Below, in pieces: positions 1-64,000 of a stretch of DNA of 64,000 bases. The stretch is taken from assembly GCA_022497155.1 (NCBI GenBank), contig MU385714.1, forward strand, positions 992,001 to 1,056,000, written 5' to 3'. The stretch's first letter is position 1. Each line of letters starts with the position of its first letter. Made by a program: the position numbers and the translations under genes. Origin of the DNA: Whalleya microplaca. Its lineage: Eukaryota > Ascomycota > Sordariomycetes > Xylariales > Xylariaceae. The notes beneath the pieces were generated by a model, which was not told where the DNA came from, searched no databases, and was given only the letters and a program-made list of their open reading frames with translations.

Positions 1-1897
1 AATGATGTATATCATATTATTCAACTGTCCTACAGACCTAGGGGTACGTGTATCTATTCATTATCGCCAAGTAAGGTTGACAGTCACGGAAGCAAACTTT
101 TCTAAATTATAGTAGTATTTCAAGTTTACATTTCCAACAAAGTGGCCAATCTTAAACTCTTGTGTCATATCTTACGTTTGGACGATGACTAGGATGTAAC
201 CAAACCGGGCAATGGGGTTGGTCAGCTGCTAACATAGGTTAAAGACCATTGCTATGGGGCTAGTATACCATACCTGGCACCAAGTGGCATATAAGGTGCC
301 TACCTTCCTTTCAATTGCGTAGCTTTAGATGAATAGCTATTACGAAATCCAATTCCCTTCCCTTTGATGAAGAGTTATTATATGTGATATTAAGGTTATT
401 TCTACTTTATTGATACGTATTGTCACCCGGCTATTGGAGCCAAGACCTGTTGGAAGCTATACGAGATGCAGGAATGCTGTACGAGTACATATATTGGGTG
501 CTGTTGGATGTTATGATACTGTTGGATGTTATGATACTGTTGGATGTTATGATACTGTTGGATGTTATTCGATACTGTTGGATGTTATGATACTGTTGGA
601 TGTTATTCGATACTGTTGGAATGTATGACTGCCTAACAAAAGGTATGATCACCAGACGGCGGCTACGTCGGCAACAGACTAGATACGTACCAGGAATATG
701 TACCGCGGCAGAAGGTCTATAAAGACCTGTCGCCGACCCTTAGACTCAGATTGCAACTTAGAACCATAAGCACCTTCAGAGGCTCTAGAGAATTATTAGC
801 TGAATTGATATATTCCAAGCCCTGATTACAGCCCTTGTCACACGTATAAGCTCCCTTTATATTGTATAGACTATCACCCTTCCCCACGATACTATATAGT
901 TCTATTCTAACCATAGGAGCGTAGTGCTTTATACCTCCATTATAGTCCTTGAAATATACATCTACCATTACTAAGTATATAGTAGGAAGCCCAACAGGGA
1001 TATGAAACTCGGAGGCAAGCCATGCTCAACATTAGCATCTCCAAGTCCAATGAAAGACTTGTTAACTCAAGAGTAACAAGAAAGAAGAACCAACCTGGGT
1101 AGTTGCGTGTGTTCAATTAAACACAAAAGTGAAGCATATCTAGTCTACATTGGGGCGCATATTCCGTTCCAGCCATCGAGAACTTGTGCTCTCTCCTGCG
1201 GTCTGTTGCTCATGGACTATGGAGTCATAAATAGAAATATACACAAGTTAGCAATCAATCAAATATGAAAAGCTCATTACCTGCATTTCGCTCATTGGTG
1301 TAACATCGACGCATGCGGATGTCATTAATAAAAACCTAGCTTGCCTAGCAATACAATCCTTTGTCTCCAGAACAGAGATACTTAGGCGCACTGATCTGAG
1401 ACAGAAACGTTTTCGGATCTTTAGCTGCTCTCTTCGAATTCTGTATATACTTCTACAACCATACAGACATGCCGTTAAAATACCATGTACAAAAACTCTG
1501 ACAAGTGTACCTCACATGCGTCACAACACAACCAGGTCTACCATTCGACTCCCATGTCTCTCTGGCCAAGTAAGCCGCCCTCTTCCTCTGTTTAACAGGA
1601 ATCAGCCCCCTCTGTCAGGGGAAAAATAATGCAACAAAAGCTAGGCTGGTCTCCGCCTCTCATGTTTTTTAAAATCATAATAGCAGTACAAAACAATAGT
1701 GAATCGAACATAAGTGAACATGATGCACTTAGACTGCGCATGATCTAAGTCTCGACTCAGATCACATTAGCCTCAGTGATGGCAGAGCTCTCAGGATGAT
1801 TACATGCTGTGTCTTTCAAGGCGGCCATTCTTGACGCGCCATTTCAATATCTCCTGCCAGCCTGGGAATGACGTTGATTGCTGGTGTAGGGATGAGC
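1..1897. other. Intergenic/left flank, no supported gene
   Basis: AT-rich sequence. A minisatellite lies at 501-620. The short open frames here (for example 717-968 on the minus strand) have no recognisable family and no splice signals that extend them. The right-hand part, roughly 1500-1897, is likely the 3' UTR and terminator of the SNT1-like gene ending at 1898. Confidence 0.5.
501..620. repeat. Minisatellite, 18/20-bp unit
   Basis: Six full units and one partial unit in tandem. The unit is CTGTTGGATGTTATGATA (18 bp) at 501, 519, 537 and 575. A 20-bp variant ending TTATTCGATA occurs at 555 and 593, and a partial copy at 613-620. The 20-bp variant arises by inserting TC. The array lies in AT-rich non-genic DNA; an open frame runs through it but is not convincing as a gene. 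Confidence 0.95.
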
Positions 1898-4800
1898 CTA
1901 TCCCCTACTATACCTATTATTATCAGGGGGCTGTGGTGGGCGTTGATCATACATATGTCTGGCGTCCTGAGGCCGCAACTGTTGTTGCAAGAGTGACTGC
2001 TGTTGCTGCTCTCGTATATGTGCCTCGCGGATATCCTGAGCAGGGGGTGGATAGCCCCTGTTATCGTATGCGCTCACAGGCGTATAGCTCCTGGGTGGAC
2101 CAGGATCGCGAGGGTCTCGCCCAGGTCCGGGGGTAGTCGCATAGCGAGGATATCCAGCCGGAGCTTGCGGAGGCGGTGGCTCGGCAGCTCGTGAAACAGG
2201 AGCGTATTGTGGTTGCAAAGGAGGTTGCATCCTGTGCGACGTGTAGACGACGTCGCGAAGAGCCATAGGATCGTGGCCTCGAGGTGGTGGTGGTGCAGTG
2301 GCCCATGAAGGTTGTGGTGGAACAGAACTGCTCGGCGGAGGAGGCTTTGGTGTCGGTGCATGCTGGGCAGCCCAAGCCGACTGGGTTGGTGGCGGTTGTG
2401 TAGACTTCGGTGGTTGAGGTACATGTGATGACCATTGTTGTTGCGGGGCCGGATGTTGCTGTTGGAGTGGATGGCCCTGGTGTGTACCAGGCCAAACGGA
2501 CTCTCGACTGGGTTGAGCTTCATGTCCTCTGGGAGCAGGATGACCTCCATACTGGGGTGGAGGAGACGCAGCATGAGGCGGCTGGATTGGTGCACCATAT
2601 GGGTATGACGCTTGGGGTTGATAAGTCATGGGAGAAGGCTGACCCGGAGGCGGATAGTGATGGGTGCTCTGAGGCGAGCCGATTGTTGGAGGTTGGTGAG
2701 CGGAAGAAAATGGACGTGGTCGGCCACCATAGTATTCTCGCTCGACTCGTTCTCCTCGTTCTCCGGGGGTTTCCAGCGGCATGTGTCTAGATACATTCAA
2801 TGACTGTGCCTGAGCCTGAGGTGACGCCGAATATGGTTTGAGTGGCTGCATTGGTTGCATTGGCTGCATCGGCTGCATCGGAGATGGTGCTGCTGGTGGA
2901 TTGCGGCCGTATCCGTAGCCCTGCATTTCTGCCTCGCGGCGAACCTGGGACGGCGGAGGCGGAGGGGGTGGGGGGCGTGAGAGATTAGGTTGAGGCGGGG
3001 GCGTTGACGACGGCTTAGTTGCCGCAGGTACTTCGGCAACTCGCTTGGGAGCCGGCGGTGGGTCATCGTTCAAAAGTGCCAACACATTTGAGACTTTGGG
3101 ACGAGGTGGAGTGGGAGCTACAACAGGTGGTGTGGGTTGTGCCGGTGGCGTGCTGAACGGCTCCGCTGGGTTACTAGCACCAGACATTGGACGAGAGAGG
3201 TTTGAGATCGGACGCGAAACTGGTGGCGATGGAACACTCTCGCCTAACAAACCTCGCCCAGGCGGCTGTTGTAGAACAGACGCAAAAGGAGCTTGCGGAG
3301 CTGGTGCTACTGCACGAGGGGGGTCAGGAGGCCGCGAAGGCGCTAAGGTTTCTGCGCGAGAGGATGGCATGCGACCTGGCGGTGCTTGAGCAGTAAACAG
3401 GTCATATTGGTGGGCGGTATCTGGCTCCTGCTTCACACGCAACGGCGGCCGATCTTGGACACGCGGTTGTTCCTTTGGCGCCTTGGGCTCAGCTTTCGGC
3501 CGTTCGGGTTGAGGCTCCATCAAGGATCCGGGCAGAGGGTGTCTCATGGGCGGTTCGGACGTAGATGGAGGGGGCCCTTGATGACTAGTCTTTTGCCCCA
3601 GTGGAGTGCGGCCACGTTGTTGACCAAGCGGCTCGCGTTCCCTCTCAGAGAAGGGGAAAGGTGCCCTTACGGGGCGGGTGCTAGGAGACATTGCTTGTGT
3701 TGTCTGCTGAGCCAGAGGCTGTGATCTAGGTGGAGTGGCGGCATGACCCTGAACCAGAGGCTGCTGAGGTGCTGACACGAATGGAGATTGTATGACGGAT
3801 GGTTGCGGTTGGGCTGCGATTGGCACATTGAAACGACCTGTCATCGCCTGGGAGGTTGGAGGTTGCTCAAGTTTTGCCGGAGGGGCATCCTCCATGATCG
3901 TGTCTGCAGCCGCGAGTGGCCGATTGCTTGACGTGTCATAACGTTTCTTGACACCTGAGCTAGGAATCGGCGGCGCCGGCCTCTTCTCTCCTCGCTGTCT
4001 CCGGGCATCCGCCTCTTCCACGATTTCCTCCCAGTCGTTGCTGTCCTTCTTGCGGGCATAAAAGTTTTTTACCTGAATAAGTTAGCGGATCGTGTCATAT
4101 ACGGGGAAGAGGTTATTCTGGAGATATTCACCATGACGGCTGTCTTTGTCCGCATGTGCGACGCGATAGCTGCCCAGTCAGTACCAAAAGATCGAAGTAG
4201 CTGAGGAAAATCGTTCGCTTCAGGTACGCTCCAGTAACTAGATGTTTGCGTGCCAGATTTGCGGTCCGATATCGTCGTTTGACCAAGATCGAGCATGGCC
4301 ACAGGTGGTGGTGGTGGCGGCTCTGGGCGTAGTGGCGGGGGAGCCATCGCCTCAGGGATCGAGCTCGGGGGAGCAGGAACACCCCTTTCAGGACTAACTA
4401 CGGGTTGCGGCGGGGGAAACGGAGCCGGTATAGCCACGGGTTGAACCGGGGCAGTATTCGGAGGCAATTCATATTGAGCTGGTACTCGGGTAGCTTCATT
4501 TGGCGTCTGCGGCGCCGACCATTCCTGACCCTGAACCTGTGAGCTAGACCGGGAGCGGTTGCTTTTGCTTCCGGTAGGCGGAGCTGCGGCAAGGGTCTGG
4601 TTGACTCGTGGTTGCTTTGGTTCCTTATTATCCTTGGCAGCACGACGTCCCCTTGGTTTACGCTCTGGCCTATCGCTCGTTCCATCACCCTTCGCAGCCC
4701 CTCTACGACCAGGAGTGCCAGCGGGTGTTCCACCTTCTCCGTCAGTAGCAGGAGTAGCTTCGGAATTAAAAGTAGGAGCAGCAGCACGGCGAGGCCGACG

Positions 4801-7800
4801 CCTCTCGCCGTTTTCACCCGTATCTGGGGTTTCTTCGTTCTCATTATCTCCATTCCCGAGCTCCGAGACAAGAGCACTGGAGCGGTGCTTACCCCGGCCT
4901 CCCTTTTTACGTTGTCTGGGCCGTTTCTTAAGCTTCTCCTTGAGGTTGAGCTCTTCTTTCTCCTTCTTGAGATAATAGAACTGGATAGTGGTTCCGAAGT
5001 CTCTGTTGGGTAACGGGTCGGATACTTTGCCCCACTGCTTGGGGAACTCAAGATACGCCTTCTCGAAAATCCCAGATTCTTCTTCGGTGAAATTATCCAC
5101 GGGAGGTAACAATTGCCAAGCCGCCACGGTCTTCTCTGGCTGGAGAAAGCCGGTTGTGTCCAGGTAGAAATTTGTTTCCCGCTCTTCTGGTGTTTGATAC
5201 TGGCAAGGTAACACGGCCTCTTTCTCAGTTCTGTACCTTTCCCTCTCTGCCTGTAGTTGACGTTCCCTCTTCTCATCTTCGACACGGCGCGACTCTTCTA
5301 GGATCCTCTCTAAATCACGTTCTGATGCGTATCTGCTACGCCTCGTGGACTCGGGTTTTGGTTCGACGTTAAAACCAGGCTTATGACCATTAGTCTCGGC
5401 AGCTCCAATTAAAGTAAACTTCTCGCGACTCTTGACAGCGACCGGATCATCTGACATAGTAAAGCGCAGATAGCGGTCATAGTTCTCGTCGTATGCTGCC
5501 TGCATCTGAGTCTCTTTGGCCCTTCGACTCCACGCTTCATCTTTCAACCTCTCTAATAAAAAGTTATTGAAACCTGGTTGCGTTGCGTCAATCGATTTCA
5601 GGAAGGCCTTATCCTCAAACCAAGGCTTCTCGTCGAAGTACGGCAGTGTGTCAATCGGAGGAGTCGCCATATGTTCACGGACAATTTCGATGGTCTGAGA
5701 ATCGACATCCTCAATGTCTGTTTCATCCTCATCCTCTTCCGGAGGAGACGGTGTACTAGTACCTCGCTTGCTTCTTTCTCGTGACCGAATCCGAGCTTCT
5801 TCGAATGGTGGATACAGAGACGCCCTCCGCGATGTCGGCAACCGTGCTGCTGTAGGTCGGACTTCAGAGTCCGGCTGGCTGATCTCTAGGGCGTCTTCCA
5901 TGGTCACATCCCTTTCGTCACTCCTTGGCTTCTTTTCGACCACTTGGGCCTCGTGAGCTGCTGTTACATCAATGTCTTCTTGCTCGATTGACGGCTGAGG
6001 CAACTCTGCCCTCGAAGCTACAGTCTCCAAAGGCGGATTTTCTACCGTTGGAGAAGGAGTCTTGTCTTTGATGGGTACAGCGTGATCACCAAGATCCTTG
6101 TTGTCCTCAGCACCAGCCGCTTCTTCCGTGGGTTGGACTGGTTGGGTTACTTGCGCAGGTATTTCGTCAGGCAAAGCCGCGGTGGTGTCTGGGATAGGGC
6201 CAACCATATCCTTTAAGCCCTCCGGTTCATTGACGATCCTCGCAACGGCTTCCAGTGAAATTATCGCGTGGCGTACGATGGCGTTCATCGGTACATCTTC
6301 GATTCCTTCAAACTTGTTCAACTGTGCCTCGACCTCAGCCATTCCCGATTCAATGACATCTCCCATCTCTTCGTCATCGGATTCCGACTGATCTAGGATT
6401 GGCTGCTTCGGTTGGATTTGAGGTAGAGACATATGTATTGATGAAGCATTAAGCATGGCTCGTCGACCTGGCCCTGCTTTCACCTCGTCACTTACCGATG
6501 GAGTCTTCTTGTCAACGACAGAGTCATCTATGATAGTGCGATCAGTCGATTGTCCTGCAGCATCTTCAACCTTCACAATATCAGGTACATCTTTGAGCGT
6601 AGGCTCCCTGTCCAGGGAAGAACCTGCAGATTGCGGCCTCTGGTCCGACTTGATAATCTCTTGGCTAGGATCTGTAATATGCAATTCACGTAGTTGTCCA
6701 TCTGCAGAGGTCACCTGAGAGTCAGCTTTTGCGTCGCTGCTACTCGGTCTCTGATTGTTGTCCACCTGCTGATCCGAGTGAGCACCATCCGAACGGCCCC
6801 CAGCAGGGCGCGGCTGAGCAAGGCTCTGGGATCTGTTTAGCTTCGGGGATTCAGGAATACGGTTTTTAATATTGGGATTGATCCATTGTTTGCTTGAAGG
6901 GCCTGGACGGGCTTGGGCACGCGGACCAGATGGAATAGGCGGGCTCCTCTCCAGGAACGTCTTAGCCGGCCCAGTTGGTGGTAATCTTGCCTCAGAGTTT
7001 GGGACAGCCGCCAAAGGCGCCGGTCGGTCCTCCTTGAGTGCCCGTGGCCCGGTTGGCGGCGCCTTACCTGTGGCTGAGCCAATATCTGCCGTCGAGGCTG
7101 TTCTATTTGGTACTGAACCAAAAGAGGGCGCAGCCGGCGCCACGGGAGGCGGCGACGCCGGCGGCTCGTGCGAGTTCCTGTCGAGTTTCGTTCGGACTTC
7201 GCGATCGCGATTATCACGGTCGTCTCGAGGGTCTCGCGGGTCTCGAGGGCGTAGGTCGGCGTCAGGGTATCTACTTTCCCGATCTCGGTCATCTCGGTCC
7301 CGGTACCGTCCATCTTGAGAACGGGCTCGGAAGCTTGGTCCAAATCTCTCGCGGTCGTCGTAATAACCCCGTCCGCGGCCTCGATCCCAGTCGCCGCGGC
7401 CTCTCCCACGACCTCGCGCATTGTACCCACCACGATACGAAGGCCCGAAGGGAGGGTCAGACGACGAGGATCCAGCAGAGAGAGGACCGTCCCTCGATCC
7501 GCGGCGGGCTCGATCAGCATCAACTCCTAATGGGGCATCCCTAAGGTCTCTCGAATCCCGAAAATCCCTTCCCGGGGGCGATCGACCCCGAGGCGATGCT
7601 CGCCGACCCCTGAAGCTATCTCTGTCTCGATCCCTCCAATCTCCGCGATCGCGCTCTCTGCTGCGCTCATCGCGGTAAGAAGTATCTCTTCTATCTCTAA
7701 AATCAATGTCCCGATCTCTTCCACGGTCTCGGCTATCGTCCCGCCACACTCGGCCCCTTCCGCGACCTCTGCCTCGATACTCCCCAGTATATCCGCCGCC

Positions 7801-8154
7801 TCGAGGGAGGCCGGGAGCAGCCTCTAACAGGGCTTTAGGCCCACGCGGGGTGTCCCGCGGCAGGGTGTCGCGAAAAGAATCCCGATTCGGTTGGAAGGCT
7901 GAGCTGTTCGATCGAGACTCCGCTGAGGAACGTCGAGGGCCGCCATCACTATACAGCGACCTTCGGTCCGGTGAGCGGTCCCGGGACCTCGAGCGGCGGG
8001 AGTCGCCATCATACCGCGACCCAGTGTAGCGTGAAGCCCTAGAAGAACCAGATTGATAAGTACGAGAGTGACGACGGGGTCTAGTATAACAAAAGCGGAC
8101 GTCACCTGAGTAATGATCGTACTCGGCACGGTCGCGAGAGTCTTGCGGTCGCAT
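1898..8154 (-). CDS. SNT1-like SANT-domain corepressor (Set3C/NCoR-type)
   Basis: Two exons, 8154-4132 and 4072-1898, joined by a 59-nt GT-AG intron (4073-4131, branch GCTAAC); the product is 2065 aa. The first ~400 residues are rich in Arg, Asp and Ser (many RDR/DRD runs). A first SANT/Myb domain lies near residues 1005-1070 (NFTEEE then YLEFPKQWGKVS and IQFYYLKKEKEEL). A basic linker follows, then a second SANT near 1305-1355 (YWSVPEANDF, FGTDWAAIASHM) that is split by the intron and continues VKNFYARKKDSNDWEE. The C-terminal ~700 residues are Pro/Gln-rich and look disordered. Two spaced SANT domains in a very large protein are typical of fungal Snt1, the scaffold of the Set3 histone deacetylase complex and relative of NCoR/SMRT. 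The domain assignment is firm; complex membership is inferred. The start is the first ATG of the open frame; an upstream 5' exon cannot be excluded. Confidence 0.85.
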
Positions 8155-9579
8155 GAACCGCTTGATCCCATTACATGAGAATAATATGAACGCCTAGGAT
8201 AGGAGAGATGAACGAAAAGAGAAAAAAGGAAAAAAGATAAAACGGATGACATCTGCGCAGGAATGGTACTTATGCATATCGGAAACAATGACTTCAGCTT
8301 ACATCGCAGGTTGGGCAGCACGGACCGCTCGTGATCAAGCCGGAGTATTAAAGTCTCATAGAGCCAAAGGTTGTTGTAGATAATAACTACAAGTTTGATC
8401 TTGATGATGAGGTCAGACAAGGTGAGTTTTGAACGGCGTACGCACGACCAGAGTGACAATGTTCGAAGTGGATGAAGGTTCAACAGCCCTCCCCACTAGT
8501 TGAAACGTAAGGTGATGATATGTATCCTAATTAGTGGCTTTTTTGTTTCTGCTATTTTAGGTAGTGATCCTGAGGCGCTCCAGGCGAGTTCGCGCAGTGA
8601 AAAGATTGAAGGCCTGCTACCTAGGTGATGAGAAGGGTTGAGTGGGCAGAAGTTGAAGAGGCTGAAATTGGAGATCTTGAAAACACCCTTTCGCGTGGCG
8701 TCTAGACTAAGATTAGGCCAGCTGGACTAGGCCAAACAGGGATTAAACACCACTAGCCGCTAGGCATCTTTAACGCTTGGCGCCTAGTCAGCTAACCCGA
8801 GGGACCCCTGTCTTGACAGTTTAATTTTGACAAACTTGCATGATCAGGTTATCTGCGCAGAGATCTCCCCGGGTTGCACCGAATCGGTACCTAGGTACGT
8901 AGTACATACGTTACCTAGGTACATGTACATCCGCACGTTGAACATCGAAGGTTCCAAGGTTCCAATGGATTGACTGGCTGCCCGCTGGCCTTCCCCGGAG
9001 GCCCGATAGAAGAATGATTCCGAATACTTTACTAGTTAATACACTTAGCCCGCGGGATGCATACGTCAAAGTAGGCGCCTGAACAGCTTGCTAAACTATC
9101 TAATCAAGGTTATGATTACCCAATACCTATGGACGTACGTGTGTATGACTCCGAGTTACCGAGTATTTCGTGATTCAATGGTGCGGTACATCTGGCTCAT
9201 GCACTAGGTAAACTCTGGATTCGTTGGAACATTGAAGTCACGGCTTTTCTCTAATAAATGTGGGGTCCGACGACATCCTGTCTCGCTTAAAGCTGTCATG
9301 CACAGGGGGCCCTTCGTAAAGCGAACCTTAGGTGTAACATGCAACGGCAAGCTGAATGCATTTACTACTATACATATATGTACCTATAACAATTCCTGTG
9401 TAAGACCAGTGATCCGAACGATGCCTTCAGATATTCTGCAGTACCATCATGAGATGTGCTCAACAGTAGTTAAGACACAGACACCTCATACTTATCACTG
9501 TCATGACATTTTTATTTTTCCATAACGCCGAACTCCTTTCTTGCCCATTCGTACACCCTTGAACAACGATCAAGGTTTC
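8155..9579. other. Intergenic, no supported gene
   Basis: About 1.4 kb between the SNT1-like start and the 3' end of the minus-strand gene at 9580. The first few hundred bases are the likely SNT1 leader and promoter. Short motifs of the TACCTAGGTA kind recur at 8880-8930. A 97-codon open frame at 9232-9525 has no recognisable features. Confidence 0.5.
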
Positions 9580-11297
9580 TTAGTAGTACTCCGAGCTGGC
9601 CGGCGGCCGTGCTCGTCGACCAGAACATCCCAAGACTACAACACCTCTTGTTAGTTTTCTCTCTAGTCTTCGCTGCAGGGTGGATGGGGGCAACAATTGT
9701 TTCTGGGAGCTACTCACTGGTCCGAAGTCAGTTTGAAGGATTTCCGTATCCGTTCGCCTCTTCTTCTTCGGTGGCGGACCGCTCAGGCTTCCCGGGACCT
9801 TACCCGGTTCTGACTGAAGATTGTTGACGGGAACCGGATTCGTTGGATTTTTTTTCTTGGCCGATGCTCCGTTAGTTGAGGCTCCGTTAGCCCGTGCTCC
9901 GTTAGTTGAGGCACCATTAGCCCGTGCTCCGTTAGTTGAAGCTCCGTTAGCCGCTGCTCCGTTAGTCCGTGCTCCGTTAGTCGATGCTCCGTTGGTTGGC
10001 ATCTTGGCGGCGCCAGCGGCTTGTGGGAAGGTCTGCTGCTGCTGCGGTGGCCGGGCTCTCAGTCGACTGCGTCTATCAACGAAGCCAAAATCCTCGAGTC
10101 CGTTGCTTGTGACCTGGCTAGCTAGTTGTCGGCGCATATCTTCCTGGAACTTCAAGCCTTCTTGAAGTGTAGGCCAATTGTTCGCCTTTTCGTGATCCCG
10201 TCGTCCTACTTCTCCCATGACTGCGTCCAGGTATCGATTCCAAACCTCCCTCGGCGCCTTAGGGAAGGGCTCACCCCCAACTGCGTCTTTGAGTTGCTTC
10301 TAGTATCTCTTGAAAACTGCGTGCTGGGTTGCCTTTGGCTCTGCCTTAATATCCATGCTTCTAGTGATGGTCGAGGATTCTGGGTCTCTAGTTCCTTGTG
10401 AAGTTGGGTCCTGTGCTGACGGATTTGGTAGGGAAGAAGGGGTTGACCGGCATGAAGGGGTTGGTCCGTAAGAAGGAGTTGGCCCGTAGGGAGCTGGTCC
10501 GTAAGAAGGGGTTGGCCCGTAAGAGGGAGCTGGCCCGTAAGAGGGAGCTGGTCCGTAAGAGGGAGTTGGCCCGTAAGAAGGGCTCGCCCAGTTAGAAGGG
10601 GTTGTCCCGTATGAAGGGATTGACTGGTAAGAACGGCTTTCCCAGTAGGAAGGGAATGGTCCGTAAGAAGGGCTCGCCCAGTTAGAAGGGACTGGTCCGA
10701 AAGATGGCATATACTGTTCTACAGGATTCCGGCTATAGGTTTGGGGGTCCCACTGACTGTGAGGCGTATTGGCGTATCCTCCTAGATTGGACAAGCCGGC
10801 ACGGTCTGCTGTTTGACTAGACAAGAGATTAGACCTGGGACTACGGGGGGTGGGTAACTGAATTAGAAACAGCAAGGTTTTTAAGGGTAACTGATAGTGG
10901 CAGTGAGATGATGGTGAGTGGGAGATGGTTCTGGGGGTGAAAACAACACGAGACGATAAGTTTGACAAAAAGGGAAAACATACAGCCCGTTGTTTCTCGT
11001 CCATCTGATGGGAAGCAATTGATTGGAAGCGTCGACGGTCTTTTGGCTGGCGCCGGCCACGCTTTCCTTGGAAGCGCCCGGACGGATTGCATGCTGGTGC
11101 TTCTTGCTGGATTCAACTCCCCGAAGGACAAGAGCGTAAAGGTTTTCCGCGCCCTTAATGTCTTCTGCAGTAAAACCGAGCTCTTTATAATGTCTTTCAT
11201 ACTTCGACGACGAGGTCGCCGACAAAGAGGGCGCCGACAAAGAGGGCGCCGACAAAGAGGGTGCCCACGATGAGGTCGCCGATGATCTGCGAGACAT
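9580..11297 (-). CDS. Unrecognised repeat-rich protein with an in-frame TAG
   Basis: Two exons: 11297-10984 and 10840-9580. The 143-nt intron (10841-10983) has a GTATGT donor, a TCTAAT branch and a GTAG acceptor. Read through, the product is 524 codons, but codon 285 is TAG (10302-10300). The frame stays open for 239 more codons with the same low-complexity style, so the two halves look like one gene. Three in-frame minisatellites encode SAPSL repeats near the N-terminus, YGPxPS repeats in the middle and TNGAx repeats near the C-terminus. Between the repeats are ordinary stretches (YERHYKELGFTAEDIKGAE; APREVWNRYLDAVMGEVGRR). I recognise no domain, signal peptide or membrane segment. Explanations: a recent nonsense mutation (TGG to TAG), recoding by mRNA editing or readthrough, a sequence error, or two genes. 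Function unknown. Confidence 0.55.
9864..10003. repeat. 15-bp coding minisatellite (TNGAx)
   Basis: About nine tandem 15-bp units around GCTCCGTTAG on the plus strand. On the minus strand they encode nine pentapeptides of the form T/A-N-G-A-S/R/A in the C-terminal half of the 9580-11297 gene. The period is a multiple of three, so copy-number change would keep the frame. Confidence 0.9.
10428..10600. repeat. 18-bp coding minisatellite (YGPxPS)
   Basis: Tandem ~18-bp units (GTAAGAAGGGGTTGGCCC and variants) encode YGPTPS/YGPAPS hexapeptides on the minus strand. More degenerate copies (SYGP, NWAS, SYQS) continue to about 10700. Confidence 0.9.
11217..11263. repeat. 15-bp coding minisatellite (SAPSL)
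   Basis: Three near-identical units of GCCGACAAAGAGGGC encode SAPSL pentapeptides on the minus strand in exon 1 of the 9580-11297 gene. Diverged copies flank them on both sides. Confidence 0.9.
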
Positions 11298-12297
11298 GTT
11301 GCATGCGCCGACCGACCAGTTTGTATCGGTTGATGGTTGAGGCGAGTAGGGTCTACTGCTAGATGGGGATGTGGCAAAGCAAATCTAGGATGAAAAGATT
11401 GTGGCGGCCTGACTGCTTTTGTATGGACTCACGTCGGCGTAGTGCTGAGAAATTTTGTCCATGCTGGGTGCAAAGAAAATCAGGGTGCAAGATGGGCATG
11501 GCCCGAGCTATTGTAGATTACCATTGTAGTGAATTTGTGGTGAATTCATCGTCGCTCTGGAGACAGGTACCATGTATTCCTGCTAGAGGAGAGTAATTAT
11601 GCGGGGAGCTCTGGAAGGCAATCAGGGCAGGAGGGAAAGGATACAAATACATTGGTGAAAATATTCACCAGCATTGGTGCAATACCTCCTAATGTGGCAT
11701 AGAATGTTTGCTTGGGGAGGTATCAAGGTATCAAGGCTATTTCAAGCAGTATATTTACCTTTCGACAGATAAAGCTTCGTCACTTCTGTGACTTGTTCCT
11801 ATACAAAGAATCATATGTATATATATATATTTGACCTGAGTATATTTGATAGACTACAAACACAGTTCAAAGAGTTGGTTAGAGCAAGCCGTTGAATTCA
11901 GTTTCGAGGTCTCTCTACAATCAGTGTCATTTCACAAGCCTACCCTCCAGATAATCTAAGTCTTAGGTATTAGAATATCATTGGTCGCAGAAGGTGAAGT
12001 CAATTTTATGCTTCAGGTCTACTTAGCCAAATCATGGAACATATGAAGTGCTCTGTCTATACCATATAATCAGGGGTAGGGCTTCGATCCTTGATGATAT
12101 ACAACTGCGTACTGTAATCTTGCATTTGCTGCTAGACTAGATATGCATCACGATCTTCTCTGATGAAACTATTTTATTGGGTATCGATTTTTCTATGTAT
12201 TGAGGGGAGGCATGGGCATGCAGTGAATGCGAAGCTGATAATAGAGGCCACGCCCTATATCGATCTCAACCTTAAATTGCTGTATTGCGTATTGTTG
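11298..12297. other. Intergenic, no supported gene
   Basis: About 1 kb between two minus-strand genes. It should contain the promoter of the gene starting at 11297 and the 3' UTR of deoxyhypusine synthase ending at 12298. A short TA run lies near 11817-11830. No coding or RNA gene was recognised. Confidence 0.5.
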
Positions 12298-13484
12298 TTA
12301 TGCATCTTTGGCAAAAGTGCTAGCTACTATAAAGGGGAAGCATGCAGAAGCCTCGAGGTAGACCTGTGCCACACATTAGATGAAAAACGAGTCACGTATA
12401 AGATGAAAATTGTCCTACCTTGACATGGTCAGCTCCTACTTTAATCTTGCCCCAGGATACTGCTTCATCTGGCCGAGCTCCCGCATCACTGCCGTCAAAT
12501 TCTTGGGCGGTGTTGATATAGACAGCAGACTCGGCGCCATTTCTCATTAAACATGCGTTGGCAATATGATGTTTGATAACTCCGCCACCTAGGATGATCA
12601 TGCCAGCTCGTTTCGCGCGCACAGAAATAGTGTTGACTCGTCGAATGTCTTCGACTATATCAATCTTTAACTGCCGCGGTGATGCTTTGAAAGTGTGGAA
12701 GTATAACATGTCGCCCAAGCTGCCGTCTGTCAAAGCTGGACAGAACACCGGAATGTTGTTCTTGTATGCCCAGTAATACACCGACCTCTCATCGTTTATC
12801 TCCTTGCCTAGTCGATGGATGACCTTCGATGGCGTCCAGTTGATTTCCTCCTCGGTGCCTTTACTTGCCTCTTGCTCTTCAAGCATCTTGTCCAGGATCG
12901 GCACAACCCAGTCTTCAAAAGCGCAGTAATTCGCATTAGGGACCATGAGGTTCCCTATGCGATTGAGGCCCTTAGCTCTGAGGTCGGCTCCCTTGGCACT
13001 AAATGAAGACATGTAAGTATCACCAAGGCACTTAATAAAGTCTTCCTCGATGCCCCCTGCGGACGTGACAATACACGAGATATGCTTATGCTCTACTAAG
13101 TATCGAAAGATGCCTCGTAGGCCGGATGAAATCATGTTAGAGGTATATCCGAGAAAGATTGTTGTCTTCTCTCCTGTTTCGGGATCCCTCCATGCTCGCT
13201 TTTCGGAGGGTTGTTAGTACTCACTCGGTACCTTGGACCAGATTCTTTCATTTGCTAACCATGTCATTGATGATTCGTACTGCTTCAGCGAGAGAAGATG
13301 CCTGGAATCCCATATGTTTCATGCCATCGAATATGTCATCCACAGTAATAGGTTTTCCCTTGAATGCATTGAAGTCGATCTCCTCAACCTTCTGTGATCC
13401 TTCGGGCAGCTCATCGGAGGGAACCAGGACAGCATTTGTTGCCTCTGAAGGTGGCAAATGGGAATCAGACTCGGAGGGAGTCAT
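12298..13484 (-). CDS. Deoxyhypusine synthase
   Basis: Three exons: 13484-13260, 13198-12419 and 12363-12298; 356 aa, the usual size. Intron 1 (13199-13259) carries a perfect TACTAAC branch site. Intron 2 (12364-12418) is needed because the long frame otherwise ends in a non-family tail; splicing gives [23 protein letters not shown], the expected C-terminus. Family blocks include [69 protein letters not shown], and DEAVSWGKI with the active-site lysine. The enzyme moves the butylamine part of spermidine to one lysine of eIF5A using NAD, the first step of hypusine formation, in the cytosol. It is divergent from CWC27 with a shared ~690-bp spacer. Confidence 0.96.
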
Positions 13485-14170
13485 AATGGCAGATTTTATC
13501 TTGGGAAATTTGTATAATTATAGAAAAGCCCTCTGATATTGGAATTCTGGTGATTTCCCCACCTAAAAGATGTAAGCCGTCAAAGTCCAGACAACTTTGA
13601 GTTGCAGAGTTGTAAGTCAGAGCCCACGTGACAAGTTGAGCCGTTCTTTTTAATGGTACATATAACGGTTTGGAATGAAGGCTAGAGTACCATTTAGAAG
13701 ACGGGACAGAGCAAATTTTCCTTTTTAAAGACACAAAACCTTACGACTCTGTCTGAATTCTCTGTGGAGCGCATCTCGTGCTTGGCATCTAAAAACCTTC
13801 TGAAGGGTCACACAGGCGAATCGAAATGCTTGACAGGTGCCGCATGGTGGTGATCATATGTAAAGGTGGGTCTAGGTCGGTGGGTTGGCAGTAGAGTGGA
13901 TACCACCATGTGCGCGATAAGATAAGCGCCCTAGCGCCTAGGCAGGCGGTAGCTACAACTGACAGCTGCTTATGTTACTACTACCGTACGTAGCAGCGTA
14001 GTACAGCTAATAAAGCTTGCGTTGTATCATTTCAATCTTGGTTGAACGGCTCAAAGCCGAATACCACACAATTCTTCTACTTTGTGTAGCCTACTCGATT
14101 CCTCTTGGTTCCTTGTTGACTTGCGATCCATCTGTCCCATTGACAGGTTTCTGTTTCGGATCGCATCACC
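13485..14170. promoter_or_regulatory. Divergent promoter region of deoxyhypusine synthase and CWC27
   Basis: The spacer between two start codons facing away from each other. It contains the rearranged motif GCGCCTAGG near 13935 and pyrimidine-rich tracts near each start. The promoter role is inferred from position; no specific factor site was identified. Confidence 0.6.
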
Positions 14171-15772
14171 ATGTCGTCCATCTACAACCTCGAGCCACAG
14201 CCTACTGCTTCTCTGATCCTCCATACGACCCTCGGCGACCTGTCAGTCGAGCTCTTTGCGAAGCAAACCCCTCTCACGTCGCGAAATTTTCTCCAGCTAT
14301 GCCTCGACGGATATTACGATAACACAATATTTCATCGCCTTGTTCCAGGCTTCATCATACAGGGCGGCGACCCTACAGGAACAGGGAATGGGGGAGAATC
14401 GATCTATGATGGCGGCGCATACAGCGGCGACCTGGATCCATGGCCCATGGACCAGCGCCATGGAGCTAATGCGGGACCTACCGGCGTAAATTTTAAGGAC
14501 GAGTTCCATTCGCGCTTGAAGTTCAACCGGAGGGGATTGCTGGGTATGGCGAACGAGAGCAAACCGGATACAAATAGCAGCCAATTCTTCTTTACCTTGG
14601 ACAAGGCTGAAGAGCTGAACCAAAAGAACACCGTGTTTGGGAGGATAGTAGGCGACACAATCTACAATCTATCACGCATGGGCGAGGCGGAGGTTGCGGA
14701 GGGAAGCGAGCGACCGCTCTACCCGATAAAGATCACGAGTATCGAGATACTGGTCAATCCTTTCGATGACATGAAGAAGCGGGAAAGGATAGCTAAACAA
14801 ACGGAAAAGGCCCCTACAACCGAAAAGAAGAAGAAAAAGCCTAAAGCCGGCAAGAAACTCTTGAGTTTTGGGGACGAGGAGGGTGATGACGATGTGCCCG
14901 TTCTTAAAAAGGCCAAGTTTGACTCACGGATTGTTATGGATGTTGATGAAGAACGAACCCCTACAGTTCACCCACCAAAGACTAGTTTCCAGAAGAAGAA
15001 TAAGGCAGTCGAAAAATCTATACCGGTCCGCGAACCTCCAAGGGAGACGAAGTTAGAAACGAGGCCATCGCCCCCGCCAACGAAGAAAGCAGCTAAGCCT
15101 GTCTACGATGAACCGTCTCCAGAGCCAGAGTTACCAACGAAGAAATCTGCCCTGGATCAAGCAAACGAAGAGATTGCTGCTTTGAAAGCATCTATGAAAA
15201 GGACAATCCATTCTGAGCCGGTCAAGGAGGTCAAGAAATCGGCGTTGGAGCAGTTGATACCGGAAACTTCCACGCGCGGCCGGAAGAGACGGAGAGGTGG
15301 CGATGGGACAATGGTGAGTGAGGACTTATCCATGTTCCAAGCCTTCCGTTCCAAGCTCGCTCAATCGGCGCCGGAGAAAGAGCTTCCAGCCGTTTCTGCT
15401 AAAGAGAATGGCGACGAGGAGCCGTCAGGAGAGCAAGATGATGAAGCTGCACTTTGCGATCTACACTTTATTGCCAACTGCCAGAGCTGCAACACATGGG
15501 ATAAGGCAGAGAAGGAGGAAAGCGACGACGAGGGATGGATGTCACACTCTCTAAGCTTTGTAGCGGACAAGCTGGGCAAGGATCTATCTTACCGAAAGAA
15601 GGCTGAAGACGAGTTGATTGTTATTGATCCAAGGGAAAAGGCTAGGACGCTGAGGGAGGAGAAGAGGGCACAAAGAGAGGCACAATCCGGTAACTCGGGG
15701 CGAGAATGGGACCAGGCACGGAATGCCAAGCTAGCCAAAGCCTCAGCTTTAGCTGGCAGAGGAGCTAGGTGA
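14171..15772 (+). CDS. Spliceosomal cyclophilin-type peptidyl-prolyl isomerase CWC27
   Basis: Single exon, 533 aa, starting at an ATG in good context (CACCATGTC). Residues ~12-180 are a cyclophilin domain: TTLGDLSVELFAKQTP, ARG-equivalent FHRLVPGFIIQGGDPTGTG, DEFHSRLKFNRRGLLGMAN, NSSQFFFTL. The rest is charged and low-complexity with a Lys-rich stretch (EKKKKKPKAGKK), SAKE/DDE runs and a conserved-looking end (DEGWMSHSLSF, LIVIDPREK). This architecture and the MSSIYNLEPQPTA start match Cwc27, a component of activated spliceosomes whose family often has reduced isomerase activity. It acts in the nucleus. Confidence 0.93.
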   Translation: MSSIYNLEPQPTASLILHTTLGDLSVELFAKQTPLTSRNFLQLCLDGYYDNTIFHRLVPGFIIQGGDPTGTGNGGESIYDGGAYSGDLDPWPMDQRHGANAGPTGVNFKDEFHSRLKFNRRGLLGMANESKPDTNSSQFFFTLDKAEELNQKNTVFGRIVGDTIYNLSRMGEAEVAEGSERPLYPIKITSIEILVNPFDDMKKRERIAKQTEKAPTTEKKKKKPKAGKKLLSFGDEEGDDDVPVLKKAKFDSRIVMDVDEERTPTVHPPKTSFQKKNKAVEKSIPVREPPRETKLETRPSPPPTKKAAKPVYDEPSPEPELPTKKSALDQANEEIAALKASMKRTIHSEPVKEVKKSALEQLIPETSTRGRKRRRGGDGTMVSEDLSMFQAFRSKLAQSAPEKELPAVSAKENGDEEPSGEQDDEAALCDLHFIANCQSCNTWDKAEKEESDDEGWMSHSLSFVADKLGKDLSYRKKAEDELIVIDPREKARTLREEKRAQREAQSGNSGREWDQARNAKLAKASALAGRGAR

Positions 15773-17227
15773 GAATGGTCAACATATCACATCATCTGTC
15801 ACCTGCTAGTACTATGTATTGAAGCAATATGATACTTCAGGACAAGTAGTCATTTTCACTCATGATATTTCCTGTATAAGTAGTCCCAGTTAATATTCCT
15901 TATACGGATTGGAACATAGGGTCAAAATATAGATGCAGCTGGTCATTGGCTGACGTTGGGTAGTCAATGTGTCTACTATGTCAGTTTTGTATAAGTTGCA
16001 GCTGTCGACATTGAATTACCGTTACATCAGATGGAGACGTGTTGGTCCGAGCCTGCATATAGGACAAGGTTTCTGAATAATCCCACCTTGCCAGCTTTTT
16101 GCCCATCCTATTTTTCGATGCTAAGTAATAAGGCGCGGACCTTTTTGACCGGCAGACCCACGGATAGACCAGAATCTAGATAGAGAAATCAGCCCACGAC
16201 GAAGACTCGTGAGGTCATGACTATACCTGACCACAGTTGACAACCCCCGGAAAAAACTCCGATTGTTTAGAGATGGTAGCAGCGTACCTTCACAATTATA
16301 CCTTCCAGAGCCAATAGAGGAAGATGAAGTCTAAGGTTCTGAGTATATGTAGATGCGCGCCTTGTACAGTTGTAGAGAGCCCCTCTTATTAGCTTACTAT
16401 TAATAATGGGAGCTCCGGCAGGACATCTGATATTTTACTGTCCATTGATCAGGTTGCTTATTAGTAGCCGAGAGCTGTTAGTACTCACTGTATGTTCACA
16501 GCTAAGGTAGGTAACTACCTACTGAGTACCTAAGGAAGGTACCTAATGGGCGGTACCTAATGGGCGGGCCACCCACTTCCTCTCAAGTACTGTACATACA
16601 CATGCATGGGCTTCCTACCTCAGGCATGCCACATACAGGTAAAGGTACCTAAAAGTGCTGCTCCGGTAGATAAATACCTGACATCCATCAGCTCCACAGT
16701 CAACATTGAGATCATAATCATAATTCGTTTCTTCAGCCCAGAGCCAGAGATTGTTTCCTCCTCTCTCCCCTCATTGTCTGCCAGTTCGACATCATCCTCC
16801 ACATACAAGTTCTCGGTTCGGGGCCCGCACAGTGAAAGGACTGAGCCAAGACAGCGGGCGAACGATTCCCTCTTCATCCTAGTTTCACGGCCTGTGAGCC
16901 GGAAGACCGGTCAAAGTCAAAGTCAAAGTCTAAAGTCAGAGTCAGAGTTTGGAAGCAAAGAAACATCCAACAGTATATTTTCCCTCCTATGTTATTGGGT
17001 CAAAAAAAGCCTTTCGTCAGCCCTCCCGAAACAGCGGCCAGACCAGGACCAACAGGACCAACAACTCTATGCCCGTAGACTCTCCCTCCCAGAGAGCCTG
17101 CTGTGTTAGAGATTTCCAAGATCCCTTGACCAAACTGCGACATCGAACTTTTTGCGACTTCGAGAACAACGGGTGCTTCTATATCTGGTCGCATCGCCAG
17201 AGACAATCTTGTCTTGGGAAGCCTTGT

Positions 17228-17250
17228 TAGAAGCTTCTTTCCAGCTTCTA
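17228..17250. promoter_or_regulatory. Palindromic heat-shock-element-like site
   Basis: Inverted repeat TAGAAGCT ... AGCTTCTA with a 7-nt spacer. Its left arm forms GAAGCTTC, the two-unit nGAAnnTTCn core of a heat-shock element. It lies about 710 bp before the HSF1 start codon, so autoregulation is possible; this is inference from the motif only. Confidence 0.35.
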
Positions 17251-17403
17251 GAGCTGATTCAGTTCCCTTCTCATCCCTCAAGCCCTTTGAGGCTTGGACG
17301 GGTATATAGGCAAAGCTGAGGAAAGGCTGGAATGCACCACCTCGCTCCATCGAATTAAGTTGCATCCTATCCCGCGTCGTATCCCGCTCCGAGTCGACCT
17401 CAG

Positions 17404-17438
17404 CATTTGCCATTTGCCATTTGCCATTTGCCATTTGC
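17404..17438. repeat. 7-bp tandem repeat (CATTTGC)
   Basis: About five consecutive copies of the heptamer CATTTGC in the probable HSF1 leader. Confidence 0.9.
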
Positions 17439-17957
17439 GCGCATAAGCTTTTCGCCTTTACATGCATCGCCTGCATCGGATCAAGATTGGAGAAGCAATA
17501 TCAATATTAAACACTCGCAGCCTTGCGCACCGATAAGCGCTTGCGAAAGTTACTTACCCTTACACATTGCCAGCAGCAGCCTAGTCGGGTCGCCTACCGT
17601 CGCCTGCAGTCGCCTAGTTATTCGACAGCCTCGCGTGTAGCTTGAGAGCACGCCGTCCCATCTCCTACCAGCTCTCTCGTCATCCGACCCTTCGAACCAA
17701 ACTCAACTCGTCTCGAGTCTGCCCTCATCGATTTGGCCAGTTGTCATCAACGACCCCAGGACTTCGCGTGTCCGCATCCGCATCGAACTCGCGCCACCCG
17801 CGCCACCGCATAGCAGATAACGAACTCAATTCACAGAAGCCATCACTCATTCTCTGGTCCGCACAGCCTTTCCAATCACCCCCGCCGCGGTACACGTGCG
17901 GCGCTAGCCAACCGGAGAAGAAGAGCTTTCGACATACCTTCCTCATAATCTCTACCC

Positions 17958-20265
17958 ATGTACACTTATTACCCTATGCCATCGCCGAATCCCCGAAAAC
18001 GCCCAGCACCAGGAAGCGTGCCCATACCGCCACAGATGTCGCAGCCTTACAATACGCCGGACCAGCTGTTAAGGTGGAATGGGGCCAACGCAGGGAATTT
18101 TGTCGATAACTCCTCAAATGGAGCGGCTCCCTACGGCGTGATGCCGCCGACAACACAAGCACAGTATGGGCAGCCGAGTCCTGCACCTTCACCTTCAAAC
18201 GCGCTTGCTAGGCGGGGCATGAACAATGCCCTGGTCGCCAACAACCGCACCTTCACCCCACAACAGAACGATCCGTGGCCGAACTTCGACGAAGCCCTGA
18301 TCGCAAGCCAGCCTAATGGGGCCATTGACGAGCATGATAATATAGAGTTGCTTGAAGAGAAGGCCCAGAGAGCGAGAAAAGATGCCCAGGCAAAGCGAAA
18401 GCAGATTCCGCCATTTGTGCAGAAGCTGAATAGGTGAGCAGCCGCCCCTCATTTCTTACGTGTATGTATCTATGCTGACTTTATGTAGCTTCCTGGAACA
18501 GTCTAAGAACACGGATTTGATCAGATGGTCAGAAAAGGGAGACTCCTTCATTGTTCTTGACGAAGACGAATTTGCTAAGACCCTGATCCCCGAGCTCTTC
18601 AAGCACAACAACTACGCGTCCTTTGTTCGCCAGCTTAATATGTATGGATTTCACAAGAAAGTTGGACTGTCTGATAATTCCATGAAGGCTAGCGAGCGCA
18701 AGAACAAAAGCCCAAGCGAATACTATAATCCCTATTTCAAGCGCGGCCATCCCAACCTGCTATGGCTGATCAATAAACCCAAGAGCGGCAACAGCAAAAA
18801 GACCGGTAAGAAGCGGGGCGACGAGGTCGATGGTGAAAGTGACGACGACATCCTCCCGCCGGAAGATGTCGCGACCCATCCATTCCCCCCACAGAATGTA
18901 CCAACCCGGGCTCTACCAGCACCAGAGTCAGGGCCACTACAGAAAAAGGAGCTAGCCGTTGTTCGGGACCAGATGGCGGCGTTGCAAGTACGGCAAAAGC
19001 AAATAAGTGAAGCGATCGCCCGGCTACGCCAGGAGCATAACCAGCTGTATCAGCAAGCCCTTATGTTCCAGAATATGCATGATAGGCACGAGAATTCAAT
19101 CAACGCCATCTTGAATTTCCTCGCCAACGTATTTAGGAAGTCACTTGAGGAGCAAGGTGGCGTTCAAAATGTGAATGATCTATTGGCAAGCATTATTCCG
19201 AACGTCCAGATGCCACAACAAGGCCAGGGCAGTGTCTTCCATCTCGGGGATTGGGTGCAGCAGCAAATGCCTGAGAATGCAACACCACTGGGTACACCTA
19301 AGAAGGCCCAACGCCTTTTGCTACCTCCCCAGAACCAAACCGCCAGGTCCTCGCCGGCGCCTACAGCCCCTCCTACGCCGTTCAGCAATTATTCAAATCA
19401 TCAGCAACCACAAATGGGACAAGTGACCGAGGTTTTTGATACCCCCACCGAGCCATCCGGCACGCCAGCCTATTTTAAACAGGAGCTTGAGTCAAATCCC
19501 CAAGAGGGTATGATGAAAATCATCCAGGACACCAATTCCAATGCTGGGAACACATCTATTAATCTGCCTAACGTCGCTGCTAATACGTCGGCAACATTGA
19601 CAAGTGACCAAAGAGATCGCATGCTCAGTATCATGTCCAGAGGCCAGAGTAGTACATCCCCCACACCCGCTGCCTCAGCTACGTCTCCTCCCGCGCCTAC
19701 AGACGCGAGAACCCCACCTGCTACTACCGGAATCCCATCCACGAACAACGTGCCACCTCCTACTACGCTAAACTCTTTATCGCCAATCATGTCTTCAGCC
19801 CTCCCGCCATCTATTCAACGGATGTCACAAACGAATGAGGAGTTAGAGCAACTTCAGCGGCTGCAACATGAGCAAACCCAAAAGCTAGAAGACCTTAACC
19901 ACTTACTTGGCCCACTCAGCCCATCTGGTCGGATACCCGGTCTAGAGGATTCGAACACCTACTTCGACGACAATATTGATTTGAACCAGTACCTCGATCC
20001 TAGTGCGTACACCGCTGATGGGGTGGGCCATGACTTCAACTTCGATACCTCCACCTTCAACGACGGCACAACCTTCGATTGGAACCATGATGCCATTGAC
20101 TTCGCAGCTGGCGCAGGTGGCACCGGTAGCCTAGGTACTAGTCGTATAGTTGAGACGAATACGCCTAGTCACAAGTCACCGAGTCCAAGTGGTACGGAAG
20201 AAATTGCTCGAGATGAGCTAGAGCATAGTCCCGGACGGGCGGCCAAAAGGCAGCGGAAAGCATGA
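17958..20265 (+). CDS. Heat shock transcription factor (HSF1 type)
   Basis: Two exons, 17958-18433 and 18489-20265, with a 55-nt intron (18434-18488, GTGAGC...TATGTAG, branch GCTGAC); 750 aa. The intron falls inside the DNA-binding domain. That domain runs from IPPFVQKLN (residue ~150) through SFLEQSKNTDLIRWSEKGDSF, FKHNNYASFVRQLNMYGFHK (the recognition helix) and FKRGHPNLLWLI (~255). A coiled coil at ~312-375 (VVRDQMAALQVRQKQISEAI, followed by further heptads) is the HR-A/B trimerisation region. The C-terminal half is Pro/Ser/Thr-rich with an acidic Asp/Asn-rich segment (YFDDNIDLNQYLD), a likely activation region, and ends in a basic AAKRQRKA. The product binds heat-shock elements as a trimer in the nucleus. 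The N-terminal ~145 residues before the domain are typical for fungal HSF1. The first ATG was chosen; a second in-frame ATG follows six codons later. Confidence 0.95.
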
Positions 20266-21530
20266 TGTAGTGGATCGGAGATGCGATGAAGCTATCTGCA
20301 AGGGATCTAGCGGCTCTGACTGAGGATCTCATGGGTAGCTAAGCTGACTACTTCGTCGTCGTAACCGAGACATGTTCGGCCCACCGAAGGTATACAGCGT
20401 TTATTTAGAGGGCAGGCATTTGTGCGTTGGCAGCACTGGAGTTGGGTGGAGTCAAAATCCTAAAACTTGCCATACTTTGGCTGATATCCTATTTGCTGGT
20501 TTTTTATTTATTTTATTATGATAAAGGAAATCAAAATGAGAGGACTCTAGGTGGAAGGACGAATTGATGACACGACGTAGGTGAACTTAGTTCTAGATTG
20601 ACTTGCAATGGACATCTAAGATTCCAAGCAGGCACCTAATACGAGTTTTCCCATTAATAGTTTCTATGTTCTCCCCGCAGTGTTGTTCTCTTATTGATCT
20701 CGATCATACTGCGAAGTTTTCGGCGAGATCTCGTGAGATTTTAAGCCTAGGTTGAGACTTTCGTCTCGTCATTATTTGCTGCCTGACTAATCTTTGTAGT
20801 GAGCCATTGAGTTTGTCTTCCAATACAATATTAGATGATATCGGCTTACTAACTCCAGCGCTTACAAGCCAAGAAGACTACATGATTGAATGTAGGCACG
20901 TCATGAGTATCTCGCAGGAGTTTCTCCTATACACGTCACTGCGATGGGGGGTAGCAAGTATTGAACAGGTCTAAACTCATTTCTCTACTATCAGTACTTA
21001 GTATTGATCATAGCAACACCAAGAAACACTGAGATCAATCACATCTATGAGACAAAGCCAGAAACACTATTCCACAAGAGCTTTCTCCTTTTGCTACTTA
21101 CTTGTTGTCAAAAACGCCTTACAGCTGAGGTGGATCTCTTTGATCTTTGATCTGACCCATGCCAATGGTACAGTGCCATCAGATCGCATAGCCCGAAAAA
21201 CAAGAGCACAGCCGTCGCGAATCTGACGGCCTCCCGTCCAGTAGATTAATCGAGACCCATGCTGCGTTTCATGCGTGGCGCTTAATATATAGCAGGGGGC
21301 AACGTCATTCATTAAAAACAAGGGTCCCCGCGCCAGCGAGGCAGCGCTGGCTGGCTAATAAATTAAATTCCTAAAGAAGGCCTCTCTGTCTGTGTCTCTC
21401 TTCTGCGTCATCTTTGATTTTCTTTCAGCTGTTTTATATTTCCGGGGTATTTTTTACCTGTGAGCGTGGGGAAAACCCCAGTCTTGTTTCGTTTGTTTCG
21501 TTTACTTGATTTCCGAACCGCTTTTTCGAT
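20266..21530. other. Intergenic, no supported gene
   Basis: HSF1 3' region followed by AT-rich spacer and the leader of the membrane-protein gene starting at 21531. Minus-strand frames at 21094-21321 and 21408-21683 have no family resemblance; the second is antisense to the next gene. Confidence 0.5.
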
Positions 21531-22799
21531 ATGGAACCGAATTGTACGGTTGCGCCAGACGCTGTTCCCAGCGACGCCGGCGTCGCGGGCATCGGTGTAA
21601 GTCCCCTTTCGCTCACTCAACCCAGCTTGCCTCCAGCTGATGCCGGTACTCCCATTCCGAAAACGCCAAACTAACCTCATCACCTACATCCAGGTCCTCC
21701 TCTCCTTCGTCGTAACAGCCGTGATCTCGCTCGTCCTAAGCGCGACGATGATCTTCCAGGAGGTGCGCGGCCGGGTCAGGCCGTCGGTGCTGCGGCGCAA
21801 GCTCCTGAACGCCTACTCGGACCAGCAGATCCTGACGGGGATCGGGATCCAGTGCGTCGGGCTCGCCAAGATGTCCGCCATGGTGCCGTACCACTTCTTC
21901 ACCGTCTGGATGCTGTCGCTGCTGTCCATGGCCGTGCACAACGCGACGCTGCTGGCGCTCGTGCACGAGTACCGCCGGGACTGGGTGCTGAGGTGGCTGC
22001 GCCAGTTTCTTATGTTTGTGAATCGTGAGTGGCATCCGCTGTCTCATATAGTACCCCTTCTATCTCGTTATAAAGGCCTAATTCCCGTCGGGGAAATCTT
22101 CGGGAGTTAAAGGCGCCTGAGACAGGTCTCAGGGCTCCCGACAATTCATCACACTAACCAGAAGAAAACATACTGATCCCAAATGCTATAGTGGTCTTAT
22201 CCTGCGTCTACGGCATCTTCATCCTCAAATCCGTGCAGCGAAACCTCAACGACAAGACCTTCCCCATCACCTGCGCCTGGCAGAATGGCGACAACCCAGA
22301 CGCAGCCTCCTCCCCCGGCGGCTCGGCGCCGAACCTGGGCGTCTCGTACCTGGGCACGATCGCGGTGATCGCGGGCAACGTGGTGATCTTCGGGCTGGCG
22401 ACGTGGTACCTGCACGCGCGCACGCAGCGCTTCTACAGCACCGTGCAGGTGGCCGGCCTGGCGCTGATGACCGCCAGCGCCGTCGGCGCCGCCATCCGCG
22501 TCATCTACCTGTCCGACGCGTTCAGCACGCCGCCCGTGCCGCTCAGCGACCCGGGCGAGCAGGAGTGGAGCTTTGGCCAGCTGTTGTCGATTGGGATGCT
22601 GCTTCTGCCGCTTGTGTCCGCGGTTGAGATTCTAAGGGGCGAGATCAGGTATAGCTCTGCGTTGCTTGATGATGGCGATGATAGACGTCGCTTGGTGCTG
22701 CCAGGTGGCGAGAATGAGTTGCAGCAGAACCCGAAGGTGAGGTCTTCGTTCCAGCCGAACCCGTTCTGGGGGTCGCAGTCAAATCTGTTCAAGAAGTGA
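21531..22799 (+). CDS. Polytopic integral membrane protein, function unknown
   Basis: Three exons: 21531-21596, 21694-22024 and 22192-22799; 334 aa. Intron 1 (GTAAGT...CCAG, branch CTAAC) and intron 2 (GTGAGT...TATAG, branch CTAAC) have strong signals and phases close. The short N-terminus MEPNCTVAPDAVPSD probably faces outside (N-C-T sequon). Hydrophobic segments: VLLSFVVTAVISLVLSATMI, FFTVWMLSLLSMAVHNATLL, FLMFVNLVLSCVYGIFILKS, TIAVIAGNVVIFGLATWYL, VQVAGLALMTASAVGAAIRV and LLSIGMLLLPLVSAVEIL, so six or seven helices. A loop carries cysteines (PITCAWQNGDNPD). The soluble tail is ~55 residues. The codons are distinctly GC-rich compared with the flanking DNA. The architecture resembles uncharacterised fungal plasma-membrane proteins; I do not assign a transport or receptor role. 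Confidence 0.8.
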
Positions 22800-23685
22800 T
22801 GGCTAGAGGTGATGAGATAGGGACATAGGCGACGTTTCATTTATACTTATATAATTAAGATACCCCTTTTGCGAATTTTCTAGAGTCTTGAATTTTCGAG
22901 TCTGGGCCATTGGATCTATGCACATTCATGGCATACCTATAAAAGGATCGTTGAATAGTTGTTTTGGCTTCCATCACCTTCTAGAGAGATAGCATATCCC
23001 ACTGTTTTCAGTATCGGGAGCATGATAAGTCTTCGTGTTTTGAATTCGGTCAATATCCTGGGGAAAGGCGACTCAATTTTCTCTAGAAGAACCACCGATC
23101 TCATAGATCGCTAAGATCTAGCTCATAGTTAATAACATCAAACTGGACACTTCGTCTTAGCGGAGCGTAATCATCACTAATGAATTGCGATATGAAAATG
23201 TACAAGAGAATATATGTGATTGGTAACTAGACTAAATTGTCACGCACTACGTACAGCGAAGTCGCCGATAAGAAAGTTGCGCGAGTTCAATTTACAACAG
23301 AAGTTGCCTCATTTTATCCTGTGCATAGAGCCGACGCTTCACAGTGACACGGTAGGTGACGATTTCATGTTAGGCATGTGCAATTGACGATAACTTTAAC
23401 GGGACAAATTGTGGTTCAATTGCTATGTGTTGAATCCTTATTACACTATACGAGTACGATGCGGCCGCATGTTGTAATTAAGTATGATGTTGTCTGTTAG
23501 CTGACAAATGGAAGTACGGAGTTCCTCCGAACGGATTGATAGGGTACTATACTTCGTAATCAAGCAACCCCTTGTATATTGTGCCCTTTCTCCAAAACGT
23601 ATAGACAGTATACATATAAATGATCCGTTGATTTGCTATCCTCGAAAAACTATGCAAGCCACATCCCACCAAACCTAACAACAAT
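22800..23685. other. Intergenic, no supported gene
   Basis: AT-rich spacer holding the 3' region of the membrane-protein gene and the promoter of the hydrolase starting at 23686. No open frame of note. Confidence 0.5.
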
Positions 23686-24962
23686 ATGACAACCTTCGGA
23701 GATCAAGTACGGAACGCAACACGAAACGGCGTGGTGCCAGGTCTGGTGGTGTTTGCCAAAGACAAAAATGGTATATTGCTTTAGCCCTGCATCATGAACT
23801 CGAAGCTAAACTCTCATAAAGGAAAGTTCGATTATTCGGAGGCCTTCGCAGCTGATACTGGGGTTCAGTACAACAAGAACACCGTGTTTGAGCTGGCATC
23901 CATGACAAAGCTACACACTTCCGTTGCTGTCCTGCAGCTCGTTGAGCGAGGGCTTATTACTCCAGACGAGGATGTATCACATTTGATCCCCACTTTCGCC
24001 AGTCAGGAAGTTCTGGACGGATTCACGGACGAGGGTGCGCCGATCACTCACAAGCGTCGGAATCCCATTACGCTTCGCTACTTGCTCACGCACAGTTCTG
24101 GCGCTGGTTATACGTTCATATCCAAAGGGCTAGAAAAGATAGCAGTCTGGAAGAAGAAGCCAAGAAATTCCGGAACGATTGATGAGGCATTCGATCTGCC
24201 GCTGTCGTTCGAACCGGGAGAAGCCTATGAATATGGCAGTGGCATTGATCGAGTCGGCCAGGTCGTTGAGAAGCTTACGGGTCAGACGTTAGAGGATTAC
24301 ATGAGAGAGAACATTTGGAAACCCCTGGGATTGAACAGCACGACATTCTTTCCCGAACGGAATCCTGGCATCCAAGAACGGCGTGTCCCAATGGCATGGC
24401 GGTCAGACGCCACCGGGCCCGTGGTCGAGAAACCCGGCCAGCCAACTTTGACCACCGGGTTGAAGGAACCTTTTGGTGGACAAGGCCTGTTTGCCACCAT
24501 GGATGACTATGTCAAGGTGTTATATTCGCTGCTAGTAGATGACGAGAAACTACTAAAAAGGGAGACGACCGCCAAGATGTTCCAGCCACAACTGAATCCC
24601 GCGAGCAAGGCGTCATTGCTGGAGAAGATGAAGACACCTGAATGGGCCGTGGGCGATTTCCCGTTGACTGATGAGTATGACTGGGGCATTGGTGGCATCC
24701 TGATTGACGGCGACAAGCACGACTATCGCAGGAACGGTACCTTGATTTGGAGTGGTGCTGCAAACCTCTTTTGGGTATGTTGTATTCATCCTCAGGACTT
24801 GCTCTTTTGAATAACACTAACACTTGACTACAGTTTATCGACCGTAAGGCCGGAGTATGCGGCTGCTTCGGAACCCAGGTCCTGCCAGCTTGCGATGAAA
24901 GAATCAAGCCCCTAATTAAGGCTTTTGAGGAGGAAGTCTATCGGATAACAGGGAAGTTGTGA
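23686..24962 (+). CDS. Serine hydrolase of the beta-lactamase/transpeptidase-like family
   Basis: Three exons: 23686-23770, 23822-24774 and 24834-24962; 388 aa. Introns of 51 nt (GTATAT...AAAG, branch GCTAAAC) and 59 nt (GTATGT...TACAG, branch CTAAC) keep phase. The catalytic Ser-x-x-Lys is SMTK, with Ser at residue 55, in the usual FELASMTKLHTSVAVLQLVE helix context. The second motif Tyr is at residue 166 (YEYGSGIDRVGQVVEKLTGQ). Other family blocks are TLRYLLTHSSGAGY, PLGLNSTTFFP and DWGIGGILIDGD. There is no signal peptide, so the enzyme is probably cytosolic. The family includes esterases, LovD-like acyltransferases and D-aminopeptidases; the substrate cannot be told from sequence. No biosynthetic cluster partner is evident nearby. 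Confidence 0.88.
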
Positions 24963-26570
24963 TAGCAACCTATGGGAATAGATATTCACGTAGAGGGGGC
25001 TTGAATATAAGGATATGCATGCTGACGTTGATGTTTATACAAGCACCTCAAGCTGGGACTTTATCGCATTAACAAATGTTGTAGAATAATGCCGGTGATT
25101 GTTCGTTATCCATCTTGAAACTATAAGATGACTTCCCATAGGAAAAAGCAATAGTGTATTGTTTATGCCAATGGAGTGTTTTGCATCAATTTATTGGTCA
25201 GGTGCAGTATACAAAAGGCAACCTCTTGGTGGTGCTTATTGCATTAATCAAGCTGAAATGTGACCGAAGAGACAGATATTCAGCACGAAATGGGGGAATT
25301 TCTTAAATGAAACTGACGGAAACTTAATCTTTGAAGTCGAAGGGATGGATATATTGAAGTAAGTCTGGTCTAGTCGACATGGCGTTGGAGAATTTCTATA
25401 ATAACATTTAAGTGGATAAGTGAAGACTTGTCTAATCTTTCTCATGCTACATGGTTAGACCCAAGAACCATGACATTGGTACTGCTTACCTGTCGCTCAG
25501 GCACTTGCTATCAAAAGCTGAAAGTTGGTGACCTTCGTCATCACGAGCCTAATGGAAGACGATGTTTCAAGTTGGGTGGTACAAGCTATGAAACGAGGCA
25601 CAATTGGTTAGCTAAGATACAAGTCCGATACACCGTCTGTTGGCACAATTTAGAATGAGATAGCGGCTTTGGCGCACGTTATTTGGATACATGTATTGTA
25701 AGCCGTTGTCCATAAGGTTGGGGATGTTGTGCTTGCGGAGCAACGCAACTATATTGTTTCATATCGTCATCCTCGTAGACCTTCAAATATGTCCACAACA
25801 GTCGATGTTATTACCTAAAGGGAATCCACAGCTTTGAGATAATAACTTCCCGGTGGGTATCATCCAGTCAACACTTATATCGTCTTACTTCTTTTGACAT
25901 TCTTTCAGTTCATCATGGTCATCTACTCCGTTATTTCGCTATTGCCTCAGCCCATAATGAGATGTTAGGGAAGTCAAATATAGGAAGCCGACTATCGGAA
26001 TCGGACCATTGAATAATATGAGTGATTATTTTCGGGCCGCTCCGGGACTGAACGGCAACTTCAGAGTTCACCGTTGGCGATAACTCTGTTTTGACGATTG
26101 ACGTGATCATGCTAAGGCCCGTACCTGTACACGATTCGACGTCAGCGATATACGTGTGTAGAGGAAACTCCAGTGTCGGCAGTGGGCTAGATCAGACTAA
26201 TCGATAAATATACATCGAACCACAGATCTGGGCATGGAATACTACGGGAAAGCGTAAATGATTGGTGGTGATGCAACTCTTCGCAGGATTGCGTGCTCAC
26301 TATTGCGTGATTGAGCCCCGCGATAGGAGATTTGAAGGCTACCCCAATGCCTCACAAAGAGGCCTGCCCTACGAACAAGCCGGGAAAAAGGGAAGGTAGC
26401 ATTCTGACGCCATTGGATCAGATAAGATTAGCGGGAAATTTAAACTCAGGTATATAAGTTGTAGATCGGCCACATCGAGAGCCCTTGATGAGTCCTGCTC
26501 CGTATGCGCCTCCGGTCTAGATTTCTTCCTATCTCTATTCATGATAGCTTTTTCGGACACATAGAAAAAA
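24963..26570. other. Intergenic, no supported gene
   Basis: About 1.6 kb. It includes the 3' region of the hydrolase and the promoter of the TauD-type gene. Short frames at 25248-25445 (-), 25428-25658 (+) and 26369-26611 (-) have no recognisable features. Confidence 0.5.
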
Positions 26571-27851
26571 ATGGCTCCTGCTCTTGACGTACAGACCCCG
26601 GCCGATGCCATTCAAAGCTTGAAAGCCGCTGTCAAACAGGTCGATCGTTCTATCTTCCCAGATGGGCTCAAGACGACAGGTGAGGATGATGTCGAGGTAA
26701 CTAGTGCATTACATACTCACGACTGAATAGGTCAACACCCCCCGCTTTATGACCAGCTCTACCCATACAGTGCCTTTCCTAAGCATATAGAAGGACCAAC
26801 AGTATGGAAAGCAGAGGAATACGCCAACTCGCCAGAACGATGGGTCCATCAGTTCTCTGAGGAAGAACTCAAGGAACTATCCAAGACCGCCGACGAGTTC
26901 ATGGCGCTAGGCCTGCCCCTGACTGGCATCAACAAGGAGAACTTTCGGCTCCCAGGCCTAGAGCCGTCGTTGGCTGCTATGCGCCGGGAGATGTATGACG
27001 GAAAAGGGTTTATTCTGTACAAAGGGTTCCCCGTAAATGAATGGGGCAACCATAAGTCAGCCGTCGCCTATATGGGTCTTGGATCCTATCTCGGCTACCC
27101 TGTGTCTCAAAACGGAAGGGGGCACATTCTAGGACATGTTCAAGATCTCGGCGAGGACAGTACACAAATCGACAAAGTTCGGATTTACAGAACAAACGCC
27201 CGCCAGTTCTTCCATGCTGATGATTGCGATATTGTCGGCCTTCTGTGCATTGCGAAGTCTGAGTTTGGTGGTGAATCGGATGTGGCATCGATCCACCACG
27301 TCTGGAATATTTTGCAAGCAGAACGCCCAGATGTAGCTGAACTGCTTACTAAACCTATCTGGTACTTTGACCGTAAAGGGGAAGTTTCAAAAGGAGAGGA
27401 GCCTTATATCAGAACATCGGTGTTCTACTTAGAGACACCAGATCCAGCGAACCCGCAGCGTGAGCAGCGAGTATACTGCAAATGGGACCCGTACTACGTC
27501 CGCAGTCTCAAGCGGTTTTCAGACAAAGGCATTATCCCGCCGCTGTCGCCAGAGCAAGAGGAAGCAACTCAGTTGCTCGAAGCTACCTGCGAAAGAGTGA
27601 AGCTGCACATGATCCTGGATGTTGGAGACATCCAGTTCGTTTCCAATTCGCACACACTACACGCGAGAACTGCATACCGTGATTGGAGCCCAGACAGCGG
27701 CAAGCCGAGGCGTCACCTGATGAGACTGTGGTTAGCTGCGCCGCAGGATGAGGGAGGCTGGAGGCTGCCTTTCTGGGATTCTGACGAGAAGAAACGAGGA
27801 GGAATCCAAGTAGATGATACGCCACCTGTGGCTAGGCTCGAAGCCGATTAA
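26571..27851 (+). CDS. TauD/TfdA-type Fe(II)/2-oxoglutarate dioxygenase
   Basis: Two exons, 26571-26679 and 26731-27851, with a 51-nt intron (GTGAGG...GAATAG); 409 aa. The facial triad is visible: H198-x-D200 in FFHADDCDIVGLL, and a distal His in NSHTLHARTAYRDW with the downstream Arg of RRHLMRLWLA for 2-oxoglutarate. Other blocks are GFILYKGFPV near the start of the fold, YRTNARQFF, and WDPYYVRS. The length suits fungal taurine-catabolism-like dioxygenases, which hydroxylate or cleave small substrates such as sulfonates. The true substrate is unknown. No neighbour suggests sulfur or nitrogen scavenging. Confidence 0.92.
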
Positions 27852-29772
27852 ACGGAGTTAAATCGTGATTTGAAGCGAAAATGGGGCATAAAAGGGAGTT
27901 GATGTGTTCCTCGTCTATAGAATACATGTTCCCTTTATTCACGGCGGTGTATCGAAAGGGCCTTCCCCAGGTCTGATACCGAGAGGCTTAGAAATCTCAT
28001 CTACGAGATATGAATGTTACTCTATGAATGAATTTTACTACAAAAGCTAGACAAATAGGCATTGGGATACGTGAAGCTTCTAGTGCCGTCATCCTAAAAC
28101 AACTCTGAGCAACTGAGCTACTAAGAAGCTTATCTTCCCATCTACTTCTTGATCGACCCTGCAACCTCAAAATCCAGTATTCTCGGACTTCGCTACATGG
28201 CTCTACTGAGCCAAGTTAATTGCTTATTGCGACATTTTTTCAATGGATCAATTTTTTGGCTCTTTTTTTCGATGTAGACCTATGATATCAAGGATCCCCA
28301 GATGAGAGCCGAAGCTCTATACCTTAAAGAGATGGCTTTGGATAAACGCTCAGACACTAAATGAACAAGATCGCCTGGAAGACACCTGACTGTTACGGAA
28401 GGTGGTGCCATTTATGTACAGCCGCCGAAGGAAAAGATCATACGACCCTCATTATAACTACAGACCTAGTGTGTGAATATCAGTAGAAATATATGTATAG
28501 CATTATTATATGTACTAGTAGCTGTATACTAGGAGCATTGCAACTATTCTTTTAAATACTCGTTCAATGTTGAATTATACGGGTTTATTTGAAGCTGTAG
28601 GCAAATGCCATGGTATTGGGTTGAGAGACCCCTTGAAAGGGCCATTCGTAGATTAAAGTAATCTTGGTACTTTTCAATGGAAGACTATGAAACTATCTAT
28701 TCGCAATGGCAGCTCCAGCTCGTTCATATACGTAGTGGGCAGGTCACTAAGTCAGCATGTTCTCCTATGTAGCAACAGCCCATCATGATCATACGTGATA
28801 GCTGGCCTGGAAAAATCTGTTCGCTGGCGAGTTACTGTCAGTGCACTTTCCTTGAATCCTGTCTTTGAGGCCAAGTTCCCTACTGACGGGGTAGCTGTAT
28901 AGTAGATAAACATCCCCACAGTCGTCGTACCCTGGGCTATGAGCTAGGTCCCCTAGCGTCTTGACTAGTGCAGTAAAGCCACTTCCCCGGATCCCAAGGT
29001 TACATATTAAAATATATATACTACATTGCTCATGCGGAAACCCCGGAACATTTATGAAGTGATGATGCAGGGACCCATGCCAAGGACTTCTGATCATTAG
29101 TCGACTCTCTGCATCAGTAGTTGATCTTATAGGGCTACACAGGTGATACGGAGAATAATTCGCCATTATTCTCTTGAGCCTCTGTAAACAACGGATTTGT
29201 CATGCTTTGAACATCACCAAGTTAGCTTGATACAAGTAGGGGTTTTACTAGCGACCCTAACTAGGCCTTAACATGACCCTATAGAGACGCCCGGGAAGTG
29301 ATTAAAGAATGGCTCAGATATCATGTCAATGCTCAAATGAGACGACACTACTTTGCCACTACGGGTTGCTGAAACTGACATTGACGTGCTAGTACCGGGG
29401 AATTCCCATTAGCCAGATGCAATGCTTGCATAATACAACCCTATACGTGCTTTCTTTCGCTAACGCAGGGCAACCTGGAACTATGAGTAGAAGTAGGCTA
29501 ATATATGGGGACAGATCGGGATTCTAGATTATACTAGCTTTCCGCAACTTATGCCTTGATAGAAGATGTTTCTTCGGCCTTTGCCGCCCTGTATCGCAAA
29601 GGATACATACACGTACATAGTAAAGCAATATGACTGAGTACCAATGTATCTCAGATGTTGTTTGGATAGCGCATCAATTATGCCTTAACAATGGTCGTTC
29701 CCACCCTTTAGCTTATAAAGAGTTTTCTGATCCTCGACTCAAAGCAATGGAGTGGAAGCTCTACTTCCCTTG
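27852..29772. other. AT-rich intergenic, no supported gene
   Basis: About 1.9 kb of AT-rich DNA. A 125-codon minus-strand frame at 28789-29166 was examined and not recognised. The right end is the promoter of the rhodopsin-like gene. Confidence 0.5.
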
Positions 29773-31563
29773 ATGACCCACCTGGTGATCAACAACATGG
29801 GGTCCGCGAAAGTGCAGTCTATGCTTACTGGCAGCTCGGTGCTGATATCGATTACAACATTTGCTGTAATGGTCAGAGCCTGGGCTCGTTTTGGGATTCT
29901 CAGGACGTTGGGCTTAGACGATGGTTCGTTTAATCACGATTCTTCCAGTGAGGTCAATATGATTACTAATAATTCGCAGTCTTGATCCTCTTTAGTTGGG
30001 TATGGACCAATGGTTTCTATGCTTCGATATTTGTGCCTCCTTAGATACTATCAGCTAATATTATATAGATCATGTCGTTGTCACTCGGCTCGTGTATCAT
30101 GGTTGGTATGTATAAGAACGCTCCCTCAGAAAGGCTTCGAACTGACGGAAACAAAGCTACTCATTACGGACTCGGAAGGGATCGTGTCGAAGTCAGCGAG
30201 GAAAACTATACTAAATATCTGCAAGTACGAAACAATCGCTTTCCAAAATACCTTCCCTCGCTAATTTCCGCTTAGCTCCAGATAGCTAGCTCAGTCTCCT
30301 ATAGCTGGGGTGTTACTTCGGCAAAGGCGTCTTTTGCAGTCCTCTTCTTAAGGATTCTCCCAGAGCGCCCCTTGAGGATACTGAATAAGCTTCTGGTTGG
30401 CTTCCTCCTTTGTCAAGCTATAGAGGAAACGTTTGTTGTCCTGTTCAAGTGCTCCCCAGTGCAAAAGTCATGGTATCCTCAATTGGAGGGCAGGTGCAGT
30501 GAGTAGCTTCCAAAGTCACATATATCCCTTTCATCTTGTCAAGGAAGGAAATGATTTATATCTAAGCATATTCGGGAGCTAGAAGTTTCTCATTGCCTTC
30601 CAATCAGTTGATAAAGACAGAATGCTGACTCTTTATACTGTAGTCACTCTGTCACCCCTATGGTATACAACTGTAGGTATCGTTGTCTAACTATCTATCA
30701 AGTACTAAGAAATATACCGTATAGTTCGCTTTCAACATGATAACTGATCTGACTCTATTTACCGAGCCGATCCCTTCGATGTGGAAGCTACAATTGCCTA
30801 TAGTTAAGAGAATCGGACTTATTGCTATGCTCTCGTTGGGACTATTGTATGTCAACAGTCGAGGATATACACGAATGACTACTAAACATTATCTCAGGGT
30901 AACTTCTATTTCCATCATACGTATTATATTTGTTACTAAAATAGGCTTGGATGATACATGTAAGTGACCTAATGCCGTTATTAATTCAACTATATCTCAC
31001 GTTGAACAGACGAGCTTGCAGACGCCCTTCTGTGGTCTGAAGTCGAGAGTTGCGCCCTTATCATATGCTCGTGCATTCCGTCACTCAGGCAAGTCGCAGC
31101 GAAGATACCTGGCCTAAACAGTGCCCTTGGCCTGTCATCTGGCGGAGAATCGAGGATTTACAATGCCCACTCCGGAAAGCAAACTCTCTCGATACCACTG
31201 CAGAGCCATGCGCGTAAGGAATACATACAGTCTCCAAAGCCGGCAGCCAGGAGTCAACAACGATCAGCTCCATATGGGATGACAGCTCACGCCACAGCAA
31301 TTGGTGCGGGTCAATTCAGTGACAATGATAGCCAGGAAGAGATATTTCCGCATAAGACTGATCATAATGGTGGCATCATGGTTACAACCGAGGTCAGACA
31401 TGATATCGAATCAAATAATGAGAGTGAGAGGGCTTCTACCGATGCATCATCGCAGCACCATGAAGGTATGGAAGGACACGCAACGAATAGTTATGATGGA
31501 TCGAGCCGTGCACACGTATCTAAGTCTGGTGGTGACTCGAAGTGGCCCCGGCTGTCCAAGTAG
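29773..31563 (+). CDS. Fungal seven-helix rhodopsin-domain membrane protein, nine exons
   Basis: I rebuilt this gene from splice signals. Exons: 29773-29923, 29980-29999, 30069-30105, 30157-30224, 30276-30498, 30644-30672, 30725-30846, 30898-30959 and 31010-31563. Introns are 50-145 nt and every phase closes, giving 421 aa without a stop. Several exons are tiny (20, 29 and 37 nt). The joined protein follows the fungal rhodopsin-like/PTH11-related family block by block: FAVMVRAWARF, LGLDDVLILFSW, THYGLGRD, SVSYSWGVTSAKASFAVLFL, RILP, LLCQAIEETFVVLFKCSPV, W-P-LEGRC, MITDLTLFTEPIPSMWKLQL, KRIGLIAMLSLGLL, KIGLDDT, SEVESCALIICSCIPSLRQV. The tail is hydrophilic (HNGGIMVTTEVRHDIE). The product is probably a plasma-membrane protein without retinal chemistry; its ligand is unknown. 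The start could also be the in-frame ATG at 29797. It lies in AT-rich DNA, where single-frame scanning would miss it. Confidence 0.82.
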
Positions 31564-32337
31564 CATGCCTCGTGACTATTCTGTATTGTTAAGAACTATA
31601 AAAGCTAAATATAACACTGAATCATAAATGACGATATATTATCAAGAGTTAGTAACCTAGTAATTGAGTTATACCAAGTCTTCAACAATCTATTACCTTC
31701 TAGGTAGCAGTTATGGCTAGAGGCAAGCTTGAAATGTTAATGCAGCTCAGGATGTTTGCGGCGAGTTATTCGAAGAAGTATACTTTATGAATCTAGCATG
31801 AAAATTGAGGGAGGCTTGATAGGTTGGAGAGCTCCTTGTCATTCTCCAAGTCAGATAGGTAGAGCTAGAGTCAGATGATTGTACTTGTCATAACTGACAC
31901 TGTTTCTAAGAAGAGTGGTGGGTGTCGGTGCTATTACAAGGGTGAATATTGACATCACCGATTCGTGCAAGACATCTCAAAGTTTCCATTGTTTGATAGG
32001 TACTGTGAATTCCATGACGGCACAAGGTTTGCGCAGATTCTAGTTGAAGTTGGATTAAAGGGGGTAAGGGGTTCGAACAGGAACTTTATAGGGACTCGGT
32101 CATTGCATGTATTTACCTCGGTATATGCATCTAAGCGATATTACCTTAGAAACCGAACGTGGCGCAAGTACCACTGGAGCCTCATTCGTAACCATTCAAT
32201 TCTCACAATACATCCCTCGACATTCCACGTTATACAGAAGCAGCACATAACGAACAGGACAGTACCCTGCGCTTTTTGCGTGATGGTCTGAAGTGCAAAG
32301 TCCCAGTCGGCTGCATCGGCGCCCCACCAACTTCACT
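31564..32337. other. Intergenic, promoter of SEC6
   Basis: 3' region of the rhodopsin-like gene and the SEC6 promoter/leader. No additional gene recognised. Confidence 0.5.
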
Positions 32338-34593
32338 ATGGACGCACCGCCAGTTAAGCTCTCGGAGCTGCTCCGACACCCAGATGACCTCGACAAGATC
32401 CCGGCGCTGAAGCTGGAATTCACGCGCAAGAAGGGGGCTGTCGACTCGCAGCTACGGGGCGCTCTTCGTGAGCAGTTGGAGACGACGCAGGCGGGCATGA
32501 GCGGTCTTACCGATGGCCAAAAGACAGTACAAGCGATCAGGGACGAGATGATGAAGATCGACACGCTATGCTCCGAATCGCAAAACATGATTAAGGATTT
32601 CGCCAGCATCAATCTTGTATCGCAAGCACACAGGAATTTCGGCGCGGTGGAGGCCATGGTCGAGAATCTCCAGACGTTTAATGACCGTCTTAATGGGGTG
32701 GAGAACATGCTGAGAGAGGACGACGAGGACAAGGAGAACATGCCGAATCTCCTCGGGGTGCATTACGAGTTGACACAACTACGAAACATCCGAGACGATG
32801 CGATAGAGCAGATACAGCGAGCCGACGATCCGAGTCTACAATCTACACTGGAGGATTATTTCTCGAGGTTGGACGAGGCAATAGACTGGTTTGATGAGCA
32901 TATCGGTCTCATTGCGCTCAACATGATAAACCTGCTGATTGCCGATAACAATAGTCTTGTGGTCAGGCTAGCTATCATAGTTGAAGCTGAAGAAAAGAGT
33001 GACCAGAGGGTGGAGGCTCTACAGGATGCGTTGAAGGATCATAAGGAAATGGCCACACGATTCCAGAGCATCACAGATGGTGCAAAGAAGGTGAGAGGAT
33101 ACAAGGAAAAGTTCCTGAAAGCGATTACAGTCAATTGCGAAGGGCAACTTGCAGAGGTCAGGGGGGAGTTCCTGGATGATCCGACCCAATTAGATAAGAT
33201 GATGAAGTGGTTTTTCAACGATCTCAATGCCGTTAGACAGGGCATGGTGTCCCTGATGCCCAAAAAGTGGAAGATTCTCAAGACATACGGCGAGATATAT
33301 CACCAACTTATGCACGACTTCCTGGTTGGCATGATAGACGACCCCGACTCGAGCCAGGCAAACACTCTAGAGATCATCAACTGGCCTGAGAAATACTACA
33401 AGAAGATGAGAAAACTCGGTTTCGCCGAAGCTGACCTCAAACCGCATGTCATCGACAACCGAGAGCAGGAATTAGTCAAGGAATTCCGCCAACTCATCAT
33501 CAAGTTCCTTGATGAATGGATCGACAGAATCTTCGCGCAAGAGAGGCGCGAATTCGCAGATCGAAACGTGGAGGGCTCGAATCTGGATACGGACGAGTAT
33601 GGCTACTTCCGTACGAAGAATTTGATTGACATGTGGCGCATGCTTCGAGAGCAAGTGGATGTTGCTGCCAATTCGCAGAGAACAGATGTCGCAGAGGGTG
33701 TCATCGATGCTATGTTTATGAGGTTGCGTAATCGGCAGCAAACTTTCCAGAAGATGCTCGAGGAAGAAGCAGTGAAATACGAATCGGGCAAGTTCCCCGA
33801 GCTGGAGGGGTTTCAAGCATTGCAAGACTGGCTCATTGCTACTGCCAATGACCAAATGGCCTGCATAGACGACAGTGAGGAGGAGGGTCGTTTTGCCTAC
33901 CTCTCTAGTTTCAAGCAGAAATTTGAGCCTCTAGTCACGCCGCAATATATAGAGCGTGCCGAGACAGAGATCGACCTGCTCCGCGATGGCTACGTCGACT
34001 GCAGCACCTGGTGCCTTAACAAGTTCGTCAAGCTTGTCATTGCGGTCGACTTCAAGACCGTCATGCCAACCTTCTTTACACCTAGGTGGTATGAATCCAC
34101 AGCAATGAAGCAGATCATTGTCACATTTGAGGAGTACGTGAGCGATTATCAGCAGGTGCTTCATCATTCACTAGTAGACATATTCATCGAGATCTTCGCC
34201 GACGAGCTGCTCGTGCAGTACCTGATGAGCGTGCGCAATAAGACCGTCAAGTTCCGGCGCACCGAGCCGTTCCAGGACAAGATCTTCAACGACATCTCGA
34301 CGGCCTTCGAGTTCTTCCGGAGCCTGCCCAACCCGGACGTTGGAACCTCCATTACGCAGACCTGGCGCGTCACGGAGTACTTTTTGCAGCTGCTCACGAC
34401 GGCAAAGGAGGGCGTGCCGGACGTGTTTCAGGACTTCAAGTCTAGATATTGGGACCTACAGATCACCTGGGTCGAGGCGGTGCTACGGTCACGCGATGAC
34501 TTTGAGAGGAGTATGCTGAATTCTGTTAAGGCTAGGGCGGCGCAGATGGACGTTATCAGGGGTCCGGAAACCATCATGGGCAAGGTCAAATGA
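32338..34593 (+). CDS. Exocyst complex component SEC6
   Basis: Single exon, 751 aa, close to the fungal Sec6 norm. The ATG at 32338 (MDAPPVKLSELLRHPDDLDK) is chosen over an upstream in-frame GTG because it begins the conserved N-terminus. The N-terminal ~200 residues form a helical, coiled-coil-like region. The central and C-terminal Sec6 domain is evident from IEIINWP-like LEIINWPEKYYKKMRKLGF, DEYGYFRTKNLIDMWRML, TWCLNKFVKLVIAVDFKTVM, FTPRWYE and EAVLRSRDDFERSML. The exocyst tethers secretory vesicles to the plasma membrane at the hyphal tip, and Sec6 also interacts with SNARE proteins. No intron and no anomaly. Confidence 0.95.
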   Translation: MDAPPVKLSELLRHPDDLDKIPALKLEFTRKKGAVDSQLRGALREQLETTQAGMSGLTDGQKTVQAIRDEMMKIDTLCSESQNMIKDFASINLVSQAHRNFGAVEAMVENLQTFNDRLNGVENMLREDDEDKENMPNLLGVHYELTQLRNIRDDAIEQIQRADDPSLQSTLEDYFSRLDEAIDWFDEHIGLIALNMINLLIADNNSLVVRLAIIVEAEEKSDQRVEALQDALKDHKEMATRFQSITDGAKKVRGYKEKFLKAITVNCEGQLAEVRGEFLDDPTQLDKMMKWFFNDLNAVRQGMVSLMPKKWKILKTYGEIYHQLMHDFLVGMIDDPDSSQANTLEIINWPEKYYKKMRKLGFAEADLKPHVIDNREQELVKEFRQLIIKFLDEWIDRIFAQERREFADRNVEGSNLDTDEYGYFRTKNLIDMWRMLREQVDVAANSQRTDVAEGVIDAMFMRLRNRQQTFQKMLEEEAVKYESGKFPELEGFQALQDWLIATANDQMACIDDSEEEGRFAYLSSFKQKFEPLVTPQYIERAETEIDLLRDGYVDCSTWCLNKFVKLVIAVDFKTVMPTFFTPRWYESTAMKQIIVTFEEYVSDYQQVLHHSLVDIFIEIFADELLVQYLMSVRNKTVKFRRTEPFQDKIFNDISTAFEFFRSLPNPDVGTSITQTWRVTEYFLQLLTTAKEGVPDVFQDFKSRYWDLQITWVEAVLRSRDDFERSMLNSVKARAAQMDVIRGPETIMGKVK

Positions 34594-35914
34594 AGCAAAA
34601 ACGCTGTATTAATAGTCCAATGAATGAATGAACCGTGCTTAATTACTAACTTTTCCCAAGACGTACGGCTACTTCGTCTGTTTCAATCGACTTCAGGAAG
34701 CTCTCAATTTTTTGATATCTTTTGCCAAAACTGAATTTGGCGGTCTGGGAGTGCCAATACGCATGTCTTGGTCTTGCGGCTCTCGTAATGCGCTTACCTG
34801 GACCTACCCTTTGCGAAGCAGCTGACCTGACCAATCACATACATTAGGTACCTTACATGTAACACAGCCATGGTCATCGTGGAGGTGCGGGTAAGAGTTC
34901 TTTTTAGGCTGAAAGGTGGGATCTGCTTCTCCAAGTCTTGCAATCCCGGCAGATAAGGCGCCTCCGCGCGCATGGGTAAAAGGATGTTGCTGCAAACGCA
35001 GAATTCAAGTTTTGCCGGTTATCTCATGAGAGGAGTTCTGAAACTTGGTTTAGAATGAACAAAAAACCAGGTATAAATTATGTCATTCTTGAATTATCTA
35101 CCCAATGTTAGGAGTTTCTGAAATTGTTTGTGCTGTACTAATTACGAAGAGATCTCAGTATCCTTTTGGTTACGTGCGTGCGTGCCTGACTTGACCCTCC
35201 ATTCGGAGAAATTGGGAGCTCCCAACACAGTCGAGGATACCCCGGTTGCGGCTTGGACTCTATAAGTCCGTGATGAAGGTCGTCTGCTGATTCAGGCAGC
35301 TTACAAGTCGTTTCCATAGGTGTTTGGCTCGCTACGTGAGAAAGGCGCAAGAGTAAGCTGCCTATACCACCATGCAGCTGTTCGTATTCATCGCCGCTGC
35401 AGTGTTGCCTGCCTGTTACGAACTGGTGCCATCCCAGCTCATCAGATCGGTTGCCAAATCATAGTCGACCTGGGCCGAGGATAGCAAGTTATTAACCAGC
35501 TCGGGATCTCCGAAGCTTCTAGCGAGTGCGAGTCTATGGCACTTATAATCGTATGACGAACCTCGGTTGGCAATTTCATGACCCTGCCTAACCTCCCCTC
35601 CTGAACGGAAGTAAGCTGAAAACCGGAACCCACAAAGGCCCTGAAACTCGCTCAATACGACGATTGGGACTGGTTTCACTATAGTCCACAAAGCATCGGT
35701 AGCAGTTCTAGGAGTAACATAGACTGGATGAGCATGATCTTGCCCAAGAATACGAGTTCGCCTGGTAGCCTCCCAACTTACTAACAGTATGGCTAGAAAT
35801 TCGGGACGGTCGTGGGTATCTCAGAAGTCGGTTAGCAGAACCCGATGGGTATTAGCAACAGAGGTCTTGAGAGCTGAAGGGACCTCAGCGTGACTAATTT
35901 CGATCGAATGATGA

Positions 35915-36595
<681 letters not shown>

Positions 36596-37931
36596 CAAAC
36601 AATGACGGAAGGTTGATACTCGTTGGCGAGGATTCTTTCATACGAGATCTCAAAGAGGCTGTGAAGCTGCGCTTGGTGTATGTGCAAGCATGCCATGCCT
36701 AACAGCAACAATACACACGAGAGAAACTGCCGTCTTGTTCAGCAGAGCTAGGAATAGAAGATGCATACCTGGATGACAAATAACTTTCGCAACATAAAGC
36801 CACAATCGAAGCGGATGGGCTTATCATTGGGTCGGTACCTGCGGAGGAAATATATCATGATAATATGGTGTAACCTGAATCTCGTGGTCAGCCCTGACAG
36901 GAGGAATTTGACAGTAGCGCGGGGGTACAAGAGTATAGAACCTCGTAATATTGCGTCACTGAGCCCTGCCAGTGTTACATTGTGAATCTACTCCGTTCTG
37001 AAATATGATAGTTGAGCGATGTGGAAAATGAAAAAGGCTGGAGTATGCGTAACCTAGTTGCGACATGCTGCTAGACTACGAAGAACGCTTGAATATCTCT
37101 CCAATGAGGATTATGAATTGACTTACCAACACCCTATCCGCAGTCCTTGATATATTGTAATCAGCGCTGCCATTTTTTGCTACTTTGCCTATTACAGCGG
37201 TCGTGATATCGTAAGCAGCGCGCGATTCGATACTACATTGGCAGGATTGGGCGGGTGAAAAAAAAGGATCGTCGACATGGTTTAATCCCAGCGTCGATTA
37301 TCTACAGTATCTCACCTGGAAAATTGTGAGAGTTGACCAGAAACCGGAAATGCTAAGTTAGGACATCCGCGCCACGCCCTCGTAGTAGATGTCAACCGTC
37401 CCGCGCTGTCGTGATGCCCCCCCTCATTGACCTGGTTGAAGGGTTTGCCTGTCCTGCTGTCTGCATGCGCTTTGCAGATTGAAATAACCCAGCCGTCTGG
37501 AAGGAGACTTGGCAATGGCACTACCAAGTTCGCGCTCATCTATCACTGCCAAACAACGCTCGTCGCCCTGCCAGTTGATGCGAGCCAAGCTAATATGGTG
37601 TCGCATAAGGCCTTGGCTCATGAACGCTTGTGCCCGAAAGGCAGCTTGGCACATGTGCAATGTCACGAGAGGTTGATTAGGAGGTGTCGTCGGGTATCTG
37701 GAAGTGGTTATTAAAAGAAACGCTAAAAGTCAAGTGACGCTGACCGCATTTGCGATTCGCGACGTCACCGCATCAATCTCACACCTTTCACATGGGAAGT
37801 TGGTGAGAGAACGATGGCGGAAGGGTGTTCGTTGCGACGTTCCTCGCCAACGGTTGCGCCCTACAGTAGCCACACACCCCCCTTTGCGCTTAGAAGGCAG
37901 GGAGGCAGGAAAGGGCTTCAGGAGGCAGGGA

Positions 37932-37944
37932 GGGGGGGGGGGGG
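37932..37944. repeat. Poly-G run (13)
   Basis: Uninterrupted run of 13 G in a non-coding region. Confidence 0.95.
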
Positions 37945-38239
37945 ACTTGGGGACCTTTTAGGGCAGTCCAGGGGTCCGGGGGAATATGCACAGGCTTGCA
38001 CACAGGCTGACGATGGCTTCGGCCAGAACCCCACTATGCCGAAGCGCCCCCTGTAAGACTTTACCCCTCGGCTGCCAATGGCTTCATCTTACTGGGCTAA
38101 TCTGAACCAAGGCTCATCTGATCCTGGCAATTGGTCTTGGGTCTGGCGTGTTTCCCCGATCCCAAAGCTCATCATCTTCCTCTTCTAGCAAACTCTCCAA
38201 CAAAGTTTAAAAAAAAATTAAAAAGTGACTTGACTGACT

Positions 38240-38260
38240 GAGCGAGCGAGCGAGCGAGCG
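38240..38260. repeat. GAGC tetranucleotide repeat
   Basis: Five tandem copies of GAGC in the probable leader/promoter of the downstream zinc-cluster gene. Confidence 0.95.
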
Positions 38261-38850
38261 AACAACCTAGAGAGTGAGCGCGAGAGGGAGGGGAGCAGTT
38301 ATTAGTTGGGCCTGGCAGTCCAGGTCTGGGAGATTTATTTTATTATTACATAGTAGAAACCTTTTGCATCTGGCATTTATCCACTTTCTTCCAAACCCAA
38401 CTTGACCCTATCTAACCTAAACCTAACCTACCATTGAGCTTCCATACATATCTCTCTTGCCGCGATCGCAGCCCGCAACCCGAGACCTGTCTTGTTAGTT
38501 GTTGTTTGTTGTTGTCCGTTGCCCGCTGCTGTCCGCGGTCTGGATGAGGAAAAACACGTGGAACGGCGCTGTGTCCCTTGGTCGCGCCCCGGAACATTAA
38601 ATCTATCTATCTGTCGATCACCAAACGCCTGACCTCGTCTTCCAAGAGAAGCGAAGAGCCTTGAGCAACACCGTCGCCGACCAGCCGCCTTCCCTCGGAA
38701 CGCCCTGGAGCAAATCATCTCTTGGTCCTGCACAGAGCCGTCAGCACCTTACTCGATTGCCCACGAGCTACGGGCCCATTGCGTAACCTCAGGGCCCAAT
38801 GAGCGTCCTATACACTCCAAACCCCGAATCTTCTCAAGTAGGACGTAGAC

Positions 38851-41086
38851 ATGGAAAGCAATGGCAGCCACGCCAAGGACAAGAGGCCCGACGGCGACGC
38901 AAAGTCCAAGGATAACACCCCTACGACTACCACCACGAGCACGCCCACTGATACCAATAAGAGCCCCAGGAAGAGGCGCAAGGTAAACCACGGTATGCTG
39001 TACCATTCTTCCAAAATTCTCCTATATCCTTGGCTACCGCCCCCATCCCATCATCGTATCCAGCTGCTGTCGCCTGCATGGGCTAATTTTGGTCGCGCGT
39101 TCCTACAGCTTGTGTATACTGCCGCCGATCTGTAAGTCTTCCTTCATTCAGCACGCTCGTTCCAATTCATCGCACACTTGGCACTCATTGGCTCCACGTC
39201 TGCGTGTTTGCGCATGCGTAAGAATGCGCAAGAATGCAGCCCCCCCTGTCTGCCGATGGGCTCTCCTGCTGCGGCGGCCCTCGTTTCCACCATCACGGGC
39301 CATGCGCCTGAAAGTGGGTGTGGGCGTGTGGGTGTGGGCTTGTGTGTGGTGTGTGTGTGTGTGTATGTTGCACTTCAATGACTTGGCTAATGCTATCGTG
39401 TCCCTGGCGGGTTTCTAGCATATGACCTGCGATCTCGTATGTAAGATCTGTTTCTACTGCTTGCGTCAATGGCTTAGGATTATTATTATTGCCCTCGTTT
39501 GCATGAACCAAGATTAACCCGGGACCAACCGCCCATTGAATAGGAGAGACCGTGTACGAGATGCATTAAACGCAATATTGGCCATCTCTGTCACGATGAG
39601 CCGCGGGAAGCGGATACAAAGAAGCCCAAGGGCTCTCATGGCGCAACTGGGCATGACGAATCAGAGATCCAGCCCGAGCCTTCGCGCAATTCAATAGATC
39701 AGAGTGCCGCTGCGATGGCACCACCGTCATTTAACGATTCTGGAACCGGTCAAAGTACTAAGCAAGGTTTTGGTGCAGCTGCGCTAGGCCAGGCAAATTC
39801 CCTACACCTTGTGTCACCGAATCAGGTCTCTAGTATGCAGGCCAATGCTTCTGGCAGCAATATGAACCAATGTAGGTTTTGTAGAACCCTTATGACTGTC
39901 GAGTTCTTCGCTGGACCAAAAAGAAAACTAAGTTGATCTCGTAGTCGGCGGCTTTTCTGATGCTTGGCTAACCGCCCAAAATCAATTTCACGATATGCAC
40001 CACTATAATCCTCAATATATGCTTGCCCCCGAAGTCTCGCACGAATTCAGCCTGCTCAATGACTTTTTAAACACCAGCCTCCTCGATGACGGCGGGAATC
40101 TGCCGGACGACCATAATCTTCTCTACAGACACAACCGTAACCAGTCTAACCAGTCCGACATGGCGGGCTATCTGGGCGGCAACAACCTCCCCGCCGGCGC
40201 CATGCAGGCAGGCTCGATGCCACCGCCAAGCGCAGAGCTGGCCGCCGTCATGCCGGTGGACAAGACGCGTGAATTTTACCTCCAAGCCGCAGACCCATCA
40301 GGCAATGATACGCCCGAGGCCCGCATGCAGCGTGTGATGAAGGCCAAGTACGATGCCGGCTTGTTGAGGCCGTTTAACTACGTTAAGGGGTACGCACGAC
40401 TCTCGACATACATGGACGGGCATATCACGCCCGCCTCGAAACAGAAGATCTTGCGACAGCTAGACCGCTTCCGACCAAAATTTCGAGAGAAGGTACAGGG
40501 CCTTACGGATATGGAGCTCGTCTACGTAGAAATGTGGTTTGAGAAGACCTTGATGGAATACGATCGGGTCTTCGCTGCCATGGCCGTCCCGGCCTGTTGC
40601 TGGAGAAGAACCGGGGAGATTTTCAGGGGTAACAAGGAGATGGCGGAACTTATACATGTTCCCGTGGAGAGGCTACGAGACGTGTGTTCAAATCGCATAT
40701 CTCTTGTCAGTAGACGGCGCTAACTCGGAATGTCCAGGGCAAGATAGCTCTACACGAGATCCTAACGGAAGAGTCACTCGTGCGGTACTGGGAAGAATTC
40801 GGCACTATCGCATTCGACCCAGCACACGACACCCTTCTAACGGCTTGTGCATTGAAAAACCCAGACGATCGATCCAACGACCCGATTGTTAATTGCTGTT
40901 TCTCGTTTATGATTCGTAGGGATGACCATAATATGTGAGTATTGACGAGCTGAATATGCGGCCCCCAACCCAGACTATTATTCATTATTATTTATGTACA
41001 CGGCGCATGCTGACTGACGGCTTTAAATCTACAGACCCAGCCTCATCGTTGGCAACTTTCTTCCGCATGACCCTTCGCATTCTTAG
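38851..41086 (+). CDS. Zn2Cys6 transcription factor, AcuM/Rds2 type (gluconeogenesis regulator)
   Basis: Seven exons: 38851-38992, 39109-39131, 39419-39436, 39544-39871, 39945-40681, 40738-40934 and 41035-41086; 498 aa. The zinc cluster CX2CX6CX5CX2CX8C (CVYCRRSHMTC, DLERPCTRC, IKRNIGHLC) is spread over exons 2, 3 and 4; exon 3 is an 18-nt microexon encoding only HMTCDL. The cluster is preceded by SPRKRRKVNHA, a basic nuclear-localisation-like stretch. A PAS-like C-terminal region follows (FNYVKGYARLSTYMDGHI, VYVEMWFEKTLMEYDRVF, VRYWEEFGTIAFD, CCFSFMIRR), ending IPSLIVGNFLPHDPSHS. This order and the finger sequence match AcuM of Aspergillus and yeast Rds2, which activate gluconeogenic and respiratory-carbon genes together with AcuK/Ert1. 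The role is inferred from family; the model is well supported because all phases close. Confidence 0.92.
39308..39366. repeat. GT-rich low-complexity tract in intron
   Basis: TG-rich tract with a GTGTGTGT run near its end, inside the unusually long (287-nt) intron between zinc-cluster exons 2 and 3. Confidence 0.85.
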
Positions 41087-41784
41087 GTTTTTTGTTTTTC
41101 ACCAGCATAGCAATCCGCTTCATACACAGTTTCTGCTTCGCTGTCTTTTCCTTTCCCGTGTCGTGTATTTATATGATGCACATGACAATAACGAAACATT
41201 TGGGTAATAAGTGCTGCATCTTTATAGGTAGGATGGCCATCATTGGAACACAGTACCCGAGTAGGTACTTGGATAGATACAGGTTAGGGCTTGCTAGAGT
41301 TCGCGCGTCTAATGATATTGCTACCTACCTATTATGTAAGACAGAAGGGATGGGACGGGGGGCACATCCATTGCCCACAGCAAAGACAGGAAACAGGAAA
41401 TACAGACACGGAGTGGAAGGAAGTAAGCAGGGAGGCAGGCAGGGAAGGAGACAGGGAGAGAGAGGATATCCACTAGGTTAGAAGGTGTGAGGGTGTTATC
41501 GATCTGTTCGCTCCACCTTCCCCAGAGGGAACCTACGTTGGTAGGCTAAGACCCTGGAGGCCATAGACTTCGTGCAAGAATCATACTTCTGACAAATCGG
41601 AATGAAACCCTCCCACTGTCGCCCCATGAAACCTGTCAGTCATCAGGAACATTGGAACTTGGTACGCATATTTATTGTCCTGCAAGTCAACCCTCCTATC
41701 TGGGTAGCGTCAGCAGCATCCCTCACATTCATACAGCTTGATCTGGATGGAGAGGAGCCACAATAAAACGTAATACCCGCTGCC
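41087..41784. other. Intergenic, no supported gene
   Basis: 3' region of the AcuM-like gene and promoter of SPO22. GGAGGCAGGCAGGGA-type purine repeats lie at 41425-41465. Confidence 0.5.
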
Positions 41785-44700
41785 ATGGAACCACCCTTGA
41801 ATCCGTCTTATCCTGCGGGAGACAAAAGCGTAAAGGCTATCATCTGTTGGTGCCCTGACAGCCTTGACAGCCCTTCCGAGGCATATGCTAACCCTACAAA
41901 GCTTTCTGCCATGACCTGCAGAAACAGTTGCCTAGAAAGGACGGCAGAGTAGAGCTGCAAAATCTGACGGACGAATTAGAGAACCGGATACATGCTATCA
42001 AGGCCTACTTTCTTAAGTCCCCGGGCTCCTACCGTCATAAGCAGCTCGATGCCGCCGGCACTGATCTTTGGAATTGGTGTACCCGTATCAAGCGTCAAGA
42101 TGACATTGGCGTATCGCCCACGAAGCCCAAATTCCTGACCTTTGTTCGGGTATATGCGTTTCTAATTCTTGCGTTAGCGCAATGGGGCGATCATAATACG
42201 CCAGGAGATCTGATACGGCTGGAAAAACTGGCTATCAAAGCCGGCAGATCTTGTATTGGCATGTTGCATCTCGATTCACTAGTCTTGTAGCAATGCAGAA
42301 CTTATTAACGCCCGCATAGGAGACGGCGAGCTGGAGTTTGCGCCTCTGGTTATGCAGAAAGCCGCCGAGTACAACGGACTTCTGCAGAACCTGCAAGAGA
42401 AGCTCCCAAAAGAGGAGTCAGATGCCCGTAAAAGACTCGAAGCCGAGTATCTCACCCTTCGTCTCGCACTGGCAAGTCGCATATTATTACCATTCCCCCA
42501 CGCCTTGCTAACAACGCATGAAGGCCTGGAAGGAAGACCGTCTTGACGTCGCCGATCATCTCTACGAAAAGGTGCAAAGTTCCAAACAGAGCATAGATTC
42601 AATATCAGCAGAGGCTCTAGCAGATACGCTATTCGAGATCGGGAAAGGCTTGATAGAGAAGAAAGATTACACATTGGCGGTGAAATGGCTGGAGAGGGCT
42701 TACGAGACTATCAATAATCAAAGCCTTGAGCAACTGTCAAGGGAGGCTCTCGAATTGAGACTGGCAATCTCCCAGGCGCTTGTCCGGGCGTATCTGGGCA
42801 TCGGCACCACGGAAGGTTACGAGAAAGCCGAAAACCATGTCGGTTACATTGAGTCTGGACTTGGGGATAAACTCCTCGTCCTTCTACTCCGGTTGGAGAT
42901 CCTTCAGAGCTCTGCGGCCGAAGTGTTTGATAGCAGCGCGTATGCTGACATCCTCCGACGGATGATTAGGAGCGTAGATATCTCGGAGTCCAACTTCAAC
43001 CTCACAATACATCATATACGCAAGCTAAACGATAAGAGTCCTACTATCGCGTCCTCAGTTCTCGACGATTATATAATATCAAGAGTGTTGCCGGCGCAAC
43101 ATGAAGAATGGGTCGAGCGAGCCGTTGTTCTTCGAACTCATATGGCGATGACACATAGGGATACACAAGAAACAATTCAGGGGCTTGTACTGATGTTCGA
43201 CAAAGTCGAGAGCAGCCTGCCAAAGCCATTACCAGCTGCTGCTGTCCTTGCCGTGCAAACAGTAAGTCAGCCAGACGATCCTTACGAGCACAAGACTGAC
43301 CTGGTCTAGTTAATATGGAAGAGAATCGATGCTTCCTTCAACCAAAGACAGCTGGATGTCGCAGAGGAATGGTGTTATCTGGCCATGCATCCAGCCCTCC
43401 AACATTCCAGTCCAGCGAACACAGCCAAGATTGCCAGGTAGGTTTGCCCCTATGTATTAGGTCACAAAGTGCTGACCCAACTAGAAAACTCCTTCAATGT
43501 ACTCTTGAAAGGAATAACCTGGAAAGTGCAACAGAAATTTTCCGAGCGATGAACGAACAAGCTAAACGTGAGCCCAAGACGCTGTATCTAGCCTACAAAC
43601 TGGCACTCAGGAGTCGAGATCGAGATATGGCTTCCGAGTGCTTGAGGCATATCACCGAGGCCCCTTCCAACGACTTCAGATACCTATATGCATGTTGCAT
43701 AGATGCACAACAAGCAGAAGACAAGAGGTGTGCGATTGAAGCATTGCGTCATTTATTCAAGAAGTACGAATTCAATTCCCCTGGACCTATCCATTTGCCC
43801 GCCTTGCTTCGTGTTATCATACGCCTAGAGGTATCACTTTTAGACGAGGAAGGGCGGCCTGACGTTGATCACCATGCGTTGGTAGAGGATCTCTGCCAGG
43901 TATTTGAAGGTGGTAAGTTTTCCCAGAGTTGGCAATCATTCAAGACGTCAAGGGCGTACTAAGTCGTTTAGTTGTCACCACGGTGCAAAGAGATCCGCGC
44001 AACGACCAAGGAAATAAATTATTTACACTAGAAGAACTGGATTGGTTTTCCAAGAACGCCTACAATATAGGCTTGAAGAATGTCCAGAATTGGCGTCTTG
44101 AGCAGATTATTCGACTTTTCCAATGTTGCCTTACGATTATCGCCTACTACCCCCAAGACATTCCAGATGGTGCCTTTAAAGATTTATCGTTGCGAGGGAT
44201 GTTTTGCAATTTTCTAGTCGCCACGGCGCGTATTGCTTTGGCCCGGTCTGAAGATAATGTCGAAAATCAACTGCAACACTACTTATTGATGCGTAACAAC
44301 ATCAAAAGCTTTGATGCCGAATTGGAATCGCGGCTGGGAACTTTAGATGAAATGTCCAAGTACGACCTCCAAGACAAACTTGCGACCCTCATGATCTTCG
44401 ACTTCGAAGGGGCAGTCTGTCTCAAGTCATAGGATGACTTGATCGAGACCGTACTTAGGGCCAAGATTTGCAGAAACATAACAACCTACCAGGCGATGGC
44501 GGATTGTATCCTCCGATCACAATGTGTGCCTGGACAAGGTACGATCCTAGTCGCGATGTAATCCATGAGTTGGCTGACCTGGCTATAGTCCTTTACACTA
44601 CCTTACGCAAGATTATTAACGAGATACACTCCCTTGACCATTTTGATCTGGAAAAACTTGCGAAGTATATGCGATGCCTACTGAAGGCCACACTTTCTTC

Positions 44701-45022
44701 GGAACCCGAATATCCCCTGAAGATTATCGAGGAAACTTCCACACTGGTGAAGCAACAAATAGGGGTAAGTCTATCCTACTGAAGAAAAAACGTTCTATGA
44801 CTAATAACTATGTAGAAGAAGGAGCTATTTCCGCCTCTAGAGCTGGAATGGTTTATAACGACCGCATTCAATCACGGTGTTGAGCTGTTTGGGGCTAATG
44901 AGGATGAACTCAGCAAGAGGTGGATTGCACATGCGTTTACGTTGGCGCATTACCACCAGGATGGCGGCGATTTAGAACGAGAGCTCCAAAAGAGGCATAC
45001 AAATCTCAAGTGGGATTCATGA
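41785..45022 (+). CDS. Meiotic ZMM protein SPO22/ZIP4, with one in-frame TAG
   Basis: Nine exons: 41785-41845, 41902-42258, 42320-42471, 42524-43261, 43310-43437, 43485-43912, 43972-44538, 44589-44764 and 44816-45022. All phases close and the reading is 938 codons including the terminal TGA, the usual size for this family. The start MEPPLNPSYPAGDKSVKAII joins SFCHDLQKQLPRKD after intron 1. TPR-like helical repeats fill the protein (for example AVKWLERAYETINNQSLEQL). The C-terminus LELEWFITTAFNHGVELFG with ERWIAHA-like KRWIAHAFTLAHYH is typical of Spo22. Codon 775 is TAG (44430-44432) where Trp is expected (KS-stop-DDLIETVL). It lies in a hairpin loop (see the separate entry). Introns 2 (42259-42319) and 3 (42472-42523) are GC-AG. 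Spo22/Zip4 organises crossover-promoting ZMM proteins on meiotic chromosomes. Without recoding, the product stops at 774 aa and loses ~163 residues. Confidence 0.9.
42259..42319 (+). other. GC-AG intron 2 of SPO22
   Basis: Donor G|GCATGT, acceptor GCATAG, with ATTAAC before the acceptor as branch site. It joins GRSCI to GDGELEFAPL in frame. The nearby GT donor at 42253 would create a stop with either plausible acceptor. Confidence 0.75.
42472..42523 (+). other. GC-AG intron 3 of SPO22
   Basis: Donor G|GCAAGT, which is the consensus for GC-AG introns, with branch GCTAAC and acceptor GAAG. It joins LRLAL to AWKEDRLDV in frame. Confidence 0.85.
44415..44449 (+). promoter_or_regulatory. RNA hairpin presenting the in-frame UAG of SPO22
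   Basis: Perfect 8-bp stem TCAAGTCA (44422-44429) with TGACTTGA (44435-44442), closing a 5-nt loop TAGGA (44430-44434). An outer 4-bp stem GTCT (44415-44418) with AGAC (44446-44449) is separated from it by a 3x3 internal loop. The A of TAG (44431) is loop position 2 and follows T. Hairpin-loop position and a U at -1 are the known preferences of fungal sexual-stage A-to-I editing. The structure is read directly from sequence; the editing role is inference. Confidence 0.7.
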
Positions 45023-45695
45023 TATGATGCAGTAGCTATTTCCCGAGTGTAATGGCTTGGCAATTGCGCTTTGTTTGAGTCTCGTGGTCAACATTCAGCT
45101 TGGGAATGTCAATACTCAATCTTTTCTACATATTGACAACACCCTATATGCTCTCAGACGTCGAAGTATGCTGATCAATCGAGTCTATTGAGAGTAGCAG
45201 CACAAATTCCAATGTTTATTGCTCGAATTGTAAGGGCTAAATTGATATACCATCGAGATGAAAGTCGAGGTGACGTCTTGATAGGGTTAAAGTTATGTCT
45301 CACTGGACACTAGACTCAACCGTGGCACAGTGACTGTGTGATATTTCACTCCATACATGGACAAACGGTATACTAGAGGACAATCATCCCTAACTTTCAA
45401 ATCCTATATTATAACTGCCCCCCTCCCTCTTTGATATATTGTGATGTAATAGATCATTTTCAATTGCACAAGCCTTACATTCAGATTGACTGCTGGCGTT
45501 TAACACTGATTTTTCAAGAGGGTAGTCATGACGTATTCGATATGGAAGGTTTCACATCATAGCCTAAGAGTTAAGAATAGAACAAAGGCATTCTGAACGA
45601 TGTTGCATCCCTACGAATAGGAGAACCCTTACCAGCTTAATTTATTTTTGGTAATTATATGGCTATTTAGGTACCACAACATCTAAACTCTTGGA
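45023..45695. other. Intergenic, no supported gene
   Basis: SPO22 3' region and promoter of the DUF3140 gene. Nothing else recognised. Confidence 0.5.
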
Positions 45696-46222
45696 ATGGT
45701 AAAAGACAAGCAAACTGTCATCGAGTAAGTCCTAGAAGATAAGGAACACAGAAATATGTCTAATGTCCAGCTAATCACCATATATGAACCAACAGGGAGT
45801 TTAACGAGATCGTCAACATGTCGGCCTCCGACCTCGAGAGTTGGCTCAAGGGGGAGAGCTCTGAGTCTGCGGGCTGGAGCAAGGACGACGGCTCGGCAGA
45901 GACGATTGGGCACGAGAGGTAACTTACAACATACATATGTGTTTCCTCCCCTCATCGTTTTCACCCTTGATTTCTGCTTCAGAGCTCGCTGCTAACGGAG
46001 AACACTTTGCGCTCCCACAGTGGACGTAAAATTATCGAAATCCTCAAGAAGAACCCGCGCAAGGACCCGGAGAAATACGAGCAGGACGACGTAGACCATA
46101 TGCGGCGCGTCGTCGCGTATTGCAAGCGCCATCTCGCGCAGGAGGAGAAGGCGAAGCGGGATCCTGATAGCAAGAGCGCGAGGAGCTTGAAGAATTGGGG
46201 GCATGATCCGAGTAAAGCTTAG
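45696..46222 (+). CDS. DUF3140-family small protein
   Basis: Three exons: 45696-45724, 45796-45918 and 46021-46222; 117 aa. Donors GTAAGT and GTAACT with acceptors CAACAG and CCACAG keep phase. The protein reads EEFNEIVNMSASDLESWL, then KIIEILKKNPRKDPEKYEQD, HMRRVVAYCKRHLAQEEKAK and SLKNWGHDPSKA, the expected order for DUF3140. The family is small and soluble, found in fungi and bacteria, and sometimes annotated as DNA-binding; its role is not established. No signal peptide or membrane segment. Confidence 0.82.
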
Positions 46223-46303
46223 TTGCTGGAAGGTTTGGGAGTGGGATCTAGGCTTGTAGCTGTGGTCGTTTTTGGAATATCAGCGCTTGGATGATCTCAG
46301 AAC

Positions 46304-46323
46304 GGGGGGGGGGGGGGGGGGGG
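46304..46323. repeat. Poly-G run (20)
   Basis: Uninterrupted run of 20 G just before the degraded duplicate sequence and the gap. Confidence 0.95.
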
Positions 46324-46428
46324 AATGGAAATTATAAAATTAACAGGATAGAAAGTTTTGTAACCAAAATTAAAAAAAACAATATTAAAAAAAAAGAAAA
46401 CCCAGTAATTTAGAAAAATAAGCATTTA

Positions 46429-46438
46429 NNNNNNNNNN
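46429..46438. other. Assembly gap (10 N), probably an unmerged overlap
   Basis: Ten N. The block left of the gap (46325-46428) and the block right of the C run (46512 onward) align position by position: both begin TGGAAATTAT and share CAGGA, AAGTTT, GTA-CC, AACCCAG, AATTT and AGCAT at the same spacing, with many differences where the left copy has A. This suggests one locus assembled twice across a difficult homopolymer. Confidence 0.8.
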
Positions 46439-46482
<44 letters not shown>

Positions 46483-46511
46483 CCCCCCCCCCCCGCCCCC
46501 CCCCCCCCCCC
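46439..46511. repeat. Poly-C tract (73 nt)
   Basis: C run with two isolated G bases immediately after the N gap. The length is likely unreliable. Confidence 0.9.
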
Positions 46512-46852
46512 TGGAAATTATTCAAGTATCAGGAGATCAAGTTTGGTATCCGAAATTTCGAACTACGAGATTTAAATACATGTCAACCCAGGAATTTCGA
46601 TATATTAGCATGTCTAATGTGTTTCGACTTTAGAAGCGGCGGGGCATACTATAATACGTGGACTTAGGCGGCGAACAAATGTGATTTTCTTCTACACCAT
46701 GTCGTTCAGTTAGTTCCTCTGAACCTGGACGAAGTCCTGCACGCTGCATCGCTGTAAAGGAGGGCTCCAATACCTACTACAGAGCTCACACCAAGTGACT
46801 CAACTAACTTTATCATTGCCGTTCACTGATCCAACATGCTTCTATATATCTT

Positions 46853-47806
46853 CTATCCCTTCACCATAGAAACGATCGTCTCCTCTATCGGTGTCACTTG
46901 AACCCCAACACTGCCCAACAGCCTCTCCAAGTTCGGATCATCGATCAAGCACTCGCCATCTTCCAACGCAGCGTAAGTGCTAGCCCACCACTCCACGGCC
47001 GGCTTCTCCCTTGACCTCTCCTCGACATAATACCTCTCATGCTCAGCTCTTCCCACAGTCTTTACCCGGACCTCCTTCCCCCTCGCCCGCCCAACTAGCA
47101 CCGCAACCTCACTTAAGCTCTTCGCCCCCGCCGGTCTCGTTGACAGATAAAACGTCTTACCAGCATACTCCTCACTCGGACTCGTTAGCACCACCGCATT
47201 CGCGACGCCCAGATCCTTAATCGCAGTCCAGCAGACCTTCCCATCCCCCGCAAGCGGGACCTCGGTGCGCTCATCCTCGCCCCTGGGATCAAAGTATCCC
47301 AGATACAACGGCCAGGACTCATTGTACAGCCCCTCCCTCACCACCGTGACGCTTACCGCGGCCCGCTCGCTCAGCTCCGCCAGGTACGCCTCCGTCCGCA
47401 GGTGCGCGCGCATCACGCCCGCCTTGCTCGGGCTCCCGAACGCCAGACTCGAATAATACACGTGCGACACGCCCGCGCGCACCGCGGCGTCCAGCGCGGT
47501 CTTGTGGTGCGCCTCGCGGCCGCGCCCGGGCGGCGCGTCGTGGAAGTCGAGGTCGATGCGCGGCGTGGAGACGAGGAAGAAGCGGTCCACGCCGCGCAGG
47601 GCGGCTTCAAAGGAGGAGCCGTCCTCGAACGAGGCGTGCCGCACTTGCACGCCCTTAGCCGCGAGCGCGGTCCAGGTCGCGGAGCCGGGGGCCGAGGATG
47701 TGAGCGCGATGATGGAGTGCGGGGGCGCGAGGTTGTGCGCCAGGAGTGCGGAGAGCGTGGCCCCGCCCAGTTTGCCGGAGGCGCCGGTGATTGCGATGGT
47801 GGGCAT
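46853..47806 (-). CDS. NmrA-like NAD(P)-binding oxidoreductase/regulator
   Basis: Single exon, 317 aa, unusually GC-rich. The N-terminal Rossmann motif is ITGASGKLGGATLSALLAH (GxxGxxG). VRHASFEDGSSFEAALRGVD is the typical second block of this family, followed by DRFFLVSTP and GVSHVYYSSLAF, then VTVVREGLYNESWPLY. There is no YxxxK pair in the catalytic position of classical short-chain dehydrogenases, which fits the atypical NmrA/QOR2-like subgroup. Members sense NAD(P) redox state or reduce quinones; which applies here cannot be told. The gene has no intron. Confidence 0.88.
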   Translation of the reverse strand: MPTIAITGASGKLGGATLSALLAHNLAPPHSIIALTSSAPGSATWTALAAKGVQVRHASFEDGSSFEAALRGVDRFFLVSTPRIDLDFHDAPPGRGREAHHKTALDAAVRAGVSHVYYSSLAFGSPSKAGVMRAHLRTEAYLAELSERAAVSVTVVREGLYNESWPLYLGYFDPRGEDERTEVPLAGDGKVCWTAIKDLGVANAVVLTSPSEEYAGKTFYLSTRPAGAKSLSEVAVLVGRARGKEVRVKTVGRAEHERYYVEERSREKPAVEWWASTYAALEDGECLIDDPNLERLLGSVGVQVTPIEETIVSMVKG

Positions 47807-48492
47807 TGTGGAGGGATAAGTTGATAACTTGGGAAGGGAGTAGGTGTATGGGCTTTGGCGTGGGAGGAGAAGAAGTATTTAGTTAAGTAGTTAATACTAC
47901 GTTGTTATGTAATGTTGTTCATATCTTCATCCACCTGCTCGGGGTTTCGACGGAGTCTATTAAACTCATCCCGGGAGACAGATATAACACAGTATTCAAC
48001 CATCTTGCCTCCTATCAATAGATTTCTAATCTTCGGGATTTCTTTTCAGAGGTGGGTCACTCATAATGCCGGGATGCAAGATGTCTGAAGTAGGAAATAT
48101 CATGCGTATAGTACATGGTTATTAGAAATCAAGAATTCTTACTTTCCCATGAGAAACTCTATTTCATATTTGGGTAATCTTCCCCAGTTTTCTATAGTAG
48201 TATATTTCGAGAATTATATACCGTTCGGTTAGTTAAAAACTAGTCACTTATTCCAAGTCCTTCGAGTCACTTAGATATCAAAGTAATCCAAGAAAGGTTC
48301 AATGTAAAGGTAGTCAAATTGATTCGTATATTCAATGCCACTGGCACCTATATCCGAACTATGATATGGTATACTGAATCGCCTAATACCATGCCGAGAT
48401 TGACCAGTGCTATAACAATTCATTCTCATGTAATCATACACAAAAGTAATCCATCGAACTCTATCGGTAGTCCCATAACACCCATAACACCC
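47807..48492. other. Intergenic, no supported gene
   Basis: Lies between two minus-strand genes: promoter of the NmrA-like gene and 3' region of xanthine dehydrogenase. AT-rich from about 47880. Confidence 0.5.
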
Positions 48493-51400
48493 CTAAATAG
48501 CAACGAAGAAACTCTTCTCGCCGTCCCTAGGGTGGACTCTGGCTCGTTCCATAATGGGGTCAACGCAGGAGAGTCTGATCCTCTCCGGCGTAGCCGGGCT
48601 CTCCAATCTCAACAAGCCGTCGTCCTCGCCGCCTTCTCCGCGAAGCTTAGCCTTCACTCCATAATCCGCACGCGCGGCCTTCAGCGCATCACGAATAGCG
48701 AAGAACACAGCGCTGCCCATGAACAGCGGCGGCTCGCCGACGCCCCTGCTGCGCTGGATGGTGCGCAGGTTCTCCCACGTCACGTCCTTCAGGAGACTGA
48801 CGTTGAAGACCTGCGGGATGTCGCGGAAGCCCGGGATCTTGTACGCGCCGGGCCCCTTGGTGAACAGGTTTCCGGCCATGGGGCCGTTGCGCAGCCATAG
48901 ACTTTCTTCCATGGTGAAGAGGCCCAGGCCCTGGGTGAAGGCGCCTTCGATTTGGCCGTAGTCGATGGAGGGGTTGATCGAGCGCCCGACGTCCATCTTG
49001 ATGTCCGCACGTAAGCATGTCCAGGTACCGGTAAGACAGTCCAGTTCGACTTCGGCCGCTGCGACGCCCTGGGTGAAATAGAAGAACATCTTGCCGGTGT
49101 TCTCGCCCCAGGTGTAACCGATCTCTGGGGTCTTGTAGAAACCATTGGCGCTTAGGTTCACACGATCGAAGTAAGCTGCGTGGGCGAGCTCCTTCATCGT
49201 TGCCTTGGGACCGAGCTTCTTCCTGTACGGTGCTAGACGGGCGTTGATCTGTTCGCAGGCGTTCCAGATCGCATAGCCGTTCAGATCGGACGACGCCGAG
49301 GCAGCAGTAGGCGATGTATTCGCCACAGTATTGGTAGCTGTTTCCGTGATATGAACGTCTTCCATTGGTACCTGAAGCGCCTGTGCTGCAAGGGTGATCA
49401 TCTTGGTATGTAAGCCCTGGCCCATTTCGGTACCGCCGTGTGCTACAAGAACCGAGCCGTCATGGTAGATATGCACCAACGCGCCAGCTTGGTTGAGCCA
49501 CAGGGCGGTAAATGATATACCAAACTTGGTGGGAATAAGCGCGAGTCCTCGCTTGCGCCACTTGTGTGATGTGTTGAACTTGTCTACTGCTTTCCGGCGA
49601 TTGGCGTAGTCCGATTCCTCCTGGACTTGCTTGTACATCAGAGGGACATACCAGTCTTGGAGGGGTTGGTTGAAATGAGTCTCATCGTTAGACTTATAGA
49701 AGTTAATCTCGCGGAACTTCTCAGCTGGTATACCAAGGCGATCAGCGACTTCAGTTATGTACGTCTCAGCGAAGAACAGGCCCTGTGGTCCACCAAAGCC
49801 ACGGAAAGCCGTGTTCGACATGGTATTGGTCTTGCATAAACGGCCGCGGACATAAACATTGGGAATCTTGTAGCAATTGTCGCTATGGCTTAAGGCACGC
49901 TCGCATACAGCTGCGCTCAAGTCGAAACTCCAACCGGCATTGCTGAAGATGTCCATATCGAGAGCCTGAAGTTTGCCATCTTTATTGACACCGACCTTCC
50001 ACTTGGCCAGGAAAGGATGTCTTTGACCTGATACGGCCATGTCTTCGTCGCGATTAAGCATACATCTAACCGGTCGCTTGGTTTTCTGCGCAGCCAACGC
50101 CATTATGGTGCTCAGTTGGACGCATCTGGTTTCTTTGCCACCGAAACCGCCACCTAGACGTTTTACACGAGACACGACCTTGTTCGCTTGTATGCCCATG
50201 ATCTTCGAGGCGTAAACCTGACTAAAAGGGAGTCAGTATTGAGATAGAAAGAATACTATATCAGCAAAATGTACCTTTCTGTGGGATTTTGGCAGCTAGA
50301 CCATATTTCCGTTTCACCATCCTCCCCCTTAGGAATCACTACGCATGCGTTCGTTTCAAGGTAGAAGTGCTCTTGGCCACCCATTCGGGAGACGCCGGTA
50401 AAAGTGTAGTCGCAGTTTTTGAATGCCTTCTCGGTGTCACCCTTCTTTATAAAGCGGTAGAATGTGTGGAAGCTCTCTTGCTCAATAGCCTCTTCTATTG
50501 TCAAGATAGTAGGGAGATCTTCATAAACGATTTTCACTGCTCGGACTCCCTCTGCTGCCCTTGCCTGGGAGGTAGCCAAAACGACCGCGATGGGCTGGCC
50601 AGCGGTGAAAACTTTCTCTTCGGCGAAGAACCGATCGTCGAAATTCGGTGCACCCCATCTATTGTCTTCAGGCTTGTGTAGATCATTTCTGTCAACAATG
50701 TCAACGACGCCGGGAATATCGAACGCAGCAGAATAGTCGATCGACTCGATCTTTGCGTGTGCTTTTGTAGAAAGTACTAAACATCCGTAAAGTTCATTCT
50801 TCAAGGGAGGGATGTCATCGGTATACTGTGCCTCTCCTGTCGTCTGCTTCAGAGCTGCTACATGATTTTTGGCTTTCCCGACGGATTCTTGAGCATATTC
50901 GCTAGATGCATCGTGGTCTTTCCAACCAGATGACAATGCTCTGTCAAGTTCTTCAACGGCTTGGCTGTCTCCATGCGCACTCTCTGTGGTAATACCTGAT
51001 AATGCATCGTGATAGAAACGGTAGAAAAAGCTGAGAGCTAATGCCTTTCGGTACGAGGCCATGCCACCTGGGACGCTGAACACGAGGTTGAAGTCAGACT
51101 CGAGCGCGTTCATGGCACCCTCGAGAGTATCTGGATGTGCAAACATCTTGCCATTAAGATACTCATTAGCCTTCTTTGCCGCAATAGTGAACGGGGCCAT
51201 GCCGCCATAGACGAGATTACAATGCTCAACAATGCCCTTCTTATCCAATCTGATATGCAGTGCACCTGTTACAATTGCAATGTCGTCGTCTTTCCGCTTG
51301 GCCTGCTTGTAGGCTCTGAAGTAGTCACCCTTCTCGCGTGTAAGAGGAATGCGTATAGATGCAATAATTGCGTCTTGTTCTAGGGCGGTTCTACGATAGC

Positions 51401-52741
51401 CTTTAAAAAAGCCTGCCATAGGAATTTCGGTTTCTTGGTTCCGTGACTTGGCCATTAAAACAGCATTTGCTGCCATGAACACAGGATTTAAGTCCGAGAT
51501 AGGAGAAGCCGTGACCAAATTTCCAGCAGGTGTACCGACATTTCTGATCTGCCTCCCAGCGAAGAATTTGAGTTGCTTGTAAATAGCTTGGAATACCTGA
51601 CTCTTAGCTTCACCGTAATGCTTGATTGCTTCCTGACAGATATTTTCTAGGTCGGTGAGGATTACGTTTCCGCCAATCTCAAGGTAGTCGTCCTTCAAAG
51701 AGTACTGCCGCAACTCAGGGATGTCGCCAACGAATACTGAGACTGGATACTGTAGAGCCTTGAACTTGATCTCGATTTGCGTCTCCGTACTTCCACCAAT
51801 AATCTTAGCAGTAGGATAAACACTCTTTAGCTCTAATAGTTGGTCTAGAGTTACTGGACGGTACCACCTCTTCCTCTTGTTTCCAAAAGTAAGAGGCTTG
51901 AACGTATGCTTTTTCAGTAATGGAGGGAAGATGAGCTCAGTGTCTCGATTGTATTCGATGAAACCAGGAGGGGTGAACCTCTTGATGGGCTGCCCGTCGT
52001 CCAAGCTCTTGCCCTTGCAACAGCCTCCATTTGCGCCGTTGGTACTGTCGCCGTTTTCCATGCAACAGCCGGAGCCGCCATTAGCCGTGCTTTTACCGCA
52101 TGGGCTCTTCTTGACACTGAAGGTCTGGGCGGCGTCCAAGATCGGGCGGTACCCTGTGCAGCGACACAGGTTCCCGTCGAAAGCTTCCTCGATATCATGT
52201 TCGGTAGGACTCTCGTTGTTTCTGAGCAGAGCATATAGACTCATGACAATACCCGGAGTACAGAATCCACACTGACTCCCATTGCTCTTTGCTATCCGCT
52301 CTTGGGCTGGATGGGGTTTCTTGACATTGCCTATGCCCTCGATCGTTATGACGTGTTTCCCATCGACACTGGCAAGCGGTGCCAGACAAGCATTGACACT
52401 GGCATGATATATCTGTTTGGTTGTTGGGTTATATTGGCTTATTACAACCGTGCAGGCACCGCATCCACCTTCTCCACAGCCACTATGTGACCAGTCTTGT
52501 TAGTGTCGTTGATATGCGTTGATGTGGCAACTCAAAGCGTGGGCCTAACTTACAGCTTCGTTCCCGTCAGACCGATACCCCGAAGGTATTCCAGCAAGGT
52601 GACTTCAGGATCGATATCGTCGAGCACCACCCGAGTGCCATTAAGATAGAAACGAATGGTATCGTCGTAGACGGTGGTCAATGCCAGAGGTGCACCTAGC
52701 ACCAGCGGCTCTCTCTCGGGGGATATAGCGATAGGAGCCAT
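48493..52741 (-). CDS. Xanthine dehydrogenase
   Basis: Three exons: 52741-52554, 52482-50275 and 50221-48493; 1374 aa, the normal size. Introns of 71 nt (GTAAGT...CATAG, branch CACTAAC) and 53 nt (GTACAT...TTTTAG, branch ACTGAC) keep phase. Domains in order: N-terminal [2Fe-2S] (GCGEGGCGACTVV), second [2Fe-2S] (SQCGFCTPGIVM, NLCRCTGYRPILDA), a Cys/Gly-rich linker, the FAD domain (IIGGSTETQIEIKFK, FAGRQIRNVGTPAGNL), and the molybdopterin domain (FFAEEKVFTAGQP, GGGFGGKETR, AFRGFGGPQGLF, GGTEMGQGLHTKM, GVGEPPLF). The C-terminus GEKSFFVAI is typical. It oxidises hypoxanthine and xanthine to urate with NAD in purine catabolism, in the cytosol. The 1.5-kb divergent promoter holds a CGG-N6-CCG site suitable for a UaY-type regulator. 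Confidence 0.97.
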
Positions 52742-54288
52742 GCTGTTTTGATTTCCCTTTGTCTTGCCTCCAGGCCCGACTATAGGATGGTCTTCGGTCC
52801 CATGTGTTTCTGATAGCTTGAGCTGGGGGATATCGAATTCATGTGACTATGGAAAGCCTAGTCCAGATAGTTGGGAGTAGAAAAGAAGATACTATTGGAT
52901 TATAGTTGTGAAATCGGGAACACAATCACAAAAAGGCGGTCTTCCATATGGTCATTTAGCTGGAATGCCATAGATAAGTAACGCCTGGCGAGTGGCGACG
53001 GACGTGTATCAGTGACAAAGATTAGGTTCTGCTGCACTGTCAGGCGCCGCATCCCGATCGATAGCTCCTGTGCGCCACTAAACCTGACAGTCGGGTCTCC
53101 ATCTGATCCAGTATAGGCGAATCAGAAGGCAAACAAATGGAATCAAGCTCCTAAAATGGCTTGGAGACAATGCCTGTAAGCTACCTAATTGAATGAGACA
53201 GAGGGGATAGGTAGTCAGCAGTGGGGTACACATAGCTACTGTACCTGCCAATCTGTACGTAAAGACGAAGCTTAAAGGGCAGTATACTTATAGATCACCT
53301 ATTAGGTAGGTAGCTTAATACTCCACCCCACTCAGCAGCTGGCAGCTACTTATAGGTACCTACCCTGTCAGGACAATCGTCGCTAAAGATCTTTCCCCAT
53401 CTTTCGGCCGGCTCCGTAACCTTGTATTCCATGTACATATTATTCCATCTTTCTATTTTCGTTTGTCTAACTTATCATATCGCTTCAAATAACGCGGTTA
53501 CGTACGTACCTATTTTACGCAGTAGACTGAAAAGCATCGCGAACGATTACAGCATATGCCTAACAAGTCAATAAGACTCTTCACTAATAGGCTCTAGAGA
53601 CAATCTGAACAAATGACAAGCTAACTTTATCCTTCATTTCTCGTCTGCTTCTCTCCTATAGCGTTGCAGAGGTATCTAGGCAAAGATCATGCATTCTACT
53701 ACGCATGTAGGAGGTGTCTATTCAGCTATACTATCACAGATCGATGACGAAGTATAGCCGACTATGGAGGAGGCCTCGTCGTCTTCGGTTCTATGAAAGT
53801 CCCGGCATTTCAACGACGGGCTTCACGTCATAGCCTATGTGTGCTTTGTCATCCAACGTATTGCTAATCCGTGATTTGAGCTGTTGAAGTCACGCGCTCT
53901 ACTAGTTCAGCGCGACCAGACATTTCAGGTTAACTCACAATCTTCTACTTACCTCAACTCACCGTGAAAATGATCGTCTTGCCCTCTGTCATTTCCCTAG
54001 GGTCTTATTACGCACCCTCGGTTGAAAGAGTCCACCATGTCTATTAAAACGTCGGCAGTTTCAGCCTACGTAGTAGTTAAACCCCTCATCTATCATACCG
54101 TACCCCATTAATGGCAAATTGCCGTGGATAATAATGGCAATCGACTACTACTTTGCAGCGTATGGCGGAGGTATACATATTCCGCCTGTATTCGGCTCAC
54201 CTCTCACCTTGGTATTTGCCGTTTTCTGGTCAGGTTGGTTGAGATTATTGAGCCCAATATTTGGTACAACTGCACTCTTGAACCAAAA
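52742..54288. promoter_or_regulatory. Divergent promoter region of xanthine dehydrogenase and aldehyde dehydrogenase
   Basis: A 1.5-kb spacer with repeated AGGTAGGTA/TACCTACC motifs at 53280-53370 and a UaY-like dyad at 53404-53416. No gene. Promoter activity is inferred from the divergent starts. Confidence 0.6.
53404..53416. promoter_or_regulatory. CGG-N6-CCG dyad (UaY-like site)
   Basis: TCGG-CCGGCT-CCG. The known UaY site in Aspergillus is TCGG-N6-CCGA, so this differs at the last base (T for A). It lies about 660 bp upstream of the xanthine dehydrogenase start. UaY is the purine-pathway Zn2Cys6 activator that controls hxA; occupancy here is inferred. Confidence 0.4.
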
Positions 54289-55831
54289 ATGCCTTCCATC
54301 GTAGCAAATGGGCACTCAGCCTTCGAATTTCACAACGTCATTGACGGCAAACCCCGCATTGCCAAGGACTTTCATCAAGTAATCGACCCTCGAACTGAAG
54401 AGCCTCTCTGGGATGCTCCCATTGCAACGGCCCGAGACCTCGACGATGCTGTTGAGGCTGCAAACCGTGCTTTCAAAACATGGAAGAAGAGCACCATAGC
54501 CGAGCGCCAAAAAATCATTCAGGATGTAGCAAAATGTCTTCACGACAACGTTGATGACTTGACCGAAATTCAAAGGAGGGAAACTGGCAAATCCAAGGCG
54601 TGGGCTAAGTTTGATGTTGAGAGATCCGCCTGGCACTTCGACTATTACGGTATGCAATCTAGTTTCACATAAAGCCTATCACAACTAAACCTATCTAGCA
54701 CAAAATGCCCTCGAAGATGAGCTCCAATTCGAGGATGAGACTGTTCAGATTACCGCAACTCATGTCCCCATTGGCGTCCTTGGTGCCATAAGCCCCTGGA
54801 ATTTCCCCTTGATCCTGAGCACCGTCAAAATCGCATCTGCGTTGATAACAGGCAACTGCGTCATCATTAAGCCGTCTCCATTCACGCCCTACTCCCTCCT
54901 TAAGTTCTGTGAGCTCTCGCAATCTGTCCTCCCTCCAGGTGTCTTTCAAGCCCTTAGTGGCGGCGCAGATCTCGGCGAGCAGATGACCTTACATCCTGGG
55001 ATCCAACATATCAGCTTCACAGGCACAAACGCCGTAGGCCAACACATCCTGCAGAACTGCGCCAAGACCTTCAAGAAAGTCATACTGGAAATGGCTGGCA
55101 ACAACGCCTGTATCATCTGCGAGGACGCGGACCTCGACAAGGTGATTCCCCAAGTGGGTGTTGGGTGTTTCTACCACGCTGGCCAAGTCTGTGTCGCCTC
55201 GAAGCGACTCTATGTACATGAATCGATATATGACCGCTTTCTAGAAAGGTTGGTCGAAGAATCTAAGAAGTATGCCATAAGCGATGATGAATCCAACCCC
55301 TTTTCGCCTCTCTCTACTAAGGTCAACTATGAGAGAGTAAAAAGCTTCATCGAGGATTGCAAGAAGAACAACCATAACATCGTTACGGGTGGAGTGGTGG
55401 AGACTGATAAAAAGGGGTTTTGGATTGCAGCGACTATTGTGTCAAAGCCGCCCGAGGATTCCTTGCTAGTCCAGGAAGAGCAATTCGGTAAGTAAAACCT
55501 ACACCAATAGTTCCTTGAATATATCCATTAATCCAAAACTCTAGGACCGGTTGTACCCGTCATGTCCTGGACTGACGAAGATGATGTGATTGCTCGTGCC
55601 AACATCGACAACGCCGGCCTCGGCGCATCCATCTACACTCCCGATTTGGTGCGCGCCCAGAGGATTGCACGCCTACTGGAGTCGGGGACCGTCTGGATCA
55701 ACCAGTTTGAAAGACCTCACCAAGGCGGTTATTTCAGCGGTTGGAAATTGAGCGGATATGGCGGAGAGCTCGGCAAGCAGGGTCTGCTCAATTATTGTCA
55801 TACGCAGACCTTCCAGATCGCCAAATCATGA
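54289..55831 (+). CDS. NAD(P)-dependent aldehyde dehydrogenase
   Basis: Three exons: 54289-54649, 54699-55487 and 55545-55831; 478 aa. Introns of 49 and 57 nt keep phase. Family blocks: ISPWNFPLIL (cofactor/oxyanion Asn), ISFTGTNAVGQHI (Rossmann GxxxxG), LEMAGNNACI (general-base Glu; most members have LELGG), AGQVCVASKRLYV with the catalytic Cys, EEQFGPVVPVMSW, and SGYGGELGKQGLLNY near the end. The start MPSIVANGHSAFEF is the first ATG giving the conserved N-terminus; upstream in-frame codons exist but look like leader. No targeting signal, so probably cytosolic. The aldehyde substrate is unknown. It shares a divergent promoter region with xanthine dehydrogenase, but coregulation is only a possibility. 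Confidence 0.93.
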
Positions 55832-56535
55832 TCTCTGTGGTAGTGTCTAGCTTCGTTTATGATAGGCTTTGTTTTCATCATCGTTCGGGTTTACGAGGCA
55901 GATGTAAAACACGTTATAGCGTGTTGTGTACTCAAGGTTCTTCCATATCGGAACGGCAACAGAGAGGAATTTACAAGTGTTAGAGTAGATTAGGCACCTG
56001 TCAATCAAGTTGCTTCATAAGCATTTTGTGCAACCATGCCTCTTTCCATTAGGCATGTTCATCGAACATACTCTAGTTGAAATCAATAAGACGGATTTGT
56101 ATATATTTTACTCTCTCCTTGGCCAAATTCAAAATCTCTTTCGACTCTATACTCGTGCGTGACATGAAATACTACCAATACTAAAATTTATTATCCTCTC
56201 GTTAGTCTTAATATTATTGAAATCGGCTATAATTACACCTCTTTGATAGATACTTTTCGGTTTTGAAAATAGTAGGGTGTTTTCGGTCTAAGTATTGGGT
56301 GTGAGGAGATATAATCGCAACAAACGACTTCATACACTCTGAACCCAAGATATGCGTTACTTTGAGCAGACATTACATGATATATTCAATATGCCATCAG
56401 CGAACATAGTGTGGCACTCTAACTTATTAATAAAATGACAATCATCACCAAAATCACAAACACACACAAACCCCTACAACTCACTCACGTTCTAATAACC
56501 CCGGCATCGACAGCAAAACACACTATGACCAAAGT
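55832..56535. other. Intergenic, no supported gene
   Basis: Between two convergent genes (aldehyde dehydrogenase and the PaiB-like gene); AT-rich 3' regions only. Confidence 0.5.
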
Positions 56536-57369
56536 CTATTTCGCTTTCTTCGCAGCCTGCTTAATCTCCCACCGTGCCTCCACGACCTCCGCCATCCTCC
56601 CCGCCTCCACAGACCCCAGACCCCTGAACCCGTCAATCACCCCCCTATTATCCCCCGGCACCATCTCCTGACTCATCTTGAACTTCCCCTCCAGGCGATC
56701 GATCTCGATCTCGAGGCCGATGATGTTCTTCCGGAGCAACTCCACGTACCGTTCCGGCGCCTGCTCCAGCGTCCACGCCGCCCCCTTCCCCTCGTCTTTC
56801 ACCTCCGCTGCTCCCGGTGAGGAGGAGGAGGAGGAGGAGGAGGGGGAGTACCCCATGACGGCGGTCTCGCAGTAATCCGAGAGATCCGAGATCTGCGTAG
56901 TCAGGAACCTGGCCGTGGCATTGCTATTCGACGACGAGTCGCAGTAGATGCGCGCGCGCCCGTACGCCTGCGCCGCCGCGTAGTTCCACGTGGGCACGAC
57001 CTTCCCCGTCACGGGCTTGGTGGTGGTGTAGAAGTGCGGCGTCACGTAGTGCTGCACGGGGGACGTGAACAGGACCAGGACTTCCTGCTCCAGTACAGTG
57101 ACATCTGGGTCGGCTCCTGTGGGTGGGGCGAGAGACTCCATGATCGCCCGGCTCTGTGGGTTCTGCTTCGCCATGTGCCCGCGCAGACGACCGAGCTCGG
57201 TGGTGCTGGTCTCGTCGTCGACGTCGAGCAGGAAGGGGATGTGGCTGGATTGGATCAGGGGGTAAGACTGGGACGGGATCGCGGTCGTGAAGACGCCGAG
57301 CGGGTTGTCCCGGATTAGTTTCCGGAGCGTCGGGATGTGCGTCTCGGCGTGGTCGGCGCGTAGATGCAT
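56536..57369 (-). CDS. PaiB-like FMN-binding protein
   Basis: Single exon, 277 aa. The start MHLRADHAETHIPTLRKLIRDNPLG fits the PaiB family (bacterial members begin M-x-P-x-x-F/H). Further blocks are SHIPFLLD, LRGHMAKQNPQ, VLFTSPVQHYVTPHFY, and KVVPTWNYAAAQAYGRARIY, the last the strongest family signature. A poly-Ser tract encoded by GGA triplets (plus strand 56817-56845) interrupts the C-terminal half and is absent from bacterial members. The family is named for a Bacillus negative regulator of sporulation and protease genes and has an FMN-binding split-barrel fold; the role of fungal members is unknown. GC-rich. Confidence 0.9.
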   Translation of the reverse strand: MHLRADHAETHIPTLRKLIRDNPLGVFTTAIPSQSYPLIQSSHIPFLLDVDDETSTTELGRLRGHMAKQNPQSRAIMESLAPPTGADPDVTVLEQEVLVLFTSPVQHYVTPHFYTTTKPVTGKVVPTWNYAAAQAYGRARIYCDSSSNSNATARFLTTQISDLSDYCETAVMGYSPSSSSSSSSPGAAEVKDEGKGAAWTLEQAPERYVELLRKNIIGLEIEIDRLEGKFKMSQEMVPGDNRGVIDGFRGLGSVEAGRMAEVVEARWEIKQAAKKAK

Positions 57370-58131
57370 CTTGCCGTATTCTACAATATTCTTGCTCTCG
57401 ATGATGTTGACTGGAAGGCGATATCGACTTAGGTTATTTATGTCACATCTCGGGATCTGATAATGATATCTGCCCGAGGAGATCCGGACCGGGGCTGCTC
57501 GAGTGACCTATCGAAGGGCGTGCCGATTGCCCATACGATTACACCAGATAAACTCGGGGTAATCCACCGGAGCCGTCCGACTGGCCAAACTGGCGATTAT
57601 AGGCTTCTAGCATCTCGCTTTCCCCGCCAATCTTGATTCCACATGCATGTCCCGTTTGCTTCGGACTCGGTAGGTAACCTTAGCGGTACGGATAGACCTT
57701 CCTCTTAGGGCGTCTTTAGTTGGCGAGTCAAGATAGTTCTGGTCCAATCAGATTCGAGATATTTGATTTTATGACTACCTACGCCAATTATGTCGTTGGG
57801 CCTCTAGCTAAGAGTCATCGATGTTTAGTCGCTTTAACCGTGTTTCATTGCCGGTATCGTTTACTGACTTCCGCGGGCTTTGGTCATAAGTTGCCAAGCA
57901 GCTCCTTACCATGGAACGTCTACAACTACTTGACTTAGAAATAGGCTATAATGCTTCTTTCGAACGAGAATAGGGAAGGCGTTGACTAATAAACCATAGA
58001 CGCTGCATCGAAGCTTTGCCAGCATTATGCTGGACGTCTTAGTTTGAATCACTGAATGTATTTTTGACCGGGCTTCAGATTGTATCATTTATTTTGGTGA
58101 CCATTGATTTTGCCTAACCAATGAAGAAGAT
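57370..58131. other. Intergenic, no supported gene
   Basis: Promoter of the PaiB-like gene and 3' region of the aminotransferase. Short frames at 57720-57938 and 57906-58088 are not convincing. Confidence 0.5.
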
Positions 58132-59791
58132 CTATTCTATATATTTCTTCAAGCCTCTAAGCCGTTCCTTAGCCGTCTCTAAAACTTCATCCTCTTTGCA
58201 TACGGCGAAGCGCATGTAGTCCTCTGCGATATACGTATTCGGATCCGTGTAGAACTCCGTAGGCGGAATAGCAGCGACGCCGACCTCCTGGATCAGGAAC
58301 CAGGCCAGCTTGAAATCCCGCGGCCGACTTGCCACATGGGCTGGGAATGGGTAGTTCTCCGGTAGCTTGACCTTCTTCATGTTCACCATGACGAAGTATC
58401 CGCCCTCGGGATCAGTGTATGGGAGGCCGAGTTCCTCCCAGACTTCGTTGAACCGTTGCATCTTACCTTTCATGTCCTTGACTGTCTCGTCCCAGAAACC
58501 CTCGGACTCGGCTTGTTCAAAGCCTATAATATGTTAATAGATTTTCTTAGTATAAATAATTCAAGGATGTACGCACCAACAGCGCAAGCCTCCTGTAATG
58601 GAGAGACAGACGAATAGCAGATACGGGTGTGGGCTGCCGAAACGTATTTAATCAGATGTGCAGGTCCCATGAGCCAGCCTGAACATTGTTAGCTTAGATG
58701 AAATGAGGTGGTCTGATAAACATACCCACACGCCAGCCAGTGGCATAGAAATTCTTGCCGGCAGAACCAACAGTCAAGGTCAACCTTTCGATCTCAGGAG
58801 ACAAGGTGGCTATCCGCGTGAATGGGACGTAGTAAAGGCGATCGTAGACCTCGTCAGAAAGAATGATAATGTCATTCTTCACGCAGATATCTCCTATTTT
58901 CTGGAGCTCCTCTTTCGAGTACACCTTGCCAACGGGGTTGTCTGTAGATAATCATTAGCCACTCATCTATCTTCTTCACTTCATAACGGCTAACTGACGA
59001 GGTGTGTTGATGACGATCATTTTCGTCTTGGGTGTGATCGCTCTCTCCAGCTCATCGAAGTCAACCGTCCACTCCGCGGACGAGGAAGTCCGCGTTGCCC
59101 CGTCTTTCGGCGGGTGCATCGGGACGTAGACGATCTTCCCACCGGGCATCTCAATGTTGCTGATGTATCTAGACGAGTGTCAGCGAACTTACGTAACCTT
59201 CAAGCATCACATGACATACTGGTCGAAGAAGGGCTCAAAGATGATGACCTCATCACCCGGCTCTATGAAAGCCATGAAGGCACTGAGCATGCCCTCGTTC
59301 GCTCCCGTCGTGATCGTGACCTCGGTCTCCGGGTCGAGCTTGCGGCCCCAGAACGGCGCGTAGGCGTTGGCGATGGCCTGCTTTAGCCGCGGCCGGCCCT
59401 TGGTCGGGCTGTACTGGTTGCAATCCACCCGGTCCAGAGCCGACTTGGCGGCATTGATGATGAACGGCGGCGGGTTGTAGCCAAAGAAACCCTGGCCCAT
59501 GTTCACGATGGGTTGTTTGGGCGAGGCAGCCGCTGCTTCATTGACGATGGACCTGGTGCTGTGTTAGTGCCAGCTTATCTCACGGGGTATGAGTACGAGG
59601 GGGGCTTACCAGACATCTTGTCTCTGGCCCGCAACCCGAGCAGCGGGCTGAAGCTTGGCTGGAAGTTCCGCTGCCATCGTTGGGTGAAATCCTCGATATC
59701 GAGGAGCAAGACCTTGGGATATACTGGTTAAGGGGTGGATTTTCGAGACGAGCAGTCCCCGTTGCAATTTGAGGCTAGAAAGGCAATTCAT
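58132..59791 (-). CDS. Kynurenine-type PLP aminotransferase (KAT/Bna3 family)
   Basis: Six exons: 59791-59610, 59552-59220, 59168-58999, 58941-58726, 58678-58577 and 58523-58132; 464 aa. The five introns are 47-57 nt and all phases close. Blocks: DVWSIVNEAAAASPKQPIVN, NMGQGFFGYNPPPFI, QYSPTKGRPRLKQAI, TTGANEGMLSAF, FEPFFDQYISNIEMPGG, INTPHNPVGKVY, DEVYDRLYY and SAGKNFYATGWRVGW, where the Lys of SAGK binds PLP. The family transaminates kynurenine with 2-oxoglutarate, giving kynurenate, and also has cysteine-S-conjugate lyase activity. A second in-frame ATG at 59677 (MAAELPAKLQ) gives 426 aa. The 38 residues between the two starts are rich in Arg, Lys, Ser and Leu with no acidic residue, like a mitochondrial presequence, so dual localisation is plausible. 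Confidence 0.93.
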
Positions 59792-60417
59792 GTAACTAGG
59801 CTCAATATCTCCGGCCAATGGTATTTAGTGAATTACCTAGGCAGGCCGCGATTAACTAAGTTATAGTTAATGGGATTGTTTGCGCGGGCCTCCGATTTAC
59901 GCTGCCACAGAGTCGACGCTTAATGGGACTAATACAGCTTATATAAATCTTCCTCTCAGATTCACCACGGGCAAGTTCCGGAATCGGCGGGCTGACTGCT
60001 GGGAAGATCACAGCGCAGCGTGGGCGAACGCTGCGATGGGTTTGGGCACTTTACCCTCTCACTTACAGCGGGATATCCAATCACGTCATTCTCGCTAGGG
60101 AGCACCTAACGGTCTACCAAACAGCCGGGAGGTGTCCACTGAAGCTTTGCTCTATTCGCTCCCCGCAGCCCCTTACAGCCACGGTAGCGACGCCATACAG
60201 GGGCTTCCCAGGGAGCGGAGTTAATTGAGTGCATAGTCTGTGCGCGAGAGACGCACTGTAAGATTCAGCCCTGTCGCTACGTACGTATTGCCTATCGTGC
60301 CTGTCCCAACAGACTTACTGCTTACTTCCTAACCTTGGACATAACCTTGGACATAACCATCGTCGACGCCTCGTCGACGTACCTAATGTTCCCTCCTCGC
60401 AACAACAAACCTCCACG
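59792..60417. promoter_or_regulatory. Divergent promoter region of aminotransferase and DSC3
   Basis: 626-bp spacer between two divergent starts. Just before the DSC3 start, ACCTTGGACATA is tandemly duplicated (60330-60360). No gene. Confidence 0.55.
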
Positions 60418-61497
60418 ATGACGACACCACCACCACCATCCTCCTTGCACCTCAAGCCCCCAGCCCTCCCCCTACCAACCCCCTCGATCCCGCCGCTCCT
60501 CCTAACCATCCGCTTCAGCGCGGCGCTCCCCGACCTCGAGCTCGACATCCCGCGGCCGTCCTCTACAACCGTCATATCGCTGAAGCACCTGATCCGCCCG
60601 CGGCTCTCCGAGCCCAACGCCCGCCGCCGCCTGCGCTTCATCCACGGCGGCAAGATCCTGCCCGACAGCGCCGTGCTCAGCTCCGTGCTGCGCGCGCCGC
60701 CTCCGCCACCGCCGTCGCCGCGCACGCCGTCCTTCCAGCTCCAGCACCAGCACCAGCACCATGACCCCAACTCCAACACCCCCACCTCCAACACAACTAC
60801 CGGCACCGGAAAGGGCAAATCCATCCCCGGACGCCCCGAGCCGCCCCAGCGCATCTACATAAACTGCTCGATCGGGGACTCTCTCTCACCCAGCGAACTC
60901 GCAACCGAGGCCACCGCCGCGAAGGCACCCCCCACCACCACCACCACCACCACCTCCTTAACCTCCCAACTCACCCCCGGCGGCTCCCCCCTGCCCTCCC
61001 CGGGCACGCCGGCGCGCAGCACCACCGCCGCGCCGCGCGGCTTCGACCGCCTCCTGCAGGCGGGGTTCAGCGCGGCGGAGGTCAACGCGCTGCGCCTGCA
61101 GTTCCGGTCCGTGCACGCGTCGCGGTATACCCCCGACGCCATGCCGTCGCCGGACGGGTTCCGGCGCATGGAGGATGCGTGGATCGATGATAATGGGGCT
61201 TCTATGCCTACCGCGCTCACTGCGTCCACTGGTGGGGGGTTAGCTGGGGTTGGGGGAGGGGGAGGGGGAGGGGGAGGGGGAGGGGCTGGCACGGATAGCG
61301 ATGATGTCGGGCTCGTGGCCATGGTCGATGTCATGATCCGCGGCGTCGTGACGGGGTTCGTGTGGCCGCTGGGCAGCGCGGGGTGGCTGATCCGCGAGGA
61401 GGGGATGGCGAGTGGGCGGTGGCGGTTCATGGTTGGTGTGGGGGTGATGTTTAGTATGTTGATTGGGATTATTAGGACGATATCGGGCGAGAAGTGA
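60418..61497 (+). CDS. DSC E3 ubiquitin ligase complex subunit 3 (DUF2407)
   Basis: Single exon, 359 aa, very GC-rich. The N-terminal ubiquitin-like domain (residues ~25-85) reads LLLTIRFSAALPDLEL, STTVISLKHLIRPRLSEPN, RRLRFIHGGKILPDSAVL. A conserved IYINCSIGDSLSP follows a Pro/His-rich linker. The DUF2407 C-terminal region carries RGFDRLLQAGFSAAEVNALRL, HASRYTPD and MEDAWIDD. Two C-terminal membrane helices (DVMIRGVVTGFVWPLGSAGW and FMVGVGVMFSMLIGIIRTI) anchor it. A poly-Gly tract encoded by GGGGGA repeats precedes the first helix. In Schizosaccharomyces and Aspergillus the Dsc complex sits in Golgi/endosomal membranes and triggers cleavage of the SREBP transcription factor under low oxygen; Dsc3 is a structural subunit. 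The start is the first ATG. Confidence 0.92.
   Translation: MTTPPPPSSLHLKPPALPLPTPSIPPLLLTIRFSAALPDLELDIPRPSSTTVISLKHLIRPRLSEPNARRRLRFIHGGKILPDSAVLSSVLRAPPPPPPSPRTPSFQLQHQHQHHDPNSNTPTSNTTTGTGKGKSIPGRPEPPQRIYINCSIGDSLSPSELATEATAAKAPPTTTTTTTSLTSQLTPGGSPLPSPGTPARSTTAAPRGFDRLLQAGFSAAEVNALRLQFRSVHASRYTPDAMPSPDGFRRMEDAWIDDNGASMPTALTASTGGGLAGVGGGGGGGGGGGAGTDSDDVGLVAMVDVMIRGVVTGFVWPLGSAGWLIREEGMASGRWRFMVGVGVMFSMLIGIIRTISGEK
61252..61286. repeat. GGGGGA repeat (poly-Gly coding)
   Basis: About five GGGGGA units inside DSC3 encode a poly-Gly run. The G-run pattern could form a G-quadruplex on the coding strand. Confidence 0.9.
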
Positions 61498-62096
61498 AGT
61501 CAAGTCAAATGAAGTGGCAGATTAGCTGGGTGGAATGTATTATCATTACTGGGCATTATTGCTGCATACATGCATCGAGGCGGCGTTGGAACGGAATATT
61601 AATAGCATAGGAAAGGCGTTTGGGTAAATTACATATTAGGGACACTCAGACATTCACAATGGCATTGGCAAAGGGGGAGCGGACAGCAAGAAACGGGTTG
61701 AGCATCGCCAACGGCAGCGATGCTCGTATTCTCTATCTAAACATAGTACAGACACTCACAGAGGACCTCGAGAGACGGCGGAGAGTGCATCGAATATAAT
61801 AATAACAATGCAACCCACCTGGGCGAGGTAGCCTCTGTCTTCGATCCCGAAACAAGTGGTATTTCCATCCTGAACTCCGTGACTGACGACAGCCGTGGGC
61901 TGACTGGTAGAACCTGGGAAAAACTTAGCACGGGCTCTTGAGATCGCATGGACAGTGGTCTCCCACTTGGCCATAGACCTCTCCGAGTAGTGATGAAGTA
62001 AATCGTAAAGTTGCTGCCAGCTCGCCCTCGACCGTTAGACTTACCTATACGTTAGCGAGGAAAAATAGGCAAATGCTTGTAATAATAAGGCCCCAA
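61498..62096. other. Intergenic between convergent DSC3 and MTR4
   Basis: About 600 bp between two 3' ends. Overlapping minus-strand frames at 61737-61974 encode ~70 residues each, but neither shows a recognised family or splice context. Probably 3' UTRs. Confidence 0.5.
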
Positions 62097-64000
62097 TCAT
62101 AAGTAGAGGGACTGAGCGGCCACGATATCCCGACGGATCTTTGCCAAGCTTTCCTCGAACTTGTTCGTTAGTTCCTCGCTACCCATTACTTTCCCTGCCT
62201 GCGCCATCTGGCGAAGTAATTCTTCAAGTCGTCGGAAGAGACGAATCAGAGAACCCTCGTACGCATTGGTCATTTTGCTAGATAGTCAATCAGTATATAG
62301 AATCGAAAAGGCGGGTTCACACGTACCAAACGTCCGCAAACGACTTTCCATTGGCCCAAGCATAAACAGTCTCCATCAATTGCCATTTCAAGCTCTGGAC
62401 GTACTCTTCCTCGTTCACCTCGAGCTTGCTCTCCTGGCTGACCTTGGCAATGATTCGAGCCTGGGCCTGAACCTGGGAGTATGGCTTCATCAACTCGTCG
62501 GGGAGCGTCGATGCTTCGACCTTCTCCTCGAAGATGAAGACGCTGAGAACGGCGGCGCACAGCTCCGGCGAGAGTTCGTTGAAGAATCGGTTGAAGAGCA
62601 GCTCAGACAGCAGCAGTTCGTGGCCCTCGGTTGAGGATATTTCGCATGCCACGCGAGCCTTCATCTGGACGACTTCGGCTTCGTTAATAAACCCAAGACG
62701 GCGGAGGACTCGTTTTCTCGACTTGAGTTCGTCAAGCTGCGCAATAGAGTGGGCTTTACCGATCTGCTTTTTGAGAGCCTTGATCTCCTCATTACGAGCG
62801 ATCTTGGTCGAGTACTGCTCCCATAAGCCGGGTAGCATGGGCGAACCGTGAAGCGGGTTAGTAAGCAACCGGGACTCCAAAACCTCAATCTTGCGAAGCA
62901 GCTTCTTAAACGACTCATCCGTGATATTCATATTCTCAATGGGGTCCAAAATCGGTAGTCCATCAGGGAAGCGTCGCTCGACTTCTTTTAGGGACTTCAG
63001 GGTCTGCTTCCTAACCGCTTCAATGTCGGCACGGGTTGACAAGTCCTTGGGCATAAACACCCTAATCTGGCTCAAGGCTTTCATGCAGGTAAGCATACAA
63101 GGCACAGCTTCAAATATGCTGTCTTGGTTAGGATCGCTGGCCTGAACACCTTCCGGCATCCCCGTTGTGGGGCTTGCAGGACCAAAGGGATCGCAATCTG
63201 GGTCTAGGCGGAGGAAGACATCGACGATATATGACTCTTGAGGCTCGTACTCCTTCTCGCCGAATTTCGGGGCCTTGCGTTTTGTGAAGTTCAGGATGAC
63301 ACCCCAGCCGAACTCCTTGCCCGTCTTGGGGTTAGTGATTTGCACGAGTCTTCCGGGCTGGAGAAATTCGAGACAATATTTCGGATGCTGCATCACAGAT
63401 AGCATATCCTTTGTATACATTGATATCTGTTGACGCAGTCCGTAGTAGTCCTTGATGGTCGCCTCATCTGGAATGACCATCTCGTCTCGCGCCTTTGTGA
63501 GCTTCATCAACTCGTGCTCAAGGCCAGCAACACCTGCGGTATTCTGGAACTGGTAGAAGCAGTTCTCTAACATAAATTCGGGGGAAATAGCCTCGATTCT
63601 AAGTAGATTCAGAACCATGTTGTAGCCGAGATAGAAAGCAGAGTTAAGGCGATCTTGTTGACCGACGACGATCGTCTTCGCCGTCTCGGGCTCCATCTTG
63701 TCGTCAATCATCATGATGACGATACCACGCTCATCAAGACCTCTACGACCGGCACGTCCAGACATCTGAATATACTCAGACGGGGTCAGGGGCCGGACGG
63801 AAGTGCCATCCCACTTCGTAACCTTAGTGAAAACAACAGTCTTGGCCGGCATGTTCAAGCCGATGGAAAAAGTTTCCGTTGCGAACAGGACCTTTATTAA
63901 ACCTTCCTGGAACAGGATCTCGATCGTTTCCTTAAGGATAGGTAGAAGTCCAGAGTGATGGACACCGATGCCTTTTTCTAGTAGCGGAAGGATGTTCTGG
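62097..64000 (-). CDS. Exosome-associated RNA helicase MTR4/DOB1 (3' part, runs off the window)
   Basis: Exons >64000-62327 and 62277-62097, with a 49-nt intron (GTACGT...TCTAG, branch ACTGAC); ~617 C-terminal residues are present and the N-terminal ATPase lobe lies beyond the right edge. The visible part starts in helicase lobe 2 (GVHHSGLLPILKE, LFATETFSIGLNMPAKTVVF), then motif VI QMSGRAGRRGLDERG. The arch/KOW insertion follows (LQPGRLVQITNPKTGKEFGW), then the DSHCT domain with FADVCKMTNAYEGSLIRLFR and the C-terminus RRDIVAAQSLYL. Splicing is required for that ending. Mtr4 unwinds RNA for the nuclear exosome and is the helicase of the TRAMP complex. No anomaly in the part seen. Confidence 0.96.

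What the first reader, a model, noticed from the sequence alone, without database searches (positions are those of the whole stretch)
44415..44449. In-frame UAG in meiotic SPO22/ZIP4 lies in a perfect hairpin loop: candidate A-to-I stop-recoding site
Seen: the nine-exon SPO22 model closes in every phase, but codon 775 is TAG (44430-44432). The frame continues with 163 more family-like residues to the proper C-terminus, and the natural reading at the stop is Trp (TGG). The TAG sits in the 5-nt loop TAGGA of a perfect 8-bp stem (TCAAGTCA / TGACTTGA), extended by an outer 4-bp stem. A specified 8-bp stem has a chance of 1 in 65,536 per placement. The A follows T. Known: Sordariomycetes (Fusarium, Neurospora, Sordaria) edit A to I in mRNA during sexual development, preferring hairpin loops and U at -1; stop codons UAG become UGG in genes that look like pseudogenes. 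Inference: this meiosis gene is kept off, or truncated, except in fruiting bodies, where editing restores W775. I know of no report of this exact site.
Basis: partly seen in the sequence, partly recalled or inferred. Interest (0 to 1): 0.92.

Follow-up and report, generated by a model that had tools for sequence, protein, structure and literature searches.

The report
Conserved editable stop in SPO22/ZIP4
A fungal meiosis gene carries a stop signal in its middle that cells probably rewrite in the RNA during sex; this type of switch is known, but here it sits at a new spot found in many members of one order of fungi, while other orders appear to have a similar stop elsewhere in the same gene.

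Summary
SPO22/ZIP4 has an in-frame TAG at 44430-44432, codon 775 of an ortholog-guided nine-exon model, in the loop of a perfect hairpin. The genome is evidently Whalleya microplaca, Xylariales. Sexual-stage A-to-I recoding of UAG to UGG is well supported indirectly; I had no RNA data.

Of 89 Xylariales SPO22 annotations, 20 end at this codon, 41 cut it out, 15 have Trp, 11 do not cover it and 2 have another residue. Most covered rows of other orders have Trp; the 24 Colletotrichum rows have Tyr, Thr or His. Sequence after the stop is conserved like that before it. The same genome has an in-frame TAG at what looks like the published PUK1 editing position, another in a DNA methyltransferase, and an AME1-family gene with "MV" near the editing-type position.

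The mechanism is known: Fusarium graminearum SPO22 is one of 69 PUK1-like stop-corrected genes (PMC4817773). Fusarium annotations point to a different Trp (W662 here) and Colletotrichum annotations to a third column. This is a new site of a known kind; what is new is its spread in Xylariales and the apparent recurrence in one meiotic gene.

The parts
41785..41845 (+). SPO22/ZIP4 exon 1
   Evidence: ortholog-guided model, (matches IKSIISFCHDLQKQL of relatives)
41902..42258 (+). exon 2 (followed by GC-AG intron 42259-42319)
   Evidence: gives KAGRSCIGDGELEFAPLVMQ, close to P0001
42320..42471 (+). exon 3 (followed by GC-AG intron 42472-42523)
42524..43261 (+). exon 4, Pfam SPO22 domain
   Evidence: PF08631 E 2.3e-65
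43310..43437 (+). exon 5
43485..43912 (+). exon 6
43972..44538 (+). exon 7, holds the in-frame TAG; missing from the deposited W. microplaca protein P0002
44091..44093 (+). TGG codon W662: column at which 9 Hypocreales annotations end; the F. graminearum annotation FGSG_01563 lacks a stretch containing it
44430..44432 (+). premature stop TAG, codon 775; predicted edited A is 44431
44415..44449 (+). hairpin: outer stem 44415-44418/44446-44449, inner stem 44422-44429/44435-44442, loop 44430-44434
44589..44764 (+). exon 8; codon 824 (His, 44627-44629) is the column at which 4 Colletotrichum annotations end
44816..45022 (+). exon 9 with the final stop TGA

Best explanation
Codon 775 of SPO22/ZIP4 is a conserved premature-stop-correction site. 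Shown: TAG in the genome where most covered ascomycete relatives outside Xylariales have Trp, in a stable hairpin loop with U before the A, in an otherwise intact gene found once in the genome, with a stop or annotation break at the same codon in 61 of 89 Xylariales rows. Inferred: in vegetative cells translation ends at residue 774 and the last 163 residues (W775 plus 162) are missing. In fruiting bodies the tRNA deaminase pair Tad2-Tad3, activated by an AME1-type cofactor, turns A44431 into inosine, UAG is read as UGG (Trp), and full-length ZIP4 is made for meiosis.
For: Codon-775 column (query column 760), rows: Xylariales 89: 20 end there, 41 cut it out, 15 Trp, 11 not covered, 1 Tyr, 1 His. 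Trp in Hypocreales 100 of 111, Sordariales 26 of 43 (15 not covered), Leotiomycetes 12 of 12, other classes 16 of 17. In the 30-tip clade holding the window none has Trp: window, 13 ends, 10 cut, 6 not covered. 22 of 41 cuts remove exactly 39 nt ending at this codon, implying a codon ending AG, so TAG (inference). After the stop: nearest relative P0001 84% identity before, 94% after; post/pre ratio 1.10 in 16 Xylariales with a cut and 1.10 in 14 with Trp (the 20 that end there cannot be tested). Hairpin. -1 U, +1 G, +2 G, +3 A are preferred in F. graminearum. The genome has D-TAG-TGG-S in a CBK1/NDR-like kinase, like the published N. crassa PUK1 UAGUGG site, and an in-frame TAG in a C5 DNA methyltransferase; in both the A is in a predicted loop. 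One DUF726 paralog has MV one residue off the spacing reported for Ame1. F. graminearum SPO22 has UAG-to-UGG editing.
Against: No RNA evidence from this species; one search for editing with Xylariales listed a single paper, not opened, on F. graminearum transcription factors. -2 A and +4 U are disfavoured. For relatives I saw only proteins, so their stop codon is inferred. By RNAfold the loop is only moderately unusual (44 of 1626 TAGs as stable). 15 Xylariales rows carry Trp. Weak in-frame splice pairs that would remove the TAG exist in exon 7. Tad2 and Tad3 were not individually identified.
Confidence: 0.86

Rival explanations
1. The TAG lies in an intron and the stretch is spliced out, always or alternatively.
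For: 41 of 89 Xylariales annotations remove the column, 22 of them with a 39-nt 'intron' ending at it and P0001 with 51 nt. In exon 7 four in-frame pairs with a weak donor (4 of 6 positions) would remove the TAG: 44360 to 44458 or 44473, 44415 to 44465 (51 nt) or 44492; the donor at 44360, GTACGA, is the same hexamer as that of intron 7. FgBUD14 shows both splicing and editing of one stop (PMC11156358).
Against: The removed residues (FDFEGAxCLKS...) are conserved in Trp-bearing relatives. 39 nt is shorter than the introns of this gene (47-92 nt in the model; 47-61 nt in the corrected model, lengths by hand). 5 of the 8 introns of the model have donors matching 5 or 6 of 6 positions. Liu 2016 describes such introns as annotation errors.
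Confidence: 0.06
2. Degraded gene, assembly error or strain-specific nonsense mutation.
For: Single nonsense codon in one assembly.
Against: Same codon affected in many Xylariales rows, downstream sequence conserved, otherwise intact exons and one SPO22 locus found.
Confidence: 0.02
3. Ribosomal readthrough of UAG, or a functional short isoform with no recoding.
For: A truncated product would keep the SPO22 domain; readthrough needs only a leaky stop.
Against: Conservation after the stop argues against short form only. The replaced residue is Trp, one transition from UAG and what editing gives; readthrough of UAG usually inserts other residues (recalled).
Confidence: 0.05

Closest known systems
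FGRRES_01563 (F. graminearum SPO22 ortholog), PUK1-like stop-correction gene, Liu et al. 2016 PMC4817773
   Same: Same gene, UAG-to-UGG editing in perithecia, stop hidden by a false annotated intron (passages).
   Different: The protein FGSG_01563 (P0163) has Trp at the codon-775 column and lacks 43 columns around W662, so its stop appears to be at a different Trp, 113 codons upstream if at W662. The F. graminearum coordinate was not read.
PUK1 / NCU03242 stop editing (PMC4817773)
   Same: Mechanism: UAG in a coding exon corrected to Trp in sexual tissue; the window's genome has a D-TAG-TGG-S site that looks equivalent.
   Different: Different gene; editing was demonstrated there, only predicted here.
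CHE1 TA437G, F. graminearum (PMC11169179)
   Same: Stop-correction site conserved among related species, in a predicted loop, with several kinds of annotation error (passages).
   Different: Reported for closely related Fusarium species and edited in hyphae; the SPO22 site is seen widely in one order.

Membership tests
Fungal A-to-I premature-stop-correction (PSC) site | In-frame UAG in the genome where UGG restores the family residue | tested here: met
   TAG at codon 775; column is Trp in 181 of 211 aligned residues from 311 proteins
Fungal A-to-I premature-stop-correction (PSC) site | U at -1 | tested here: met
   preference from PMC9600606
Fungal A-to-I premature-stop-correction (PSC) site | Preferred bases at -2, +1 to +4 | tested here: inconclusive
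   +1 G, +2 G, +3 A preferred; -2 A and +4 U depleted
Fungal A-to-I premature-stop-correction (PSC) site | A in a hairpin loop | tested here: met
   P unpaired 1.00 in three window sizes; 9-bp stem
Fungal A-to-I premature-stop-correction (PSC) site | Coding sequence after the stop under selection | tested here: met
   protein identity before and after the stop; no codon-level test was possible
Fungal A-to-I premature-stop-correction (PSC) site | Editing machinery in the genome (Tad2, Tad3, Ame1 with MV) | tested here: inconclusive
   4 DUF726 loci, one with MV offset by one residue from the reported spacing; 11 deaminase-domain hits, Tad2/Tad3 not assigned
Fungal A-to-I premature-stop-correction (PSC) site | A-to-G in RNA, specific to sexual tissue | not testable with these tools
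   no RNA data
SPO22/ZIP4 family | Pfam PF08631 match | tested here: met
   E 2.3e-65, 221.2 bits against a cut-off of 27.5
SPO22/ZIP4 family | Role in meiotic synapsis | not testable with these tools
   from yeast, as cited in PMC4817773

The most novel reading that the evidence does not exclude
The premature stop in SPO22 is a selected sexual-stage gate rather than a tolerated defect. It arose early in Xylariales at codon 775 and persisted, with occasional return to Trp, while Hypocreales and Glomerellales independently placed stops at other Trp columns (662 and 824) of the same gene. What is selected would be that an editable stop exists in this meiotic gene, not where it sits.
Probability: 0.5. 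Interest if true: 0.8.

Novelty: new member of a known kind. Interest (0 to 1): 0.62.

Why it matters
It would extend stop-correcting RNA editing to Xylariales and give a site seen across much of that order. Recurrent stops at different Trp codons of one meiotic gene would be a natural test of whether such editing is adaptive: a harmless accident should not recur in the same gene in three orders. It also warns that automated annotation in these fungi can truncate or cut meiosis genes.

Tried and rejected
Rejected or set low: intron over the TAG, pseudogene or assembly error, readthrough or short isoform (see rivals). On checking I found weak in-frame splice pairs in exon 7 that I had not considered; I raised the intron rival from 0.04 to 0.06 and lowered my explanation from 0.88 to 0.86.

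My first introns 1 and 2 were wrong; the query used them. Columns use that numbering (codon 760 there = codon 775; add 15 after intron 2).

Kinase matches with a TAG inside: 14 of 143; I read 10 of these 14. By eye most look like ordinary splice junctions. Two have TAG within continuous homologous sequence: L020 (Trp position, PUK1-like) and the second TAG of L015, at a column that is not Trp in a similar kinase (L022). The other 4 were not read.

A scan for long frames split by one stop in the window gave 3 TAG, 2 TAA and 2 TGA cases, no excess of TAG; it could not list codon 775, whose frame runs only about 42 codons further before a stop in the intron.

Not available: DNA of relatives, RNA. 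Papers not held: Qi 2024, Liu 2017. Ten paper searches listed no title or abstract start reporting the Xylariales or Colletotrichum site; most listed papers were not opened. One search (short kinase piece against solved structures) found nothing; with a better piece did.

Full report
What is there. The TAG at 44430-44432 lies in exon 7 of a SPO22/ZIP4 gene, the only SPO22 locus found in the genome. My first model put it at codon 760. Relatives read like IKSIISFCHDLQKQL and KAGRSCIxDGELxFA where my introns 1 and 2 had cut residues. The CDS is 2814 nt with 162 residues after the stop.

Which organism. The protein P0002, named Whalleya microplaca, is 99-100% identical over the parts aligned, and its contig length, 1,374,102, equals that of the window's contig. 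The order is Xylariales. The deposited protein passes from exon 6 to exon 8 and omits exon 7.

The hairpin. The stem is 8 bp with a 5-nt loop, or 9 bp with triloop AGG; the A is unpaired (P = 1.00) in three window sizes. Among 1626 TAGs in the window this is the only one with a perfect Watson-Crick stem of 8 bp or more; among 50,000 synonymous recodings 0.38% reach it. RNAfold on 61 nt is less striking: 452 of 1626 TAGs have the A in some loop, 24 with 8 pairs or more, 44 in a loop at an energy as low as here; of 5000 recodings, 1908, 76 and 214. So the hairpin is unusual, but far less than 1 in 65,536. Context: -2 A, -1 U, +1 G, +2 G, +3 A, +4 U; four of six are preferred in F. graminearum (section 6 of PMC9600606).

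Relatives. Three protein searches (each scored only the roughly 8000 candidates sharing most words) gave 311 SPO22 proteins, P0001-P0311. Rows are proteins, not species; some species have several. Eight rows without a usable name were set aside; P0017, also unnamed, and P0053, named Lasiodiplodia mahajangana by its source, were counted as Xylariales and fall inside that order on the tree. At the codon-775 column: Xylariales 89: 20 end there, 41 cut it out, 15 Trp, 11 not covered, 1 Tyr, 1 His. Hypocreales 111: 100 Trp, 10 not covered, 1 cut. Sordariales 43: 26 Trp, 15 not covered, 1 Phe, 1 Leu. Leotiomycetes 12: 12 Trp. Other classes 17: 16 Trp, 1 Phe. Diaporthales 5: 4 Trp, 1 Tyr. Glomerellales 24: 11 Tyr, 11 Thr, 2 His. 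Coniochaetales and Microascales one Trp each. Set-aside rows 8: 6 Trp, 2 not covered. Only proteins were seen, not DNA.

What the cuts mean. Of the 41 Xylariales cuts, 22 remove exactly 39 nt and resume at codon 776. An intron ending there must end in AG, and a codon worth removing that ends in AG is TAG (inference). 39 nt is shorter than the gene's own introns. Liu 2016 (PMC4817773, passages) and the CHE1 paper (PMC11169179, passages) describe false introns of this kind around edited stops. Against this, exon 7 of the window does offer four in-frame splice pairs with a weak donor that would remove the TAG, one of 51 nt like the cut in P0001, so splicing is unlikely but not excluded.

History. 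On a tree of 102 rows (89 Xylariales, the window and 12 rows of other orders; quick method, the stop's own columns left out) stop-or-cut against Trp needs 8 changes, 5 if cut rows are left out. The 30-tip clade with the window has no Trp: window, 13 ends, 10 cuts, 6 not covered. The four Monosporascus rows (cuts) branch outside it. Apiospora, Seiridium, Truncatella and Neoarthrinium rows have Trp, though P0057, which ends at the stop, falls beside them; the rows named Xylaria and allies are mixed. I read this as an early gain with some returns to Trp, but parsimony counts cannot tell gain from loss. On the wider tree of 275 rows (37 proteins dropped: the 8 set aside and 29 with poor coverage) the three columns need 7 changes (775), 20 (662) and 8 (824), or 4, 7 and 3 counting ends against Trp only; the Hypocreales pattern is thus patchy.

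Selection after the stop. Nearest relative P0001: 84% identity before (model residues 193-645), 94% after. Mean post/pre ratio: 1.10 in 16 Xylariales with a cut, 1.10 in 14 with Trp, 0.90 in 23 Sordariales, 0.94 in 66 Hypocreales, 0.91 in 11 Leotiomycetes, 0.73 in 18 Glomerellales. Rows lacking coverage were left out, among them all that end at the stop.

The same gene, other codons. Of the 311 proteins 46 end early (before query column 880): 20 at 775, 9 Hypocreales just before W662, 4 Colletotrichum just before 824, and 13 with unmatched tails of 2 to 48 residues. Trp is the commonest residue at all three columns. The three columns were chosen after seeing the ends, and the 9 Hypocreales ends were recognised by their last residues (NAYNIGVTKCHV and the like), which Trp-bearing Hypocreales continue with Trp. 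At 662, Hypocreales 111: 53 Trp, 40 cut, 9 end, 8 not covered, 1 Ala. At 824, Glomerellales 24: 10 Trp, 4 end, 4 cut, 2 His, 2 Thr, 2 not covered. F. graminearum FGSG_01563 (P0163) lacks 43 columns including 662 and has Trp at 775. Liu 2016 lists its gene, FGRRES_01563, as SPO22 with UAG-to-UGG editing. I infer that the Fusarium stop is at 662; the supplementary table was not read.

Is the editing system there? Of 143 kinase-domain matches 14 have a TAG inside; I read 10. L020 reads ...EYDARCD-TAG-TGG-SVGVILYE. It is closest to CBK1/NDR kinases, and the TAG lies in kinase subdomain IX (motif recalled), the subdomain Liu 2016 names for PUK1; N. crassa's ortholog has UAGUGG there. I take it as the PUK1 ortholog by motif and position, without a tree. 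L015 also has a TAG in continuous sequence, not at a Trp position. One of five DNA-methylase matches, L028, has an in-frame TAG (NLST*GVPQPRKR) with domain matches on both sides; the RIP methyltransferase RID is on Liu's list, but L028's identity as RID was not tested. In L020 and L028 the A is in a predicted loop (P unpaired 0.78 to 1.00 by window size). Four DUF726 loci exist; one (L027) has MV 30 and 29 residues before the GYSLG Ser. The residue numbers in PMC11087585 (passages) put MV 31 and 30 before that Ser, so it is off by one; the Asp (+58) and His (+98) spacings fit L027 but also a second paralog.

Verdict. The site is very probably a real stop-correction site, untested at RNA level. 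The mechanism and even the gene are known; the codon, its spread in Xylariales and the apparent recurrence at three columns I did not find in the listings of ten paper searches. Papers: PMC11156358 read in full; PMC4817773, PMC11169179, PMC11087585, PMC5496914 and PMC7306014 as passages; PMC9600606 as passages and section 6.

Noticed in passing
L020, genome C7:970986 (minus strand): CBK1/NDR-like kinase with in-frame TAG followed by TGG in subdomain IX; probable PUK1 ortholog with the same kind of stop as N. crassa.
   Followed up: partly
L028:1954-1956, genome C19:507511: C5 DNA methyltransferase, apparently one exon, with in-frame TAG inside the domain (NLST*GVPQPRKR), A in a predicted loop; possibly RID.
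   Followed up: partly
L015, genome C41:215300-215671: Kinase-like sequence with two TAGs, the second in continuous homologous sequence at a position that is not Trp in the similar L022; decayed copy or intron not resolved.
   Followed up: no
Colletotrichum proteins P0097, P0117, P0291, P0292: SPO22 annotations end at VIVNEI just before a Trp column, and four others cut it: a candidate third stop-editing site.
   Followed up: partly
P0128, P0130, P0131, P0160, P0168: Fusarium oxysporum proteins keep Trp at the 662 column where several other Fusarium annotations end or are cut; its lack of a known sexual stage (recalled) makes this worth testing.
   Followed up: no
window 10302-10300, minus strand: A TAG splits a long open frame (270 codons before, 239 after) of a low-complexity protein; no Pfam match; intron, gene end or another editable stop not resolved.
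   Followed up: partly
window 45971-46222: Next gene downstream is DUF3140 (PF11338); a few relatives' annotations fuse SPO22 with it and many with a PF24990 regulator gene.
   Followed up: no
window 46309-46500: Long G run, an N stretch and a long C run: probably a poor stretch of assembly.
   Followed up: no
L003, genome C53:5911-6978: DUF726 paralog with one TAG and one TAA inside the matched domain, probably an intron.
   Followed up: no
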